A stretch of 64,000 bases of DNA, from NCBI RefSeq assembly GCF_002865645.1, contig NW_020194517.1, forward strand, positions 1,550,001-1,614,000. Direction: 5' to 3'. Shown here piece after piece: positions 1 through 64,000 of the stretch. Numbering within the stretch: the first letter of the stretch is position 1; each line of letters opens with the position of its first letter. The DNA comes from Hyaloscypha bicolor E. Taxonomy: Eukaryota > Ascomycota > Leotiomycetes > Helotiales > Hyaloscyphaceae. Under the pieces are notes generated by a model. The model had not been told where the DNA came from and did no database searches. It was given only the letters and a program-made list of their open reading frames with translations. Made by a program: the position numbers and the translations under genes.

Positions 1-429
1 TTTGTACGCGTCCAGCAGTATGTCGAATGACTTGGCCCAGTTACTTGCAGTCTGCGAAATATCAGCTTAGGCACTGCCAATTTTGTTTTCTCTTCCGAAG
101 CGGGTTTGAAACAAAAGCAGTCAGTCAAAGCTTACTAGGAGCATGAATTTCATTGGCCCCCAAATAAAGGAAAGCATTGAAGAAGCGTTCAAAAAGACTT
201 CGATAACCTCCTTATATTGCATCATTGCTTGGAGGAAAGGTTGAATCCTGGTGAGATTCTGATTTGTCTTGTTTTTTTTCTGCTTCTCTTGCAGATCCTT
301 CGTCGCCAATTCGAGATCATTGAGGCTCGTAAAGGCAAATTTGGCCAGCTCATCAGGCTTGAGGCGCTTTTTGAATTCGGCCAGAACTTGCTTGAAGTGG
401 TTTTCAAGAGTGGACATTTTCGGAAGCAA
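1..429 (-). CDS. NLR (STAND) receptor, N-terminal part, runs off left edge
   Basis: Two exons are visible, 429-136 and 51-1, with an 84-nt intron (GTAAGC donor at 135, CAG ending at 52). The protein starts at 429 (MLPKMSTLEN), or at the second Met at 417. The roughly 115 visible residues match the helical N-terminal domain of fungal NLRs (DUF7708 type): a motif around FLQAMMQYKEVIEVFLNAS, then IWGPMKFMLL and TASNWAKSFDILLDAYK. The nucleotide-binding and sensor parts lie outside the window. The intron sits at exactly the same alignment point (LL|TAS versus LQ|LAS) as an intron of the complete NLR at 18339-22637, so the two are homologous. It is transcribed away from the SNF2 helicase at 724, with 294 bp between the starts. 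Domain naming rests on motif recognition, not on a profile search. Confidence 0.75.
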
Positions 430-723
430 CCATTACTCTGAATTGCTCGAATTTCAGTTCAGATGCAAAGATTGATGTTGCGGAAGATGGAATGAAATCT
501 GAATGGTAGTGCCCAAGGCTGATCAGGCTCTCGGTCGTGGCGTTTGTGGACGCGGCGAAGTGCATGCAGGTGGCAGTGCCGTGTGCGGCAACCCAAACCA
601 CGACAGAGCCTCTTGAAGAGCCTCGCCAGCCTTGCCAATACCACACTTCAAGTTCTCGCGCTTTTATAGAGCAGATGGTATGACTTTATGCTCAGGGCTT
701 TTGCGAATTGGAAGACTGAGAGA
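430..723. promoter_or_regulatory. Shared divergent promoter between NLR and SNF2 helicase
   Basis: This 294-bp gap separates two divergently transcribed start codons (429 minus, 724 plus) and must hold both promoters. I see no clear TATA box or long repeat in it. The same arrangement, with a 495-bp gap, recurs at 22638-23132. Confidence 0.5.
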
Positions 724-3700
724 ATGTCCTTCCAATTTCTGGACTTTGACGACCCAGCGTCTCAAAACGATTCCGATTGCAGTGGCGGTGAGAGTGATAC
801 CTCCGGCATTTCTGGGGGTGACTCCAATGGCAGCGGGAAGAGCTCGTGCGTCAACGACCTTTATTCGGAGTCCGCTAACTTAAAAGGCTCAGATTAAACC
901 GAAGATCAAATCGAAAACGCGTGAGGGCCAGCCGGCGGTCGTTCGATCGGGCGTCTTGCGAGCGTGACGATACATCAGATGACCAGTCTAGGGAGGGTGT
1001 ATTCGGAAATACCAAGCGCCACCAGCTTCACCATCCAAGGAAAGATCGGTTCCGGTCGCCGTCACCATTCCAGGGATGGGAAGATGGAATTGATATAACA
1101 CCTCCAAGCCAGTCCCAGTCGAGCGAGAAAGAGACGGACAGCCAATTGCCATATAGCGAGGGACAAGATAGCCAATCTGATGTCGATTGGGAATCACTTC
1201 TCTGTGAAGATGTCGAGATGTTACCCGAGTCAAACTGGGAGGCAGACTTTCTCGCCCATCAAGCACAAATAATGGCATGCTCTGGCTATCGAGGTCTACA
1301 ACATAACGAGTTGATTGACGACAATGGAGATGAGCCATGGCACCCATATGACCCGGAGAGTATGATTTTGGACGGCCACATGGAGCTTCACATCGATTCA
1401 ACCAAGGACAAACTAGAAGGAGACAAAATCATTTGCTACGGAGTGGTGAGTCCTAAAAATTTCTTTCTTGCAAGCGCGCTGTGCATCTTTTTGGACACCA
1501 GACCGTAGAAGATTCGTTCATTTCAGCTATCAATGGACGTAATATTGTACTGTTGTCCAGCAATCTGTGACCCCCATCCAATCCATGTTATCTTGAGACT
1601 TCCCAAGTACGCAAAATATAAGAATAGCTATTTGCAGTTATCTACCACGAAACAATCGCAATTGTTTGTTATTTAATATTACATTTCAATCATTAACACG
1701 AGGAACAGATCCATAAAGTGGGTGTGAAAGTACTCGAGCAAGCTCGCAATGCTTTACAACGACTTAAGTCAGCGCAGATCATTTCCGAATCTCTCAGTGA
1801 ACGGAAAATTTATCTTTTCAATATTTCGCGGGAAGATAAATTGTTTCTATTGCAACCTCCCATAGCCTCAGATAAAGACTTTTTTCATTTCAACAACATC
1901 GCGGTATTAAATAAAGGACACTCTGAAATACTCTCCGAACTAGCTCCGTTTTGCAAATTCGAAGTTTATTCGTCTTCCGCTGACTGGGATTTGGTCGCAA
2001 ACGGGACTGCATCTATCGACAAGCAAACGTTCCTTCTCACTGATGTGATTATTTACGGTCCAAAAAGATGTCTAGAAGAAGTGGGGAAGCTTCTGGACGA
2101 CAAGAAGGTATTCCTACAAGAACCTGATTATCGGGATCCAAATCTTGGTTATATCAATCCTCATATATTGGATCTCAGTGCTGTCCATCCAGAACCACAG
2201 GGTGAGGCTGATTCGATGTCTTCATTCTTGCTGGAGATTGGACTCCAAAATGAGCTCGCGTGGCAGATAGCCACACCTCAGTCACTCGTGAAGGAAAGAA
2301 TTGCAACAGCATTCAAGAATATGACGCGGGCTCAGAATTTGAAACGAATAGCTGCTGACATCAGAATTCGTACCATTCTTAAACCGTAGGCTAGGTCTCC
2401 CTATCCCAGCCAACCCCAACTGACCAGTTTACTAGGTATCAAGAGGAGGCTTTGGATTTCATAATGCAAAGAGAAAGCGGCCCTGTTCCAGAAGAGTATT
2501 GCCTTTGGAAATCAAAGCAAGTTCAAAATGGTATCTCGTAAGTTTAACAAACCACGTTTGAAGCGCTTCATAATTTGACTTCAGCAGATACAAGCACGCG
2601 ATCACCGGCTGTGATAAACCGGAGAAGCCCGTGGAAACAGGAGGTGGTATTCTAGCCGATGAAATGGGGCTTGGGAAAACTCTCACAATGCTTTCAGCCA
2701 TGATTCGTACCGCAGATAAAGCGAAAGAGTTTGCGAGTAGTTCATATCATGATACGAATTTAGGAACACAGCATTCACTGATCCCATCCAGGGCGACTCT
2801 GGTCGTTGTGCCTTCTCCATGTAGGTCTAAGATACGGTAAAGATTTGCAGCTGATCTGACAGAGCACAGTACTCCTCAACGAATGGATGCAAGAGATCAA
2901 ATTGTAAGTTCCGCTAACCATCCACCAAATACTATTTTGGATTGACTTGGTGACAGACATTGTGACGGCTCTTCCAAAATCATCATCTATCATAGTCATG
3001 GCAGAGAGGGAAATTCTAAAGCACTTGCTGACTCTGATATTGTGTTGAGTACCTATCACACTATATCCCATGAATCAGGCGATAAGAATAGCCCTCTATG
3101 GCAGATCAAATGGTTCAGAGTTATTCTGGATGAAGGTAAGCCTCTCTCGTATTATCATCTAGGTTCAATCCAAATTCATTCTCTTTAGCACATATTATCC
3201 GCCGGATTTCAACAAGACTGTTCAAGGCCATGAACAAACTCCGAGCAAAGCTCTATTGGTGCTTAACTGGAACACCAGTACAGAATAGCTTGGAGGATCT
3301 TGCTGCACTACTCTCCTTCATTCGCGCTTCGCCACTCGACGATCTAGTCAAATTCCGGAAGCATATCATTATACCCTTAACCAAAGGCTCAGAAAATGGA
3401 GTAGAGAACCTACGGCAACTACTCGATTCTGTCTGCCTTCGCCGGACCAAGCAACTGCTCCATCTTCCCGAGGCCATTTTCGAACTTCAGCAATTGCGTT
3501 TCTCGGCAAAGGAAGAACAACAATACAACGACACAAGAGACAAGCTAGTGAAACTGATCCACAAAAATGGCCTAAAAGCCAAGAATGAAAAGGGATACCT
3601 TGGGGTCCTCCAGCTTCAACTGCAGCTACGTCGTCTATGTAATCATGGCACTTTCCAGAAACCTTCGCTAGGAGCTGATGAGTTTGATCCCGAACAAGCA

Positions 3701-4650
3701 ATCGCGCTTCTAAAGAAACAGAAAATTGCGAAGTGTGAGGCCTGCAGTGTAGATATCACGGGTATTCAAGGCATCGAGGAAACTCGCAATGGAATTTTCA
3801 CCGTCTGCGGGCATCTGCTTTGCATGAAGTGCGTCCCCAAGATGAAAGTGGCGTTAAAGCTGGCGGATGGAAGAGACGGCTGTTTCCAGTGCTCAATATG
3901 CCCTGAAATTGTGTTTGGGGGCTATCTTGTTGGTGAAGAAGTTGCAGCAAAGTCATCTAGTGGTGGAAGCAAAAGCCTCTCTGCTTGGCATTACTTTGAC
4001 AAAGAAGGTTGCTCAACCAAGGTTTCTGCTGTCGTTGCTGATATTGAGCATCACCAAACGGAGGGAAAGAGGTAAGTAACCCTTGTTTCATGGGATTAAG
4101 CTTTGTTCTCAGCTAATTTGTGGTGCCCACAGTATAATATTCTCCTGCTGGACTAGATCACTAGACCTCATTGAGATTTTCTTCAAATCGCGGAAAATCC
4201 CCTTCGTCCGAATAGATGGCTCTCACTCTTTGGCGCAGCGGAAATGGATTCTCGAAAACTATCAGAAAGATCCAGCAGTCAAAATCTTACTCATGAGCAC
4301 GGGAACTGGCGCCGTGGGGTAATTATCACTTCAGATATGTTTGAGGTATATCACTGACGCATCCTTTTGCAGATTGAATCTTACTGTCGCAAATTGTGTA
4401 TACCTGCTCGAGCCACAATGGAATCCAATGGTCGAGAATCAAGCTATTGCTCGGGTCTTACGTCTCGGCCAGACAAGAAATGTAAGAGTAGTCCGCTATA
4501 TTATGAAAGGCACAGTGGAAGAGGTAATACATCCTTCGCCCAGGTCAGTTACAAACAGGTTAACAACCACGATAGAAAGAAATGCGAAGTCAACAGATAC
4601 GGAAGTTAGAATATGCCAAGGTAGGGTGGAAAGAGGAAGAACAAAAGTAG
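724..4650 (+). CDS. SNF2/Rad5-Rad16-type helicase with embedded RING finger (paralogue 1)
   Basis: DEAD-like SNF2 ATPase, expected to translocate on DNA and remodel chromatin or act in repair in the nucleus. Eleven exons: 724-845, 893-1445, 1709-2385, 2436-2537, 2588-2820, 2870-2903, 2957-3135, 3189-4071, 4133-4318, 4373-4523, 4576-4650. They join in frame to 1064 aa. Residues 1-225 are acidic and disordered, ending in a conserved ICYGV. Walker A DEMGLGKT is near residue 515, motif II is DEGAH near 633, then [13 protein letters not shown]-like cluster ([17 protein letters not shown]) lies at about 816-872 between the two helicase lobes, as in Rad5/Rad16-type E3 proteins. Motif VI is [11 protein letters not shown]. 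The Met at 688 is an alternative in-frame start, but the context at 724 is better (A at -3). The 263-nt second intron is unusually long. Divergent neighbour of an NLR and paralogue of 23133-26414. Confidence 0.88.
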
Positions 4651-5757
4651 AGCAGAGAATGCAAGGGCTCAGCTCTGCCGACAGTATCTTTGTAAGTTGG
4701 GTATCGAGCATATCACAAATAGAAAACTTGTACTGTGGACAGCGGCAGGAACAGAACTTGACGCAAAACTACCCTCAAATTACACATTAACTTTGAAATT
4801 AGCATCTGAAGCAGCCGATAAAGTAGATTATGCTCAGGGGAGATCATCTTCGGTGCCCTTTAGCGAATTGGTTAGAGATCCCATATTATCTAAATATAAT
4901 TATTACTAATGCTTATTAGTTTGGAACACAGCGGCCTTTCTAAACTATTATGATATCGTGATAGTGTCCATTCTCGCTCCTCCTGTCAAACTTTATAAGG
5001 ACCCCTGCCGGAGCCGATTTTGGATTGGAGTCACACGTGACTAACAATTTAACCATATCACAATTCAACGTCATCGTGGATGGCTTAGATTTTACTGAGC
5101 ACTTATTTAACTTAACTTCGATGGTATTAGAACTCATACTTAATACCTATGTTATAGTTATCACGGAGTCCAGCGATTAAACAATCTGACTTCGACGCCA
5201 GATATAAAATGGTTAAACTCAAGGAACAGATCAGGTTTTCTTGGCGCATCATCTTCGCTAGTGGACATTGGTGATCTAGTGAGATGATTTTGTTATGGTG
5301 AGTAAAAATATGAGATGAGGAGTGCCTCCTAGCGGTCGTGAAGTCGTGGTTCCAGATTCTAGCTATGATGGCGGATGTGACAATGTCGCAGTGTGCTGCA
5401 TATTGGCGGGCGCCATGCGCCAATCTATAAATTGAACAGTTATCATTCGCCAACAGCAGCATATGAGTCAAAACATCTACTGGATTGGCTGCTAGGTTCT
5501 TGATTGCAGACCTCGCAATTGCAACGCAGCCTTGCAAACGGTAGCTCCACATATTCAGGGAATTAACACGTGTTACTGGAGCTTCGGACCTTGGGGTACT
5601 GAGACTGCACCAGCTTCTTTAAGTACCAAGATTGGACTCTTTTCAGGGCTAATTAACCTCTTCCTGTAGGTTGAGAGATCCCAAGAAGTCAATGCTCGAG
5701 AAATCCACACCAAAACCACTTCCGACCGTCCGAAAAGAAAGTAACCAAAGATGGGCG

Positions 5758-5815
5758 AAGGGTAAGTGACAACGGATGCAACGATGGCAGTGGGCGTTAT
5801 CGTCCCACCTTTACC
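5758..5815 (+). repeat. Dispersed degenerate repeat, copy A1
   Basis: Contains GTGACAACGGATGCAACGAT and GGCGTTATCGTCCCA. It aligns with 7000-7065, which has GTGATAACCGACGGAACGAT and GGTCGTTATCGTCCCA. By eye the two are roughly 75-80% identical. Function is unknown. Confidence 0.5.
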
Positions 5816-6999
5816 CTATACCCTCACTTCTCACCCATAAGCTACTTAATAAATTTCTCGTGTTTTCATTTTCGTTCGTTCTGAGGAGCAAGAGTTGAAG
5901 TGGTGGCCTCCTTTTGACTCGGCGCAAAGGTTCCTCTGCTGGGACAGGAGCTTGTGTGTGCATATTTACGCCTTATTCTCAATCGAGAGAACGCACAACG
6001 CAACTGTCTTGCTAAAAGTCGGTTTCGCTCTTGTCATCAAATATCGCCTGCTCAAATAACGAGCCCACAGAAAAAACAACCACACAACGGGATAATGTGC
6101 AGCAATGCCCACACGATTTCTATTAACATCGACCTTTTCAAGACAGAAGAAATTCAGATCAAGATAGTGGGTTTTCTTTCTCAAAGTAATCAGTGCGAAA
6201 AGAAGTTGGAGGATAAGGCGTTCTCTACACGTCTTCTGATAATGTCCCTGTGACAAATTTCAAAGACAAACTTGACGGAATTAGAAGGATACTTGGATGG
6301 GATATATGGTTATGATTGGCAACAATCTGTACCTCTCCGAAAAGTTGACATCAACATCATCGAGAAGTAAACGGCAGCGGTCTAAATATTGACAGCAGGC
6401 GTTCTTGTCCAATTATTTCCCCCTTCCCAAATTCTCTTTTCCTGGGATCCTTGTTTCCAAAGCCTTCTCGTGATTGGATACAGCTCTGAAAGTATTGCCA
6501 AGTTGCCGGAACAGCAGGTCATTTGGTTGTAGCCTATAGGTGCTTCAACTGTTTGTGGTTGCTGGGGAAGACTTCAATACATGTACGGCAAATTGTGGTA
6601 CTCGCGTGCTTATATCTATACAGCAGTCACATCTCAAACCCAAAGCTCTTCTGCCAGTCTTATTCACCGTTGCATTTTACTGGTCAGGTATTTTTCCTAT
6701 CGGCATCGAGCCCCAACCCTCAACCCCCCTGAAAACCATCCCCATCCCCTCTCCCGACCATCCAGAAACGTTATCCAAGAGATATTTAAACGAACCCTCA
6801 ACTTGCACAAGGAGCCGCAGAACTCCCGAAATTCCTCCGACAACTCTTAGGGTTGCAACCGTCTTCATCGCGCAGTAGCTATTGGAAATTTTATCTTTAG
6901 AGGAAGCGCGACTGGGTTTAACAGGAATCCAGAATCTAAGACGGAGGCTCTGATAGCTACTAGCCAAACGTCATCCAGGAATCGTCCCAAACACGCGCG

Positions 7000-7065
7000 A
7001 AGAATAAAGTGATAACCGACGGAACGATGACAGCGGTCGTTATCGTCCCATACTCTGCCCCTGGG
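7000..7065 (+). repeat. Dispersed degenerate repeat, copy A2
   Basis: Diverged partner of 5758-5815 in the same orientation, about 1.24 kb downstream. The shared core is GTTATCGTCCCA preceded by an AACGAT block. The GTAAGTGAC of copy A1 reads AAAGTGATA here. Confidence 0.5.
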
Positions 7066-7574
7066 TTGTAAAAGGTGTCTGGTGTTCTTTAAGAGCATCC
7101 CCCCCCAAACACTAGCCGTCCCGCCTCCAACCTACTTGTCCTGATAGTCGAAGTTCCTCTTCGCTGCACATCTCAATAACCTCAACTACTCCTCGAATGA
7201 CACAGTAGGTGGTGATTTTACCCCCTTCTCCATTCTTGAGCTCCTGAAACGTTCCTTTTGCACATGTAAATCACAGACTGAATTATCAATTTTAGAATAC
7301 AGTATCAGGAAATGCAGCAGAGATCGTGAAGCAAGGCATGCCACAGGTCAATCTCAACTTCAAGATATATAAACACAGCACTGATCCAAGGGAGGTGGAC
7401 TGACAGATATTCACACCGGATACTGAATTCATCGGCTAGTCAAAAGCATTCGATACTGATGGAGGTATTTCTAAATGAGGTGCTCAATATGGCATTTAGG
7501 CGACATGCACTAGAAGACGAGGGCGTGTGGGGGGTAGGTACGAAAAGACGCACCTTCTAAATCCGACGTAGGAT

Positions 7575-7752
7575 GAGAGCGTGTGACAGCAAGAGGATAC
7601 TCGACAACAACACCCCAACGTACCTATCTTCAAGTATAATTATCGATCATTGTTAAACACCTCCAGAGAACAAAAAGTCGATCAAACTCTCTGAACGTTT
7701 TTTCACCAATCTCGTAATCTGTAATAACAGAAACCTTCCAGGGCTTCATCTC
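7575..7752 (+). repeat. Dispersed degenerate repeat, copy X1
   Basis: Shares ordered blocks with 8168-8335: CGACAACAACACC, ATCTTCAAGT and TCACCAATCTCGTA, followed by an AATAAC and CCTTCC block. A shorter third relic of the first block (GACAGCAATGCAAGCCTTGACAACAACA) lies near 10145-10172. It looks like a decayed tandem or dispersed duplication. No coding potential was recognised. Confidence 0.55.
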
Positions 7753-8167
7753 GACGATGGATCATTACCGTGTCTTGTATATACACATCCTGATCCAAAA
7801 GCTCTCGAAGATATATTTACATCCGTGCTACCACGCTGTGGGTAAGATGGAGACCTATTCCACTAAGGAGAAAATACCTTGTATAAGTCCAAGGCTAAGA
7901 AATGCCATCGAGAGCCAAACGACCTCCTACCATCAGCAGCCCAGCCTCGACGTATAAACCACCCTCCCCAACTTCCCACTCAAACTCTTCCTCAGAGCGC
8001 ACCGACGAACTCTTGGAATTCCATGAAGGAGAGATTGTCAACGGAGTACTTCAAGCCTTCTTCGAGAACGTTGATGAGGCTAGCTTAAGGATATGAGAAA
8101 CAGAACTAGATCTTCAGTTCAGAACCAGAGATACTGTTTCTAAGTTTGACTTGGGAGCAAAGGAGAA

Positions 8168-8335
8168 GCAATGACAGCGAAAAGAGACTTGACAACAACA
8201 CCAATGCACTAATCTTCAAGTCTCCTTCCCATTTCCCCATGAAGTATAGAGAAATAAAGCACGATAGATTCTCTAAATATCTTCTCACCAATCTCGTATT
8301 TTGAATAACGGTAGAAGCCTTCCCGGTCTCTGCCT
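8168..8335 (+). repeat. Dispersed degenerate repeat, copy X2
   Basis: Partner of 7575-7752 in the same orientation and with the same block order (TTGACAACAACACC, ATCTTCAAGT, TCACCAATCTCGTA). It ends just before the MITE insertion at 8346. Confidence 0.55.
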
Positions 8336-8353
8336 TATACACTCGCGAGTGTG

Positions 8354-9134
8354 CAGTGTGTCAAATAATTTAATTAATTATAATTATTGGCCGGTAATCA
8401 AATCAAATTAAGTCAGAATAGTAGTAATCAAATTATAATTAATTATTTACTTAATTTAATTAAATATAATTAATTATTTGGTCACGTGGTATCACACGTG
8501 ACTATAGAGATAGCACAAGCGTTATCGGGCAAAAATAAAGTTTATTCTAGCCTAATTTAGATATTGACTTACTATAATAGGCTTAATAGCTAGTATGCCG
8601 CCTTTATTTTCTTTACTTATCTTTGTAACTGTTGTATGGCAACTGCAGGCTGACCACGTGACTTGTCTTCACGTGACTATGGTTATTGTATTTAAGCTCT
8701 GGCCGCCCACACCACACCTCTCTTCCTTGGATATCCAATATATACTATATATACCCGCATTTATTGCAATAGTAAATAAGTGTTATAGTAGTGGTTTCGG
8801 CTCCCCTAGTCACGTGGTGCGGTCATGTGACATCCGGAGCAAATAATTCACATATATATTACTTTGCTCTCCTTCTCTCTTCTTAGGAAATTAACTTACC
8901 TTTGCTCTCTCTACGCTTTAATCGTATATTATTTAAGGAAAAAGAAGAGAACTTATTATTTATATGACTTTTATATAACTGTCACGTGATAATTAAAAAT
9001 AATTAAATATATTTAATTATAATTAGTCTAATAATTAATTATTTTTTTGGAAGTCAATAATCAAATTATAATTAATTAGAAAATTAATTTAATTAAATAT
9101 AATTAATTACCTTAATTATTTTTTTGACACACTG
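8354..9134. mobile_element. hAT-type MITE (781 bp, non-autonomous), copy 1
   Basis: The ends are inverted repeats: left CAGTGTGTCAAATAATT, right end reading TTTTTTTGACACACTG. A perfect 8-bp target-site duplication CGAGTGTG flanks it (8346-8353 and 9135-9142), which is typical of the hAT superfamily. The termini are rich in TTAATTAATTATAATTA-like AT tracts. There is no transposase frame, so it must have been mobilised in trans. The body holds six GTCACGTG/CACGTGAC octamers (8481, 8495, 8655, 8670, 8810, 8981). A second family member with the same ends is at 43946-44748. Confidence 0.9.
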
Positions 9135-9515
9135 CGAGTGTGCGCATGACGATGTGGAAAACTTTCGAGTCTACTTGTATACCTCCGTGAGCAAGCCACT
9201 GGAATGCTGGAGATATTTTTCGTGCTTGCGAAGTTACCTTGCACAAACCCCAGGCCATGGATTGTCATAGAAAGCTTTGCTGGTCCCTCCCATCCGCCTT
9301 CATGAATTTGATATATATAAACTAGCTCTGCTTGTATTCAGAGCTTTGGTAGCTAATGCAAGCAGCACTGCTCCAGGGCAACAAGATAAGCAAGATCCTC
9401 CTCAACCCACCACAGGGAGATTTGACGAGCGTTGGCACTATATGGGCTGAATTGAGGGGTTTCAAAGTCTTGGGCACTTCGATAAGAAGCTGAGGGAGGC
9501 GGGAGAAGCGCAGCA

Positions 9516-10019
9516 ATGAGAACCATTCGAGATTTGACAATACCAGCAACTAGGCCATGCAGATGGAGGTCCAATATAATAAGGATTGAAGAATACGTTC
9601 AAACCGCAAAACTGGGTCATCTCCACTTCGTCTTGGGCACAAACTTGGTCCATGGACATGCAGTTGGTATCTCTCTTCTCAAATGTAAGATTACAAAGAC
9701 ATTGCAGTGGACGTTGCAAACAACGATCCAGAACGCTTCAGCGCTGGTTTTATACCTCTCTCCAATCAAGGCTAGCTCTTCATGTTTTCAAATAGAACCT
9801 CTACCTTTTGATGTCAGAACTGGCAGCTGGAAAATGCAGAAGACATCAGAACAGCAAACGCTCGCCTCATTCACCTTCCCTCCTCTCCGGAAAACTCAAC
9901 AAGGACATATCAACATGCACAAAAGTGCATCTATAAAAAGTGACAAAGCTTGGAAAGCGGCGAGTTCAAGAATTTCAAAGGCCTACTCGAACTGGTTCAG
10001 AGGACGTATGGAGGAATAA
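9516..10019 (+). CDS. Uncertain 167-aa open reading frame
   Basis: ATG-to-stop frame beginning MRTIRDLTIPATRPCRW. No domain, signal peptide or membrane segment was recognised, and codon content is not distinctive. It lies in a gene-poor stretch between the MITE and the GPI-protein gene. It may be a chance frame and is listed only because it is long for this region. Confidence 0.15.
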   Translation: MRTIRDLTIPATRPCRWRSNIIRIEEYVQTAKLGHLHFVLGTNLVHGHAVGISLLKCKITKTLQWTLQTTIQNASALVLYLSPIKASSSCFQIEPLPFDVRTGSWKMQKTSEQQTLASFTFPPLRKTQQGHINMHKSASIKSDKAWKAASSRISKAYSNWFRGRMEE

Positions 10020-10249
10020 TACTCCTTGAAATAGATACCCTGGGTTGAGAGACCAGAGCCCTGAGCGATCTGTGAATTATGTGTAGAAGTGTAGGGGGCA
10101 GGAAACCCTACTCGACCTTGATTGATTTCAGAGGGAAGCTGCATTGACAGCAATGCAAGCCTTGACAACAACAATCAACCCGACTCCACACCTCCCTCCC
10201 TTTCGACTTTCCAAACCTCGAAAATCATGCAACGAAGAAGAAGAAGGAA

Positions 10250-10774
10250 TTAAATACAGATAGGTTTCCGAAACTCCAGCTTCTCAACTTCTCCATCATC
10301 TCCTGCCTCTATGTTGTCTCCTTCTCCTCTACAAACGACGCGGAGAGAAGAATCGGCAATCCCCACTTCAAGTTCGTATATATATATACCCCGCCTCCCC
10401 GGCAAGTACAGCTGCTTTTCGCGCTTGCGAACCTTCCTATCACTTGATCTAAATTGCATCACATTCAAGGAAGCCCAGGTATCATTCTTTAAATCTTTGC
10501 TTTTATTATTATCTCGTTCTCTCTGAATTCCGCGCATTTCATATATGTACTCATCCTCGCACTGAGCCATATCGCAATGATAATGACCCATGCCATCTTC
10601 ATTTTCCCACTCAAACGTATCATCATACTCATACAACAAAAGCCCCTGCCACCCCAGCCCCCTTCTCTCATGAAGACGAGACAGCAGCAGTAGACCGTAA
10701 TTATCGAAGCGAAGTGTGCCAGTGTGGCTACAAAATGTAAGGAGTGTCGTGAAATCATCATCATTCTTCCCCAA
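10250..10774 (-). CDS. Uncertain 174-aa acidic open reading frame
   Basis: ATG-to-stop frame beginning MGKNDDDFTTLL, rich in Asp, Glu, Tyr and Arg, with no recognised family. The DNA is purine-rich on the minus strand, so a chance frame is likely. It is followed 110 bp downstream on the plus strand by the 3' end of the GPI-protein gene. Confidence 0.2.
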   Translation of the reverse strand: MGKNDDDFTTLLTFCSHTGTLRFDNYGLLLLSRLHERRGLGWQGLLLYEYDDTFEWENEDGMGHYHCDMAQCEDEYIYEMRGIQRERDNNKSKDLKNDTWASLNVMQFRSSDRKVRKREKQLYLPGRRGIYIYELEVGIADSSLRVVCRGEGDNIEAGDDGEVEKLEFRKPICI

Positions 10775-10883
10775 TTTCCATACACAATGCAGTGCAAAAC
10801 GCCAAATTTACGCCTCTCTCAATCAAAGCAAATTGATATCATCGCGCCGCGCAAGGTACGGAGATCAAGTATCAAGATGTAAA

Positions 10884-11738
10884 TCAAAGGAAGTAAGCAG
10901 CCAACAACCCCGCACCAGCAAGCGCGCCCATGGGAGTCAATCCTGCCGCGCCGCCTGTGAACCCGCTGCTAGTACTACTTGGTCCACTCGGTGTCTTCGT
11001 GGGGCTTCCACCACCACCCGGGCTTGAGCTGCTGGTCGTAGTTCCGTTGGTAGGAGGTGGTGGCGGCGTACCAGTGCCGGTTGGGCAGTACGTAGTAGTG
11101 AAAGTCTTGGTCTCGGTTGTGGAGCCTGTGGTGATGGTTGTAGTTCCCGTCGATGTTGTGGTGGATGAGGTTGGGTATGTTGGGTAAGAGGAGGCGGAGG
11201 ACGAGGTTGGGGAGGTTGGGGATGTTGGGTATGTTGGGTAAGAGGAGGTGGAGGATGCTGTTGACGACGAGGAGGAGGCGGTGTAGAAGGGTGTGCAGTC
11301 GGGGAGGGTGAAGTCTTTTGCGCAGCCGCCGGAGCTGCAGTAGACAACGCAGCTGGGAGGTCGTTAGAACGGGTCTTTACAAGGGATGGTGGGGGAGAGG
11401 GGAGGGACATACTTCTTGGCACAAGCCGCATCACCAGAAGAGTTCGATGTTTGCCAGCAAGTCGTCGGGAAGTTCCCAATCGGTGGCTCGCCGTCAAGGT
11501 TATCGTTGCAGTTGCCTGGTTCCGCAACGCCGTTGACGCAGCGGATGATAATGTTTGTGCCCAGCGACTCGCCGGCGCAGAAGGTACCGTTGGGCATGTT
11601 GGCCGGACAGACGATTTGGCTGCCGTTGCTGGGGGATGTCAGCTAAGCTCAGATCGAGGGGAGGAGAGGGACCGACGAGGTGATCTGGGCAGATGCCAGT
11701 GCAGCAGAAGCTGCGAAGAGGAGTGCTTGGACGAGCAT
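10884..11738 (-). CDS. Secreted, Ser/Thr/Pro-rich, probable GPI-anchored cell-wall protein
   Basis: Three exons (11738-11677, 11628-11413, 11352-10884) join to 248 aa. The N-terminus MLVQALLFAASAALASAQ is a classic signal peptide. Residues of about 20-125 form a cysteine-rich domain (CPANMPNGTFC, IIIRCVNG, CNDNLDG, CWQTS, AACAKK, VYCSSGGCAKDF, LPDC). A low-complexity stalk of Ser/Thr/Pro with YPTYPTSPT repeats follows, where dense O-glycosylation is expected. The C-terminus is Gly/Ser-rich and ends in a hydrophobic tail, GALAGAGLLAAYFL, after small residues, as in GPI signals. The first donor (GTCGGT) is weak and the exon-1 boundary is chosen to keep frame. Role inferred: cell-surface or wall protein. 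The exact family is not recognised. Confidence 0.8.
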
Positions 11739-11937
11739 GTTGATTGACTTTGGTATGGTCAAGAGCGCGGTTTTGGTTTGGTTGGCCGGTGAGCGAGTGT
11801 TCTGTTGTCTGAACGATGGTGTTGATGTTGTGGTAAACGACGGTGGAAAGCGAATGTACTTGTACTTTCGAAAGGTTGGTTTTGTGTGATGTTTGATGCA
11901 AGAGCGAAAGTGAATGGCAGGAACGAATGGGGGTGAA

Positions 11938-11958
11938 GGCAGGCAGGCAGGCAGGGAG
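11938..11958 (+). repeat. GGCA microsatellite
   Basis: About five copies of the tetranucleotide GGCA in the region upstream of the GPI-protein gene. A looser GAGGC run follows near 12083-12100. Confidence 0.7.
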
Positions 11959-12515
11959 GGACAGAGGACTTTTATGTCGACTGGACGAAGGCTGGCTGAT
12001 GCTCAGGCAAGCGATGCGATTGGAATGGATGCGCGTGACAACGAGGGGCTGGCAGGGGCGATCAACGAGGAAAGTGCAAACGAGGCGAGGCGAGGCGAGA
12101 CAAAAAGAATGCAAGGGGCAGCGACAATGTGGCTGGGCGGGGAAACCCGGATGGGTCGTGGAAACAAGCACGAAGAAGGGAAAAATAAATTGAAAAAAGT
12201 ATACTGTACAACCGCGTGAATCATACGAGGTATCGCTTGCAGTCTCCTCTCTTCAACTTGCGAGCAAGGCTGGTAGAAGGTACTTTAGGTTTCTTTAAAG
12301 TTCGTCACTCTATTACCACTTCTCCCGACCCTCCGTACTTCTCAACCAAACTTGGAGGAAAGACGTGCCAGCCGCTCCGGGTACCTACTTTTGGCCCAGC
12401 CTCGGAGATCTTGTTCATGGTGACATGAGAATCAGACGAAACGCAACGCATGACCTTTGGTTCCGCATTCGCTGCTCCTTGTCCAGGAAGAACAGAAGAA
12501 GCAGCTAGTGAGTGG

Positions 12516-12570
12516 TGAGGTGAGGTGAGGTGAGGTGAGGTGAGGTGAGGTGAGGTGAGGTGAGGTGAGG
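12516..12570 (+). repeat. TGAGG pentanucleotide tandem repeat (11 copies)
   Basis: Eleven perfect copies of TGAGG, 55 bp, in the intergenic region between the divergent GPI-protein and DsbA-like genes. The same pentamer in reverse complement (CCTCA) forms a shorter array near 39164-39186. Confidence 0.95.
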
Positions 12571-12961
12571 TGGTGTGTGCGTTGTCCCGCATCGAGGGCG
12601 GAACTGCATTGCTGTGGCTGGTAAGGTTGGGGCTGGACCAATCACCCGCGAGATCGCCGCCACATCGCTGCGGGGTAAAGCGGCCGAGAAACAGTGGCGT
12701 GAGCTTCTCTTCTCTTCACTCTCCCCATCAGGAAATCTTGATGCTTCACTGATCCTCCAAATACATCATCTTTCAAGCAATCAGAATTTATTGTATATTG
12801 TAATTCACTTACCCCGCTTCACTCTGCATAGTCATCTCAGACATTTTCACAGAGAAAGATTCTGATCACCATCCGACGAAACTGCGGCCGAAAGAGAATC
12901 TGGATATCCTCGGCACCACAGACCACCTCGTATTCCCCAGCTCACCTGCCACATTATCACG

Positions 12962-14218
12962 ATGTACGAGAGCACTATTGCCTTCACGCTCGACACCATT
13001 TGTCCCTGGTAAGCAACCCAGCAACCCAACATCCCGCATTCTGCTTTTGCTGCAGGCGCCGAAGCGGTGTGCCGTCGAATCATGCGCTGACGGCAATAAT
13101 TAAGGACATATCTAGCGAAGAAAAGGCAAGTATTGATAAGCATAGTGCGTGGGAATAAATGCATGGATTGCTGACTTGGTACTGGAACGTTGCATAGACT
13201 TGATGAAGGTATGTCTCAGTTCTGTTTGTTGTGCGCACTTGATTGGGCGAGAGTTGGGAGTTGGGATGACCAGTGTCATGTGACATATCAGGCATCAATC
13301 ACGTGACTTTACATCGTCTCGAGCTTAGGTTCTCAAGGGAGGCAAGATTCAGCTCTCCGCCGAACTGAACACAAACTCCAATGCATTATCACATGATATG
13401 CATCTCTTCCTGGCTTTCGACTGACATCTCCAGCTCTCCGCAGAGTCCGCGCCACAGACGCCTCCTCCAAAGTAAACTTTAAGATGGTCTACTACCCCTA
13501 CCAGCTCTATCCGGAAGCCACCCAAGAAGGCGAGCCAAAATACGAGTGGTACAAGAAATCCAAGTGCGCCCCTCTCCGCCCAATATCCGATCCATCAAAT
13601 CATTGCTCCTGCTCAAAAGCCCCGCTAATGCTCGACGCTCGCTAGATATGGCGACTCTGAAGAGAAAATGCAAATGTACACAACCCTCATGACAGCCTAC
13701 GGCGCCTCGGCCGGCATCTCCTACAAATTCGGCGGTACCGTCGCCAACACGCTGCAAGCACACCGCGTGATCCAATTCTTTCAGGAAGAGGTGGGAGCGG
13801 AAGTGGCCGATAAGTTGATCAACTCTCTGTACCGCCAATACTTCGAAGAAGAAAAGCACCCTTCTTCCGAGGAGACGCTTCTGGCTGCTTGTGTTGGTAC
13901 GCCCCCACTCCTTCTACCTTCCCCCTCTCCTTTCCCTTCTCGCACTGTTTGAAAATACTGGTTGGTCAAAGGAGGCAGAAATTTAACAAGGAAACAGAAG
14001 CAGGCATCCCCGAAGCAGAAGCTAAGAAAGTAATCTCGGACAAAGACGAGGGGCTCCGTGACACAAAAATGAAGATACAAGAGCAGGCCAGTAACGGGGT
14101 CGATTCCGTCCCGTTTGTGGTGTTTGAAGGCAAGAGAAGGGATATCACGATTCAGGGAGCGAATGAAGTAGAGGATTACGTCAAGGCTTTGGAGAAGATT
14201 GTTAAGGAGAGTTCATGA
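12962..14218 (+). CDS. DsbA/FrnE-like thioredoxin-fold oxidoreductase
   Basis: Six exons, including two micro-exons, give 226 aa: 12962-13008, 13105-13125 (21 nt), 13198-13208 (11 nt), 13434-13563, 13646-13896, 13998-14218. The N-terminus reads FTLDTICPWTYLAKKRLDEA, the thioredoxin-fold start of the DsbA family (2-hydroxychromene-2-carboxylate isomerase/FrnE branch). The active site is CPWT, so the second cysteine of CPWC is absent. The middle has YPYQLYPEA and SYKFGGTVANTLQAHR, and the C-terminal VPFVVF carries the cis-proline motif. The second intron (13126-13197) uses a GC donor (GCAAGT) with a TAG acceptor. Without it the conserved TYLAKKR block is lost. A role in disulfide or glutathione-type chemistry is inferred. 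The substrate is unknown. Confidence 0.85.
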
Positions 14219-14866
14219 GCTGTCCTTGGGTGGTCGGAAGGGGGCTAGCGGGAGGAGAAAAAAATGGACGATTTTGACAAATTCAGCGGACAGCAGAAAA
14301 TCAGTATTTACTAGACAGCAAATTAACTTCTTTTCTCTCTACGACTTCTTGCAGTCACACCAGATCTCGTAAGTCCTATATATACGTCTTTTGCACCTTT
14401 AATTGACTTGTGTTGTCTCAAAAAGAGGGCAGGAAGTTGAGGTTTTGGTGTTGGCGCAGGGGCCAATTTCGGCCGCTTATTTCTCCTACGAAGAGGCTGG
14501 ACATTCTCATGTTGCAGTGATCTAAGCCATACTAGGGGGGGGGGGTGAAAGGGAGCCGATCACGGGACCTCGCTTCGGCTTTCGCATCGCAAGGGGTCAG
14601 GCAAAGGCAAAGTAAACAAAGACCTTCGAACACATGCAGACATCCAGCATCTAGAGTAGTAAAGAATGTCCTTCACTTGTCTGGGGCATTCTGTCCATGT
14701 TCCTGTCATTTCTTAGCCTTTTCGAAAAGTGACTGCCCTCTATAAAATATCACCCCGTTCCTCACCCCGTATCATATCATCATCGGCTTTGCTTCGGATT
14801 CCCCAGCAACACCTCATACAACGAAGAATTCAGAATCTGACATCACAATCATCGCGCTACTTTACA
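14219..14866. other. Intergenic, no gene seen
   Basis: Downstream of the DsbA-like gene and upstream of the low-complexity gene at 14867. It contains a G9 run near 14535 and no convincing coding exon. An open frame upstream of 14867 (arginine-rich, from 14729) lacks an ATG and is best read as 5' leader, though it looks mitochondrial-targeting-like. Confidence 0.4.
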
Positions 14867-15529
14867 ATGTCCCAGAATACTAACGGACAATGGAACCAAG
14901 GCGGATCCTCCACGCCAACCCAGAATACCAACGGAGAATGGCATCAAACCTCAAACGAATCGACTCCCTCCCTCTCCTCTTCAAGCAGGACAGCTTCCGA
15001 GCCCTCTGGACGAGACAGCCAACCCGAGTCTGCTCCCCTACCCTTTCCAATTCCTCAAGATGCCACAAATGAAGGTTCCACCAGTTCGCGTTCCACCACA
15101 CCCTCCACGAACAATGGAAATGGCAACGCAAGAGACGACAGAACTAGAGCTGGCAGTCAAGCATCGAGCGACAGTCACGCGTGGCCAAATCAAATAAATG
15201 GTAGCGGCAACGGAAACAGCATGGGGCCATCCACTGCGACGACCTCAAGAGAAAGTTCTCCGGCTCCGACCACTATCAGCGAGGACAGCCAGCCACTGCC
15301 CTTCCGGCGAAGCACGGCTCCGAGTCCGTCGAGCCAGGGAACGACTAGGGAAGGTACACCTGCAGCTGATGGTCAAGGTCAGGCGCAAGACCTTGAAAGG
15401 GTTGCGGAAGAGGAAAATGGGGATGGTGGAGAGGAGGAGGGCGACCCTGCTGAAGATCTTCTAGATGACATGATTGAGGTTGCTGAGCGAGGTGAGGGTG
15501 GAGATGGCGGTGATGGAAATAGACAATGA
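14867..15529 (+). CDS. Low-complexity hydrophilic protein (220 aa)
   Basis: Single exon from ATG 14867 (MSQNTNGQWNQGGSS), with A at -3. The protein is Ser/Thr/Asn/Gln-rich and disordered, with a short internal repeat (NTNGQW / NTNGEW) near the start and a strongly acidic Gly/Glu/Asp tail. No domain was recognised. The frame stays open upstream to a GTG at 14729, encoding a basic, Ser-rich stretch that would resemble a mitochondrial presequence, so an upstream or alternative start cannot be excluded. Style and position suggest a relative of the low-complexity protein at 16891. Confidence 0.55.
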   Translation: MSQNTNGQWNQGGSSTPTQNTNGEWHQTSNESTPSLSSSSRTASEPSGRDSQPESAPLPFPIPQDATNEGSTSSRSTTPSTNNGNGNARDDRTRAGSQASSDSHAWPNQINGSGNGNSMGPSTATTSRESSPAPTTISEDSQPLPFRRSTAPSPSSQGTTREGTPAADGQGQAQDLERVAEEENGDGGEEEGDPAEDLLDDMIEVAERGEGGDGGDGNRQ

Positions 15530-15899
15530 AAGGGGTTATTAGGGATTGTAGACCTTCCTTGGATAGTTGCTTTGCGCGCTGGGTGTTCTTGGTTTCTGGC
15601 ATAACGGACATGGGATAGGGACAAGACTCTATTATGGTGTTTGGATATTTCTGCGAGCATAGACTTCGTTATACCAAATGGACCTGGTACATTCAGGATA
15701 ATGAATTCGCCTGGTTTCGCCTGACGTCTCTGTGCTGCTTCCGTTCTCTGAAACTTGATATAATCCCCGCTTCTCCCTTCAATCTTAGCCAAACATGAGC
15801 TAGCCTCACCATGATAGCACAAACAAGCCCCAATTGCCGCCGCCAATCCCCCTTCCCAGTTGGGCCTAACCAACCACCATGAGACGGAAACCGCACTAG

Positions 15900-16480
15900 G
15901 TTCGCCCACTCTACGTTCACCAACCTCCCAAACGCACCTTCTCTCACGGCCAAAGAAATCCTGCGTCCTTCACTGCCCCAGCAGATCTAAACCCCAACTT
16001 TGCAAGCAACAACCCTTACAGCTCTGCATCCAGTCCTTCTCCCCCCTACCTCCACAAATCCAAACCCGAGCCTAACAACATCTCGGCTCCTAAGCAATCC
16101 ACAACCACACCCACGCCTCCTCAATACCCTCGGTTTGGGGGCCAAACAGATATTCCACTACACCGGGACATAAAGCGGATATGGTTGGAATGTCGACAAA
16201 GGAGACTCCTTCTGCTGCACCTAAATTAGGCCCACAAGTTCAGGCTCAAGATCTGTTGGAAGACTTTATTTTCATCTCAGGCAAGAATTAGAGTGATGGC
16301 AGTGCACGGCAAGGGAATGCAGGAGACGAGAGAGGGAGGAGAGAGAATTTGTTCAGGAGGAGCTAGAAGAAGTTCAAGAAGGCTGCGAAAGAACTTGTTA
16401 TGGGAAGGTTGGGGGGGAGAGCATAAAAAAAAGATGAAAGGGCTGGATATTGTGGGGAAGAGTGGGAGTCCAGAAGAAGT
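15900..16480 (+). pseudogene. Possible decayed low-complexity gene
   Basis: Protein-like stretches occur in shifting frames. One frame reads NPYSSASSPSPPY (near 16010), like SPYSSASPYQSSS upstream of 16891. A second frame is open from about 16100 to a stop near 16290 (TKETPSAAPKLGPQ, then QDLLEDFIFIS). A Glu/Arg-rich stretch follows. No single frame or clean splice joins them. I read this as a frameshifted paralogue of the gene at 16687-17208, but only by eye. Confidence 0.25.
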
Positions 16481-16890
16481 TAGAAAAGGCATGGGGAAGA
16501 AGTCTTTAATTTCTGGCATATTGGAGAACTTTCCCTGCGGGAGTTTAGGCAGACTAGGACAATGGAGTGCTGTCTTTCAGTCTCCAGATTTAACCAAGAT
16601 ACCTGATATATCTCCACCTTCCCATCTTCAATCCACCTTGAACAGCACATTGAATTCCATGATAGGACAACCAACAAAATCTCATCATGGATCCAAACTC
16701 AAACCAAAGCCGCCGCCAAACATAGAGCCCCTACTCCTCAGCCTCTCCATACCAATCCAGCTCCTCCAATACACAGAACACACCAACTTCAACCTCTCCA
16801 AACCTCCTTGCCAGTCCACCAACACGTATCGATCCGCATCTCGCGAATGGAGCAAGTCCTTCTACCCAACCTCCCTCCAACTCCCAAGCC

Positions 16891-17208
16891 ATGCAGCCCT
16901 CCTCAGCCACAGATTCCGATACAAGACCAGAAGCGCAGCCAGCTATCGAACAACCAAGCTACCAACATGACGAAGAACATCGTGGAGAGCAGCAACCTGA
17001 AAACACACAAGGAGGAAAGAAGAAGAACTGGCTGCAACGAGCTTGGACGAAGCTCACGAAGGGGATCAAGAATGGCTGGGAGAAATTCAATGAGAACCCC
17101 ATGCATGCATATATCGCTCTCGACGTAAGATTCGAGAGTTGGAACGAGAAGAGGAGGGAGAGAAGAAGGGAGAGAAAGGAGAGAAGGAGAGCGATGCTGG
17201 GAGAGTGA
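16891..17208 (+). CDS. Small basic protein, probably the C-terminal part of a gene split by an in-frame stop
   Basis: From ATG 16891 a 105-aa protein is encoded: a disordered N-terminus, then KKKNWLQRAWTKLTKGIKNG, then an Arg/Glu-rich helix (RRERRRERKERRRAM). The same frame is open upstream without interruption to 16726. It then meets TAG (16723-16725), and behind that lies an ATG at 16687 (MDPNSNQSRRQT). A single C-to-T change (CAG to TAG) could therefore have truncated a roughly 173-aa protein. Alternatively translation starts at 16891. No family was recognised. Confidence 0.45.
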   Translation: MQPSSATDSDTRPEAQPAIEQPSYQHDEEHRGEQQPENTQGGKKKNWLQRAWTKLTKGIKNGWEKFNENPMHAYIALDVRFESWNEKRRERRRERKERRRAMLGE

Positions 17209-18338
17209 TTGGCTTTTGGACTGGTGTCAGTGGTGTGTCTTTGGGAAGGTGGATTTAAGAGGTATGGGTGTTGAAGACTTGTATGGATGTTCTTAGAATG
17301 TTGCACACCTCGAGGGAACGGGATTGAGATGGCTCTAGCACCATAGCGAAGGAGTGGGTAGCATACCCCTTGACCCGACAGAAAGACCCAAACCGCTAGG
17401 TAGAATAAAGCTAAGAGCTGCTGTCACTACTCTGCGTCCAACGTAGCTTCGGATAATTTCAATCTGGAAGGATTCAATTGGAGATTAAGCCGTTTCAAAT
17501 GTTCAATGTTCTCTGGCTTCAATCAGAATCAAATGTCCCATGCTCGATGAGGACATTGAAATTTAGTGCCTTTGGTTGTTCTGTTCCCCCACCGGAATGT
17601 TTGCTCTTCCCAATCCTGCGTCTCACGTGAGCAGCGCCCCTTTGCTCAGGCTCGGCTCAGGTCTACACTGGTCTGCTCACCCCTATTACGCGACACGACG
17701 CAGCCAAGACTAACCTCACCACAAATCATCAACTTTTAACGAGGGGTCCGAAAAGGCCTCTCTTCCAGCCAAAGGTCCAAACAAATACGGACACCGTAAT
17801 TCAGGAGGATGGTCCGTCTCCCTGCTCTAAAATGGTCGTCTCCTCTCGCAATTTTCCTCTCCATCTCTTCCCCCATCTTCTCTTCCTCACCTATCTCCAC
17901 ATCCATCTTTCAACTTATCTCTCCGATCCTCTCCTAGCCAGTAAGAACTTTCTTCTCGTGCCTACTCCAGATATTTACTCCGTATCACGGGACTGCCTTG
18001 GCATATGGATAAGGTACACCACGCGACTGATTAGTCACGTGCTATCCTCCTACACCTGTATTTAGTTCTAGCTATCTGGCTACAGTAGTTTCTTCCTTCT
18101 TTATACCACAAGGCAGTTATCCAGTCTACCAACGCTATGGCCTGTAACACCCTTCCCCTCCCTTCGAGCTATTCACCCACCCACCCACCCAATCAATTCA
18201 ATAAGAGCGACACAAACACTATACAACGCACAAAAGAGACTCGTCCATTCCTCCCTAGTACGCCATTCAAATTTGCCCACAAGGGTCTTCTCCCGGAACT
18301 TCAAGTTTTCCCTTTCAGGTCCAATTATAGAGACGTGA
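17209..18338. other. Intergenic, no gene seen
   Basis: About 1.1 kb between the small basic protein gene and the 3' end of the NLR on the minus strand. It holds a short ACCC/CCCA run at 18174-18190 and a GTCACGTG octamer at 18034. No coding exon is supported. Confidence 0.5.
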
Positions 18339-21300
18339 TTACGGAAAAGGTTTATAGCTCCAGATCTTCGCCCACCTATCTCCACTGCCCGTCGCGAAGC
18401 AAGTTCCGCTTGGGCTCGCCGCAATGCTATTAACGCTGCCCTTATGGCCTTGTAACTTGAGTTGAACATTGCCCGTTTGTAAATCCCAGAACTGAACTCC
18501 ACGGTCCGCGGAGCCGGAGAGAACCCAATTTCCATCGGGCGTAAAAGTGGTGGAGAAAACGAAGTCCTGATTTATGTTAGTGAAAGCAAGAAGTTAGGGG
18601 GTGATTTACCTTGTGGCCCTCGAAGGTCTTAATACAGCGACCACCCTTAGGAGCGTTGTTGGGGTGTACACCTCTTGGGAGACTTGGGGTAGCGAGCTCC
18701 CACATCTTGATCGTCTTATCTAAACTACCAGACACGAGATCCTTGCTGTTCGGTGCGAAAGCAACGGAGTATACATCGTCCTTGTGTCCATCAGGGCCCT
18801 CAAGACGCTCAAGGAGGTATCCGGTGAAAGTATCCCAGACTCGAACACACTTGTCCCGACACCCGGCTGCGACGAGCTTGGCATCTGGGGAAATGACAAC
18901 AGAAGTAATACCAGTTTCAATACTAAGAGTAAGAACATTTTGGCCAGCCTCAATATCCCAGAGACGAACGGTTTTATCATTACTCCCTGAAGCAATAGTA
19001 CGACCATCGCGTGCGAAGTCTAAGGAGTAAATATCATCCTCGTGACCTTCAAAGGTGTTTCTAAGGCTTCTAGAAGCGATGTCCCAAACCTGTATTCGTT
19101 AGGAATAGCACGTATAAATCGATATTATTACTTACTCTAATCAATTGGTCATCTCCACCAGTAGCAAGATATCTTCCATCAGGACTAAAGCAAACACTTC
19201 TGATATAAAAATCAAATATGTAATTAACCGATTTATCTTCGAGGATATTAATCTTCTGTCCAGTGACAACATCGAAGATCTGTGCGACCCGTTTACAGCC
19301 AGTAGCAATATATTTTCCATCATAGCTGAATGTAACACAGCCGACGACACCTGGGTGTTCAAGAGCGTGAACAAGGTCAACATCAAGCACACGGGGAACT
19401 TCTGGGTTGAAGATAGCGAACCAATCCGACCCGACATGCTTTAGGTGTCCTGGCAGACGTTCAAGATCCAAATCAGCCAACGCATTACCGACGGCTTCAA
19501 AATCCTCCTTCTCTAAGGCGGCCTTCTTCAGTTGCATTGCCTTTTTCCTTCGAAGAATCGGTGCAGGTTCGTCTGTAGCTTTGGCATGGTACAGTCTAGT
19601 GTGACTTTTCAGGGAAGCTTTCGTGTTGAAACCACGAACGGAAAGATCACAGGACATGACTCCGCACCTGTAGACCCTAATATGATAAGATGCTTCATGT
19701 TGATCTCGTTCTTCGATCGACACAAAGCCATTGACTCCTCCTTTGCACTGATACCGACACGGGTATCCTAATGTCCCGTAAATATCTTTGAAGCTTCGAA
19801 GGAGGCTAGAATCATGCTGGTGTAAAAGATCAGAGCTATTAAGAAGGTATCCTGAAATGCTCTTATAACGGTTTGAGAGCTGAGTTAAGCTTGTTGGATC
19901 CGCTTCGAGCTCAAGGCGCTCCAATTCTTGAGAATGTTAGCAGGTTCAAACGAAATTCGCGGTTTTTGTTCCACTTGCCTTCCGGTGAATTTGTGTTGGA
20001 CCTCCCTTGTTCCAATCGCTTCCGGAATACTAAGACTTTCTCCAAAAACCGCTGGATATTTGGAAACTGGTACCAGGATGATAAGTGTTCATGGGATCCC
20101 GAGTAAACCTCAATACTATTGGCCATTGGGGTGTCATAAAGGTGTGGCAGACTCTGTGATTGGCTAAGACAGTCCACTTGCTGAACAAGTGCTTTTGTCT
20201 CTGCGGGCGAGTCACACAGTTTCGAAAGACTGAATCGAAGAAGGTGATCAATCCAAAATTCGTGAGCGTACCTGTGTAATCCATGGAATCCTTTGATGAT
20301 GCGATTTTCGGCCTCAAAATCCGTCATTGAAGGCGATATGAGGCAAATACTAGACGATAAATACGAAACACATGAGAAGGCCATGTCAAAGTGACCGTGA
20401 CATTCTTGTAGATAAGGACCACTACTAGGGTGTAGAATATATCTTTCATCCACAAGTTAGTATTGCAAATAATTGCCTCCACAGAACGGGTGATACATAC
20501 TCCTTTACCGAAAAATGAACAAAGTCAATGTCACCCGACGGCCCTTGCTCAATCAACGGTTTGCATTGGTCTAAAATGTGAATGGATAACTTCGTAGTAT
20601 CGTCGAGGACGGTATTTCCGGGGTAGAAGGCTAATCCATCTTGCAATTCAAAGGGTTTGAGCTTGCGAAATGAACATGCCATCCACTTCAGAATTCTGAC
20701 AGATGTCCGGCGGCTGAAATCGTTTGATTTGTTGATACGCTGTAGAATTCTTCCGTATCTGCATTCCATAGTCAGCACAGCCATACAAAGAAGTCATTTT
20801 TAAATAGCTCACGCTTCATCCAGGCCTTCTGGGAGGCTCTGTGCAGCCTCAAAAAGATCCTTTACAGAGTACCGACCTTCAAGCTCTGCAAGAACCAGTC
20901 TCACATAAAGGAACATACCTAGATACCACCGCTGATTCATCAAGATAGGTTGTAAGCAGACTCCCGTACTTACCAGTCGCTTTATTTACAACAATTTGCT
21001 CGACCTCGTCGATGACGGCCGGTTCAAACCTTTCTCGGAGTGTCATTAGTTCTTCATGAACATATAGTCGAATATCGATGTCGATACTGGCTCGTTGATC
21101 ATGTTCGCTTAGGAAAATGGTTGGCTTCTTTCCGAGGAGCCTCTGTATGCAAGCATTTTCCCTGCTTGAGACCAAGAGCTTGCATCTATCCCCAGAGAGT
21201 TTCATGAGAAGCAAGAGTTCATTGAGAATTGACTTCTGGTCTGCTATTCCACACTCATCCAGACCGTCGATAATAATCCGCGTTGTTGGCATAGTTTCGA

Positions 21301-22637
21301 TGAGTTCTGGCAGAACCTTTCGTACCTGGGCAAGAGTCGCTGTAGGTCGTGAGGATGCGTATTTATCAGCGACGTGAGATGCTAATTCGATATTGGCCTG
21401 TAGGAGCTGAAGAATTAGACTCTTCAAGATCTGAGCGCAGATGTCTTTGCTATTAGTGGTGCTATCACAGAAGTAGTAGATCAATGAATAATTCTGGTCC
21501 ACTTTGAGGGCTTCGATCAAGTGTACACACAAGACGCTTTTTCCTGTTTATTGAAAGTTTAGCATATCTTCTTGTGATGAATAGCGGTGAAGTGTTGTCT
21601 TACCAGCCCCAGGAATTCCATTGAGCCAAATGATCGGATGCCTCCTGCTATCACTAGTCCATGACATTATTTGCGCATTTTGGAGAAGCCATTCACCGGT
21701 TCCAGATTGCCGTCTTCGAAGCAATTTTTCTCTAATTTCCTGTTGTTCGTCATTGGTGATGGCAAGCCAAGTTATAGAATCTTGGAGTTGATAGTTTTGC
21801 CTCTCTTTCTCACGTCGAGCAATATCTTCTTCCGCACGGACTCGCGCACTTCGTGCCTCTGCTATATTAATGGACGAAGCCTCTCTATCTAGCAGATCTC
21901 TGTGACGGGAAAGGCTTTCTAGGATTCCTGAGAATCGCGAGTCGAGATCTTTCCATAACGAGTCAAACACAACATGCCACACTAATTTCAAGTTAGCAGT
22001 ACTACTAGCTCTCCTCAACCATGCGCATGATTCAAACCTCGTCGTCTGAAAAGTTGGTAGGCATGAGTGTGGAATTCGAGTATATCAGAGTAGACCATGA
22101 CTAAGACTCTTTGAAAATCGGGATGGTCCTGAAAGGTCTTCTGGAGGCGATCAAAACGCGGCATCGATTCAGCGATTTGAGCGTATGCGTTAAGTAGTTT
22201 TTCGAAGATGTTTGCATGAGCACTGGCTAGCTGTCAATATTTAGTCGGTGCGCCCTCGATCAAAGCTAATAAGAAGTGCCAACCTGCAACAGTAATTTGA
22301 TGGGAGCCTGAGTTTCAAGAATTGTTATTAGGTATCTTGGGTGATTATTCCGAGAGCTCATTCTGAGACATACCCATATCCATGGTAAATACGGTGTCCC
22401 ATTACAAAGAGTTTCTATCGACTTGGAGTACCTTTCAAGGGTTTTCAAGAAAGGCTCAATCCGTCGCATGTTATTCATAGATTTACTTTCGCGCTGGCGT
22501 TGTTGTATAGCAAGTGCTGCCTTCCAAACATCTTCGAGCGTAGTGGATTGGAAAGTGACAGCGTCAATTGGATTGACAGATTGTTTCAACTTCATGAAAG
22601 CCATGTCGATAGATGCTAATGTGTCTGAGGCCGCCAT
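18339..22637 (-). CDS. NLR with NACHT, C2H2 fingers and a Tup1-type WD40 propeller (complete, 1251 aa)
   Basis: Eleven exons join in frame: 22637-22374, 22307-22284, 22230-22038, 21981-21604, 21543-20974, 20918-20813, 20758-20501, 20442-19979, 19926-19136, 19089-18610, 18566-18339. Order: N-terminal helical domain of fungal NLRs (about 1-180), linker, NACHT with Walker A GIPGAGKS (282-289) and Walker [10 protein letters not shown] (376-384), helical region, two C2H2-like fingers (about 805-865; CRYQC...HEASYH, then YRC...C...HTRLYH), and a seven-bladed WD40 domain (about 935-1251). The WD40 part matches Tup1/RcoA corepressors blade by blade, including the lead-in [19 protein letters not shown] and the motifs [27 protein letters not shown] and [10 protein letters not shown]. 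The Tup1 N-terminal tetramerisation and Gln-rich parts are absent. The intron at 19978-19927 is GC-AG. Fingers and first blades share exon 9, so the fusion is not a model artefact. Expected role: cytosolic or nuclear STAND switch in recognition or incompatibility. The ligand is unknown. Confidence 0.9.
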
Positions 22638-23132
22638 TGCGATGGGCTCCCTGCGTTCCCCAATCTCCGGAACGCTTTCGTTGGTGGTTGGTATTGTCTC
22701 GCAGAGATATTTGGATCAATCCTACCAAGTTATGGCCCTCAGATTGTTAATACCTGGGATGGATAGCTCTGATATTTGGAAATTTAAGTGAAGATTGTCG
22801 GGTTGGATTGATGAATTCCTGAGGCTGGTTCTATGTGGAAACACAAGCGTGGTGCTGGTGATGTGACTTGTGAGGCTTATACTGCACAGCCGGGTGGGCA
22901 CAACATTTGTGGTGGCTGAGACCGATGCATGGCCACTAAGTCAGCTTGTATTCGCTCGCTTGGTTGCACGTGGTTTGCATCGAGATCTGCAGCCAGGCAC
23001 CGCACGAGGTTGTTTCTGAAATAATTCAACCTCTGAAAGCTCTCCTGCCCGTTCTTCTTCTCGAGGTTCTATGCGGACAGCAACACATTTCTATCTTATT
23101 TTCCTTCTCGAAATACTCTATGCATCACCAGG
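22638..23132. promoter_or_regulatory. Shared divergent promoter of the second NLR/SNF2 pair
   Basis: 495 bp between the NLR start (22637, minus) and the SNF2 start (23133, plus). It contains a CACGTG at about 22968. The arrangement copies that of 430-723, but I see no extended similarity between the two gaps. Confidence 0.5.
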
Positions 23133-26100
23133 ATGAATTCTATCAAAGGTGAAGTCGACTCCATGGCAGATACTCAACAGCCTAGGCCTCTCAAACGACA
23201 ACGGATCGTTGGAGATGAATCGTCATTCAAAGTCGTTGAGAATGTCCCATTGCTTGGCTCGGCACACCAAGTGTTAGGAGATCCATTCAAAATAGATGAA
23301 CCACCTTGCCCAAGCCTCAGGAACGTTGTATCCAACGACGATGAAGCGATGGATCCCCCTCCACCAGCTCAGGAGACGGAGCGACATCCAGGACCAACTA
23401 TGACCGGATTGTCCGTCTTAAAGTTACGACGAATTCAACCGGGAGAAGAAATCTGTTTTGGAATGGTTGGCAATTCTAACATGTTCGGTCAAAAAGGTTC
23501 TGACTTCAATATAGGTATCAAATATCCCTGTCCGATTAGGGGAAACTCAGTATCCACAAAATCCGATAATTCACGTTCGGCTAGACCAATCAAATCAACT
23601 GCTTCGACTGGATACATGCCAGAGGTTTGGCACAATACAGCCCAAATATTCCAAGATCTTCCATGCCCTGAAAGACATGAATCTCGCATCAACCCAATCG
23701 TACTGTACTGTAGAGATTCAAGACAAGAAAACGCAGGGAAAGGCTGACGATTATGGAAAGAAACACCCAGCTCGGATCTTTCTCTGTGTCATATTCTATG
23801 GAGTCATCGAAGATTTTGAAGATGTTGGCGAGTTCTTTCAGGAGTGCCAGATGTACCTTCAAGACCCGTTTCATTGCGATCGTGACGTGAAATATATGAA
23901 TCCACATATGCTTTGCAGCCAAGAAGAAGAGCCAATCACCACAGCATCTATCACTCCCGAAAGCATCACCTGTCTCGTTGGGAATGTCACCTCTCAGATT
24001 GATCTATTTGCAGTTTTGAGGAACGAAGATAACATCGAAGAAGCCGAGACCCCAATGGCGATAGAAACGCCTCTCTTTCGGTAGGATCTTCCCTTAAATT
24101 TTGTAGGCTCTTGTTAATTTTACAAAGACATCAAAAACAAGGACTGAAATTTATGTCGCAAAGAGAATTGGGGTGGGCATTTGATTCCCCAGGAAGCGAC
24201 ATCTGGGCCAGGGAGACGCGCGGTAATGGCCGGTTACTGTATGCTATACACCTCGCTCAAGTGCATCGAATTACTGATTTTATCATAGATATGTTAATAA
24301 TATCACCGGAGAAACGCAATTGGCACCTCCTCCAGATTTCAGAGGAGGACTTTTGGCTGATGAAATGGGACTTGGGAAAACCCTCACCATGATAGCACTA
24401 ATTGCTCTCAACCAAAAAGAGCCCGAGATAAAGAGCAAAAATGTTCCAGCAATTTCACGACGATCTATTAAAACAACTCTAATTATTGCTCCACTTGTTT
24501 GTAAGTTTTCTACCTTCTGAATGCTTGAGGCAAATCTGACTTGTACAGTGTTAGAGATGTGGCACAGCCAGTTACAAAAGTTAGTCGATTGCTTTCATTA
24601 TAGCTATTGCTGATTTTAGTAGACATCTGCGGCCTGGTGCAATGTCATGGTATACTTACCATGGCCCGGTCAAACCCTCGATTCATGTGCTTTCAGAATA
24701 CGACATTGTCCTCACAACGTACGAAACAATTGCAGCACAACTCAAAAAATTCCATAAGTCAAATTCAGTAGAAGAGACAATCTATTCTGTTACATGGCAT
24801 CGAGTGATTCTAGACGAAGGTAGGTGAGCGAGAGTCAAGCACTTCTTTGACGCTGCTAACCGCCAGCAGCACATATAATTCGGAACAGAGGTAGTTCAAA
24901 AGCAAAATCAGTCTGCGCTCTCTACGCTTCTAATCGATGGGCAATTACTGGAACACCCATTCAAAACAAGCTCACCGATCTGGCCAGTATAATTGAATTC
25001 CTCAGAGTGTTCCCTTTTTCGGATCCGGAAACCTTCAATATCGAGATTTCCCAACCCTGGCAAGAATCAGACCAACAAGGCCTTCTGCGACTTAAGAAAT
25101 TGGTCAACTCGGTCGCTTTGTGTAGGCCAAGGGCCACTATCAACCTTCCAAGCCGTACCGATGAGATTCATCGTTTGACCTTCACCGCTGCTGAGCAAGA
25201 CTTGTATAATTCCGCTCGGACTTTCACTGCTAGCATGCTTGATAATGCGATGTCCGAAGAGTTCACTCAAAAAGGATTATATTTAAACGCACTGACATGG
25301 TTAAACAAGCTAAGGCTCATCTGCAACCATGGTGTGGTTGCTGGAAAACAAGAGAGCTTTGATGACATGAATACTGACGGTGATGTCCCCAATACTTGGG
25401 ACAATATTACCGCTCAGAAAGCGTTCAACAGTATGATCGATGCTGGTGCAGCTATGTGTGTCGCTTGTACTGCTAACCTTGCTGACTCAACCTCGGATGG
25501 CTCACCAGAAGGTGATGTCGAATGCTTGGACAATGGGATTCAGCAGCCTATCCATGCTCATCTATCCCAATGTCTGTTTGTTCTCTGTTGCTCTTGCGCT
25601 TCGAAGGCATCAGCACTTTCCGGGAAATCACCGTGCGCACACCATCCGAAATGCCCAACCTTTGGAGTCTCCTTGGTTGAATCTTCCCACCCTCAAATCT
25701 TAAATCCTGGAATCACTATGAGTCCAGGTTCTACGCCAACAAAACTGAAAGCTCTTCTTCAAAACCTGAAGGAATTTAAAACGGAGAAAAGGTATGTTAA
25801 CTCCCCTCAGGTGGCGTTTTCAATAGCTTTTCTAATAATGGCTTGCTCCAGTGCCATCTTTTCTTACTGGACCTTTACGCTGGATCTCATTGAAAATGTG
25901 CTAAATAGGGCCTCGATTCGCTTTACAAGGATTGATGGACAATTGTCCCCTGATAAAAGAGCAGATGCCATTCGAAGATTTCAAACAACAGATGACACCC
26001 GCATCATCCTGGTTTCTATTACTTGTGGTGGAGCTGGGTGAGTCTACAGCTTGAAATGTCAAGTATTTTTGACATTAACACTCACTAGGTTGGATCTCAC

Positions 26101-26414
26101 AGCCGCATCCCGTGCCTACTTGATGGAGCCACAATGGAATCCACAAATGGAAGAGCAGGCATTATGTCGCGTGTATCGCCTCGGCCAGAAGAGGAATGTA
26201 ACGACAATACGATATAGAATGCTGAATTCATTCGAAGAGGTTCTGTTTTCGTTGATGCTTGTCCTAGGGCTGTTGCTGACTTGTTTTATAGAACGTTGTC
26301 AAGATCCAGGACCGGAAGAAAGACTTAGCAAATTTAACGTTTTCAAATGCAAGACTATCAGAGACAGACGTTGGGGCCGGTCGACTTCAGTATCTACGTG
26401 CGGCGTTGAGATGA
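23133..26414 (+). CDS. SNF2/Rad5-Rad16-type helicase with Cys-rich insert (paralogue 2)
   Basis: Ten exons join to 943 aa: 23133-23465, 23515-24080, 24128-24238, 24289-24500, 24549-24579, 24623-24819, 24870-25791, 25852-26037, 26089-26239, 26292-26414. A conserved ICFGM ends at residue 111, matching ICYGV of the first paralogue. Walker A DEMGLGKT is at about 360-368, motif II DEGAH at about 483-487, then ITGTPIQN. A Cys-rich insert (CVAC ... CLFVLCCSC ... CAHHPKC) at about 680-750 replaces the RING of paralogue 1 and looks degenerate. Motif VI is QALCRVYRLGQKR. All nine introns correspond in place and phase to introns of 724-4650. The donor of intron 3 could be GTATGC (used) or GTTACT, both in frame. 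Chromatin remodelling or repair role inferred from the family. Confidence 0.88.
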
Positions 26415-28559
26415 ATAAGGATCTTTTTATATAGTACCGATACAGTATATATGTAGCAACTGCAGTCGAATTACCACAGTGAGACGCTTCCAATGTACAA
26501 GGGTATACTTCTGTCAGGGGTAGACCACTGTAGCAGATGCATCGCCTCCTGATAATCAACGGCACCCACTTCGCCATCAAGACCTGGACTCTGATCCCAA
26601 TGTCGTCCTCTCACAGCCTTCAGAGCCTGTCCCTTCAACCCAAGCAATTATTCTGCATCCCTGGACCCTCAGGAGAACAAGCAACTTATCACCACCTAGC
26701 AATGATTCAATTCAAGAGGCTCCGGTGCCCTAAGCAGAAACAAAAATGGGTGAGACGGGGATCGAGATGTCTAGTACTCTCAGACCTGGTGATCAACATT
26801 ATGGCGAAAATGGAAGGGGAGGGAGTGGTAGAGAGGGAAGCAGGGCTGTTGATAGATGTCCTTGATTGATGGAGAATACGTCCCTTCCACAGAGAAAAAT
26901 GAAGAAGAAAAGGCCGCCTTGAGATTTTCCGCGCAATAATGCAATGTGAATATATATAGGCATCCTGCCCTACCTTTTCGGGTTTGATTACATATGTTTA
27001 ATTGGGATTAAGCCATACTGGAGACCACGAAGCCAAACGCAAACAGTCAGCGCAGCTCCCTCAAACAGGCTTCAAACCTACAGCAACTGGATAAGCATCT
27101 ACACAAGAGGGCTCAGGGGGCGGACAATGCGGCCGCAGGGGTCACGAGCAGAGCAACAAACTAGAGAGGATTCCAAAAGGACCGAGGGGAAGGATCGCCT
27201 CGCGGTATAACTTCGGCGTAAAAGATAGGGGTTCTGCTCTTTAGGGAGGCCACCTCCTGATGATCAACAAACCCATTCTGACGATGGTGACAGCATCACG
27301 AGCGCAAACAACTACCCATCCGCGAGCTCTCTTCCTCGTGCACAATATACACGCCTTTTGCAGCCCATCTCCAGCCTAGACAAGCCTCTTCACGAAATTG
27401 TGCAAAAGCCATACCACGTCGAAGAAAGGTTTCTTGGAGCAGAGGAGCTAGGACAGGAGGAAGCAAACACGAATTGAGTGGAGAGTGAAGACGAGAGGGT
27501 CACGATCCGAGATGGTGGAACCGGAGCTGTGAAGGATGGAGAGATGAGAGTGGAAATGGGCGGCGCTCTGCGTCTTTACGAATAGGCTCAGGACACCGAG
27601 GAAGATATTGGGGTCGGAAGAGAGGCGTAGAGGGTAGAAATGGCAAAATTACAAAGGCCTTCACGAGGTACTGTGACACAATAAGCACTCTAGGAGTAAT
27701 AGGAGACAGGAGAAGACGACGGTGGGATCTGTGACGGAAAGCTGCTTCTGGGAATGATACAGTCCCGGGTGGTGAGCAGGACACGGAAGAGGCTGAGAGT
27801 GAATCTGGGTAACATAAAAATCAATCCAGGAACAAGGTCATACCCGAGACCGGACTCGAAGCAGAGGAATCAGAAGTGCAAGTAGGGAATGCCGATTCGA
27901 GGACGGACAATTAGCTAACTTCTGGGAAGCACAATGTGCCTTCACACCTGGCAGAATGAATAATGAATTCAACATGTAGAACATATTGAAGATGGGAGGG
28001 GGGTGGGGGCGGAAATGGCGAGGAAGGATACTAAAGAACTTCGATAGCGGAAAAAGCGAAAGGGAAAGGGGGGAGTATTTGGGAGGCTAGTTGCTGAGAG
28101 ATCAGAAGGTAAATGTGACAAGCCGTGGCAAGAGGATGAATAATGATGTTTTGAAAGCCTAGGAAGTGGTAAACTCATGTGAAGGAGCAACACCTTTCAG
28201 GAAATGGAGGTTGAAAGCTTGTCAAATGTACAAAACAGGACGTGGACAATGGAGAGCATATGAAGCACGTCGTCCTAAGTGCTTGAATTGTACAATATGC
28301 ATTTAGGACAATGAGGAATTGCAGCTGTGTCTATTCAAAGGATACGAGCGCCAAGCAACCTTCAACCTTATGCGACTTATCGCAGTAAACAACTTTGGGA
28401 AAGAAGGACCCCTCCTTTCAATCTCCATCGTTAAACACACACAATAAACTCAAAGCCTATCACCACGAGATGAAAATTGAGAACAAATAAATGACCGCCT
28501 ACTTGAGCATATATTCCCCAGCTTCCTTCCTTGCCCATTCCCAACCGAACACCGCAATC
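26415..28559. other. Intergenic region with possible gene relics
   Basis: No intact gene was found. Around 26514-26870 and 27247-27477 there are protein-like frames, including a 76-codon stretch starting at PPPDDQQTHSDDGD (27250). They lack a start codon and are closed by stops that could come from CAG, CAA or CGA by C-to-T change. The two stretches share a CCTCCTGATNATCAAC start, hinting at a decayed duplication. Evidence is by eye only. Confidence 0.3.
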
Positions 28560-29933
28560 ATGAGCTCTCTAGGCTCATCGCCTCAAGGTGTATCATCTCT
28601 GGGTACCTCAGCTCGAAGTAAAGGAAAACGCGTCTCCTTCTCTTCAACTACGTCGATCCGCGAAATCCCAGACGAATCAGCCCCTGGCTCTTCAACTCAA
28701 GATGAAGCATCTCAAGTTACATCAACCCAAGGTCCAGCAACACAAGTCATCTCCGCGCAATCTCCCCCACCAAAGAGCTACAGGCCAACTCCTCCCTCGT
28801 CACTTACAGAAGAACACCTTCAAAGCGCCCAAGAAGACGACTCTTCCTCACTCGTCAACGAGAATCGTCGGAACCGGTCAGCAGCCATAGATGTGACCGG
28901 AACTCGCGACCCTGCAGTCAATCTCCCAAATGTTGAGGCACCGTCAAATGCAACAGATCCGTCCGATGCAGCAGAGCCGCCAAACGCAGCGGAATCGCCG
29001 AATGCAGCAAGTCAGTCAAAAGCACCGATAGCTCCCCCTCCAGTTCCTCCGAATTCTCAGACCTCAACAACACCACCTTCTCGACCCACCTCTCGTCCAA
29101 AACCTCTCATTTCCACCCCAACCAGTTCCGCAATTGCATGTCCCCAATGCCACACCACCCTCCGCATAACTCTCAGGATCTCAACCCAACAGTTTCACTC
29201 CAATCCTCACAATCATCCTTCAATCGCAGGAGGAAGTGAAACTGTGCCATCGAATTCAAACGAGGAGACACAGACAGAGAGACGAACATACAGAATACTA
29301 CCGAAACCCGCGTCTTTCGCCGGTTGTCAACAATGCTGGGAGATGCTGCATAATCCGGCGGTTCCTGCTGAGCCAGCTGCTGTTAAGGAGCTCGGATGTT
29401 GTAGTGTTTGGGGAGCGAAGTTGGAGCGGAAGTTGGGTCGGGCTTTTGGTGTCGTCTTGGGGGAATGTATCAAGGAATGCAGATTCGGGTCGAGGATATG
29501 TTCATGCTGTGATTGGGTTGAGAAGATTGGATGGGTTAAGGAGTGGCGTAGGAAGAAGAATATCGGGAAAGGAAAGAGAGCTGCCAGGAGTGATAGCGAT
29601 AGGGGTGATGAGGATGGGGGTAGGAGTACTCAAGCAACTTTTGTTGGGAATAGGGAGGGAGACGGAAACGGAGACGGAGAGGGCGGAGATGGGAATGAGC
29701 AGAGAGGAAGTGGGAGTGGAAATGGGGGCGGTGAGGAGAGGGACGAAACTGGCGGCGAGGGCGCGAGTGCTGTGGGACAGAGCGAAACAAGGGAGAGTGT
29801 GACGAATCGACAGATTGGTGAACAAAATGATGAGGTACACCAGGAGACGGAGTGTGATCGCTACCAGGCAGAGCAGGCAAAGAAGAGTTGGTGGGAACAT
29901 TTAGCTGGTTCTGTTAGAGGCTCCAAGAGGTAA
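28560..29933 (+). CDS. Hypothetical protein with central cysteine-rich domain (457 aa)
   Basis: Single exon from ATG 28560 (MSSLGSSPQGVSS). An in-frame ATG at 28491 would add 23 residues. The N-terminal 200 residues are Ser/Pro/Thr/Ala-rich and disordered. The centre holds paired cysteines: CPQCHTTL, FAGCQQCWEML, ELGCCSVWGAKLERKLGRAF, then CIKECRFGSRICSCCDWV, which suggests a metal-binding or disulfide-stabilised fold. The C-terminus is Gly/Asn/Glu/Asp-rich and ends in KKSWWEHLAGSVRGSKR. No known family was recognised, and it may be lineage-specific. Confidence 0.65.
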   Translation: MSSLGSSPQGVSSLGTSARSKGKRVSFSSTTSIREIPDESAPGSSTQDEASQVTSTQGPATQVISAQSPPPKSYRPTPPSSLTEEHLQSAQEDDSSSLVNENRRNRSAAIDVTGTRDPAVNLPNVEAPSNATDPSDAAEPPNAAESPNAASQSKAPIAPPPVPPNSQTSTTPPSRPTSRPKPLISTPTSSAIACPQCHTTLRITLRISTQQFHSNPHNHPSIAGGSETVPSNSNEETQTERRTYRILPKPASFAGCQQCWEMLHNPAVPAEPAAVKELGCCSVWGAKLERKLGRAFGVVLGECIKECRFGSRICSCCDWVEKIGWVKEWRRKKNIGKGKRAARSDSDRGDEDGGRSTQATFVGNREGDGNGDGEGGDGNEQRGSGSGNGGGEERDETGGEGASAVGQSETRESVTNRQIGEQNDEVHQETECDRYQAEQAKKSWWEHLAGSVRGSKR

Positions 29934-30711
29934 TATCGAGATTGCAGAGGTGTTAATTGATAAACTGGCCGGAATTTTTTGCGATGTTGAGATGCAGGGG
30001 CTCTGGATAGGACTCGATAGATTGGAAGGAGCGATGCTTGACTTTGATAGTTTCACACAGAGAGGAAATTTGATTCCGTTTGGACAAGCGAGACTTCCAT
30101 CCGAATCAATGTGCACCTGTCCAACCCTCAGCTCCTCTTTGCTTTCATCTAGTAAACACTTCACCTATCAATAAGCATCTTGCTGTCAAGCGACACCAGG
30201 AAAATTGTATGTCAAAGTGGTTCTTTGATCAGCGAGAAGCACCCATTCGCGAAAATGACATGACACCACCGATTAGCGTTACACTGCGTGGGGTCAAAAG
30301 GAAGAAGGCTCCGCAAGCTTCTTCCAGAAGTGTCAAGGAGGAATAGAAGTGTCAAGGAGGAATAGAAGAGTCTAGAAATGATAAATCTTTTGAATTGAAA
30401 GAGGACCTCAAGGTCCTGTGAAATCCTAGAGGAGCATGGTTACCCATGGAATTGCTGCGGTTCTTTGCTCTTCTTGATGGGTTGAGACATATTGTGATGC
30501 TGCTGCCCGCTAGGACGGCATGAGAAGGAAAGTACAAGAAAAAACCCCTTTATAAGAGAATTCTTCAATGAATCATGCCAGAGAAGCTAGGAATCTTGCA
30601 AAGGGATGTGCAAATATAGCGCTGAAAGAAAGCTGAAATATAAAATGAGGAGGTTGACCCAACCTGAATCTCCCAAGTCGTCGCCTCCTCGCAACCAGCG
30701 AGCACAACAAC
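29934..30711. other. Intergenic, short unexplained open frames
   Basis: Two overlapping plus-strand frames (29950-30174 and about 30170-30346) read like protein (for example EIAEVLIDKLAGIFCDVEMQ and MSKWFFDQREAPIRENDM). They lack a start, good splice sites and any known domain. Possible gene relic. Confidence 0.25.
30326..30363 (+). repeat. 19-bp tandem duplication
   Basis: Two perfect head-to-tail copies of AGAAGTGTCAAGGAGGAAT (30326-30344 and 30345-30363). The first copy includes the stop of the small open frame ending at 30346. Confidence 0.9.
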
Positions 30712-32769
30712 ATGGCAAGCGACGACGAGACCGACGGAAGTGATCTATCTCGGCGCTCATCGACAGCAAGCATATCAGACAGCTATGAATACATTGATTC
30801 AGAGGGTACTAGCGGTCATATCTCAGATGATGACCGTTCCGCAAGACGACGAAATGCCGTTTCCCCTTCCGAGCTAGGAATTTACGGCGTCTCTGAGCCC
30901 ACCCACAATGCTCCGCCTTCGGCCCGCGAAAGACGGTTCAATGCAATGGATTCCCCGCCACCTCGGCCGCAATTTACAACAAGCACAGCAGGCAGCGTGG
31001 ATGATGACGGGTGGGAGAACATCCCAGGGTCTCAATTCTTGGATGCTTCAAGAAGCAGCAACTGGGATTCTCTTTCAGACGCTCGGACTTTGAATGAGGA
31101 GGCAGGAGGTGATGATGGAGATGATGGATACATGACTGATGACGAAACATACTTTGATATAGAGGGTAAGTCGTCGAACCCCGAACACATATCCCCTTCG
31201 TGTAGAGTGTTATGGAAACACTTACTTCAGTCGCTTGACTCTCTTCGATGATTCCGACATCTTGAGAAAAGGAGCTCCGTTGACACGAAATCCGTAGATC
31301 CAGATAATACGCCTCGCGTCTTGGCTCAGCAATCGCAAAGCAGCAGCTCGCCAACGCCGAATCCAACCCAAGGTCACCCTCGATCCTTTTCACGGTTCTC
31401 CGAAAATCGAGTCTCACACCCAACCAGCCGCGATGCCACGATTCCTCCAAGGACCACTTCAACAAAGCCGAGCAGGGACTTTCAAAGAGGTGGTGCTTAT
31501 GGAAGTACTCTGACACAATTTGAACGTCCAAATAGCCCCAGTCCATCTTCTCCCAAGTTTGAGAATTATGCACATTATGCACATCTACAGCAATTATCTT
31601 TGACAGACCGATCAAGTGCCTCAAGGCATCCGGAAGAAGAGTCTGGTGGCAATGGCAATCCAAGTCTTACCCCCGGATCCCGTCGTTCTCGTAAGCTCGC
31701 TCGCGCGGCGAGCCGAAGAGCTGCCGATGAGCACTCTGCCAGTCCTCCACGAGAGTATCTCCCACTTGATCCTATCCTCGGTATCTATTCGCCGGCTACT
31801 AAAGAATTCGAAGCAACCAGATGGAGCGGATTGCGCACTTCGGGTCAAAGTTCTCGCATGGGAGAAGTCAATCTTGCGAAATCTTCATTCCGGCGGAAGG
31901 TCACTGGTAGACAGCAACCAAGTAGGACCTCTGACATTGAAGACCGGAATTCTCCCATGGATAGTCCGACTTCCAGACGAAATAAAGATCGCGCTGGGTC
32001 TTTTCAGGATGAATCTTCCTTGAACGCTTCAAGATCGGCAAGACCGCGAGCTTCTGCTGAGGACCTATTGTATTTCCCAGGAGTTTCACCCCGCCGACGA
32101 GAGCCTGGTGTAGTCTTTGTGGGAAGAGACCCCTCTGGAGGCTGGAACATCGTCCAACCCCGGGACACAGCCCCAAACGGCGCCTCCAATGATGAACGGG
32201 ATCCACATAGGCGAGAGGGACAACCCCATACTTCCAACAATACTTCTCAGCCTCCCCAAAGACACTATATCGATTTCGGATCCGGTACCCCATCGCAACA
32301 CTCGGATCGGAACAGTATTCCAAGAGACTCGGCTCAATCAATTCGACCAGCTCATCCAATAAACGGAAGTTCCAGGTCATCAGAGCTCACTCAGACTTTG
32401 CGTTCAGCAGGCAACTCCCAGCATCCCAGCTTCCCAAGGCACGGCGGATCTCAAACCATGGCACACGGCACAGCCCCCGTGAACGTTGGACACCTGGGGT
32501 TGACCAGCGGTACCGGAAATACGACAACTCTCAGCCCAGCCCCGGATCCAGACTCTAGAAGGGGTCCTCACGATGGGACTCTGCCAAGGCCTGTTCGAAT
32601 CCGTGACACACAAGATCCCCACCCTACTGATCACCGCCTTCAGCCGACAGGAGCTTCAGAACCAGCGTGGGAGGGAGATGAAATCGAGTGGGAAGATGGC
32701 TGGAATAGCGGAAATCGAGAGAAAAAGAGAGAGAAGAATGAGAAGTGGGCCCGAGATCCGAAGGTCTGA
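30712..32769 (+). CDS. Large disordered hypothetical protein (641 aa)
   Basis: Two exons (30712-31165, 31298-32769) with a 132-nt GT-AG intron after FDIE. Starts MASDDETDGSDLSRRSSTAS. Nearly all of it is Ser/Arg/Pro/Asp-rich and predicted disordered. Recognisable short motifs include DDGWENIPGSQF, LPLDPILGIYSP and EWEDGWNSGNREKKREK. No enzymatic domain, signal peptide or membrane span was seen. The long open frame, clean splice and balanced codon use support a real gene. Function is unknown. A scaffold or nuclear role is only a guess from composition. Confidence 0.75.
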
Positions 32770-33721
32770 TGACGATAAAGTTTTGTTGGAAATTACGAAA
32801 TAGAAGGCTTTGCTTGGCGTTTGTTCTTGAGTCTTGGAAGTGAAATTGCAAAACAAACGGGGATTTGGCGTTGGGATTGCGGTTTGGTTGCGGACAGACG
32901 TCGTGTTTTGAATTGGTGTTGGTGGTGATGTTGGACAACAAGGCACAAGTTCTCACAAATCCTATTTTATCCTTGATCACGTGATTCTATCTTCTCTCGG
33001 CTTTTCCTTTTTTCAAAACAAACAAAAGGCCATCCATCCTCATCAGGGACCATCCAACATCCTTTATCCTAATTCCCATTCATCGCTTTCGTCCAATCCA
33101 CAAACAAATGCATTCTGAGCCTCAAATCCCCTCCCTCCATCAACCTTCGGCCGTCTCCGACAAGCCCTTCTCGCCAAAAATCCTCTGCCTTAAAGTCAGC
33201 CCACCTCTCATAAAACCGTACCACCGCAACCAGCCCCCCTGCAAGTTTCCCTAAACATTACCGCGCGCCACGCCTTATTCTCCTTTGTCACCTGTTTCAT
33301 TTGCTCCTCCTTTCGCTTGATTATTTCATCCTTTCGTCGTTGGCTGACAAGCCGATTCTCGCCTCAAAATCAGGAGAGGATGAAGCTGGCACGTGACTAT
33401 GTGGTACGATCTCCCATCAACATCTGCTCATTTGCACCAAGAAAGGGAAGGGAATCAGGCGCAGCGCGTCATCCATATCTCATCCAAATTTCTCTTTGGC
33501 AGGTAGGTACCGACCGCTCAGTCATCCAATAAGTCATATAAAATCCATTGTCTCCTGTTTCTCTCCTTTCTCCTCCATCCACGCAGTACACAACATCAAC
33601 TCAACTCAACCGTCCATACATTTCCAAACTCCTCTCCACTATAACCACTCAACTCCTCATCCAACAGAAATCTCCATTCCACCCTTCTGTACAACCAAAA
33701 AAAGAACTCTCCACACAAAAA
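32770..33721. other. Intergenic and 5' leader, no gene seen
   Basis: About 950 bp between the disordered-protein gene and the small gene at 33722. It carries an ATCACGTGAT palindrome (about 32976) and a CACGTGAC octamer (33390). Long CT-rich tracts before 33722 are typical of fungal promoters. Confidence 0.45.
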
Positions 33722-34047
33722 ATGGCACCCATCTTACCAATCATGCGCATGGTGACCCAACGCCGCGCCCTCTCCATCTTCTCGCGCGCCCGCGCACTGG
33801 TACGAACAATGGAGCCACACCCATTCGAGCGGTTGCCACTTGCACAAAAGACAGCCAAGGCGGACTGGGGCAAGCAAATCAAGCACGTGGGAGACGCTGC
33901 CATGTTGTAAGTCTTTTTGTGTCCTCGCAGCGCTCGATATGAATGGATGTTGACTTTTTGAGTAGTTATTTCCCAGCCTTTGGAATCTTTCTCGGCTGGC
34001 CGTTGCTCGCAGAGAAGTTCGTCGATGGACACATTGGCGACTACTGA
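33722..34047 (+). CDS. Small, probably mitochondrial membrane protein (88 aa)
   Basis: Two exons (33722-33906, 33966-34047). The N-terminus MAPILPIMRMVTQRRALSIF is basic, hydrophobic and without acidic residues, as in a mitochondrial presequence. After a hydrophilic stretch (PFERLPLAQKTAKADWG) one membrane-spanning segment (YFPAFGIFLGWPLLAEKF) follows, then a short tail ending GHIGDY. Size and layout resemble small inner-membrane subunits or assembly factors of respiratory complexes, but I cannot name the family. A 299-aa open frame on the opposite strand (33649-34548) is a shadow. Confidence 0.7.
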
Positions 34048-35244
34048 CTCACGCCGGTCGACGAATTTGATTCTTGTACAGTACATACCATGGCGCATGA
34101 CTTTTGGAGCCGAGAGTTTGGGATGCATCTTTGGCGTTTGGGGGGATCGGATCCCGGAATCCATTTCGGGGAAAGCAGGAAAGGAGAAAGTGCTGCACTT
34201 GTTTGCGCACCGAAATATTGGCACATAGACAGCGGCCTGATGGAAAACAGAACAGAATAGAGATGAAAAAACATACCCATATACCCGTACCTGCTTTCTC
34301 ACCACCCACCAGCTGCACACCATATGTAATGATCTGCATGAGTCCATCTCACTCACAATATATCCCCCTCTTTCATATCTCCACCACCTCTGAGCCAAAC
34401 AATCAACAAGTCGAATCCCTTGTCCTGTTCCGATGTGATATAGGATCGAATAGAATTCAGGGATACAGGTTCGTAATCCCAATCTGAAAGCAGAAAATGA
34501 CCCTCCCTTCCTCTCTAACACAACAGCTAGAACGGCGGAAAAGTGCACCCACCTCTCCTTTCCCCTACCTCACTCAACGCAAAAGAAGGGGGATGCGTGA
34601 GAAATAGTCTCTCTCATTCTCACTACTCATCCACACCTATATGCCTGCCCTCTCACTCATTCCAGATCATCTAATATACAAAGAATTTAACCCCCCTCTC
34701 TCCCATCCCATCACTCATCAAAAGGCGGAACATTAGGATTGCTCCCTCGCCTTTCATTCCCCTTCCTTCCTCACCCACTCTGGCCTCCCCATATGTAAAG
34801 GCATTCCCCAAAATGCCTCAATCAACAGAATAAAGATTGTAAATTTGCCCCTCAAATTCCCCAAGTCCATAAAAGGACGGAACCCCAAACTCCATGCATG
34901 CATATGCTGTATTTATTCGCTCTTGCAAAAAAACAAAACAATAAACGACGTAAGAAACTCGCTTGCTCGCTCGCAAGAAATGCTGTGCTCTTTCGGCTTC
35001 GCCCAAATGCCACCTTAATCTCCCATCGATCAAATCGCTCAAAGGCGTTCCCCTTCCTCTAAAGGTTGCCCCCCAATAATTTTTGTCGTAAAAGAATTCG
35101 GATTATGATTAAATTAGGTTAGTTGTATTTTCGTTATTGTCGATGAAGGCTGTCTTCAGTTCGAGGCAAAAGATTGAGTTGGTGGCGGAGGAGCACCGAG
35201 AAAGCGGGCTGAGATGATTAATGAGAGATTGGGGGAAGGCTTCG
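34048..35244. other. Convergent intergenic region, no gene seen
   Basis: 1.2 kb between the 3' ends of the genes at 33722 (plus) and 35245 (minus). It is CT-rich with no coding exon supported, and probably includes 3' untranslated regions of both genes. Confidence 0.5.
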
Positions 35245-36980
35245 TCATCGACCCTCCCTCATCAGCCTCATCTTCTCGCCCCCTGAACCGGCCTTCTTTC
35301 CCCCCATCGCCTCCCTCACAGCCCCAAACGCCCCAGATATAATACCCGACCTCCTGACCCGCGCAACATGGATCGCTTTCTCCATCCCATCCACCCCCAT
35401 TTCTCCCCGTCCAGTTAAAGACTCTCCTCTTCCCCTTCCTCTACCTTTTGCCGCGAGGACTGAATTGGGGAGCGCTGGCATAGGAGGAGGAGAATCGCCG
35501 GTTGGTCGCCGAGACATGTTGGGCTGGGATTGCGTTTTTTGGAGGCGAGAGCGAGAATTGGAGTCGTCTACGAGAGGGAGACTCCAATTCGAATCGGAAG
35601 AGGTGGAGATTAGAGGGCCGAGCCAGTTTAGGGGTTCGTCTTCTGTCTTCTTTTCCCTTTTCTCTGCTCTGAGTGGTGCGGCCGACATTCTCTTCTCTGC
35701 TTTGGGAGGTGGGGGTGCTGTCTCCATTCTCCTAGGTGGCGAGGGTCTTGGAGATCTGGCTGGAGTGGTTGGGACTGTGGCTTTATTTGACCATGGAAGA
35801 GGCGGAGCTGGTTTACTGACACTCGTTCCCCAAGGTCGAATCGTGCTAACGCTGGCGTTTGGAGGGATTGTGTCAACTAATGCCGTTTCTCGCGATGGGG
35901 TGACGACTGGAATCTGGCTTTGAAATGCCATGCTCAAAATCCTCAGGTCCTCAGCATCAGACGTGTCTTTATCCAGCTCATTAATCCCAAGCTGTTCGAG
36001 AGCAACGCCTTCATCTTTGATATCCCCAATCCCTTGGTTGTAGAAGCGAGCTACGACTTCAGGAGAGAGGTCGGAATCAGTGATGGCGTACGCTTCCATC
36101 ATCCTGCTGCGCAGCTTCTTGGGAAATTGGTCGCCTTTCGCGTTCATGAAGTGGACGAGAAATTTCCGGATCTCGCGGAACTCTTGCGCTTTCCGGAGGC
36201 GTCGGGTGTCGATTTGGTGTTCTGTGGGTGGCATGAGGCGGTTTGGATCTAGGCGTCTGGGATGTGGTAAGGGTAGGCTGTCTGTTGAGAAGCATCGGGA
36301 GAGACGCGTTGTTGGTAATGAGGTTGTGGATGCGTTAGGATTGCCGGTTCGAGAGGCGCGGATGGAGTTGAATGAGTTCTGGGGCTCAGGTTCGGGTGAG
36401 TGGATTTCGTCTTCTTCTGGTGTGGTGACTATTATGGTGACTGGAGCGAGAGGGGAATTTTGAAAAACGGTTGATGTGCTTTCGTCTCGTCGTTTTAATG
36501 AACGTGGATCTTGGGAATAGCCATCGGATACATATTGGACAACGGCTGGGTTGTATTCTTCTCCGATTGAATTTTTCTCTTCGTTCTCCTTGGGGCGCAT
36601 GATGGATCGTCGCCTCTTGGCGAGTGGGTTGGTCACACAGCGGATTGTGGGGTTTTCCTCCAGCTCATGACTTGTGACCATGCGAGGTATCATGGGAGGT
36701 TCTCGTGATGGAGCTGAATCATTCCATAAGACCTCGACCGCCGCTGTATTTTCGAGGTCCGCCAAACTTTTGGTTCTGGCATTTTCGGCCCATATTGGTG
36801 TAGGTATGGGCACCTCGATCTCCTTGATATACACATCATTTCTCTTCTTCCCTCTTCTGGGCCCATCATGACCGCCTTTGCCATCAATTGCTCTGAAGAT
36901 CATTAGCATTTCCCCACAAGCACACGATTTCCCACTTACAGTGCCTGCACGGCAACCTGGACCCAGGCAAATCGCTTCAT
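35245..36980 (-). CDS. Hypothetical basic, Pro-rich protein (562 aa)
   Basis: Two exons: 36980-36940 (MKRFAWVQVAVQA) and 36892-35245, with a 47-nt intron. Disordered N- and C-terminal parts surround one conserved-looking helical segment at about 240-300 (RRLRKAQEFREIRKFLVHFM, then a Lys/Arg-rich stretch and ITDSDLSPEVVARFYNQ). The C-terminus is Pro/Lys/Arg-rich with RGRGRGESLTGRGEM and ends GGKKAGSGGEKMRLMREGR. A start at an internal Met is possible, but the short first exon keeps frame and has a good donor and branch site. No known domain was named with confidence. Confidence 0.7.
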
Positions 36981-38732
36981 AAATCCCCCCTGTCGACTTT
37001 CTGGCAGCAACTCTCCAAAGTCGAGGGGGAGATATTGCTCTTTGCTTTGGCCAATATCATTCCCTTTCAGCGGTATCGTACGTGCTGGGGAGCTCCAAAG
37101 TAGCAACGGCCGTCATGTGCTGGGGATGGTCAAAATTCATGGGAAGGTCTAGCATTTGGGTAAGTGGGTAACCCCTCGACTTGTCTCAAAGTCCAATAAA
37201 GCCAGGTATAATTTCTTTTCGAGATAGGACTCGGAGACAATTTTGCTGTTAGTGAGACTTTCAGATCTTATCCGCCTTGGCCAACACCGTTCTGGAGGTG
37301 GCTCGACTGATGATGATATGTAGAAACGAAATTGGTTCAATGGGAAGGGGTGGCCCAAAGGGCTGAGCGTGGCGGACGTGCTGGCGACGGTTCAATGGCG
37401 GGACTCGAGAGCGGCGTGAAGATTTATCGATTTGTTTTCCTGGATCGCCAAGTGGCTTGACGATGTCTCAGGAACGTGGACTAAGGAAGGCGTGACCCAG
37501 TGCCCATTCCACCACCAAGGAAAGTCTAGCCTCGTAAGTTCCGGCCAATTGGCACTTGCTAATGTCGAGAATTGTACTCAAAGAGGAGATTCTGTGGGTG
37601 TTGAGAAGATTGAGAAGATGACAGCGAGATGGTGGTGTTCCTCAAAATCGCTCACGCAATCAGGCACTGCTTCGGCTTGGGTTTGGGGCCGGCTCGGCGA
37701 CAGGGTTTCTTATCGCTTTCAATACTTTGCTCTTGGGCCGATTACCCGTCTGGGGCAGAGGCTGGTGATGGTGGCAGTCGGGGCGCAGCCGGCGATGCTG
37801 GGCGCTGCTGATTCGGTGCTGCTCCACCTGCCAATATTTAATCGCAAAAGTCCCTGCATGATGCATAACCTTCCCAATAACCCTGGTGAACGCGATCAGT
37901 CCGGCCCGAGATGGCCCAGGAGGCCTCCAAAAGGATGCAAGATCTCTGGATGTCCTGGAGAGTCTCTCTGTCCGTGTAGCTGCTGAGCAAAGCTCGGATT
38001 ATTAATAGCTGATGATGTTGGAGATGGTAAGACAAATTTTCAGGCCTCCTTAAAACGGGTCTAGGGTCTGGGAGCAATCTCACCAGCCGAGAGCAGTCGA
38101 TTGAAGACCCTAGCGTTCAGCCTCCTCGCGGCCGCTGCACTATCAAATTCCAAGTCCTCCAAGCCTCGTTCAGACATTGTGGAGTCTTTGGGTCCGCCAC
38201 TTGACAAATTCCCTGAGAGCAGCATTTCTACGGGACTTGCCAGTCTCCTGGCTTCAACGATTGACGCCTTTGGAGAAGCTTGAAGAGGTTACTCCCGCGC
38301 CTCCGCCAGAGACAACCTAGCTTTCAGGCACCGAAGAAGCCTATCTTTGAGACATCAGTTGCTGACGACACACCGTATTTGGCGTTCCTGGAGTCAACCG
38401 CAGGTTTGATCAAGCAGCATTTATCTCGTTGCTCCGGCGGTGAGCCACGTCTGGGAAGAGCTGGATCGAGGCTGGAGAAACTTCCCCACTCGCGAATGTG
38501 CTGTTCTGAGTCCTGACCCTGCCTCCGGAGCCCGGGCTCCTGACCTTGTTAAAAGCAACTTCGCAATACCATCCCAACCTCCAAGAAGCGGAGACCCCGC
38601 TCAAAAGGCTTGGTCGTCGGGGAACACGGTCGGTAATACAACATGTGAGCATGCCTTCTGCAGCCCCGTTGCGGCACGGAGCTGCCATTTGTTGCCACAA
38701 TGCAGCAGCATCCCAGAACGTGTTCGTACAGA

Positions 38733-38755
38733 GAGATGAGATGAGATGAGATGAG
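38733..38755 (+). repeat. GAGAT pentanucleotide run
   Basis: About four and a half copies of GAGAT/AGATG in the gene-poor region. Confidence 0.8.
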
Positions 38756-39163
38756 TGAAATGGTCGGGGGACATTCGTTCGGCCAAGGCCTTCCCGCTGT
38801 CAAGGCGCATCGCGGGATGGATCAACGAGTCCCGAAAGGGGTTCGGGAAGAGACTGCCCCCCTTTTGTACCTTTGTACCGCCGAGGTAAAAGAAGCCGAG
38901 CAGAATGTTAGAAACTGAAGTAATTTGAGCAAACACCTTCGTCTCGTTCCATCTCGTTTCTCGCATAGCAAAAACCAGTCTCTCCCTCTCTGTCCCTCGA
39001 TTCAGGTTTTGCAACATGTGATCGTCGCCAGGATGCCGCTGTCACTGACTTGGTGAAGAAGTCGCCACGATGATTCGCGGTCGCGGTCTCGACAAAAGCA
39101 GTTCTCAGACCAGCAAAACGAACACATCACCACTTCCAGACCTGCAGACTTCCAGACTTCCAC

Positions 39164-39186
39164 GCCTCACCTCACCTCACCTCACC
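39164..39186 (+). repeat. CTCAC pentanucleotide run
   Basis: About four copies of CTCAC, the complement of the GAGGT unit seen at 12516-12570. Confidence 0.85.
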
Positions 39187-39721
39187 AAAGCTCTCAGTGA
39201 CCCGACTCCAAGACATACTACGTACTCCCCACCGGACCACACTCCGCCAATCCCGTCCTGGGCCAGGCCCGGACTCCTCCTGAGACGACGGGGGACGGAC
39301 CCTGAAATGGCTTCAAAGTTAAGGTTAAAATCGGGGGCCGTGAGCCGCCCAATCACTGCCTCTGTTCCACGGCGCCACTGACGAGGAACCGCTGATCACT
39401 GCGACAGCCAGTGACGGTGACGGCCATTCTAAAACAGGAGTAGGGAGCAGACACACGACGTGTATGGGCACCAGGGCACCATGGCACACTACCAGCCAAG
39501 CGCTCCTTATATGGCTGCTGCCGCGCATGCAGTCTGTTTGCCCATGCTATTCTGACCTCAACACGATAACCTTCTTGGGAATTGCACTGCGGGACAGGAA
39601 AGCATACGAGAGAGAGCCTCACGCTTCGAGTCGATACCAACATTGGGAAAGCAGCCTAGCAACCTTGCAGGAATCACTCGATCTGCTGCCAGGCCGATAA
39701 GAACACTGCGCGACCGCAACC

Positions 39722-40898
39722 ATGGCCATCTGCTCAGGCCCGCCCTCTGCCTCTGCTCGGGAAGCAGTTCCGCAAGAAAACATCGCCGTGAACACGAAAG
39801 CGAATGATGCAAACGATGCAAACGATGCAAACGAGACGATCCCCTCCAAACACTCCGACGAGAACCTCGATGCCATCGACAGCACAGTCGAGTTCGAAGG
39901 CGACGTGGACACAAACAATGACCTGCCCACCCAGGCAACACTCAAGAAGATCGAGAATCTGCCGATCTTGGATAAAGATGGCAAATCCATCCCCTTCAAG
40001 AATCTATACACCGGACCTGGGGTCACGCGACGAGTTCTAATAATCTTCATACGGCATTTCTTCTGCGGTGTATGTTTTCCCTCTCTCTGCGATCGCCTTC
40101 CCTCCCACCATTTCGGACGAAAATAAGTGAATCGTGCTGATAAGATTTCCACAGAACTGTCAAGAATACATCCGCACCCTCACCTCCTCCATAACCCCCG
40201 ACTCCCTCCTGGCCCTCCCAACACCAACCTTCATCGCGATCGTCGGGCACGGTTCCCCCGGTCTAATCCCCATGTACACCAGCCAAACCGCGTGCCCCTT
40301 CCCCGTCTACGCGGACCCCACGAAGAAGCTCTACAACGCCCTCGGCATGCTGCGAACCCTGAATCTCGGCTCAAGACCAGAATATCAACAAAGAGCGCTA
40401 GGGAGCTTGATTCTGAATGGGTTTGTGCAAAGCTTGAAGCAGCTCCCGTTCGGCAAGACGTTCCAGGGGGGCGATTATCAGCAAGTGGGAGGCGAGTTTA
40501 TGTTTGAGCCTGCGAGCGGGGATCTGTATACCCCCATCGGCTCACCCGAAGAAGAGAATAGACAGATAGGAGGGGTTGGGAAGAAGGGTGTTGAAGGGAT
40601 GTTAGAAGGCGGGTATAGTGAGGAGAAGAGGGTTACGTGGTGTCATCGCATGCGCAATACGAGGGATCATGCGGAGATGGAGGAGTTGAGGGAGGTGCTG
40701 GGGTTGGATGCGGTGGTGGATAAGAAGAAGGAGAGGAGGAGGAGTAAGAAGCCTGTGGAGAGGAAAGGGACCGGATTGAGTCTCGGATCGAGAACAAGTA
40801 CGGGGTTTAGTAAGAAAATTGCGGAGTTGGAGGATGGAGGGAGTAGTGGGAGGGGCAGCAGTGAGAAGGGGATGGACTCAACCAACATGGTGCATTAA
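39722..40898 (+). CDS. AhpC/TSA peroxiredoxin-like protein (363 aa)
   Basis: Two exons (39722-40069, 40155-40898) joined in phase 0 within the active-site motif HFFCG|NCQEYIRTL, giving C115-G-N-C118. The fold following it (TFIAIVGHGSPGLIPMYTSQTACPFPVYADPTKKLYNALGM, seen in pieces) is the AhpC/TSA antioxidant-like family of the AAED1/PRXL2 kind, with the Cys pair replacing a classic peroxidatic site. The N-terminal 70 residues are acidic and include an exact triple NDA repeat from a 9-bp tandem (AACGATGCA). The C-terminal 100 residues are charged and disordered, an extension beyond the usual domain. Role inferred: thiol-dependent redox protein. The substrate is unknown. Confidence 0.8.
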
Positions 40899-41348
40899 TT
40901 GGAGACAAATGTATTGGTGCGAGTTGGGAAGGCGTGTGTGAGCACAGTTTGCATGTAGGCGTTGGATTTCTGCACGGAAAATGGTTGACAGTTGGTGCTC
41001 AGCATTGAAAGTTGAATCTCTGCAAGTTTTGGGTTTCGCTATCTCTAGCAATTTGGGCATGAAGTATAAATACCCAGAAGCAGGCGCAGATTGAAATGGA
41101 TACAGATTGTCCCCAAGTCCTTTTTACATTTCTTCGTGTCATTGGTGCACTGTCTGTTCTTGGGAGGCAAGTGCCTTGATCCTCGCTCCTTTGGGACAAA
41201 TCAAGCTTGCCTTGAATGAGTAATCCCATCTCCCATTTTGGTATCTCCCGCGGCTTCAATATCCGATGGGAAGCAACTGTCAAGGTCCCTCGCAAAATTG
41301 TCACTGCCATCAGTCACACTCAACTTGCCCCTCGCCTTTCCCTCAACC
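40899..41348. other. Convergent intergenic region
   Basis: 450 bp between 3' ends. No gene was seen. Confidence 0.5.
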
Positions 41349-41981
41349 TCAATCACCTTCAACTGCTTTCCCCTTCCCCTTCCCCTTAACATCCATCTCC
41401 TCCCTCATCCCCCGCACCACAGCCTCCACATACAACAAAACATTCGCAACCTCCATCCGCGCCATCCCTCCCCCATCAAGCACCATCTCAATAATCAGAT
41501 CCAGAAACCTGAACTTCCAAACCCGCGTCTTCTCCACATCGACGTCCCCATCTTCCCTGTGATCGAGCGACAGCTTCGGATGCGCAAGATGATCTCTCAA
41601 CGCCCTCAGATGCTGAGAGGTGTCTGGAGTACCCCGTGAAGAGCGGTCGATCAGCATGTTCACTCTTTCCATGCCGGTGTTGAATTTGTATTGTGCTTGC
41701 CAAGTGGCGAACCCTCCCACATCCACTTGCTGCTCAGACTTGAATGCGAGCTTGGGTTTCTGTCTTGCAGCTGCTGCCGTATCGTCCTCTTGTTCTTGAT
41801 TGCCAGCTTGCTTTTGGAGTTGCAGCCGAGATCTGAGTGTTGGGGATAACGGTTGTGCTTGAGGCTGATCAATCGAGCGTGGGCTATCTGGTGTCACGTC
41901 TTGGATGTATTTAGGTTCGGTTTTGGTAGTTGGAGGCGGGGAGGGCGGGTGTGACATCTCCACCAGCGTGTCGTGGGACAT
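41349..41981 (-). CDS. Hypothetical protein (210 aa)
   Basis: Single exon from ATG 41981 (MSHDTLVEMSHPP). The frame is open further upstream but without an ATG. The N-terminal half is Pro/Ser/Gln-rich and disordered. The C-terminal half is a helical segment (FATWQAQYKFNTGMERVNML, HLRALRDHLAHPKLSL, WKFRFLDLIIEMVLDGGGMA, NVLLYVEAVVRGMREEM) ending in a Lys/Gly tail. No family was recognised with confidence. Confidence 0.6.
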   Translation of the reverse strand: MSHDTLVEMSHPPSPPPTTKTEPKYIQDVTPDSPRSIDQPQAQPLSPTLRSRLQLQKQAGNQEQEDDTAAAARQKPKLAFKSEQQVDVGGFATWQAQYKFNTGMERVNMLIDRSSRGTPDTSQHLRALRDHLAHPKLSLDHREDGDVDVEKTRVWKFRFLDLIIEMVLDGGGMARMEVANVLLYVEAVVRGMREEMDVKGKGKGKAVEGD

Positions 41982-42554
41982 GGTGAGTCTACGGGGTAGA
42001 ATAGGTACTATTTGAAATTTCGGTGATGATTTGAGGGAATGGTTTGTGGGGAGGGGGACGAGAGATGTAGCAGGACGGTTCAAGAGGGAGGGACGGGAGG
42101 AGAAGGCGCTTGAAAGACATCTTTGATTCCAGATGGAGACCTGCTTGTTCTTCGCCTTAGAAGAAGGATGCAGGATTCCGGGAGGAAGACAAAGGTTTAA
42201 GTTTGATGTTTTAGATCAGGAGACGAACATCCCCAGGAGCTTGGCAAGGAGCTTCAACAGTGATATACAGGCTTGAGAAGAATGAAAAATGAAAGAATGC
42301 AGGCAAACACACGGCTGAAAGGAACATTCAGGCATCGTGGAGATTCTTCATTGAAAGCCGATCTGCAGGATGTCACAATTCCTTTACATATCATTCTCGG
42401 TTTCATTGTTCCCCTGCCTCTCAGGAGAGTGGGGAGAACCCAGAAAGCAGAGGGAGAGGCAATTCTAAATCAAGGAGAAGCGGAAGGTTAAAGAGATCGG
42501 TTGGAGTCAGAACCAGAATTTCAGCACAAGAAACAGTAGCCCAATATAAAACAC

Positions 42555-42926
42555 TCAATACCCATTCCACTTCCTCCACTGCACCTTCTGCCCCCCAAAG
42601 AACCCACTCTTCCTCTCCCAATGCCACAATTTCTCGGGATGTTTATTTCTCCAATGCTGCAGAAACCTCTCATGGCTGCCAAAATCCGCTCCGGCCTTCG
42701 CGCATCCCACCATCGGACATCTTTTGTGCACCATCTGCTGCAGATGCTCCTTCCAACCGCCGGGATAGAGACAGATCCGGTGCTCGTAGCACTTTTCGGG
42801 CTGTTGTTTTTCGTGGGAGGGGGCAGATGAGGACGGTTGGAGGCAACAGGGACAGGCTCCGAAGGCAGGGAAGGAACTAGAGAAGAGAGAGTTGGGGCTG
42901 CTGGGACTGCTGGGACTGCTGGACAT
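42555..42926 (-). CDS. Small C2H2-like zinc-finger protein (123 aa)
   Basis: Single exon beginning MSSSPSSPSSPNSLFSSS. After a Ser-rich leader come paired cysteines and histidines: ACPCCLQ, CYEHRICLYPGGWKEHLQQM, CPMVGCAKAGADFGSHERFLQHWRNKHP. The last unit matches C-x4-C-x12-H-x3/4-H, and the preceding one is atypical. It ends in a Trp/Lys-rich tail. Probable metal-binding or nucleic-acid-binding protein. No named family. Confidence 0.65.
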   Translation of the reverse strand: MSSSPSSPSSPNSLFSSSFPAFGACPCCLQPSSSAPSHEKQQPEKCYEHRICLYPGGWKEHLQQMVHKRCPMVGCAKAGADFGSHERFLQHWRNKHPEKLWHWERKSGFFGGQKVQWRKWNGY

Positions 42927-43937
42927 GGTGTTGACTTGGAGGGCGTGACGGACCGGTTGATGTGCGGGGGAATGTAACCTCGTGTAACAGCCGCGAAAGC
43001 CCGTATATCTGCACTCGATACCGCAGCCTCGTTTGATTTGCCTGTGAAGTATCTGCGGACTTGCAGATGCCTTTCATACGCTCCAAAGAAGGTTGAGGGT
43101 GACAATCCAAACGTATTATGAAACTTGCACCGGTGAAAGAGATACAGAAATGGGGAAGCAATCCCGAAGATTGAAAGTTGGGTTCGTTGGGCACTCATCC
43201 TTTGTGCTGCATCTCGTCTTATCAAGCAATGAGGCAGCCTCGACGAACCTCCCAAACATCGTGGCTTCCAATCGGAGCAATAGTCTAGCCAGGATTCGCA
43301 GAAGAGGCTGTTATGATTTGATGAAATGCCTGCAGCCGTAGAACCAATTATGAACATTCCTTTGAGTCACGGAACACGATTGTAGGGTTCGAACGAAGAT
43401 CTCTTCGGACTTTGGACGTACTGCTTCAAGCACGGGAGTGATTTGCGCAAATATCTCTGGTTACTTGCACTTGCGACCGAAATTAAGCAACATTTGAAGG
43501 TTAAAAGATGTGCCTGACTTGAGAGGGGTTCCAGAGAACCGAGCATACTGGGCTCGTGCTGTTCTTTGCCTGGCATTATTGAAAGAGGTTCAACACTGTG
43601 GCAGACCCATGGATAAGAGTCATTCGAGCAACAACAGTAAAAATGACTCGAAGGGGAAAGAAGAAAGAAAGAAAGGTTAGGGAAGGGAGCAGAGGATTTG
43701 TAGCGATCAGCCCCTATTTTTAAGCGAGGAAGCTAACGTTTCAGGGCTAAACCTTGCGTCGTCGTCTCACCTCACCTCCAGCGTACTAAACCAATATTGG
43801 ACGTCCTGTACCCTTGGCGGTATATAATCCAGTCCACAAATTCGTCCCAAGCCATATCAAATCCTCGACGAAGGCGGCATTGCAGTCAACTTTTCTCGCA
43901 CAGACCTCGCACCTCGCACCTCGCACGCAACAGTTCG
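42927..43937. other. Intergenic, no gene seen
   Basis: About 1 kb between the zinc-finger gene and the second MITE. It holds short CTCAC/ACCTCGC runs near 43768 and 43908. No coding exon is supported. Confidence 0.5.
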
Positions 43938-43945
43938 GGTTCAGC

Positions 43946-44748
43946 CAGTGTGTCAAATGATTAGGTTTGATTTGATTAGACCCCCCTACTCAAATCAAAT
44001 CAAGTCAAAATCAAGCTAATCAAATCATACTTAATTATAATCAAAGATAATCAAAGATAATTAATTAGATTTATCACGTGATTATATATATGACTCCAGA
44101 GCTTCGGAAGCCGAGATAAGGCTAAAATAAGGTCTGGGCTAGCCGTATTCGGTATTACTAAAGGCGCTCTTTACTGAACCAGGCCTAGCGCTAATTAGTA
44201 AGCGAAGCCAAAGGCGCTAGAACCTCCTTGATTTCCAGTGATTCCTTGCCACTAATAAAGGAGCTATAAATAAACCCTTATAGTAATTAAAGAAGAAGAA
44301 ATAAGAAAATAAGAAAATAAGAAGGGAAAAGAGAAAGAGATTTCTAAAGAAGAAAACTATTAAGATAAAGTAATATTATAGTAGTAGTAAAGAGCTTGAA
44401 TTGAGCTATTTGCCAGGCTAAGGAAGTACTGGCTACATACTAAGTCACGTGCAATAGCACTATGTAACTGGTATCACGTAACAAAAACTAGTTTATTATT
44501 TTAAATTTAGACTAATTTTATACTCTTATATATATATTATAGATTTTATTTATATCTTATTAATATAGCTACTAGTTATTTAATAATTTTTAAAAATGCC
44601 TAAGAAAGTATACTTTTATATTATCACGTGATGATTATAGTTAATTATAATTAATTATAATAAAAATCAAGCTAATCAAATCATACTTAATTATAATCAA
44701 TTCTAATTAATTCTAATTAATTAGCCTTGATTATTTTTTGACACACTG
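43946..44748. mobile_element. hAT-type MITE (803 bp, non-autonomous), copy 2
   Basis: Same termini as the element at 8354-9134: left CAGTGTGTCAAAT, right TTTTTTGACACACTG, with a perfect 8-bp target duplication GGTTCAGC (43938-43945 and 44749-44756). A 38-bp identical direct repeat lies in both arms (44007-44044 and 44663-44700). AT-rich arms surround a middle with ATCACGTGAT (about 44075 and 44624) and GTCACGTG (44444). No transposase frame. The middle differs from copy 1, so the two copies are related mainly by ends and motif content. Confidence 0.9.
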
Positions 44749-45139
44749 GGTTCAGCCTCGGATCCTATTTTCTAAGTCCTGATGGATCGCGGCCGATCTT
44801 GGACCTCAATTTCTCCCAAAATAGCGCACTTCTAACCTTTCTTGTATATTGATATTGGAAGTATGGTGCAGACATTCAGCAGTCATGCTCTGAATATGCT
44901 GTGGTGTCGAATTCAACTATTGCCAGTACTAACATTGTGGTTCATTGCTTTCAGCGACTTGGTTGATATTGAGGTACACTAAGGGAGAAATGTTAAGGAG
45001 ATCCTCGAGTGAGATCGCGGGTATAGCCGAATTGAGATTTCATCGAGGAAGATTGTCGCAGGTCAGCTTAGGCCGACGTACTTCGAGGATACAGAGTGGT
45101 AGAGAATTACTTGTTCGCTGAATCAGAGTGTCCGTGGAA

Positions 45140-46000
45140 ACCCCAGCTCCTTTCGAAGCAGCAGACGGTGTCCTAATAGCTGATCTTTTTCTTCGAGGTC
45201 CTGAGTTGCTGGAGACCTTTCCTCAGTTGTACGAGAAAGACGGTTCCGGACAGCTCGAAGGATTCTTCATTCCGATGACCCAACCAAGGTGACGCGAAAC
45301 CTTCGCCCAGCCATCCTTCCTGCCTGGTTTAATGAAGAGTGTTTCTCCCGGAGAGGGGAGGAGAAGGAAGAAACTGGAGGAAATAACAATGGATTTGTTT
45401 GCCCTAGAAGACGGCGCAACAGCTATGCACTAAATGGCCAAAGCGCAATTCAACATCGTAGGCCACACGCAAATTACAAGGACGATGACGCCGGCCAGAT
45501 CAAGGAGTTTTTTGACATTATCCGTGAGTGTGTGAACCATCGTTTTTCGCGGGGAAATGTGCACATCACTTCCCCTCCATCCCCGACCACCCACGAATCG
45601 ACCCAAAATATCTTTCTCATCCGATGGATCTCGAGATTATTGCGAGACATATCCAGCTTTTATCCAAACTGCTGAGTGTAGAGCCACTTTCTGAAGTTTT
45701 CAAGGAAGGGGGGAAGAGGATCCCAGTTCATGCGTTTAAGACTGGTGGAGGGAAAGTGATCGGTCTCGAGGAAGCGAAGAGTATTACGCGGGAGCAGCTG
45801 ATGAGCAATTATCACCCGATGGGGTCGTGCATGATGGCGCTGAGAGAGAAAGGAAGTGTGGTGAGTGAGACGTTGAAGGTTTATGGCTTGAAGGAACTGA
45901 GTGTCCGAAGGGGAATATTATTACGAGTGTTTACGCGACGGCGCAGAAGGCGAGTAATTTGATCAAGGAGGATTGGAGGGAGCAGTGGGGGGTGAGTTCA
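45140..46000 (+). pseudogene. GMC oxidoreductase (FAD-dependent), degenerate
   Basis: The C-terminal part of a glucose-methanol-choline family enzyme can be followed in broken frames: NHRFSRGNVHITS (to about 45575), then after a frameshift HPRIDPKYLSHPMDLEIIAR, then YHPMGSCMMALREKG carrying the catalytic-His signature of the family, and ETLKVYGLKEL. At about 45905 the expected VDAS...P segment is missing and the frame changes. The end GNIITSVYATAQKAS continues in another frame to about 46000. The upstream FAD-binding half is not recognisable. At least two frameshifts and a deletion make it non-functional. It is near the divergent TauD and MFS genes, so it may once have belonged to the same cluster. 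Confidence 0.8.
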
Positions 46001-46108
46001 TTTGCAAAGTGAATGATTGATTTCACTATTTCGTAATGGTATGTAATTTGTTGCTACTTATGCTTGGTTGCAAATTTGCAATATGATTTATTTCCAAAAG
46101 GAAGTGAA

Positions 46109-47399
46109 CTACACCTCCTTCGCCTTAGCAAGCGCCTCCCTCCTCCCCGTACTCTCGGGATCAAAATACGGCCTCTCACCCAAACTCACCGCTCTCTGGC
46201 CCGTCCTCTCTCCCAAATCCAGATCCAGGTAATCGGGCGTCGCAGCATGGTACACACTCCTATTATCCCAGATCGCCAAATCATTGGGATTCTGCCACCT
46301 GTGTCTAACTTGAAGATCATGATTGCCAACCACTAGTCTCAAGAACCAATCAAGTAGACCTTTGCTCTCGCCTTCTGTGAGATCGTTGATATGCTGCACG
46401 TGGTGGCCGAGAGCGAAGATCGACTTCCATCCGGTGACAGGGTTGGTTCGTACTACTGGATGCACCGCGATCAGCTGTTCGCCAACGTTTTCAGGGGCAC
46501 CTCGTGGCTCGGCATAGATTTTGAATCCGTTCTTTTCGGCTGCCTCGTTGAATTTGGGTTGTGCATAGGTTGCCGTCAGACTTTCGAGGAATTTTTGGAC
46601 AGGGGCTGAAATACGGTCATAGACTTCGTAGCCGGAGGCCCAGAGCGTATCTATCTTTGATCAGAGACTTGGAAATGATGGGGGCTAAGAAGGCTGACTC
46701 ACCGCCGCCAGTCTTGGGTAATTGTGTCAAGCGCAACAAAGCATAGTCACTTGGAATCGGCTCGAACGTGATATCGGAGTGCCATCCTTCCTTTCCGCTC
46801 TGTTTTTTCTCTGTCTGGAAGAGGATGCGGTCTTTGTAGATCTTCTTTGCTTGCTCCGATGAGATGACGCTGATCTCGTCGTCCTTCCCACCCAATTCGC
46901 GACCAGAGTTGGAGACGGGGTGGATGTGGAGTTTCGAGGTCGAAGGCTTGCCCGAGAGCTCTCCAAGTCGTTGTACAAGCTCTTTTTGTAGATCGTTGGT
47001 AATATCATCTTGCTTTCGGAAGAACACAACGCCGCGTTGGGAGACTGGGAGCCGTCAATAGACGCCAATTTTTCTAGAACCGAGGGATATACTTGTTATT
47101 GCCAGATCACGAATAAGCTCATCCGAGTTTGGAGCCCGGAGCCACTTTGCGAGATTGACACCAACAAATTCACGTCCGATGGTTGGAGTGACGTCAAAGC
47201 TCTCGAAATGATCCAGAGCACCGGAAAGCTTGAGGGGTTCTTTGTGCTGGGTCTCGAGCTTGGGTTCTTGCACGGCGGGAGCTGGTTCATCTATGTGAGA
47301 CCCATTGCGATCCTTAACGTCTGCAACTGATACTTTGGCAAGCTTCTCATGGATCTCGTCTGCTGTGTTGGGGACGGTTTCGGCAATGGAGGGGGCCAT
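46109..47399 (-). CDS. TauD/TfdA-family 2-oxoglutarate/Fe(II) dioxygenase (396 aa)
   Basis: Three exons: 47399-47093, 47044-46703, 46650-46109. The disordered N-terminus (MAPSIAETVPNTADEIHEKL) is followed by the double-stranded beta-helix. SQRGVVFFRKQ is the typical entry motif. The metal ligands are H191-S-D193 in GKEGWHSDITFEP and the distal H351 in IWDNRSVYHAATPDY, with a basic GERTGQRA stretch after it where the 2-oxoglutarate-binding Arg lies. Fungal members act on taurine, other sulfonates or sulfate esters, but the substrate cannot be told here. It is divergent from the allantoate-type permease at 49316, which suggests joint regulation and uptake plus oxidation of one nutrient. Confidence 0.9.
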
Positions 47400-49315
47400 A
47401 TTGAGGGTCCTGAATATAATCGATTGAGTGATAAGACGAAATTCTCACTGAGAGTTGAAGATCTTCTCAATGTTCAACTGACGAAAGATAATATGGTTTT
47501 TGAGAGAGAACAGAACTTGCCAAGCCATATATGTATTTGAGAGCGCCGTCCCATCAATGGCGGAAGGGTTTATTCGGATTGCATCAGAATCTGTGATTTG
47601 ATATCCCTTCAAATGATGGGTTTCTACACGGAACGGTGATAAACTTAAAACCGAAGACAAGAGCAGTGCACAAACTGAGGGAGGAATTCCCAAGGACCGA
47701 CTTCCGATGAATGAAATGCTGCAATTGCTTGGTGTAGCGGGGGACGGTACGCAGAAGCTTGGAAGAGTGGGGTAAATCGGCTCATGTGGCAATCATGGCC
47801 CCATGTGGCAGACCGGATCTTCCCTTCTGAGGTCCATGATGACACAAAGTTCCCTGCTCGTTGCGTGCGAGCCACATGAACTTCAAGACTTCCGGGAGAC
47901 GCGAGCCACAGACCCGGTCAGTACGAGTGAGCTGGACGCCAATCGGTCTTATCTTGACAAAAGGAATTGACCTCCATAGACTTGGCAAGCCATCGACCGA
48001 AATATATACCCTTGAGCTCTTGATTTCTATCTCTATATCTGTCGTGGTTGATAGTCTGGGGTCGGGTAAGACAGACTGGAAATTGCGTGCAAATGGTCAA
48101 AATAAAGTTTTCACGTGACCCGTGGGGCAAGCTACGCGCCACTCCAACCTCTTGTCTTTTTCTATCTTTTCGGGAGTTGGGCCCCTCGACGGGAAGAAGC
48201 TCCAGAGGTTCTCAATGCCTTGCCCTGACATGCTCGACGGGGTTCTCGTCCACATCCACTCTGTTGGGTCATGCCTCGCACGTTCTCGTCCTGTCCCGGC
48301 ATGGACTTGCTCCTGGCTTCCTGGGTCCGCTTGAATTCGAACTGGGAACGGTTCACAGCTGCGGATGGTGCAATACGGAATCGAAACGCATATTGCTATC
48401 CAACCCCCGTATTTGGCTCTGCCATCATCCCAGCTTCCGGTGAAGGACGTGCTTTGAAAGGGAGGTCGCCAGCGGGGGTACTGCCGCTGCGCTGGTATCT
48501 GGTCTTCGAATTGGGCGGATGTTTCTTGAGTCCGACCAACAACCAGCCTCTCGGGCTGTCCTGGGATGGGAAGCTTTCTAGGTTGCTTTGTTGCGTATTC
48601 CCAGATTCTTATCGACATGATTGGAGGAAACAAGCAGATCAAGCAGCGGGAGCAGTCATTCCACACCTGGATCCCAGCTCTGAGCCATAACTCTTCAGCC
48701 ATAGTGACAATTTGGACAACGATTATGATTCTCTGATCCAATAAAATAGTCAATTGAAGTGGTCAATTGGAAACTGATAAGCCCATGCATAAAGTTGTGC
48801 ACCGGTCCCGCAAATGAAAGCACGTTTGGTTCATACTGGATGACGCGAAACGCTCGTCCAAAGTCGCGATGCCTTGGCTTGACATATGCCCACCCCTCTG
48901 TTCAAGGCTATGCGTTGGTTTTGGTAGATACTGTCGCCACCGACAGCATGGGTAAGTCACCTAGAACCTCCATGGGATTCATCTTATTCGTTCATGCACG
49001 TCCAGCACACATTCCAGCTGCTGGTCTGGCCGTGCCATGGCGCCTCCAGATCTGGCTGCTTTCCTCCAGCTAACTGTACTCCGGTTCATGTCACTTTGGA
49101 AAAGAAAACGACCCAGATTGATGAAATGCCAGCCATCTATCGCGTGCGGTCTTCATCCTACCCTGAAAGTGTTTCCGGGAGCCATGGGCGTGGGTCAATC
49201 AGGATTTCTTTTGTTTCCAAGTTTATAAGTATTCTGTATTCTCCCTGGTACCAGGTTTCTCCATCTCTACGATATTTATCCAGCCGATCGGGTCAGCCGA
49301 AGGTCGAACATCATC
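47400..49315. promoter_or_regulatory. Divergent intergenic region of TauD and MFS genes
   Basis: 1.9 kb between the divergent starts at 47399 (minus) and 49316 (plus), with a CACGTGAC octamer at 48112. Several open frames on both strands (up to 218 aa at 48097-48753 minus) have no recognised domain and no consistent frame preference. I treat them as chance. Confidence 0.4.
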
Positions 49316-51405
49316 ATGTCTACCGCCCTCGCAAAACAGGTTAATCTCAATCAACCTCTCGGAGGTGTTCTTGCTTCAGCGGAGTCATCCTCCAAGGGAT
49401 CATCTGATGATCTCGGCGAGAAGTCTGAGAAGAGCGCTGGCTACGTCAAAACGACCGAGGTTCCATCTGTGGCCGCACCCCTTGGTGTCCCGGCGGACGA
49501 GAAAAGATTCTGGTGGCAACGCAAGAAAACCTACGATCCGAATGCTATTGCAACTCAACCTTCAGTATTTGATGATCCCGACACGGCCAAAGAATATCAG
49601 CCCCCTTCGACATGGGAGAATCTGCATCGATTCGACCCATCTGCACGATGGACATGGGGAGAAGAACACAAACTGATCCGCAAAATTGACCTCAAGATCA
49701 TGGTACGAAGCCTCGTTTCTGCTTTTGCTTCTTTTGGACTCACATTTTATAGATCTGGGCTTGTGTCATGTTCATGGCGCTTGAGCTTGACCGCTCTAAT
49801 ATACAACAAGCAGTCACTGACAACTTCTTGAAAGAGTTGAAAATGAACACCAATGGTATGTCAAATCTACTGTTTGTCAAGCACAGCTTAAGGGTTTGCG
49901 CACTGATTGTCTGAAGATTTCAATCTTGGAAACACCGTCTTCAAGCTGTCGTTTTTGTGCGCTGAGCTGCCCTCTCAATTGGTGTCGAAGTGGATCGGGC
50001 CCGACAGATGGATCCCCGCTCAGTTGATACTCTGGTCAATTGTCGCCTCTTCTCAATTCTGGCTGAGCGGTCGCCAGAGCTTCTTGATCTGCAGATCGAT
50101 CCTGGGTATCCTTCAAGGTGGCTTCATTCCGGACGTACGTCTTCTCATGTCGACCAACTGAATTGTCCAACTAACAGAGTGTACTCTAGATTATTTTGTA
50201 TCTGTCCTACTTCTACAAACACCATGAGCTCTCAATCCGCCTTGGGTTCTTCTGGACCGCCATGTCTCTCTCCGATGTATTGGCGGCATTCTTGGCATAC
50301 GGACTACTACATCTGCGAGGCTTGCACCACCGATCTGGGTGGCGCTGGTTGTTCATGATTGAGGTGCGTTGTTCTCATCAAGCTGAACCAAACCTATGCT
50401 GACGATCTTCCCCAGGGTATTTTGACTCTCGTGATTGGAATTGCTTCTTTCATTCTCATGCCAGCGAGCCCTACTCAGACGGCAAGCAAGTTCAGAGGCA
50501 AAAAAGGCTGGTTTACTGCTCGGTAAGTCCAGTCCGTGCCTGTACCTCCTTCTTGATCTAACTCTCCTATAGTGAGGAAACAATTCTCGTCAACCGAGTC
50601 ATTCGAGAAGATCCCGAGAAGAGCAGCATGCACAACCGGCAACCCATCACGCCAAAACTCCTGTGGAAATCTATGTGTGACTACGACCTATGGCTCCTCT
50701 ACCTCATTGGGCTTACATTCCAAATTCCTGAGACCACACCAACCCAATACCTAACTCAGACTTTGAAAGGTCTTGGATTCGGAACTTTCAAGACCAACCT
50801 CCTCGTCATTCCATCCACCGTATTCCACATGATCACGATGCTGGCACTTACCTACGTGGCCGAGATCTGGGGCGAATTAACCTTGACATCCGCATTTGGT
50901 CAGATCTGGGCATTGCCATTCCTCATTTACATCTACCTAGTAGACATAACCAAGATCAACAAATGGAAAGCGTTCAGTATCATGAGCTTGCTTCTCAGTT
51001 ACCCATCTGGTAAGACTGCTTCCTCCCTCTTCGAACTTTTTTTGTCTGTAACAATACATAGCGCATCCAATTCAAGTCGCCTGGAACTCTCGCAATTCAA
51101 ATGCAGTCCGTTCTCGAACCGTCTCGGCAGCCTTGTACAACATGTTTGTCCAAGCTGGCGGTATAGTCGCATCAAATGTATACCGCGCCGACGATGCACC
51201 ACGCTACAAACGTGGTGATCGCGCTTTGGTCGCCATCTGTGTTGGGAATATCGGGCTTTATCTTGTGACCAAGACTTACTACGTTTGGAGAAACAACTCC
51301 AGGGATGCTAAATGGAACGCGATGACTGAGGATGAACGCGTCAATTACTTGGCTACGACGACTGATGAAGGCAACAAAAGGTTGGATTTCAGGTTCGCTC
51401 ATTAG
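49316..51405 (+). CDS. MFS transporter, allantoate permease (Dal5) type (589 aa)
   Basis: Seven exons: 49316-49702, 49753-49855, 49917-50134, 50190-50363, 50416-50522, 50573-51009, 51062-51405. An unusually long cytosolic N-terminus (about 125 residues) precedes the first membrane segment ([20 protein letters not shown]), whose LDRSN motif marks the anion:cation symporter family that includes Dal5, Tna1 and Seo1. Later segments such as [38 protein letters not shown] and [15 protein letters not shown] fit twelve membrane spans. Expected to be a proton-coupled importer of an organic anion, vitamin or sulfonate at the plasma membrane. Pairing with a TauD dioxygenase favours a sulfonate or related substrate, but this is inference. 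Confidence 0.88.
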
Positions 51406-51879
51406 ATCAAATGAGTCTACATGTCAAGACTTGTTGTGGTACAGGCCAAGGCAGGCCTAGCGGGTTTCCATTCTTTGATGACGGATTTGGAATTGACGAG
51501 ATCTAGCTTATGTGCTGAGATAATTTGGCAGAATACCTGAACAATACACTCTTTGGTAATTCTCTTCATGTCGGGAGTGCTGTTTTCTACTACGATTTAC
51601 CCCATTCTGAAAGTGTTGTTGTCACGTGAAAGCTACCTCGGCTGCGAAAGTACTAGCTTCTTCAACATCTTGCAACCTTCTCCTTCTCGTACATTGATCG
51701 ATGGAACAATCTAAACTTATGAGATTCAATCGTTGTACCTCTATTATATCCGTATAGAACAATGCCGAGGCATGCCTCCGAACACTATAGGCTAATCTTC
51801 GCCCCCCGCTTGCGGACTTGGCTAACTGATCTCAAACACATCATAGTAACCCTCTAAACGCCTTCTCATCGGAGGGGCC
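51406..51879. other. Intergenic
   Basis: Between the MFS gene and the dead regulator. A GTCACGTG octamer lies at 51621. No gene was seen. Confidence 0.5.
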
Positions 51880-53490
51880 GATGGCACTTCTCAGAGGCTG
51901 AGGTGGCCTAGTGTCACCTGTCGCCGCCGAAAAATCAAATGTAAGCAGCTTTGGACGGCAAAAATTACCAGTGGATCGATTTTGATATCACGCAGGCGAC
52001 GAAGCTGGGCCGGTCTGCCTGAATTGCCAAGAGCGCAGAGAGAATTCCAAAGGCCTGATAAGGATCCGGAATATGTCTTCCATAGTGCAGATCAACAACA
52101 GCAAAGTCAGTCATCCCTAATGTCCCTCGACTCTATTGCCCAATGCTCACGTCGACCAGGATCCTGGGGCGAGTCTCGAATAACTAAATCTGGGAACATC
52201 CAAGACATCAACAATGTTGCGGAAGCAGAATCCCTAGTATCCGCGTTCCCGAAAGTGGCACTAAAGAATCAAGTCATCGCAAGTCTGTTGCGCCATTATA
52301 TCGACTTCCTCGCTCCCTGGTATGATTTCAACGATTCACAAAGCTTGTTCGGTACCCTAGTTCCGTAATAAACCGTGCCAAATGCAATATTGTTCAAAGC
52401 TGTCATTGGCTTCTCAGCATGCCATGAATCCCGGATGTCGGGTCAATATAAAAGGGCTGGGTCACGTGTATTATACCGCATGTGTCGGAGACCTACTCGA
52501 GGTTTTAAATGATATTCATTCTAAAATATAGGAAGACTATCTGGCTGCTACATGTATTCTCCGATCTTATGAAATTTTGAATGGTAAGTTAATCAGTTCA
52601 TGTTTGGAGGGGTCTGATAGTTGCAGGTGCCACAAGGCAACAATTGCATTTACTCGGCGCATCCTCCTTTGCCTCAAGCGGACTTATCAATCTCAACCAG
52701 CGCGGACTATCTCAGTCTGGAACCTGGAATTGTCTCAGAGAAGAGGTAACGATGGCTCTCGAGCCTCGTCGGCCTGTTCGGATGGGTACGGGTTTCGAGC
52801 TTTGCCAGGCGAAAAAATGTCTGATAATATGTGGTCGAACTACATCAGCTACATTCTTGCCAAAGTCATTAACTTCTGTTTCGATTGCGCGGGCGGTACA
52901 AACTTGGAGTAGAGAAGTTTAGCTTGGCAGGATTTGGATGAGGAAATTTCAGCGTGGCGCTCGAATCGACCTCAGAGCTTCGACAGCTTTTCCACTGCAT
53001 CGAGATCCGGGAATGCGTTCGTATCACTCTGGTTGTTCTCACCATGGCACGGCAATCTCAATATGAATTAAGTTCCGAGTATCTATGCTGATTATTAATA
53101 ATACGAGCAGTGGCCGGAGAACAACATTTATCTGTGGCAGCGATATTGCTTGAGCTGTCAAAGCCTCAGCAGGACACATCTCAATTCGGTATACACGGTC
53201 TTGAAGAAAAATCGGGCAGCTATGGAAGGCTACATATTGAAGATCTGCGGATTGGCCTTCACAAATGACAATGTTTCGGCACGGGTGAACGCCTTCGGTC
53301 CTCTAGCCTTCTGTAAGTCTTCCTGCATGATCTTGATTGGTTCAAACATTGACGCGAAGCAGGTGGCCGATACATAACTCTACATCATCAACGTGAAGCT
53401 CTTGTTAACATGCTGCAAGATGTCAGTTTCCCGACAGGATGGCCAGTACAGCCGATTATTGAAGACTTGAACGACAGCGGGTAAGTGAGG
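51880..53490 (+). pseudogene. Zn2Cys6 fungal transcription factor, degenerate
   Basis: The zinc-cluster start TCRRRKIKC (about 51912) is followed by a GTAAGC donor and, after the intron, CDEAGPVCLNCQ. The frame then shifts to DPEYVFHSADQQQQ. The regulatory middle domain follows: RHYIDFLAPWYDF, stops TAA TAA at 52366-52371, AILFKAVIGFSACHES, another stop at about 52529 inside DIHSKI-EDYLAATCILRSYE, then LHLLGASSFASSGLINL, WNCLREEVTMALEPRRPVRM, EEISAWRSNRPQSFDSF and GWPVQPIIEDLNDSG. Several stops and frameshifts abolish it. As neighbour of the MFS and dioxygenase genes it was probably their pathway regulator. Confidence 0.82.
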
Positions 53491-53554
53491 GACGACTCTT
53501 GGAGTGAGTTAAACTCAAAATAACTCTTATTCCTTACAAAGCTAAGACAATCCT

Positions 53555-54694
53555 TCAGAACTCAATGTCAAGCCGATCTTGCTGATCAAAATCATACGCA
53601 TTCCCAAATTTCCCCTCCAAATACGACTCCTCAACATCTTTCTCTGGCACATACCTCCCCTGAACCACTAAGTCCCTCCCCCACCTCTCAACATCCCCCC
53701 TCAACTCCTCCGAGAAATTAACCTCCATCGAATTCCTATCTTCGTTAGCCTCTTTCCCCCTCTCTCAACACTGTCCCCAACTTGGAATTCTACTCACCTA
53801 TACCAACCCGCAAAATGTATCATCGCAAGCATAACCCTCACCTCACCCATCTCGCCCCAATTCGGCTGCCCACTATGCCAAAGCCTCAAATCCCTCACAA
53901 CCAAACTCCCCTTTCTCACAACTGGCTGCGCTGGACCGCGCACCTTCCTCCTCTCCTCCATCCACGCCTCCTTTATCCTACCGCTCGCACGCTCACCGTG
54001 TTCTCCTTCCTGTGCTTCTTTCCCGAATTGGTGGGTTCCGAGCCAGAGCTCGGTACTCCCGTTCTCGGGTGTTATATCGATGAGTGGGATGTTGATCACC
54101 ATTGCGAAGGGAGAGGAAGGGTGCTGGAAATCAGCGTCGGAATGTGTGTGTTGTGCTTTTGGCTCAATGCCGGGGGAGGGAGGGAGTGCGCTATTCCCTG
54201 AAATAAAACTCAATCGTGGCCGCGGACCAACAATTGACGACGTGACCTGAGTCGCAAGGGGGTTGAAGAAGATCTCCCGATCGAAGAATTTCTTGGTCAG
54301 AGGTGGATCTTGCTGGATGTTGCTTTCACCCAATCAGTTTGCTGGGGGGAAGGAGGCGAATTGGGGACGGACCCTTTGTTATAATTATACGGACTCTCAT
54401 CCCCTTTCGCCTGCAACACCTCCGCATCGTCGACCATCTTCTGATTCAAGAGATCGAGTTTCTCATGCGAGATGGCATTCTCGAGGACCACGAGACCGTC
54501 GTGATGCAGAGCTCGGTTCGCGAGCTCGAGGTTCTTCCATGTTAGACTTCCTTGGGCTTCTCTTCTGGTGAGACAGTGACGATTTTTGGGAGGGAGGGAA
54601 GTTGACTGCCTCTTCCAACCGATGTTGAGAATCCTCGGACAAAGGAGGTGGAGAGGAGTTTTGATGTGGAGGTCGGGAGAAGGGTCTTCAACAT
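53555..54694 (-). CDS. Phytanoyl-CoA-dioxygenase-like Fe(II)/2-oxoglutarate enzyme, N-terminal frameshift
   Basis: Exons 54694(?)-54373, 54322-53798 and 53735-53555. The body is intact: LELANRALHHDGLVVLENA, the metal motif HTHSDADFQHPSSPFA (H-x-D), NIPLIDITPENGSTELWLGTH, the distal His in LRLWHSGQPNWGEMGEVRVM with its Arg, and the C-terminus ending DRLDIEF. The natural start seems to be ATG 54694 (MLKTLLPTSTSKLLS, a mitochondrial- or signal-like leader). That frame ends at TAA after EEKPKEV, one base out of register with the catalytic frame, and no intron can repair it. Either a recent frameshift or a base-call error. PhyH-type enzymes hydroxylate CoA esters or secondary metabolites. Confidence 0.7.
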
Positions 54695-55343
54695 TTTTTG
54701 GTGATGTAGAGAAGATCTGCTTGTTTTTGAAAAAGAAGGAAATTTTGAGGTTCAGATGAGGTTGCAGAGGGTTGTTATATACCCGAAATCCGGCCTTTGC
54801 ATCTAAAAGGGGACATCCAATGAAGGGAGCGCCCAAACGCCTCTCGGCTACCTCGCCTACACTAGACTGTTCGGGAAAGGGGAGGGGTCGATCTCCCCGC
54901 TATCAAGTGAGTTCATTACCTCAACGTCAGAGTTTCATATCGTGGAATCCCATTATCCTGTGATTATCACATTGGTCTCCGGAAGAGAACGCAACTTGGG
55001 AAGGAGGGGCTCGGGGGGTAAAACTTTAACCCCGCGACAAAGCGGATTACCCCGCACTTCCTGAGAATGCAAGGAACAACATCTTATTTTTCCTGTTGGC
55101 AGAAATTGTGAATAAAAAACGAACTGCGGCATTCAAGTTTGAGGATGTCTAGGAGAGCCTGGAGTTTGATTTTGTGCGAAAAATTCATTAAGAGTACTCG
55201 ATTCGAGAGACTCCATTTTGCAAAGCAACAATCTCGTTCACATGGGCCTCTAAACAACAAGCAACAGATCAGTAAATGAAGCATCCCAAAGCAATTCGAT
55301 GTAACTTACCAGCAAGTCTCCACTTTCGCTTCACGATCCGAAG
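54695..55343. other. Intergenic, no gene seen
   Basis: 650 bp between the PhyH start and the 3' end of the calpain pseudogene. A short minus-strand frame at 55084-55284 has no recognised domain. Confidence 0.45.
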
Positions 55344-57690
55344 TTACTTGTTCTCGAGATGCTTCTTGCGCTTCTTGTCCTTCGTCAATTTTTCCCAACT
55401 CGAGTCTTGAATTTGCTCAATTTCCTTCGCTCAGCTCTCTTTTTTGCTGCATTTTCCTCGAATTCTGCTTCATCGCGAACCTTGCCGTGTGCTATACTAG
55501 GATTTAATGCTACCTGCAGCAACTTAGCTCGACACGTTTGCACGTTCGCGCGGACCACTTCTTGAGCAAAGTGAAGGGGATAGTGCCGATTTGCTTCAAT
55601 TTTTAGGAAGACATGATACTCTCCAGCTCCCAAGCCAAGTCTGCGGACGTGGATCGCATTATGCAAACGGTTTATTGGCAGCTGACAATATAGTTCGCAT
55701 CGCTGGTTTTCTACACCGAGAAAGAGGGTCCAAGCAATATATTCCTTCAAGCCCTTCGAAATATCGCGTGTCAAGCTTATCCTTGTTAGTCAAGCCACAC
55801 GGGAATGGATTTCCAACTCACTTACGAAAGGATGAGGGCAACAGGTGAAGTCTTCTCCACGGTAAGAGTAAACTTCGTTTTGTGGTATTCTTCAACGAAA
55901 GAAACATTCAACAAAATCCACTTTTGTGTAGCTTCCCACTCGCAGGTGAGCAGGCGTACACATTGCACGAGCCTGAACTTTTATAGGAAGAACTCATATT
56001 ACATCCAGAACTCTCCATCTCGGTGGCCGAGATTTTCCATACCTTCCGAGGTATTCAATGAAATAGGACAGCCAAATTGACCAAAGTCGGAAGAACCAAG
56101 ACCGCGGAGCTGCCTCGGCTCCCCGGACAGAAGGAGAAGAGGAGTCATGATGTTCCCAGGAACAGCATTCATGGAAAGGATGTCAAATTGATATGAAAAT
56201 GGGGTTACCTGAGGTCCATCTTTGCTCCCATCACCTAGAATTGGCTAGAGGGTAGGAGAATCATAAAGCTGGCTCAAAACTTACCCTACGGCCCCTGCCA
56301 TTCGTATTCACCCCATGGATTCCTCAGGAGTATGAATTTGTGCCCCCAGATTTCTACAGCTCAGTGGATAGAATATGTATGGCGGGTAATGAAACCTAGG
56401 GTAAATCGCATCAAACACGGATGCACAAGTGAGTAGAAAATCTGTATTGACTTTAAGCAATCGATCGTTCCAGAAAAAGTTTTTGTCGAAGATGTCTGTC
56501 AAGAAACGCTCCGTTGCAACGGCCCCAGTGAGATCCTCGATTCCCCCATCTGGCCACCCTGAGTAGAAGCAAAGTCCTAACCAGCCGTCAGCACTCCACC
56601 AAAACGTAAGTCTTTGGAATGCTCACCCCATGTACCTTAGCATGCGCCTTTTCTAACAAGGAAAACCATGTCTCATTTGGGTCTTCGCAATGGGCCTGCA
56701 AGATCGAGGAGTCAGCATTGCCTGTAAAGGAAAAGATGGCTTGTCGCCGAATGGTCCATTCCAAGAACAAGTCTGCAGAGGTAACCCAGTATGATATATG
56801 ATTCAAAGTGTGATTTGTGGTCCGCGAATATGCTTATGAAATAGAGGGCCTCTGAAGTGCACTACTAAGATTAACATTGCACATGTTCGTGAAGGATTCA
56901 AGAAGTACCTGATACATCTTGCGGTAGTTTTCCTCCTCCGTGATCTGCCGCTGTTTGTTACGCTCCGGGTTCCCAGGTACACGGCTTTTTCTCCAATCGA
57001 AACCTGGGTGTTTCAAATACAATTAATTTATCGTCGATAACTTCTGGTCTCCACTCACCATCGCGAAAGAAGACAAATCCATAGACCCCAATTTCCTCAT
57101 CTCTGGCAATACGGACTTCCTCAATCAAGTTAGGCTTGTTGCCTAAAGCGCCAAGAGCTTCCACGAGCCAGCAATCTCCAATTCGGCCTTGACGAATATC
57201 GTTAGGTGTAGGGCCATTGACATAGAATTTCGGATCATCGAATATATTACCGACTCTCTTGACTGATTTTGGCTTGAACTTGCTTGGGTCGTCTTCTATG
57301 GAAGTGAGACTATCTAGGCAATATCTCCGACCGAGTTTGAAGTCGAATTCGATATCGAAATCTGGGTCTGAATATTTGCAGTTGAGTCGTCGGCACTCGT
57401 AAATTATTCCTTCGACCTTGGCTTTGCATACAGCACAGCATCTTCATATGATGCCAATGCGTTCTCTTCCCTTATAATGTCTCTCGGAGGCTTGTTGCCT
57501 GCCTCTCGGGTGTACACGCCCTTCGGTAAGATCGCCAAAACTACAAAAGATATTTCGTTAGTCCATGCCTGAATGACAGGCAGCAACATTACTTTACCTT
57601 TCCCTGGATGCTTCGTTTGGACCCTAGCCCAAAAACTTGTCAAGTGCTTCCTGTTTCCTGGGCTCTTGTTTTTTTGCAAATAATATCAGG
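55344..57690 (-). pseudogene. Calpain-family cysteine protease, degenerate
   Basis: The order of a calpain is clear on the minus strand: CKAKVEGIIYECRRLN, FDIEFDFKLGRRYCLDSL, the catalytic-Cys motif RIGDCWLVEALGALGNKP (about 57190-57130), VYGFVFFRDGEW, TEEENYRKMYQ, DPNETWFSLLEKAHAKVHG, GGIEDLTGAVATERF, DIFDKNFFWNDRLLKVN, the His motif as HTYSI followed by TGA, and the Asn motif LLRNPWGEYEWQGP. Then come domain-III-like pieces and a Lys-rich tail (KDKKRKKHLENK, stop at 55346-55344). Damage: frameshifts near 57430, 57035, 56560 and 55375, a splice donor reading ATAAGC in place of GTAAGC after ALYF, and a stop next to the catalytic His. Not functional. The N-terminal boundary is uncertain. Confidence 0.82.
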
Positions 57691-58491
57691 CTTGCATTCA
57701 TCTGGATCACCCTCTGACCGGTGGGGTGTATCATTTCGGAATCCATTACAATTAGATTCGACGTTGTAAGGACAGCGTGCCGGTTGAATGCGTCGGTGGT
57801 CTAGTAATCAGTAGAATATGGAAAGCCCAGCAGAGAACAATTTCTCTGCGGTGCAAAACTTGAAAAGACAAAACGAAATGTCGCCGAACACAAGGAGAAT
57901 CCTGCTGGATTCAAGAGAAAAGACAACGAGATACCATCTTGATAGAGCGGGAGGGATCGTAAACCCCTATGATTCTTACCGCATACGGACACCAGCATTA
58001 ACCGTTTTCGTCGACGAAGACACCGATGCCTCCAGTTCACTGAAATAGCCGGTAGTGTATGCCATACTTCGAGGTTCGGAAAGAGGCTGGTCGTTGGATG
58101 TGACTGCATTCGGCGATAAATTGCTTCGCAGCTCGCAATTGGCGTTTGCAGATGGGCAGAAAACCCGTCGAGACTCGATACTCGTCCGAGCTCAACATCC
58201 CACCTGGCTTTGGAAGGTCCGCGGTGGTTGAGGGATCATTGACGCGACAAGAAGAAGTGGGATGAAAGTCGGGTTGAAGTCGTGCGGATGTGCCTTCCCA
58301 ACAGGGTTAGCGCCTTTAACCTTTACTTTCCGCGCTACCGGACTTGGTGGACCGTAGCTAATCGGCTCTCGTCTGAACTCTGACCACGAGATATCAACAA
58401 AAGTAGGTAAAGGAAACCTCCTGAAATTTATTATAGATACTCGGCCTTCCCCCCATTTCTCCTGCACTTCCGAGCCACTCACATTCTTGTT
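57691..58491. other. Intergenic, may include relic of the calpain 5' end
   Basis: 800 bp between the calpain pseudogene and the arginase-family gene, which are divergent. Short minus-strand frames may be remains of the calpain N-terminus. Nothing is firmly recognised. Confidence 0.35.
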
Positions 58492-59853
58492 ATGATCATG
58501 ATTTCCTTTCTTATCCTCGTTGTGTTTGTCTACTCCGTATGCGCGTCCAAGCACTCGCAGAAATTTCTCGATAATCATGATAGGCCTTCAAATTTCATAC
58601 AATCTTCGATCTACGGGAAGAATCTTGAACAAAACTCCTTGCCCGATCCTGTTACTCTGCCACCGTCATATCAAAGCCGAGATTTTGATCAAGAAGATGC
58701 TTTCGGCGGAATCGGCACATTCGCCCATCTCCCATTCACAGAATGTACCAATTCAGCGAACAGTGGCACTTTCGATATAGGCATCGTTGGTCATCCCTTT
58801 GACCTGGGAGTATCCTATCGACCGGGAGCAAGATTTGGGCCAAATGGAGCCAGGCAAGGTGCTCGGAGACTCTCGTCAGTCGGAGGATTGGAGTACGTCA
58901 CGTGATACAATCGATCGATGGGATAACGCTGAATTTGAACAGTATAGATCATGGAGTTAATCCCTTTCGAAATTGGGCTACAGTGACAGACTGTGGTGAT
59001 ATCAGCAACACGCCATTTGATAAGTTGGTTGCCATTCAAGAGTTGGAACATGGTATGAAGACGATCAATTCGATGACGCCGAAGAATGTCTCTGCTGCAG
59101 ACGCTGTGAGACTCATTACAATTGGTGGTGATCATACAATCAGTGAGTATGCTTTGAAACCCATCTATTTATTGCTAAATCCATGCGCAGCTTTGCCAAT
59201 CCTACGAGCTCTGCATTCAACATGGGGAAGAGTCGCTGTCCTTCATTTTGACAGCCATCTCGATACCTGGGATCCAAAACAACTGGGAGGTGGACTGACA
59301 AAACATTCCGAAGTCAATCATGGAACAATGCTTCACATTGCACACGAAGAAGGCTTGCTGTCAAACCACAGCAACATGCATCTCGGATCCCGATGTGCAT
59401 TATTTGATGAGCACTACGACATCGACAACGATATTCGATGCGGGTTTAGTATTATACGAGCCCGAGAACTGGACAAAATTGGTGTTGACAAAGTTGTGAA
59501 AAAGGTTTTGGATACTGTGGGTGACGAGTATGTTTACTTGAGCGTCGACATCGACGTGTTGGATCCCGCATTTGCTCCAGCTACGGGAACGATCGAGCCT
59601 GGTGGCTGGACGACAAGAGAAGTGAATCCCTCTCCCGGCTATGAAAAGAGCAACACTGACCGAAGTTTTACAGTTGCTGGCAATAATCAACGGATTATCG
59701 GAAGCTGGCCTGAAAATCATTGGATCCGACGTTGTCGAGTTCACACCAGTATACGATAACGCTGCTGAGACGACAGGAATCGTAGTCAGTCAGATCATCT
59801 ACGAGATTTTGCAATGGATGGTAAAAGTTCCCGTCAAGACACCAAAAGCATAG
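58492..59853 (+). CDS. Agmatinase/arginase-family ureohydrolase with signal peptide (403 aa)
   Basis: Four exons: 58492-58892, 58943-59142, 59191-59621, 59674-59853. The N-terminus MIMISFLILVVFVYSVCA is a signal peptide, so the enzyme probably enters the secretory pathway. The ureohydrolase core has all manganese-ligand motifs: GGDHTI (195-200), HFDSHLD (219-225) and SVDIDVLDPAFAPATGTIEPGG (from 318), plus GVSYRPGARFGPNGARQGAR near the start. The first intron carries a GTCACGTG octamer. Expected to hydrolyse agmatine or a related guanidino compound to urea and an amine. The substrate is not certain from sequence. The second intron is 48 nt and in frame, so a retained-intron protein would still be open, but splicing restores the conserved TLPILRALHSTWG. 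Confidence 0.9.
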
Positions 59854-61072
59854 ATATCTGAGAGAGTGAGGCCTGGATTCGGCGGCGCAAAAGAATTTCA
59901 GCAAGATGGAGCAATTTCTTCACAGATTAAAGGAACGATACTCATAAATTATGGCCTAGGCACCTTAAAGCGCTTGAAAACTGGTTCGCAGTTCACGAGC
60001 TTCCAGCACATGGCGGTCGAAAGTGAGGGTGAAACACTTTCTTTTACCTCGGAGTATATTGATCATCGTGAGCTAAAAGTTCAACTCACGTTAACAACGG
60101 AGCGGGATTTGATAACCGACATCCCTGCACAGCGAAAATCCCGTAGTACAAATAAATATACTATTAAATCAATATATAATAAATAAGTTTTATTTATAAA
60201 GTTCTTGCCTTATAATTAATATGTTCTAATTCTTATATAAGTAATGTTATTAATATTAAAAACTATTATAATATTAAATTATAATATTTGGTTTTGTATA
60301 AGAGAATTAATAGTTATTAAATATGCCTCGGCTATACTTGCTACTTCTGGTTTAAGGCCTTAAGCTAAATATACCGAGGGGTGACAATTCGTGTGTTATA
60401 TGACTGCACATGATTCTCATGTGGCTATTGAGACGGTCAAGCCATGGGGTCAAGGAATATAGTAGTACTAGGGGTTTCAGGAACATATATAATATCTTAA
60501 GAGGTCCCTTCAAGGCTCCTCTCCTTTCCCCCTTAGCTTAGGGTCTTTAATTAAGCAGTCTATAAACTTTCATTATTGCATTTCGTACGTGCCGTTACAA
60601 GAGGTAGCGGTAACCCTAGCTGAATGTGGCCTTTAAATGTGAGGCACGTAATAGCAGGGTAATGTACAAGTAGTCAAGGTAAGTACGCTGCAGAGTGACG
60701 CTTGCAAGTGTAACTGATTTCCAAGAAGTGATTCCAACAAAAGACTAATCAATGCCCCCTTTCAAAGCTATAAGCGTCTCCCTATATATTCCCTAGTGCT
60801 TAGCCAAGCATACGAAGCCCTTTACTTAATTAGGAAATACGATCCTGTGCGATTCGTATAATTCCAATGCAAGCATTACCCAAAATAGGAAACCAGATCC
60901 ACGACATCTGACGTCCGCCCATACGTCGTCACGTGTGCCCATCACATTAAATAATATGGCCTTGGGCACAAGCGACATCCTTTATTAGTCATTAGTTTAT
61001 CTCGATATTAAAAAACACACTATACTACTATATTGGCGAACGTTTTCAGGCTATTATTCAATCTATTTAACA
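59854..61072. other. AT-rich intergenic region
   Basis: 1.2 kb, with an especially AT-rich core at 60160-60370 (many TATAAT/TTAATA words) that may be the remains of a mobile element. A GTCACGTG octamer lies at 60928. No inverted terminal repeats or coding exon were found. Confidence 0.45.
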
Positions 61073-64000
61073 TTATTCTCTATCTGCCGAGGCACCAATC
61101 TCCGATTTCTCCGTCTGCCATTCAAGTAATGCTTGGCGGGAAAACAAAGTACTAGGGTGGCTTGTACCTAAGATCCGGGTTCGTGCTTTTACACATTCCT
61201 CCATTAGCTTAAAGGCCTCTATATCTCGGCCATATTTTTTCCATATCCAGGCAAGATTGTTTATACTAGTCAATGTGTCTGGATGGTCCGCTCCGAGCTT
61301 TATCTTGCTCGTTTCTAGCACTTGCACACTTAGCTCTTCAGCCTTGTCCCATTGTCCTTGGTTCCGGTAAGTCAATGCCAGGTTAGCCATGCTATTTAAT
61401 GTGGCTGGATGGTCTGCTCCGAGTTTCGTTTTTCTCGCCTCTAGCACTTGCACCTCTAGCTCTTCAGCCTCGTCTAACCGTCCCTGATCCCAGTAAATCG
61501 ACGCCAGGTTATTCATGCTAGTTAATGTATCTGGATGGTCCGCTCCAAGTTTCGTCTTTCTCGCCTCTAGCACTTGCACCTCTAGCTCTTCAGCCTCGTC
61601 TAACCGTCCCTGATCCCAGTAAATCGACGCCAGGTTATTCATGCTAGTTAATATATCTGGATGGTCCGCTCCAAGTTTCGTCTTTCTCGCCTCTAGCGCT
61701 TGTACCTCTAGCTCTTCAGCCTTGTCCAATTGTCCTTGGTCCCGGTAAATCAATGCCAGGTTAGCCATGCTATTTAATGTGGCTGGATGGTCTGCTCCAA
61801 GTTTCGTCTTTCTCGCCTCTAGCACTTGCACCTCTAGCTCTTCAGCCTCGTCTAACCGTCCCTGATCCCAGTAAATCGACGCCAGGTTATTCATGCTAGT
61901 TAATGTATCTGGATGGTCCGCTCCAAGTTTCGTCTTTCTCGCCTCTAGCACTTGCACCTTTAGCTCTTCAGCCTTGTCCCATTGTCCTTGGTTCCGGTAA
62001 GTCGACGCCAGGTTAGCCATGCTATTTAATGTATCTGGATGGTCCGCTCCAAGACCTCTCTTCTCGATTTCAAGAACTTCAGCAATTGCAGCCTCAGCCT
62101 CATTCCATCGCCCATCTTTGGAGAGGCACATTCCATACCTCCACAAAAGATCCATCCTACTCTGCCAATCTTTGTCGACTAGGTTGGATTCTAGTACATA
62201 ACGCGCGTGTGGCAAGTATGTTCTCCAGACACTTCTATTCCTGTGGTCTTCGTCTGGAAACACTTCCTCCAGTCGCCTAATTACTCGCTCCGTCGAAGAA
62301 GGAAGCAATTTTTCTTTCCGAAGCCAGTTCCGTGTGGACAGATGTACTAGCCGATGGAGGTCAAGAGCAGTATCTGCGGGCCGTTTAGTATGAATGAGTA
62401 GGCGTTAAGCGTCCCAATCGCCTCTATCTCTTTCTTGCGCGAAGGTCCTGGAGGAAGAAGAGCCTGTGGGATGTCCTTCGAATCGATGCAACACATAAAG
62501 GACAGGTAATCAGCCGCTAAAGGGTCGCGATGCCGGATCTGCTCGAACGAAACTAGCCATGTTGTAGCAACCGGGTTCTTTATATTGTGATATCTCCCGT
62601 CGTCCTCAAATTCCTCGCTTAGGAGATCAATAACCTCCTCTTCTTGATCTGCCAGGAGTAATAGATAATCTGCGAATGTGATCCCGTTCTCGTTGATGTA
62701 TGCTGCTGCCTGAATAATAGCTAGTGGAAGGTAGGTGAGCTCTTCAAGTAAGTCTTTCGTATCTGACCCACTAGTAGCAAGACCCGGATTGACTAAACAC
62801 TTTTGTAGCAGCTGGGTAGCTACGCCTTCGTCCATTTCCGGTACCTCCACTATATTCTGATGTGCAAGTTTGACAGCCGTTTTCCTATCGCGTGATGTGA
62901 ATACAATGCACCCTTGGTCACTTCTGGGCAAGTACTCGATTAAACGGCCAGATCCCGGCTCAGACCCAGCCTTCGCAATCCACATATCAATTTCATCGGC
63001 GTTATCGAATACCAGGAGCCACTGGCCAGCACTCTCCTTGCTTAGGTAAACTTGCACAAGTTTCTTTACATCTGCCTTCTCCTCCTCGCAACCAGCAATA
63101 CTAAGCCGTCGGGCAACGTCGAGATATGCTTGATGAAGACTTTCCATGTTGGTCGCTGGTATCCAGATAACTGAGCAATTCCTATACTTTTCTCTGATTC
63201 GGTAGACGAGTGCAAGCACTAACTGGGTCTTTCCTACACCTCCGAGTCCGGTGATTGCAACCTTGGTCGTTTGCTCTCCCACGAAAAGCTTTCCTTCAAG
63301 CTGAGCAAGCTGGGTCCCACGACCCGTAAAGTTGGGATTTCTGTCGAATGGTACGATAAAAGGAACGAGCTTTTCTGAAACCTAAACTTAGTATAGGCTA
63401 AAACATGATAGAGACTCCATACCTTCTAGATCTTGCGGCTCGCCAATACTATTAGAGAATCCTTTTACTGTCATTTGAAGCCGTTTCAGTGCCACCTCCT
63501 TCCCCTCGCCATAGATAGGCGGCATAGACACTTCGCAGAGACCCAGTAAACAGTACACAATATCTTCTTCTTTCGTTGTCTGGCGTCGTGCTGCCCATCT
63601 TATCCGCTCATCTATATTGAAATTAGAGAATGGATTTCCTCGCAGAGCTTGAATTGGAATTCCCGTGATCTCTTGGATTGACTTTTCTAGTGACTGTTTA
63701 TCGCCTAATTGCTTGCCTTCTTTGGAGAAGAATTCGACCATTGATGGAGCTATAAGCTCTTGAAGTGTCCAGCCTCTGCTAAACCACCTGCTATCCCGGA
63801 AAGCCGCTTCCCATAGGTATTGGCGTGCCTGAACGTCCGCGTCATAGCCAAGTATTGTCACATCCGCGAGGTATACGTAACATTTCTTCGCATTTCGATA
63901 CCAGCGGAACATTGAATTGATAGCCGTTATAAGCTCATCTGTATCTGACTTATCAATGCAGCAGGTGTCTACCCAGAAGTATCGCAGGCCATCTCTTGTC
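61073..64000 (-). CDS. HET-NB-ARC-TPR NLR, 5' partial, one frameshift
   Basis: Runs off the right edge. The first visible exon (64000-63423) encodes the HET domain (RYFWVDTCCIDKSDTDE, MFRWYRNAKKCYVYL, SRWFSRGWTLQELIAP). After a 48-nt intron the second (63374-61073) encodes NB-ARC with P-loop GLGGVGKTQ, Walker B WLLVFDNADE, TSRDRK and LPLAIIQAAAYI, then LHRLVHLSTRNWLRKE and eight TPR units. At about 62386-62391 the frame slips by one missing base between AYSFI and KRPADTALDL. As read, translation would stop at 62347 before the TPRs. Flanking conservation shows a recent or technical lesion. The HET domain is a cell-death effector in vegetative incompatibility, and the TPRs are the likely sensor. 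Confidence 0.85.
61262..62017 (-). repeat. Six near-identical 126-bp TPR-coding tandem units
   Basis: Each unit encodes 42 residues of pattern (A/N)NLA.IY.DQG..D(K/E)AEEL. The units differ at few bases, and two alternating types (NNLASIYWDQGRLDEA and ANLA-IYRDQGQ-DKA) make a higher-order pattern. One more diverged unit lies on each side. Near-identity points to recent amplification or gene conversion within the array. Confidence 0.92.

Follow-up and report, generated by a model that had tools for sequence, protein, structure and literature searches.

The window analysed here is a 64,000-nt stretch of the Hyaloscypha bicolor E genome, and positions 18339–22637 on its minus strand hold a gene for an NLR fused to a Tup1-type propeller. 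The gene model, spliced through short consensus introns and accompanied by an annotated orthologue of like architecture, comprises 11 exons that encode 1251 aa. Its ten introns are 43–66 bp long, nine with GT-AG and one with GC-AG borders, and no stop codon falls inside the spliced 11-exon reading frame, leaving the fusion gene intact in this model.

The N-terminal domain is by profile a DUF7708 (aa 61–200; 21863–22457 including introns, minus strand as for all parts of the gene; PF24809, E 1.3e-13, or 2.6e-13 with the whole protein). It is followed by a NACHT/NPHP3_N nucleotide-binding domain (aa 254–426; 21125–21703), recognized by PF24883 (E 2.4e-36; 125.8 bits against a Pfam cut-off of 24.8) and PF05729 (E 7e-10; 39.4 bits against 26.7), with P-loop codons that are interrupted by an intron. 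A winged-helix-like region (aa 530–602; 20430–20706) gives a weak match to PF22939 (E 0.005, below the cut-off). Next come two tandem C2H2-like zinc fingers (aa 803–866; 19586–19777), which form the hinge of this NLR family and were identified by eye and through a family search, their profile support being weak (only Sina_ZnF, E 4e-4, below the Pfam cut-off). The protein then passes through the lead-in that precedes the propeller in Tup1 (aa 898–930; 19394–19492) into a seven-blade Tup1-type propeller (aa 931–1251; 18342–19393, exons 9–11), assigned by Pfam, structure-sequence, genome and tree comparisons, and so ends in a C-terminal repeat sensor of WD40 type (PF00400, E 1e-64).

The joint between receptor and propeller lies within exon 9 (19136–19926), a single open frame of 791 bp that holds the end of the NLR body, the zinc fingers, the Tup1 lead-in and the first blades. 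The GC-AG intron lies directly upstream of this exon (19927–19978; GCAAGT...CTCAAG), and the frame stays open. The initial annotation of this DNA had described a continuous run from fingers into WD40 domain within exon 9, and this continuity is borne out. The span that it gave to that exon, 18339–19926, covers exons 9 to 11, however; the propeller is completed by exon 10 (18610–19089) and exon 11 (18339–18566).

Further coding regions were seen in the window. A second NLR lies at 61073–63381 on the minus strand, where an NB-ARC/NACHT open reading frame precedes TPR repeats recognised by Pfam; judged by eye, these repeats are close to identical. Past the 5′ end of the fusion gene, at 24860–26041 on the plus strand, Pfam identifies an SNF2-type helicase frame, and by eye a similar pair of frames is present at 3140–4790.

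A Tup1 propeller joined behind a zinc-finger hinge

Several comparisons identify the C-terminal domain as the propeller of Tup1. First, yeast Tup1 (1erj) aligned with residues 13–361 of a 363-aa piece of the receptor in a single stretch (351.6 bits), whereas 2ymu, with a higher total score (536.4 bits), matched it as seven partial repeats. Second, the host retains its genuine Tup1: a search of the genome (82 Mb, 76 contigs) located on contig C75 an intact gene of four exons encoding 596 aa, with the tetramerisation domain Tup_N (PF08581, E 3e-19) and with 99% identity over its length, and 100% in the propeller, to Tup1 of Hyaloscypha finlandica. The receptor propeller is 79.9% identical to this host protein over 354 columns. 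As in an integrated decoy, then, the host source of the fused domain is still encoded elsewhere. Third, set against four distinct WD40 arrays encoded elsewhere in the genome, the receptor propeller is 37–41% identical, and shorter stretches of such arrays reach 45–50%. Fourth, its blades are dissimilar to one another, with a mean identity of 31% over 21 pairs, compared with mean repeat identities of 58–78% in three of the host's own repeat arrays.

The near-identical repeats and concerted evolution that mark HET-E and the HNWD family are thus not seen here. HET-E, HET-D and HNWD of Podospora anserina are alike in being NACHT receptors with a C-terminal WD40 propeller, but the repeats described for them are near-identical and evolve in concert (PMC1805685), whereas the blades of the window receptor match the single-copy blades of Tup1. 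Against the Tup1, RcoA and RCO-1 corepressors themselves, the receptor is alike in its lead-in and whole propeller (80% identity to host Tup1) and differs in its fusion to an NLR and in two missing parts. Tup_N is absent among the 14 families matched by its first 890 residues (Pfam, E 0.1), and the Gln/Pro-rich middle of Tup1 is missing as well. Nor was Tup_N found upstream of the propeller, at the same threshold, in any of three receptors: that of the window and two further ones described below (C36 and P0057). The claims of the initial annotation that the WD40 domain follows Tup1/RcoA including its lead-in, that it comes without the tetramerisation part and that its blades are not near-identical repeats are therefore all upheld. 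An ordinary NLR WD40 array is ruled out by 80% identity to Tup1 against 37–41% to the four arrays compared, by the dissimilar blades and by the place of the propeller in the tree given below.

The gene structure bears on how the propeller was acquired. Homology to Tup1 starts at V898 (VGNALA in Tup1), which lies within Tup1 exon 3; the joint is therefore not at an intron of present-day host Tup1, and exon shuffling at an intron is disfavoured. Intron 9 (19090–19135) falls at the codon boundary RV/WDI, where the host Tup1 gene has its third intron. Because this intron is common to receptor and host Tup1, the captured material was probably genomic DNA and not mRNA, and a retro-copied Tup1 is likewise disfavoured. 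Intron 10 (18567–18609; GHK/DFV) shares its position with the C36 paralogue and is missing from the host Tup1 gene; it was either lost from Tup1 or is a trace of shared history. Third-position GC is 0.448 in the receptor propeller and 0.449 in the receptor body, compared with 0.616 in Tup1, which suggests that the capture is not fresh. A DUF7708-NACHT receptor has thus acquired, behind its zinc-finger hinge, an intron-bearing copy of the Tup1 lead-in and propeller, and the genuine Tup1 has been kept. The capture of the host corepressor domain, as initially proposed, is supported by identity, phylogeny, the common intron, the loss of Tup_N and an orthologue with the same junction.

Other fused receptors and the number of captures

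A search for further NLRs with Tup1-like ends, one of the checks proposed at the outset, returned four, a minimum number given the limited searches. Sclerotinia nivalis OCU04_004825 (P0003; 1248 aa, annotated with NACHT) has the same architecture as the window receptor, the same junction residues, a nearly identical linker and a body that is 87% identical. Gaeumannomyces hyphopodioides RB595_005026 (P0057; 1391 aa) shares just 29% identity with the window receptor in its DUF7708-NACHT body; its propeller is 79% identical to that of host Tup1, and the Pro/Gln-rich middle of Tup1 is retained as well. Trichoglossum hirsutum GP486_003385 (P0121; 779 aa) ends in a Tup1-type propeller with an odd last blade; its body is 30% identical over 358 residues and, the record starting past the NACHT position, it is classed as an NLR by this remaining body alone. 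Finally, the same genome encodes a second NLR with a Tup1 propeller on contig C36 (C36:515500–525000; gene at 3006–7345 of this region, minus strand), an intact gene of nine exons and 1298 aa; it too combines DUF7708, NACHT, winged helix and fingers, and its very divergent propeller has 43% identity to Tup1.

The S. nivalis protein also bears on whether the fusion might be an artefact, with a faulty gene model or misassembly joining two adjacent genes. This explanation is scarcely credible: one open 791-bp exon spans fingers and lead-in, the same junction occurs in the independently annotated S. nivalis protein, and the 31-residue linker is identical at 28 of 31 positions between the two. An artefact or pseudogene is ruled out by the undamaged gene model, by the uninterrupted exon at the junction and by this orthologue.

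A tree of 46 propellers was built from 40 reference rows (39 ascomycete Tup1 sequences and one distant Astraeus row), the host Tup1 and the five NLR propellers; it was rerun without three long rows (c36NLR, P0121 and Astraeus), and the groups to be constrained were chosen after the first tree had been inspected. The propellers of the window and of S. nivalis group together (99/95). This pair stands beside the Tup1 of Hyaloscypha and Stipitochalara with moderate support (82/74; 93/73 without the long rows), and the Gaeumannomyces NLR propeller is sister to Tup1 of Gaeumannomyces tritici (100/97). The comparison with genuine Tup1 suggested initially thus nests the window propeller within Helotiales Tup1; the opposing outcome, a propeller that belongs with ordinary NLR WD40 repeats, was not observed, generic WD40 arrays having been compared by identity and outside this tree.

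Constrained trees argue against a single origin. One clade of the window, S. nivalis and Gaeumannomyces NLR propellers was rejected by the AU test (p 4e-6; 9e-5 without the long rows), as were a clade of all five NLR propellers (p 6e-7) and a clade of the window and Gaeumannomyces NLR propellers alone (p 5e-4). A clade of window, S. nivalis and Trichoglossum was not rejected (p 0.40). The C36 branch is too long, and the Trichoglossum copy is likewise unplaceable in the tree. NLRs have therefore captured the Tup1 propeller at least twice, and possibly up to four times.

The source of the window and S. nivalis propellers is less sharply constrained. Their joint placement with Monilinia and Rutstroemia Tup1 gave p 0.025, and that of S. 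nivalis alone, as for a separate origin from Tup1 of its own family, was not rejected (p 0.078). A capture before the radiation of the Helotiales, for which the 21 Tup1 rows of this order formed one side, was not rejected either (p 0.109; 0.036 without the long rows), nor was a grouping of the window propeller with Hyaloscypha and Stipitochalara Tup1 to the exclusion of S. nivalis (p 0.30), which we count against the best explanation. Despite the p of 0.078, the linker and junction that the window and S. nivalis receptors have in common speak for a single event behind their propellers. The 87% identity of these two receptor bodies, across two families, exceeds that of full-length Tup1 between the host and Monilinia (80%); judged by this comparison, horizontal transfer is possible.

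Sensor slot, contact face and proposed working

The family search placed the finger hinge at 11 places in the genome, namely nine sibling loci, the window and C36, and DUF7708 lies about 2.3 kb upstream of the hinge at C45, C70 and C19. Behind the hinge, two of the nine siblings carry ankyrins (Pfam), five carry more C2H2 fingers (L033 by Pfam; L031, L035, L036 and L037 by eye or weakly), one has an unclassified tail and one a UBA-like segment, with UBA matches below the Pfam cut-offs. This last sibling (L045, contig C45:2148500–2156500) matches an ordinary host gene (L044, contig C5:1092500–1099500) in pieces of 69–87% identity, and its segment is, to judge from these matches, a second captured host segment in the same slot. 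The position behind the hinge is thus a variable one, with differing tails at nine sibling loci, NACHT having been checked in a few of them. Since siblings carry sensor repeats there, the Tup1 propeller sits in a sensor slot.

Our preferred reading, held with slightly better than even confidence, is that the window gene encodes a fungal NLR with a captured host Tup1 propeller as its C-terminal sensor, working as an integrated decoy. The propeller would display a Tup1-like surface, such that an attacker molecule that binds or modifies Tup1 would also bind the receptor. Binding of this ligand would switch the NACHT ATPase to an oligomer, which could signal through the N-terminal DUF7708 region to bring about cell death or defence. 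Such a bait, one of the two roles initially suggested, is better supported than the other, an output that reaches chromatin, because the propeller occupies the siblings' sensor-repeat slot and comes without Tup_N.

Rates of change separate the propeller from the rest of the receptor. Between window and S. nivalis it is 70% identical and its lead-in 61%, compared with 78–92% in the other NLR segments, whereas the genuine Tup1 propeller is 92% identical between the host and Monilinia, whose Tup1 stood in for that of S. nivalis. By these identities, the slowest part of Tup1 appears as the fastest-evolving large part of the receptor. The propeller does not appear to be decaying: between receptor propeller and host Tup1, differences at the three codon positions number 62, 42 and 183, pointing to mostly synonymous change, and the pairwise dN is 0.147 with dS saturated. 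Together with the S. nivalis orthologue, this pairwise estimate to host Tup1 indicates a fusion kept between species under purifying selection, as for an integrated decoy.

We next consider the top face of the propeller, defined as 21 positions (R1, R1-2 and D-1) by the rule described in PMC3419727 and mapped by hand to the Tup1 motifs; all p values for this face are nominal, five copies having been tested. In the window copy the face is more altered than the remainder: 13 of its 21 positions are kept, compared with 157 of the 182 further positions conserved in Tup1 (p 0.009). The C36 copy shows the reverse, with 19/21 kept against 96/182 (p 0.001) in a propeller whose core is 45% identical. 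No significant preference in either direction was found for the top face in S. nivalis (16/21 against 144/182, p 0.78), Gaeumannomyces (17/21 against 170/182, p 0.07) or Trichoglossum (17/20 against 133/172, p 0.57). Positions described in earlier work as binding Fep1 are kept at 7/7 in C36, at 6/7 in each of S. nivalis, Gaeumannomyces and Trichoglossum, and at 4/7 in the window, where the changes are L559F, K575A and I601N (Tup11 numbering). Six control loci, representing four distinct WD40 arrays, keep 1–4 of the 21 top-face and 0–3 of the seven Fep1 positions. The old copy, C36, accordingly looks like a faithful mimic of Tup1, whereas that of the window looks reshaped and may no longer mimic the ligand binding of Tup1; the bait idea is both supported by this contrast and limited by it for the window gene.

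Because the contact face of the window copy is altered, the main rival to a decoy is a direct sensor, in which a stable WD40 fold was captured as a scaffold only and now serves as an ordinary detector of non-self, as in HET-E-type receptors, with no Tup1 mimicry. The preferential change of the window top face and the status of the propeller as the fastest large part between orthologues speak for this, and positive selection has been described on WD40 top-face residues of HET-E-type NLRs (PMC1805685). We nevertheless judge it less likely than a decoy: the C36 copy has kept its Tup1 top face despite its low overall identity, the lead-in was captured along with the propeller, and two or more separate captures of one protein would not be expected had any propeller sufficed.

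Two further roles would make use of the contacts that remain. In NLRs the output is usually N-terminal, which speaks against a C-terminal propeller that brings the activated receptor to chromatin or repressor proteins and so changes transcription. The top face of Tup1-type propellers does bind DNA-binding repressors (PMC3419727, PMC2882346), and of seven positions involved in such contacts the window copy retains four; the receptor, however, has no Tup_N, hence no Ssn6 partner or tetramer by the route described (PMC2882346), and its propeller stands where siblings carry ankyrins, making such an output improbable. More improbable still is a dominant regulator, in which the fused propeller would compete with genuine Tup1 for partners and tune Tup1-controlled genes, the NLR part being incidental. 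Some Tup1 contact residues would indeed be kept for this purpose, but those at the three Fep1-binding positions named above are changed, and the conserved NACHT and the body, 87% identical to the orthologue, indicate that the receptor part is maintained.

The decoy reading can be extended beyond the window. Microbes, viruses or rival fungi that attack fungi may repeatedly target Tup1, and ascomycete NLRs of one zinc-finger-hinged family may have captured its propeller as bait in separate events, two at the least and perhaps four. The hinge would then be an integration platform, which in the same genome also took another host segment; on this view the face of C36 stays faithful to Tup1, and the window copy with its reshaped face may already follow an escaped or altered ligand. 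We regard this wider proposal as plausible, at just under an even chance. In the literature searched, no attacker molecule targeting fungal Tup1 was found, which counts against the decoy. A point in its favour is that in plants effectors of several fungi are described as converging on the related Tup1-like corepressor Topless, and one of them, Jsi1, binds its C-terminal part (PMC8126959). A fungal global corepressor that is a battleground, as Topless is in plants, is what the captures suggest; their independence in two fungal classes makes accident unlikely and provides natural replicates.

To our knowledge, few fungal NLRs have an identified ligand, and the capture of a host protein indicates beforehand what such a receptor is likely to be directed at: whatever attacks Tup1. 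Plant NLRs with integrated decoys (NLR-IDs) have repeatedly captured host proteins into the sensor position; the fungal receptors resemble them in this repeated capture and differ in kingdom and receptor backbone. Within fungi, a 2025 survey of Sordariales NLRs describes 185 non-canonical domains and proposes a CHK-2-derived kinase as an integrated decoy (PMC12258605). The integrated-domain receptors that it describes (CHK-2/PRD-4 kinase; zinc fingers, SPRY) are alike in carrying a housekeeping host domain C-terminal of NACHT, with the genuine gene kept and a decoy proposed, and differ in that the fused domain here is the Tup1 corepressor propeller (PMC12258605). Tup1, RCO-1, corepressor and DUF7708 are absent from the main text of that survey (PMC12258605), and no report of a Tup1 fusion in fungal NLRs was found in the literature searched. 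Integrated-domain NLRs are thus already known; the Tup1 propeller as captured domain appears to be new, and the evidence for repeated capture of one regulator is unusually strong. The same survey counts WD40 as canonical (PMC12258605), and the window receptor illustrates how a captured host domain can go unnoticed in a WD40 tail that a survey treats as ordinary.
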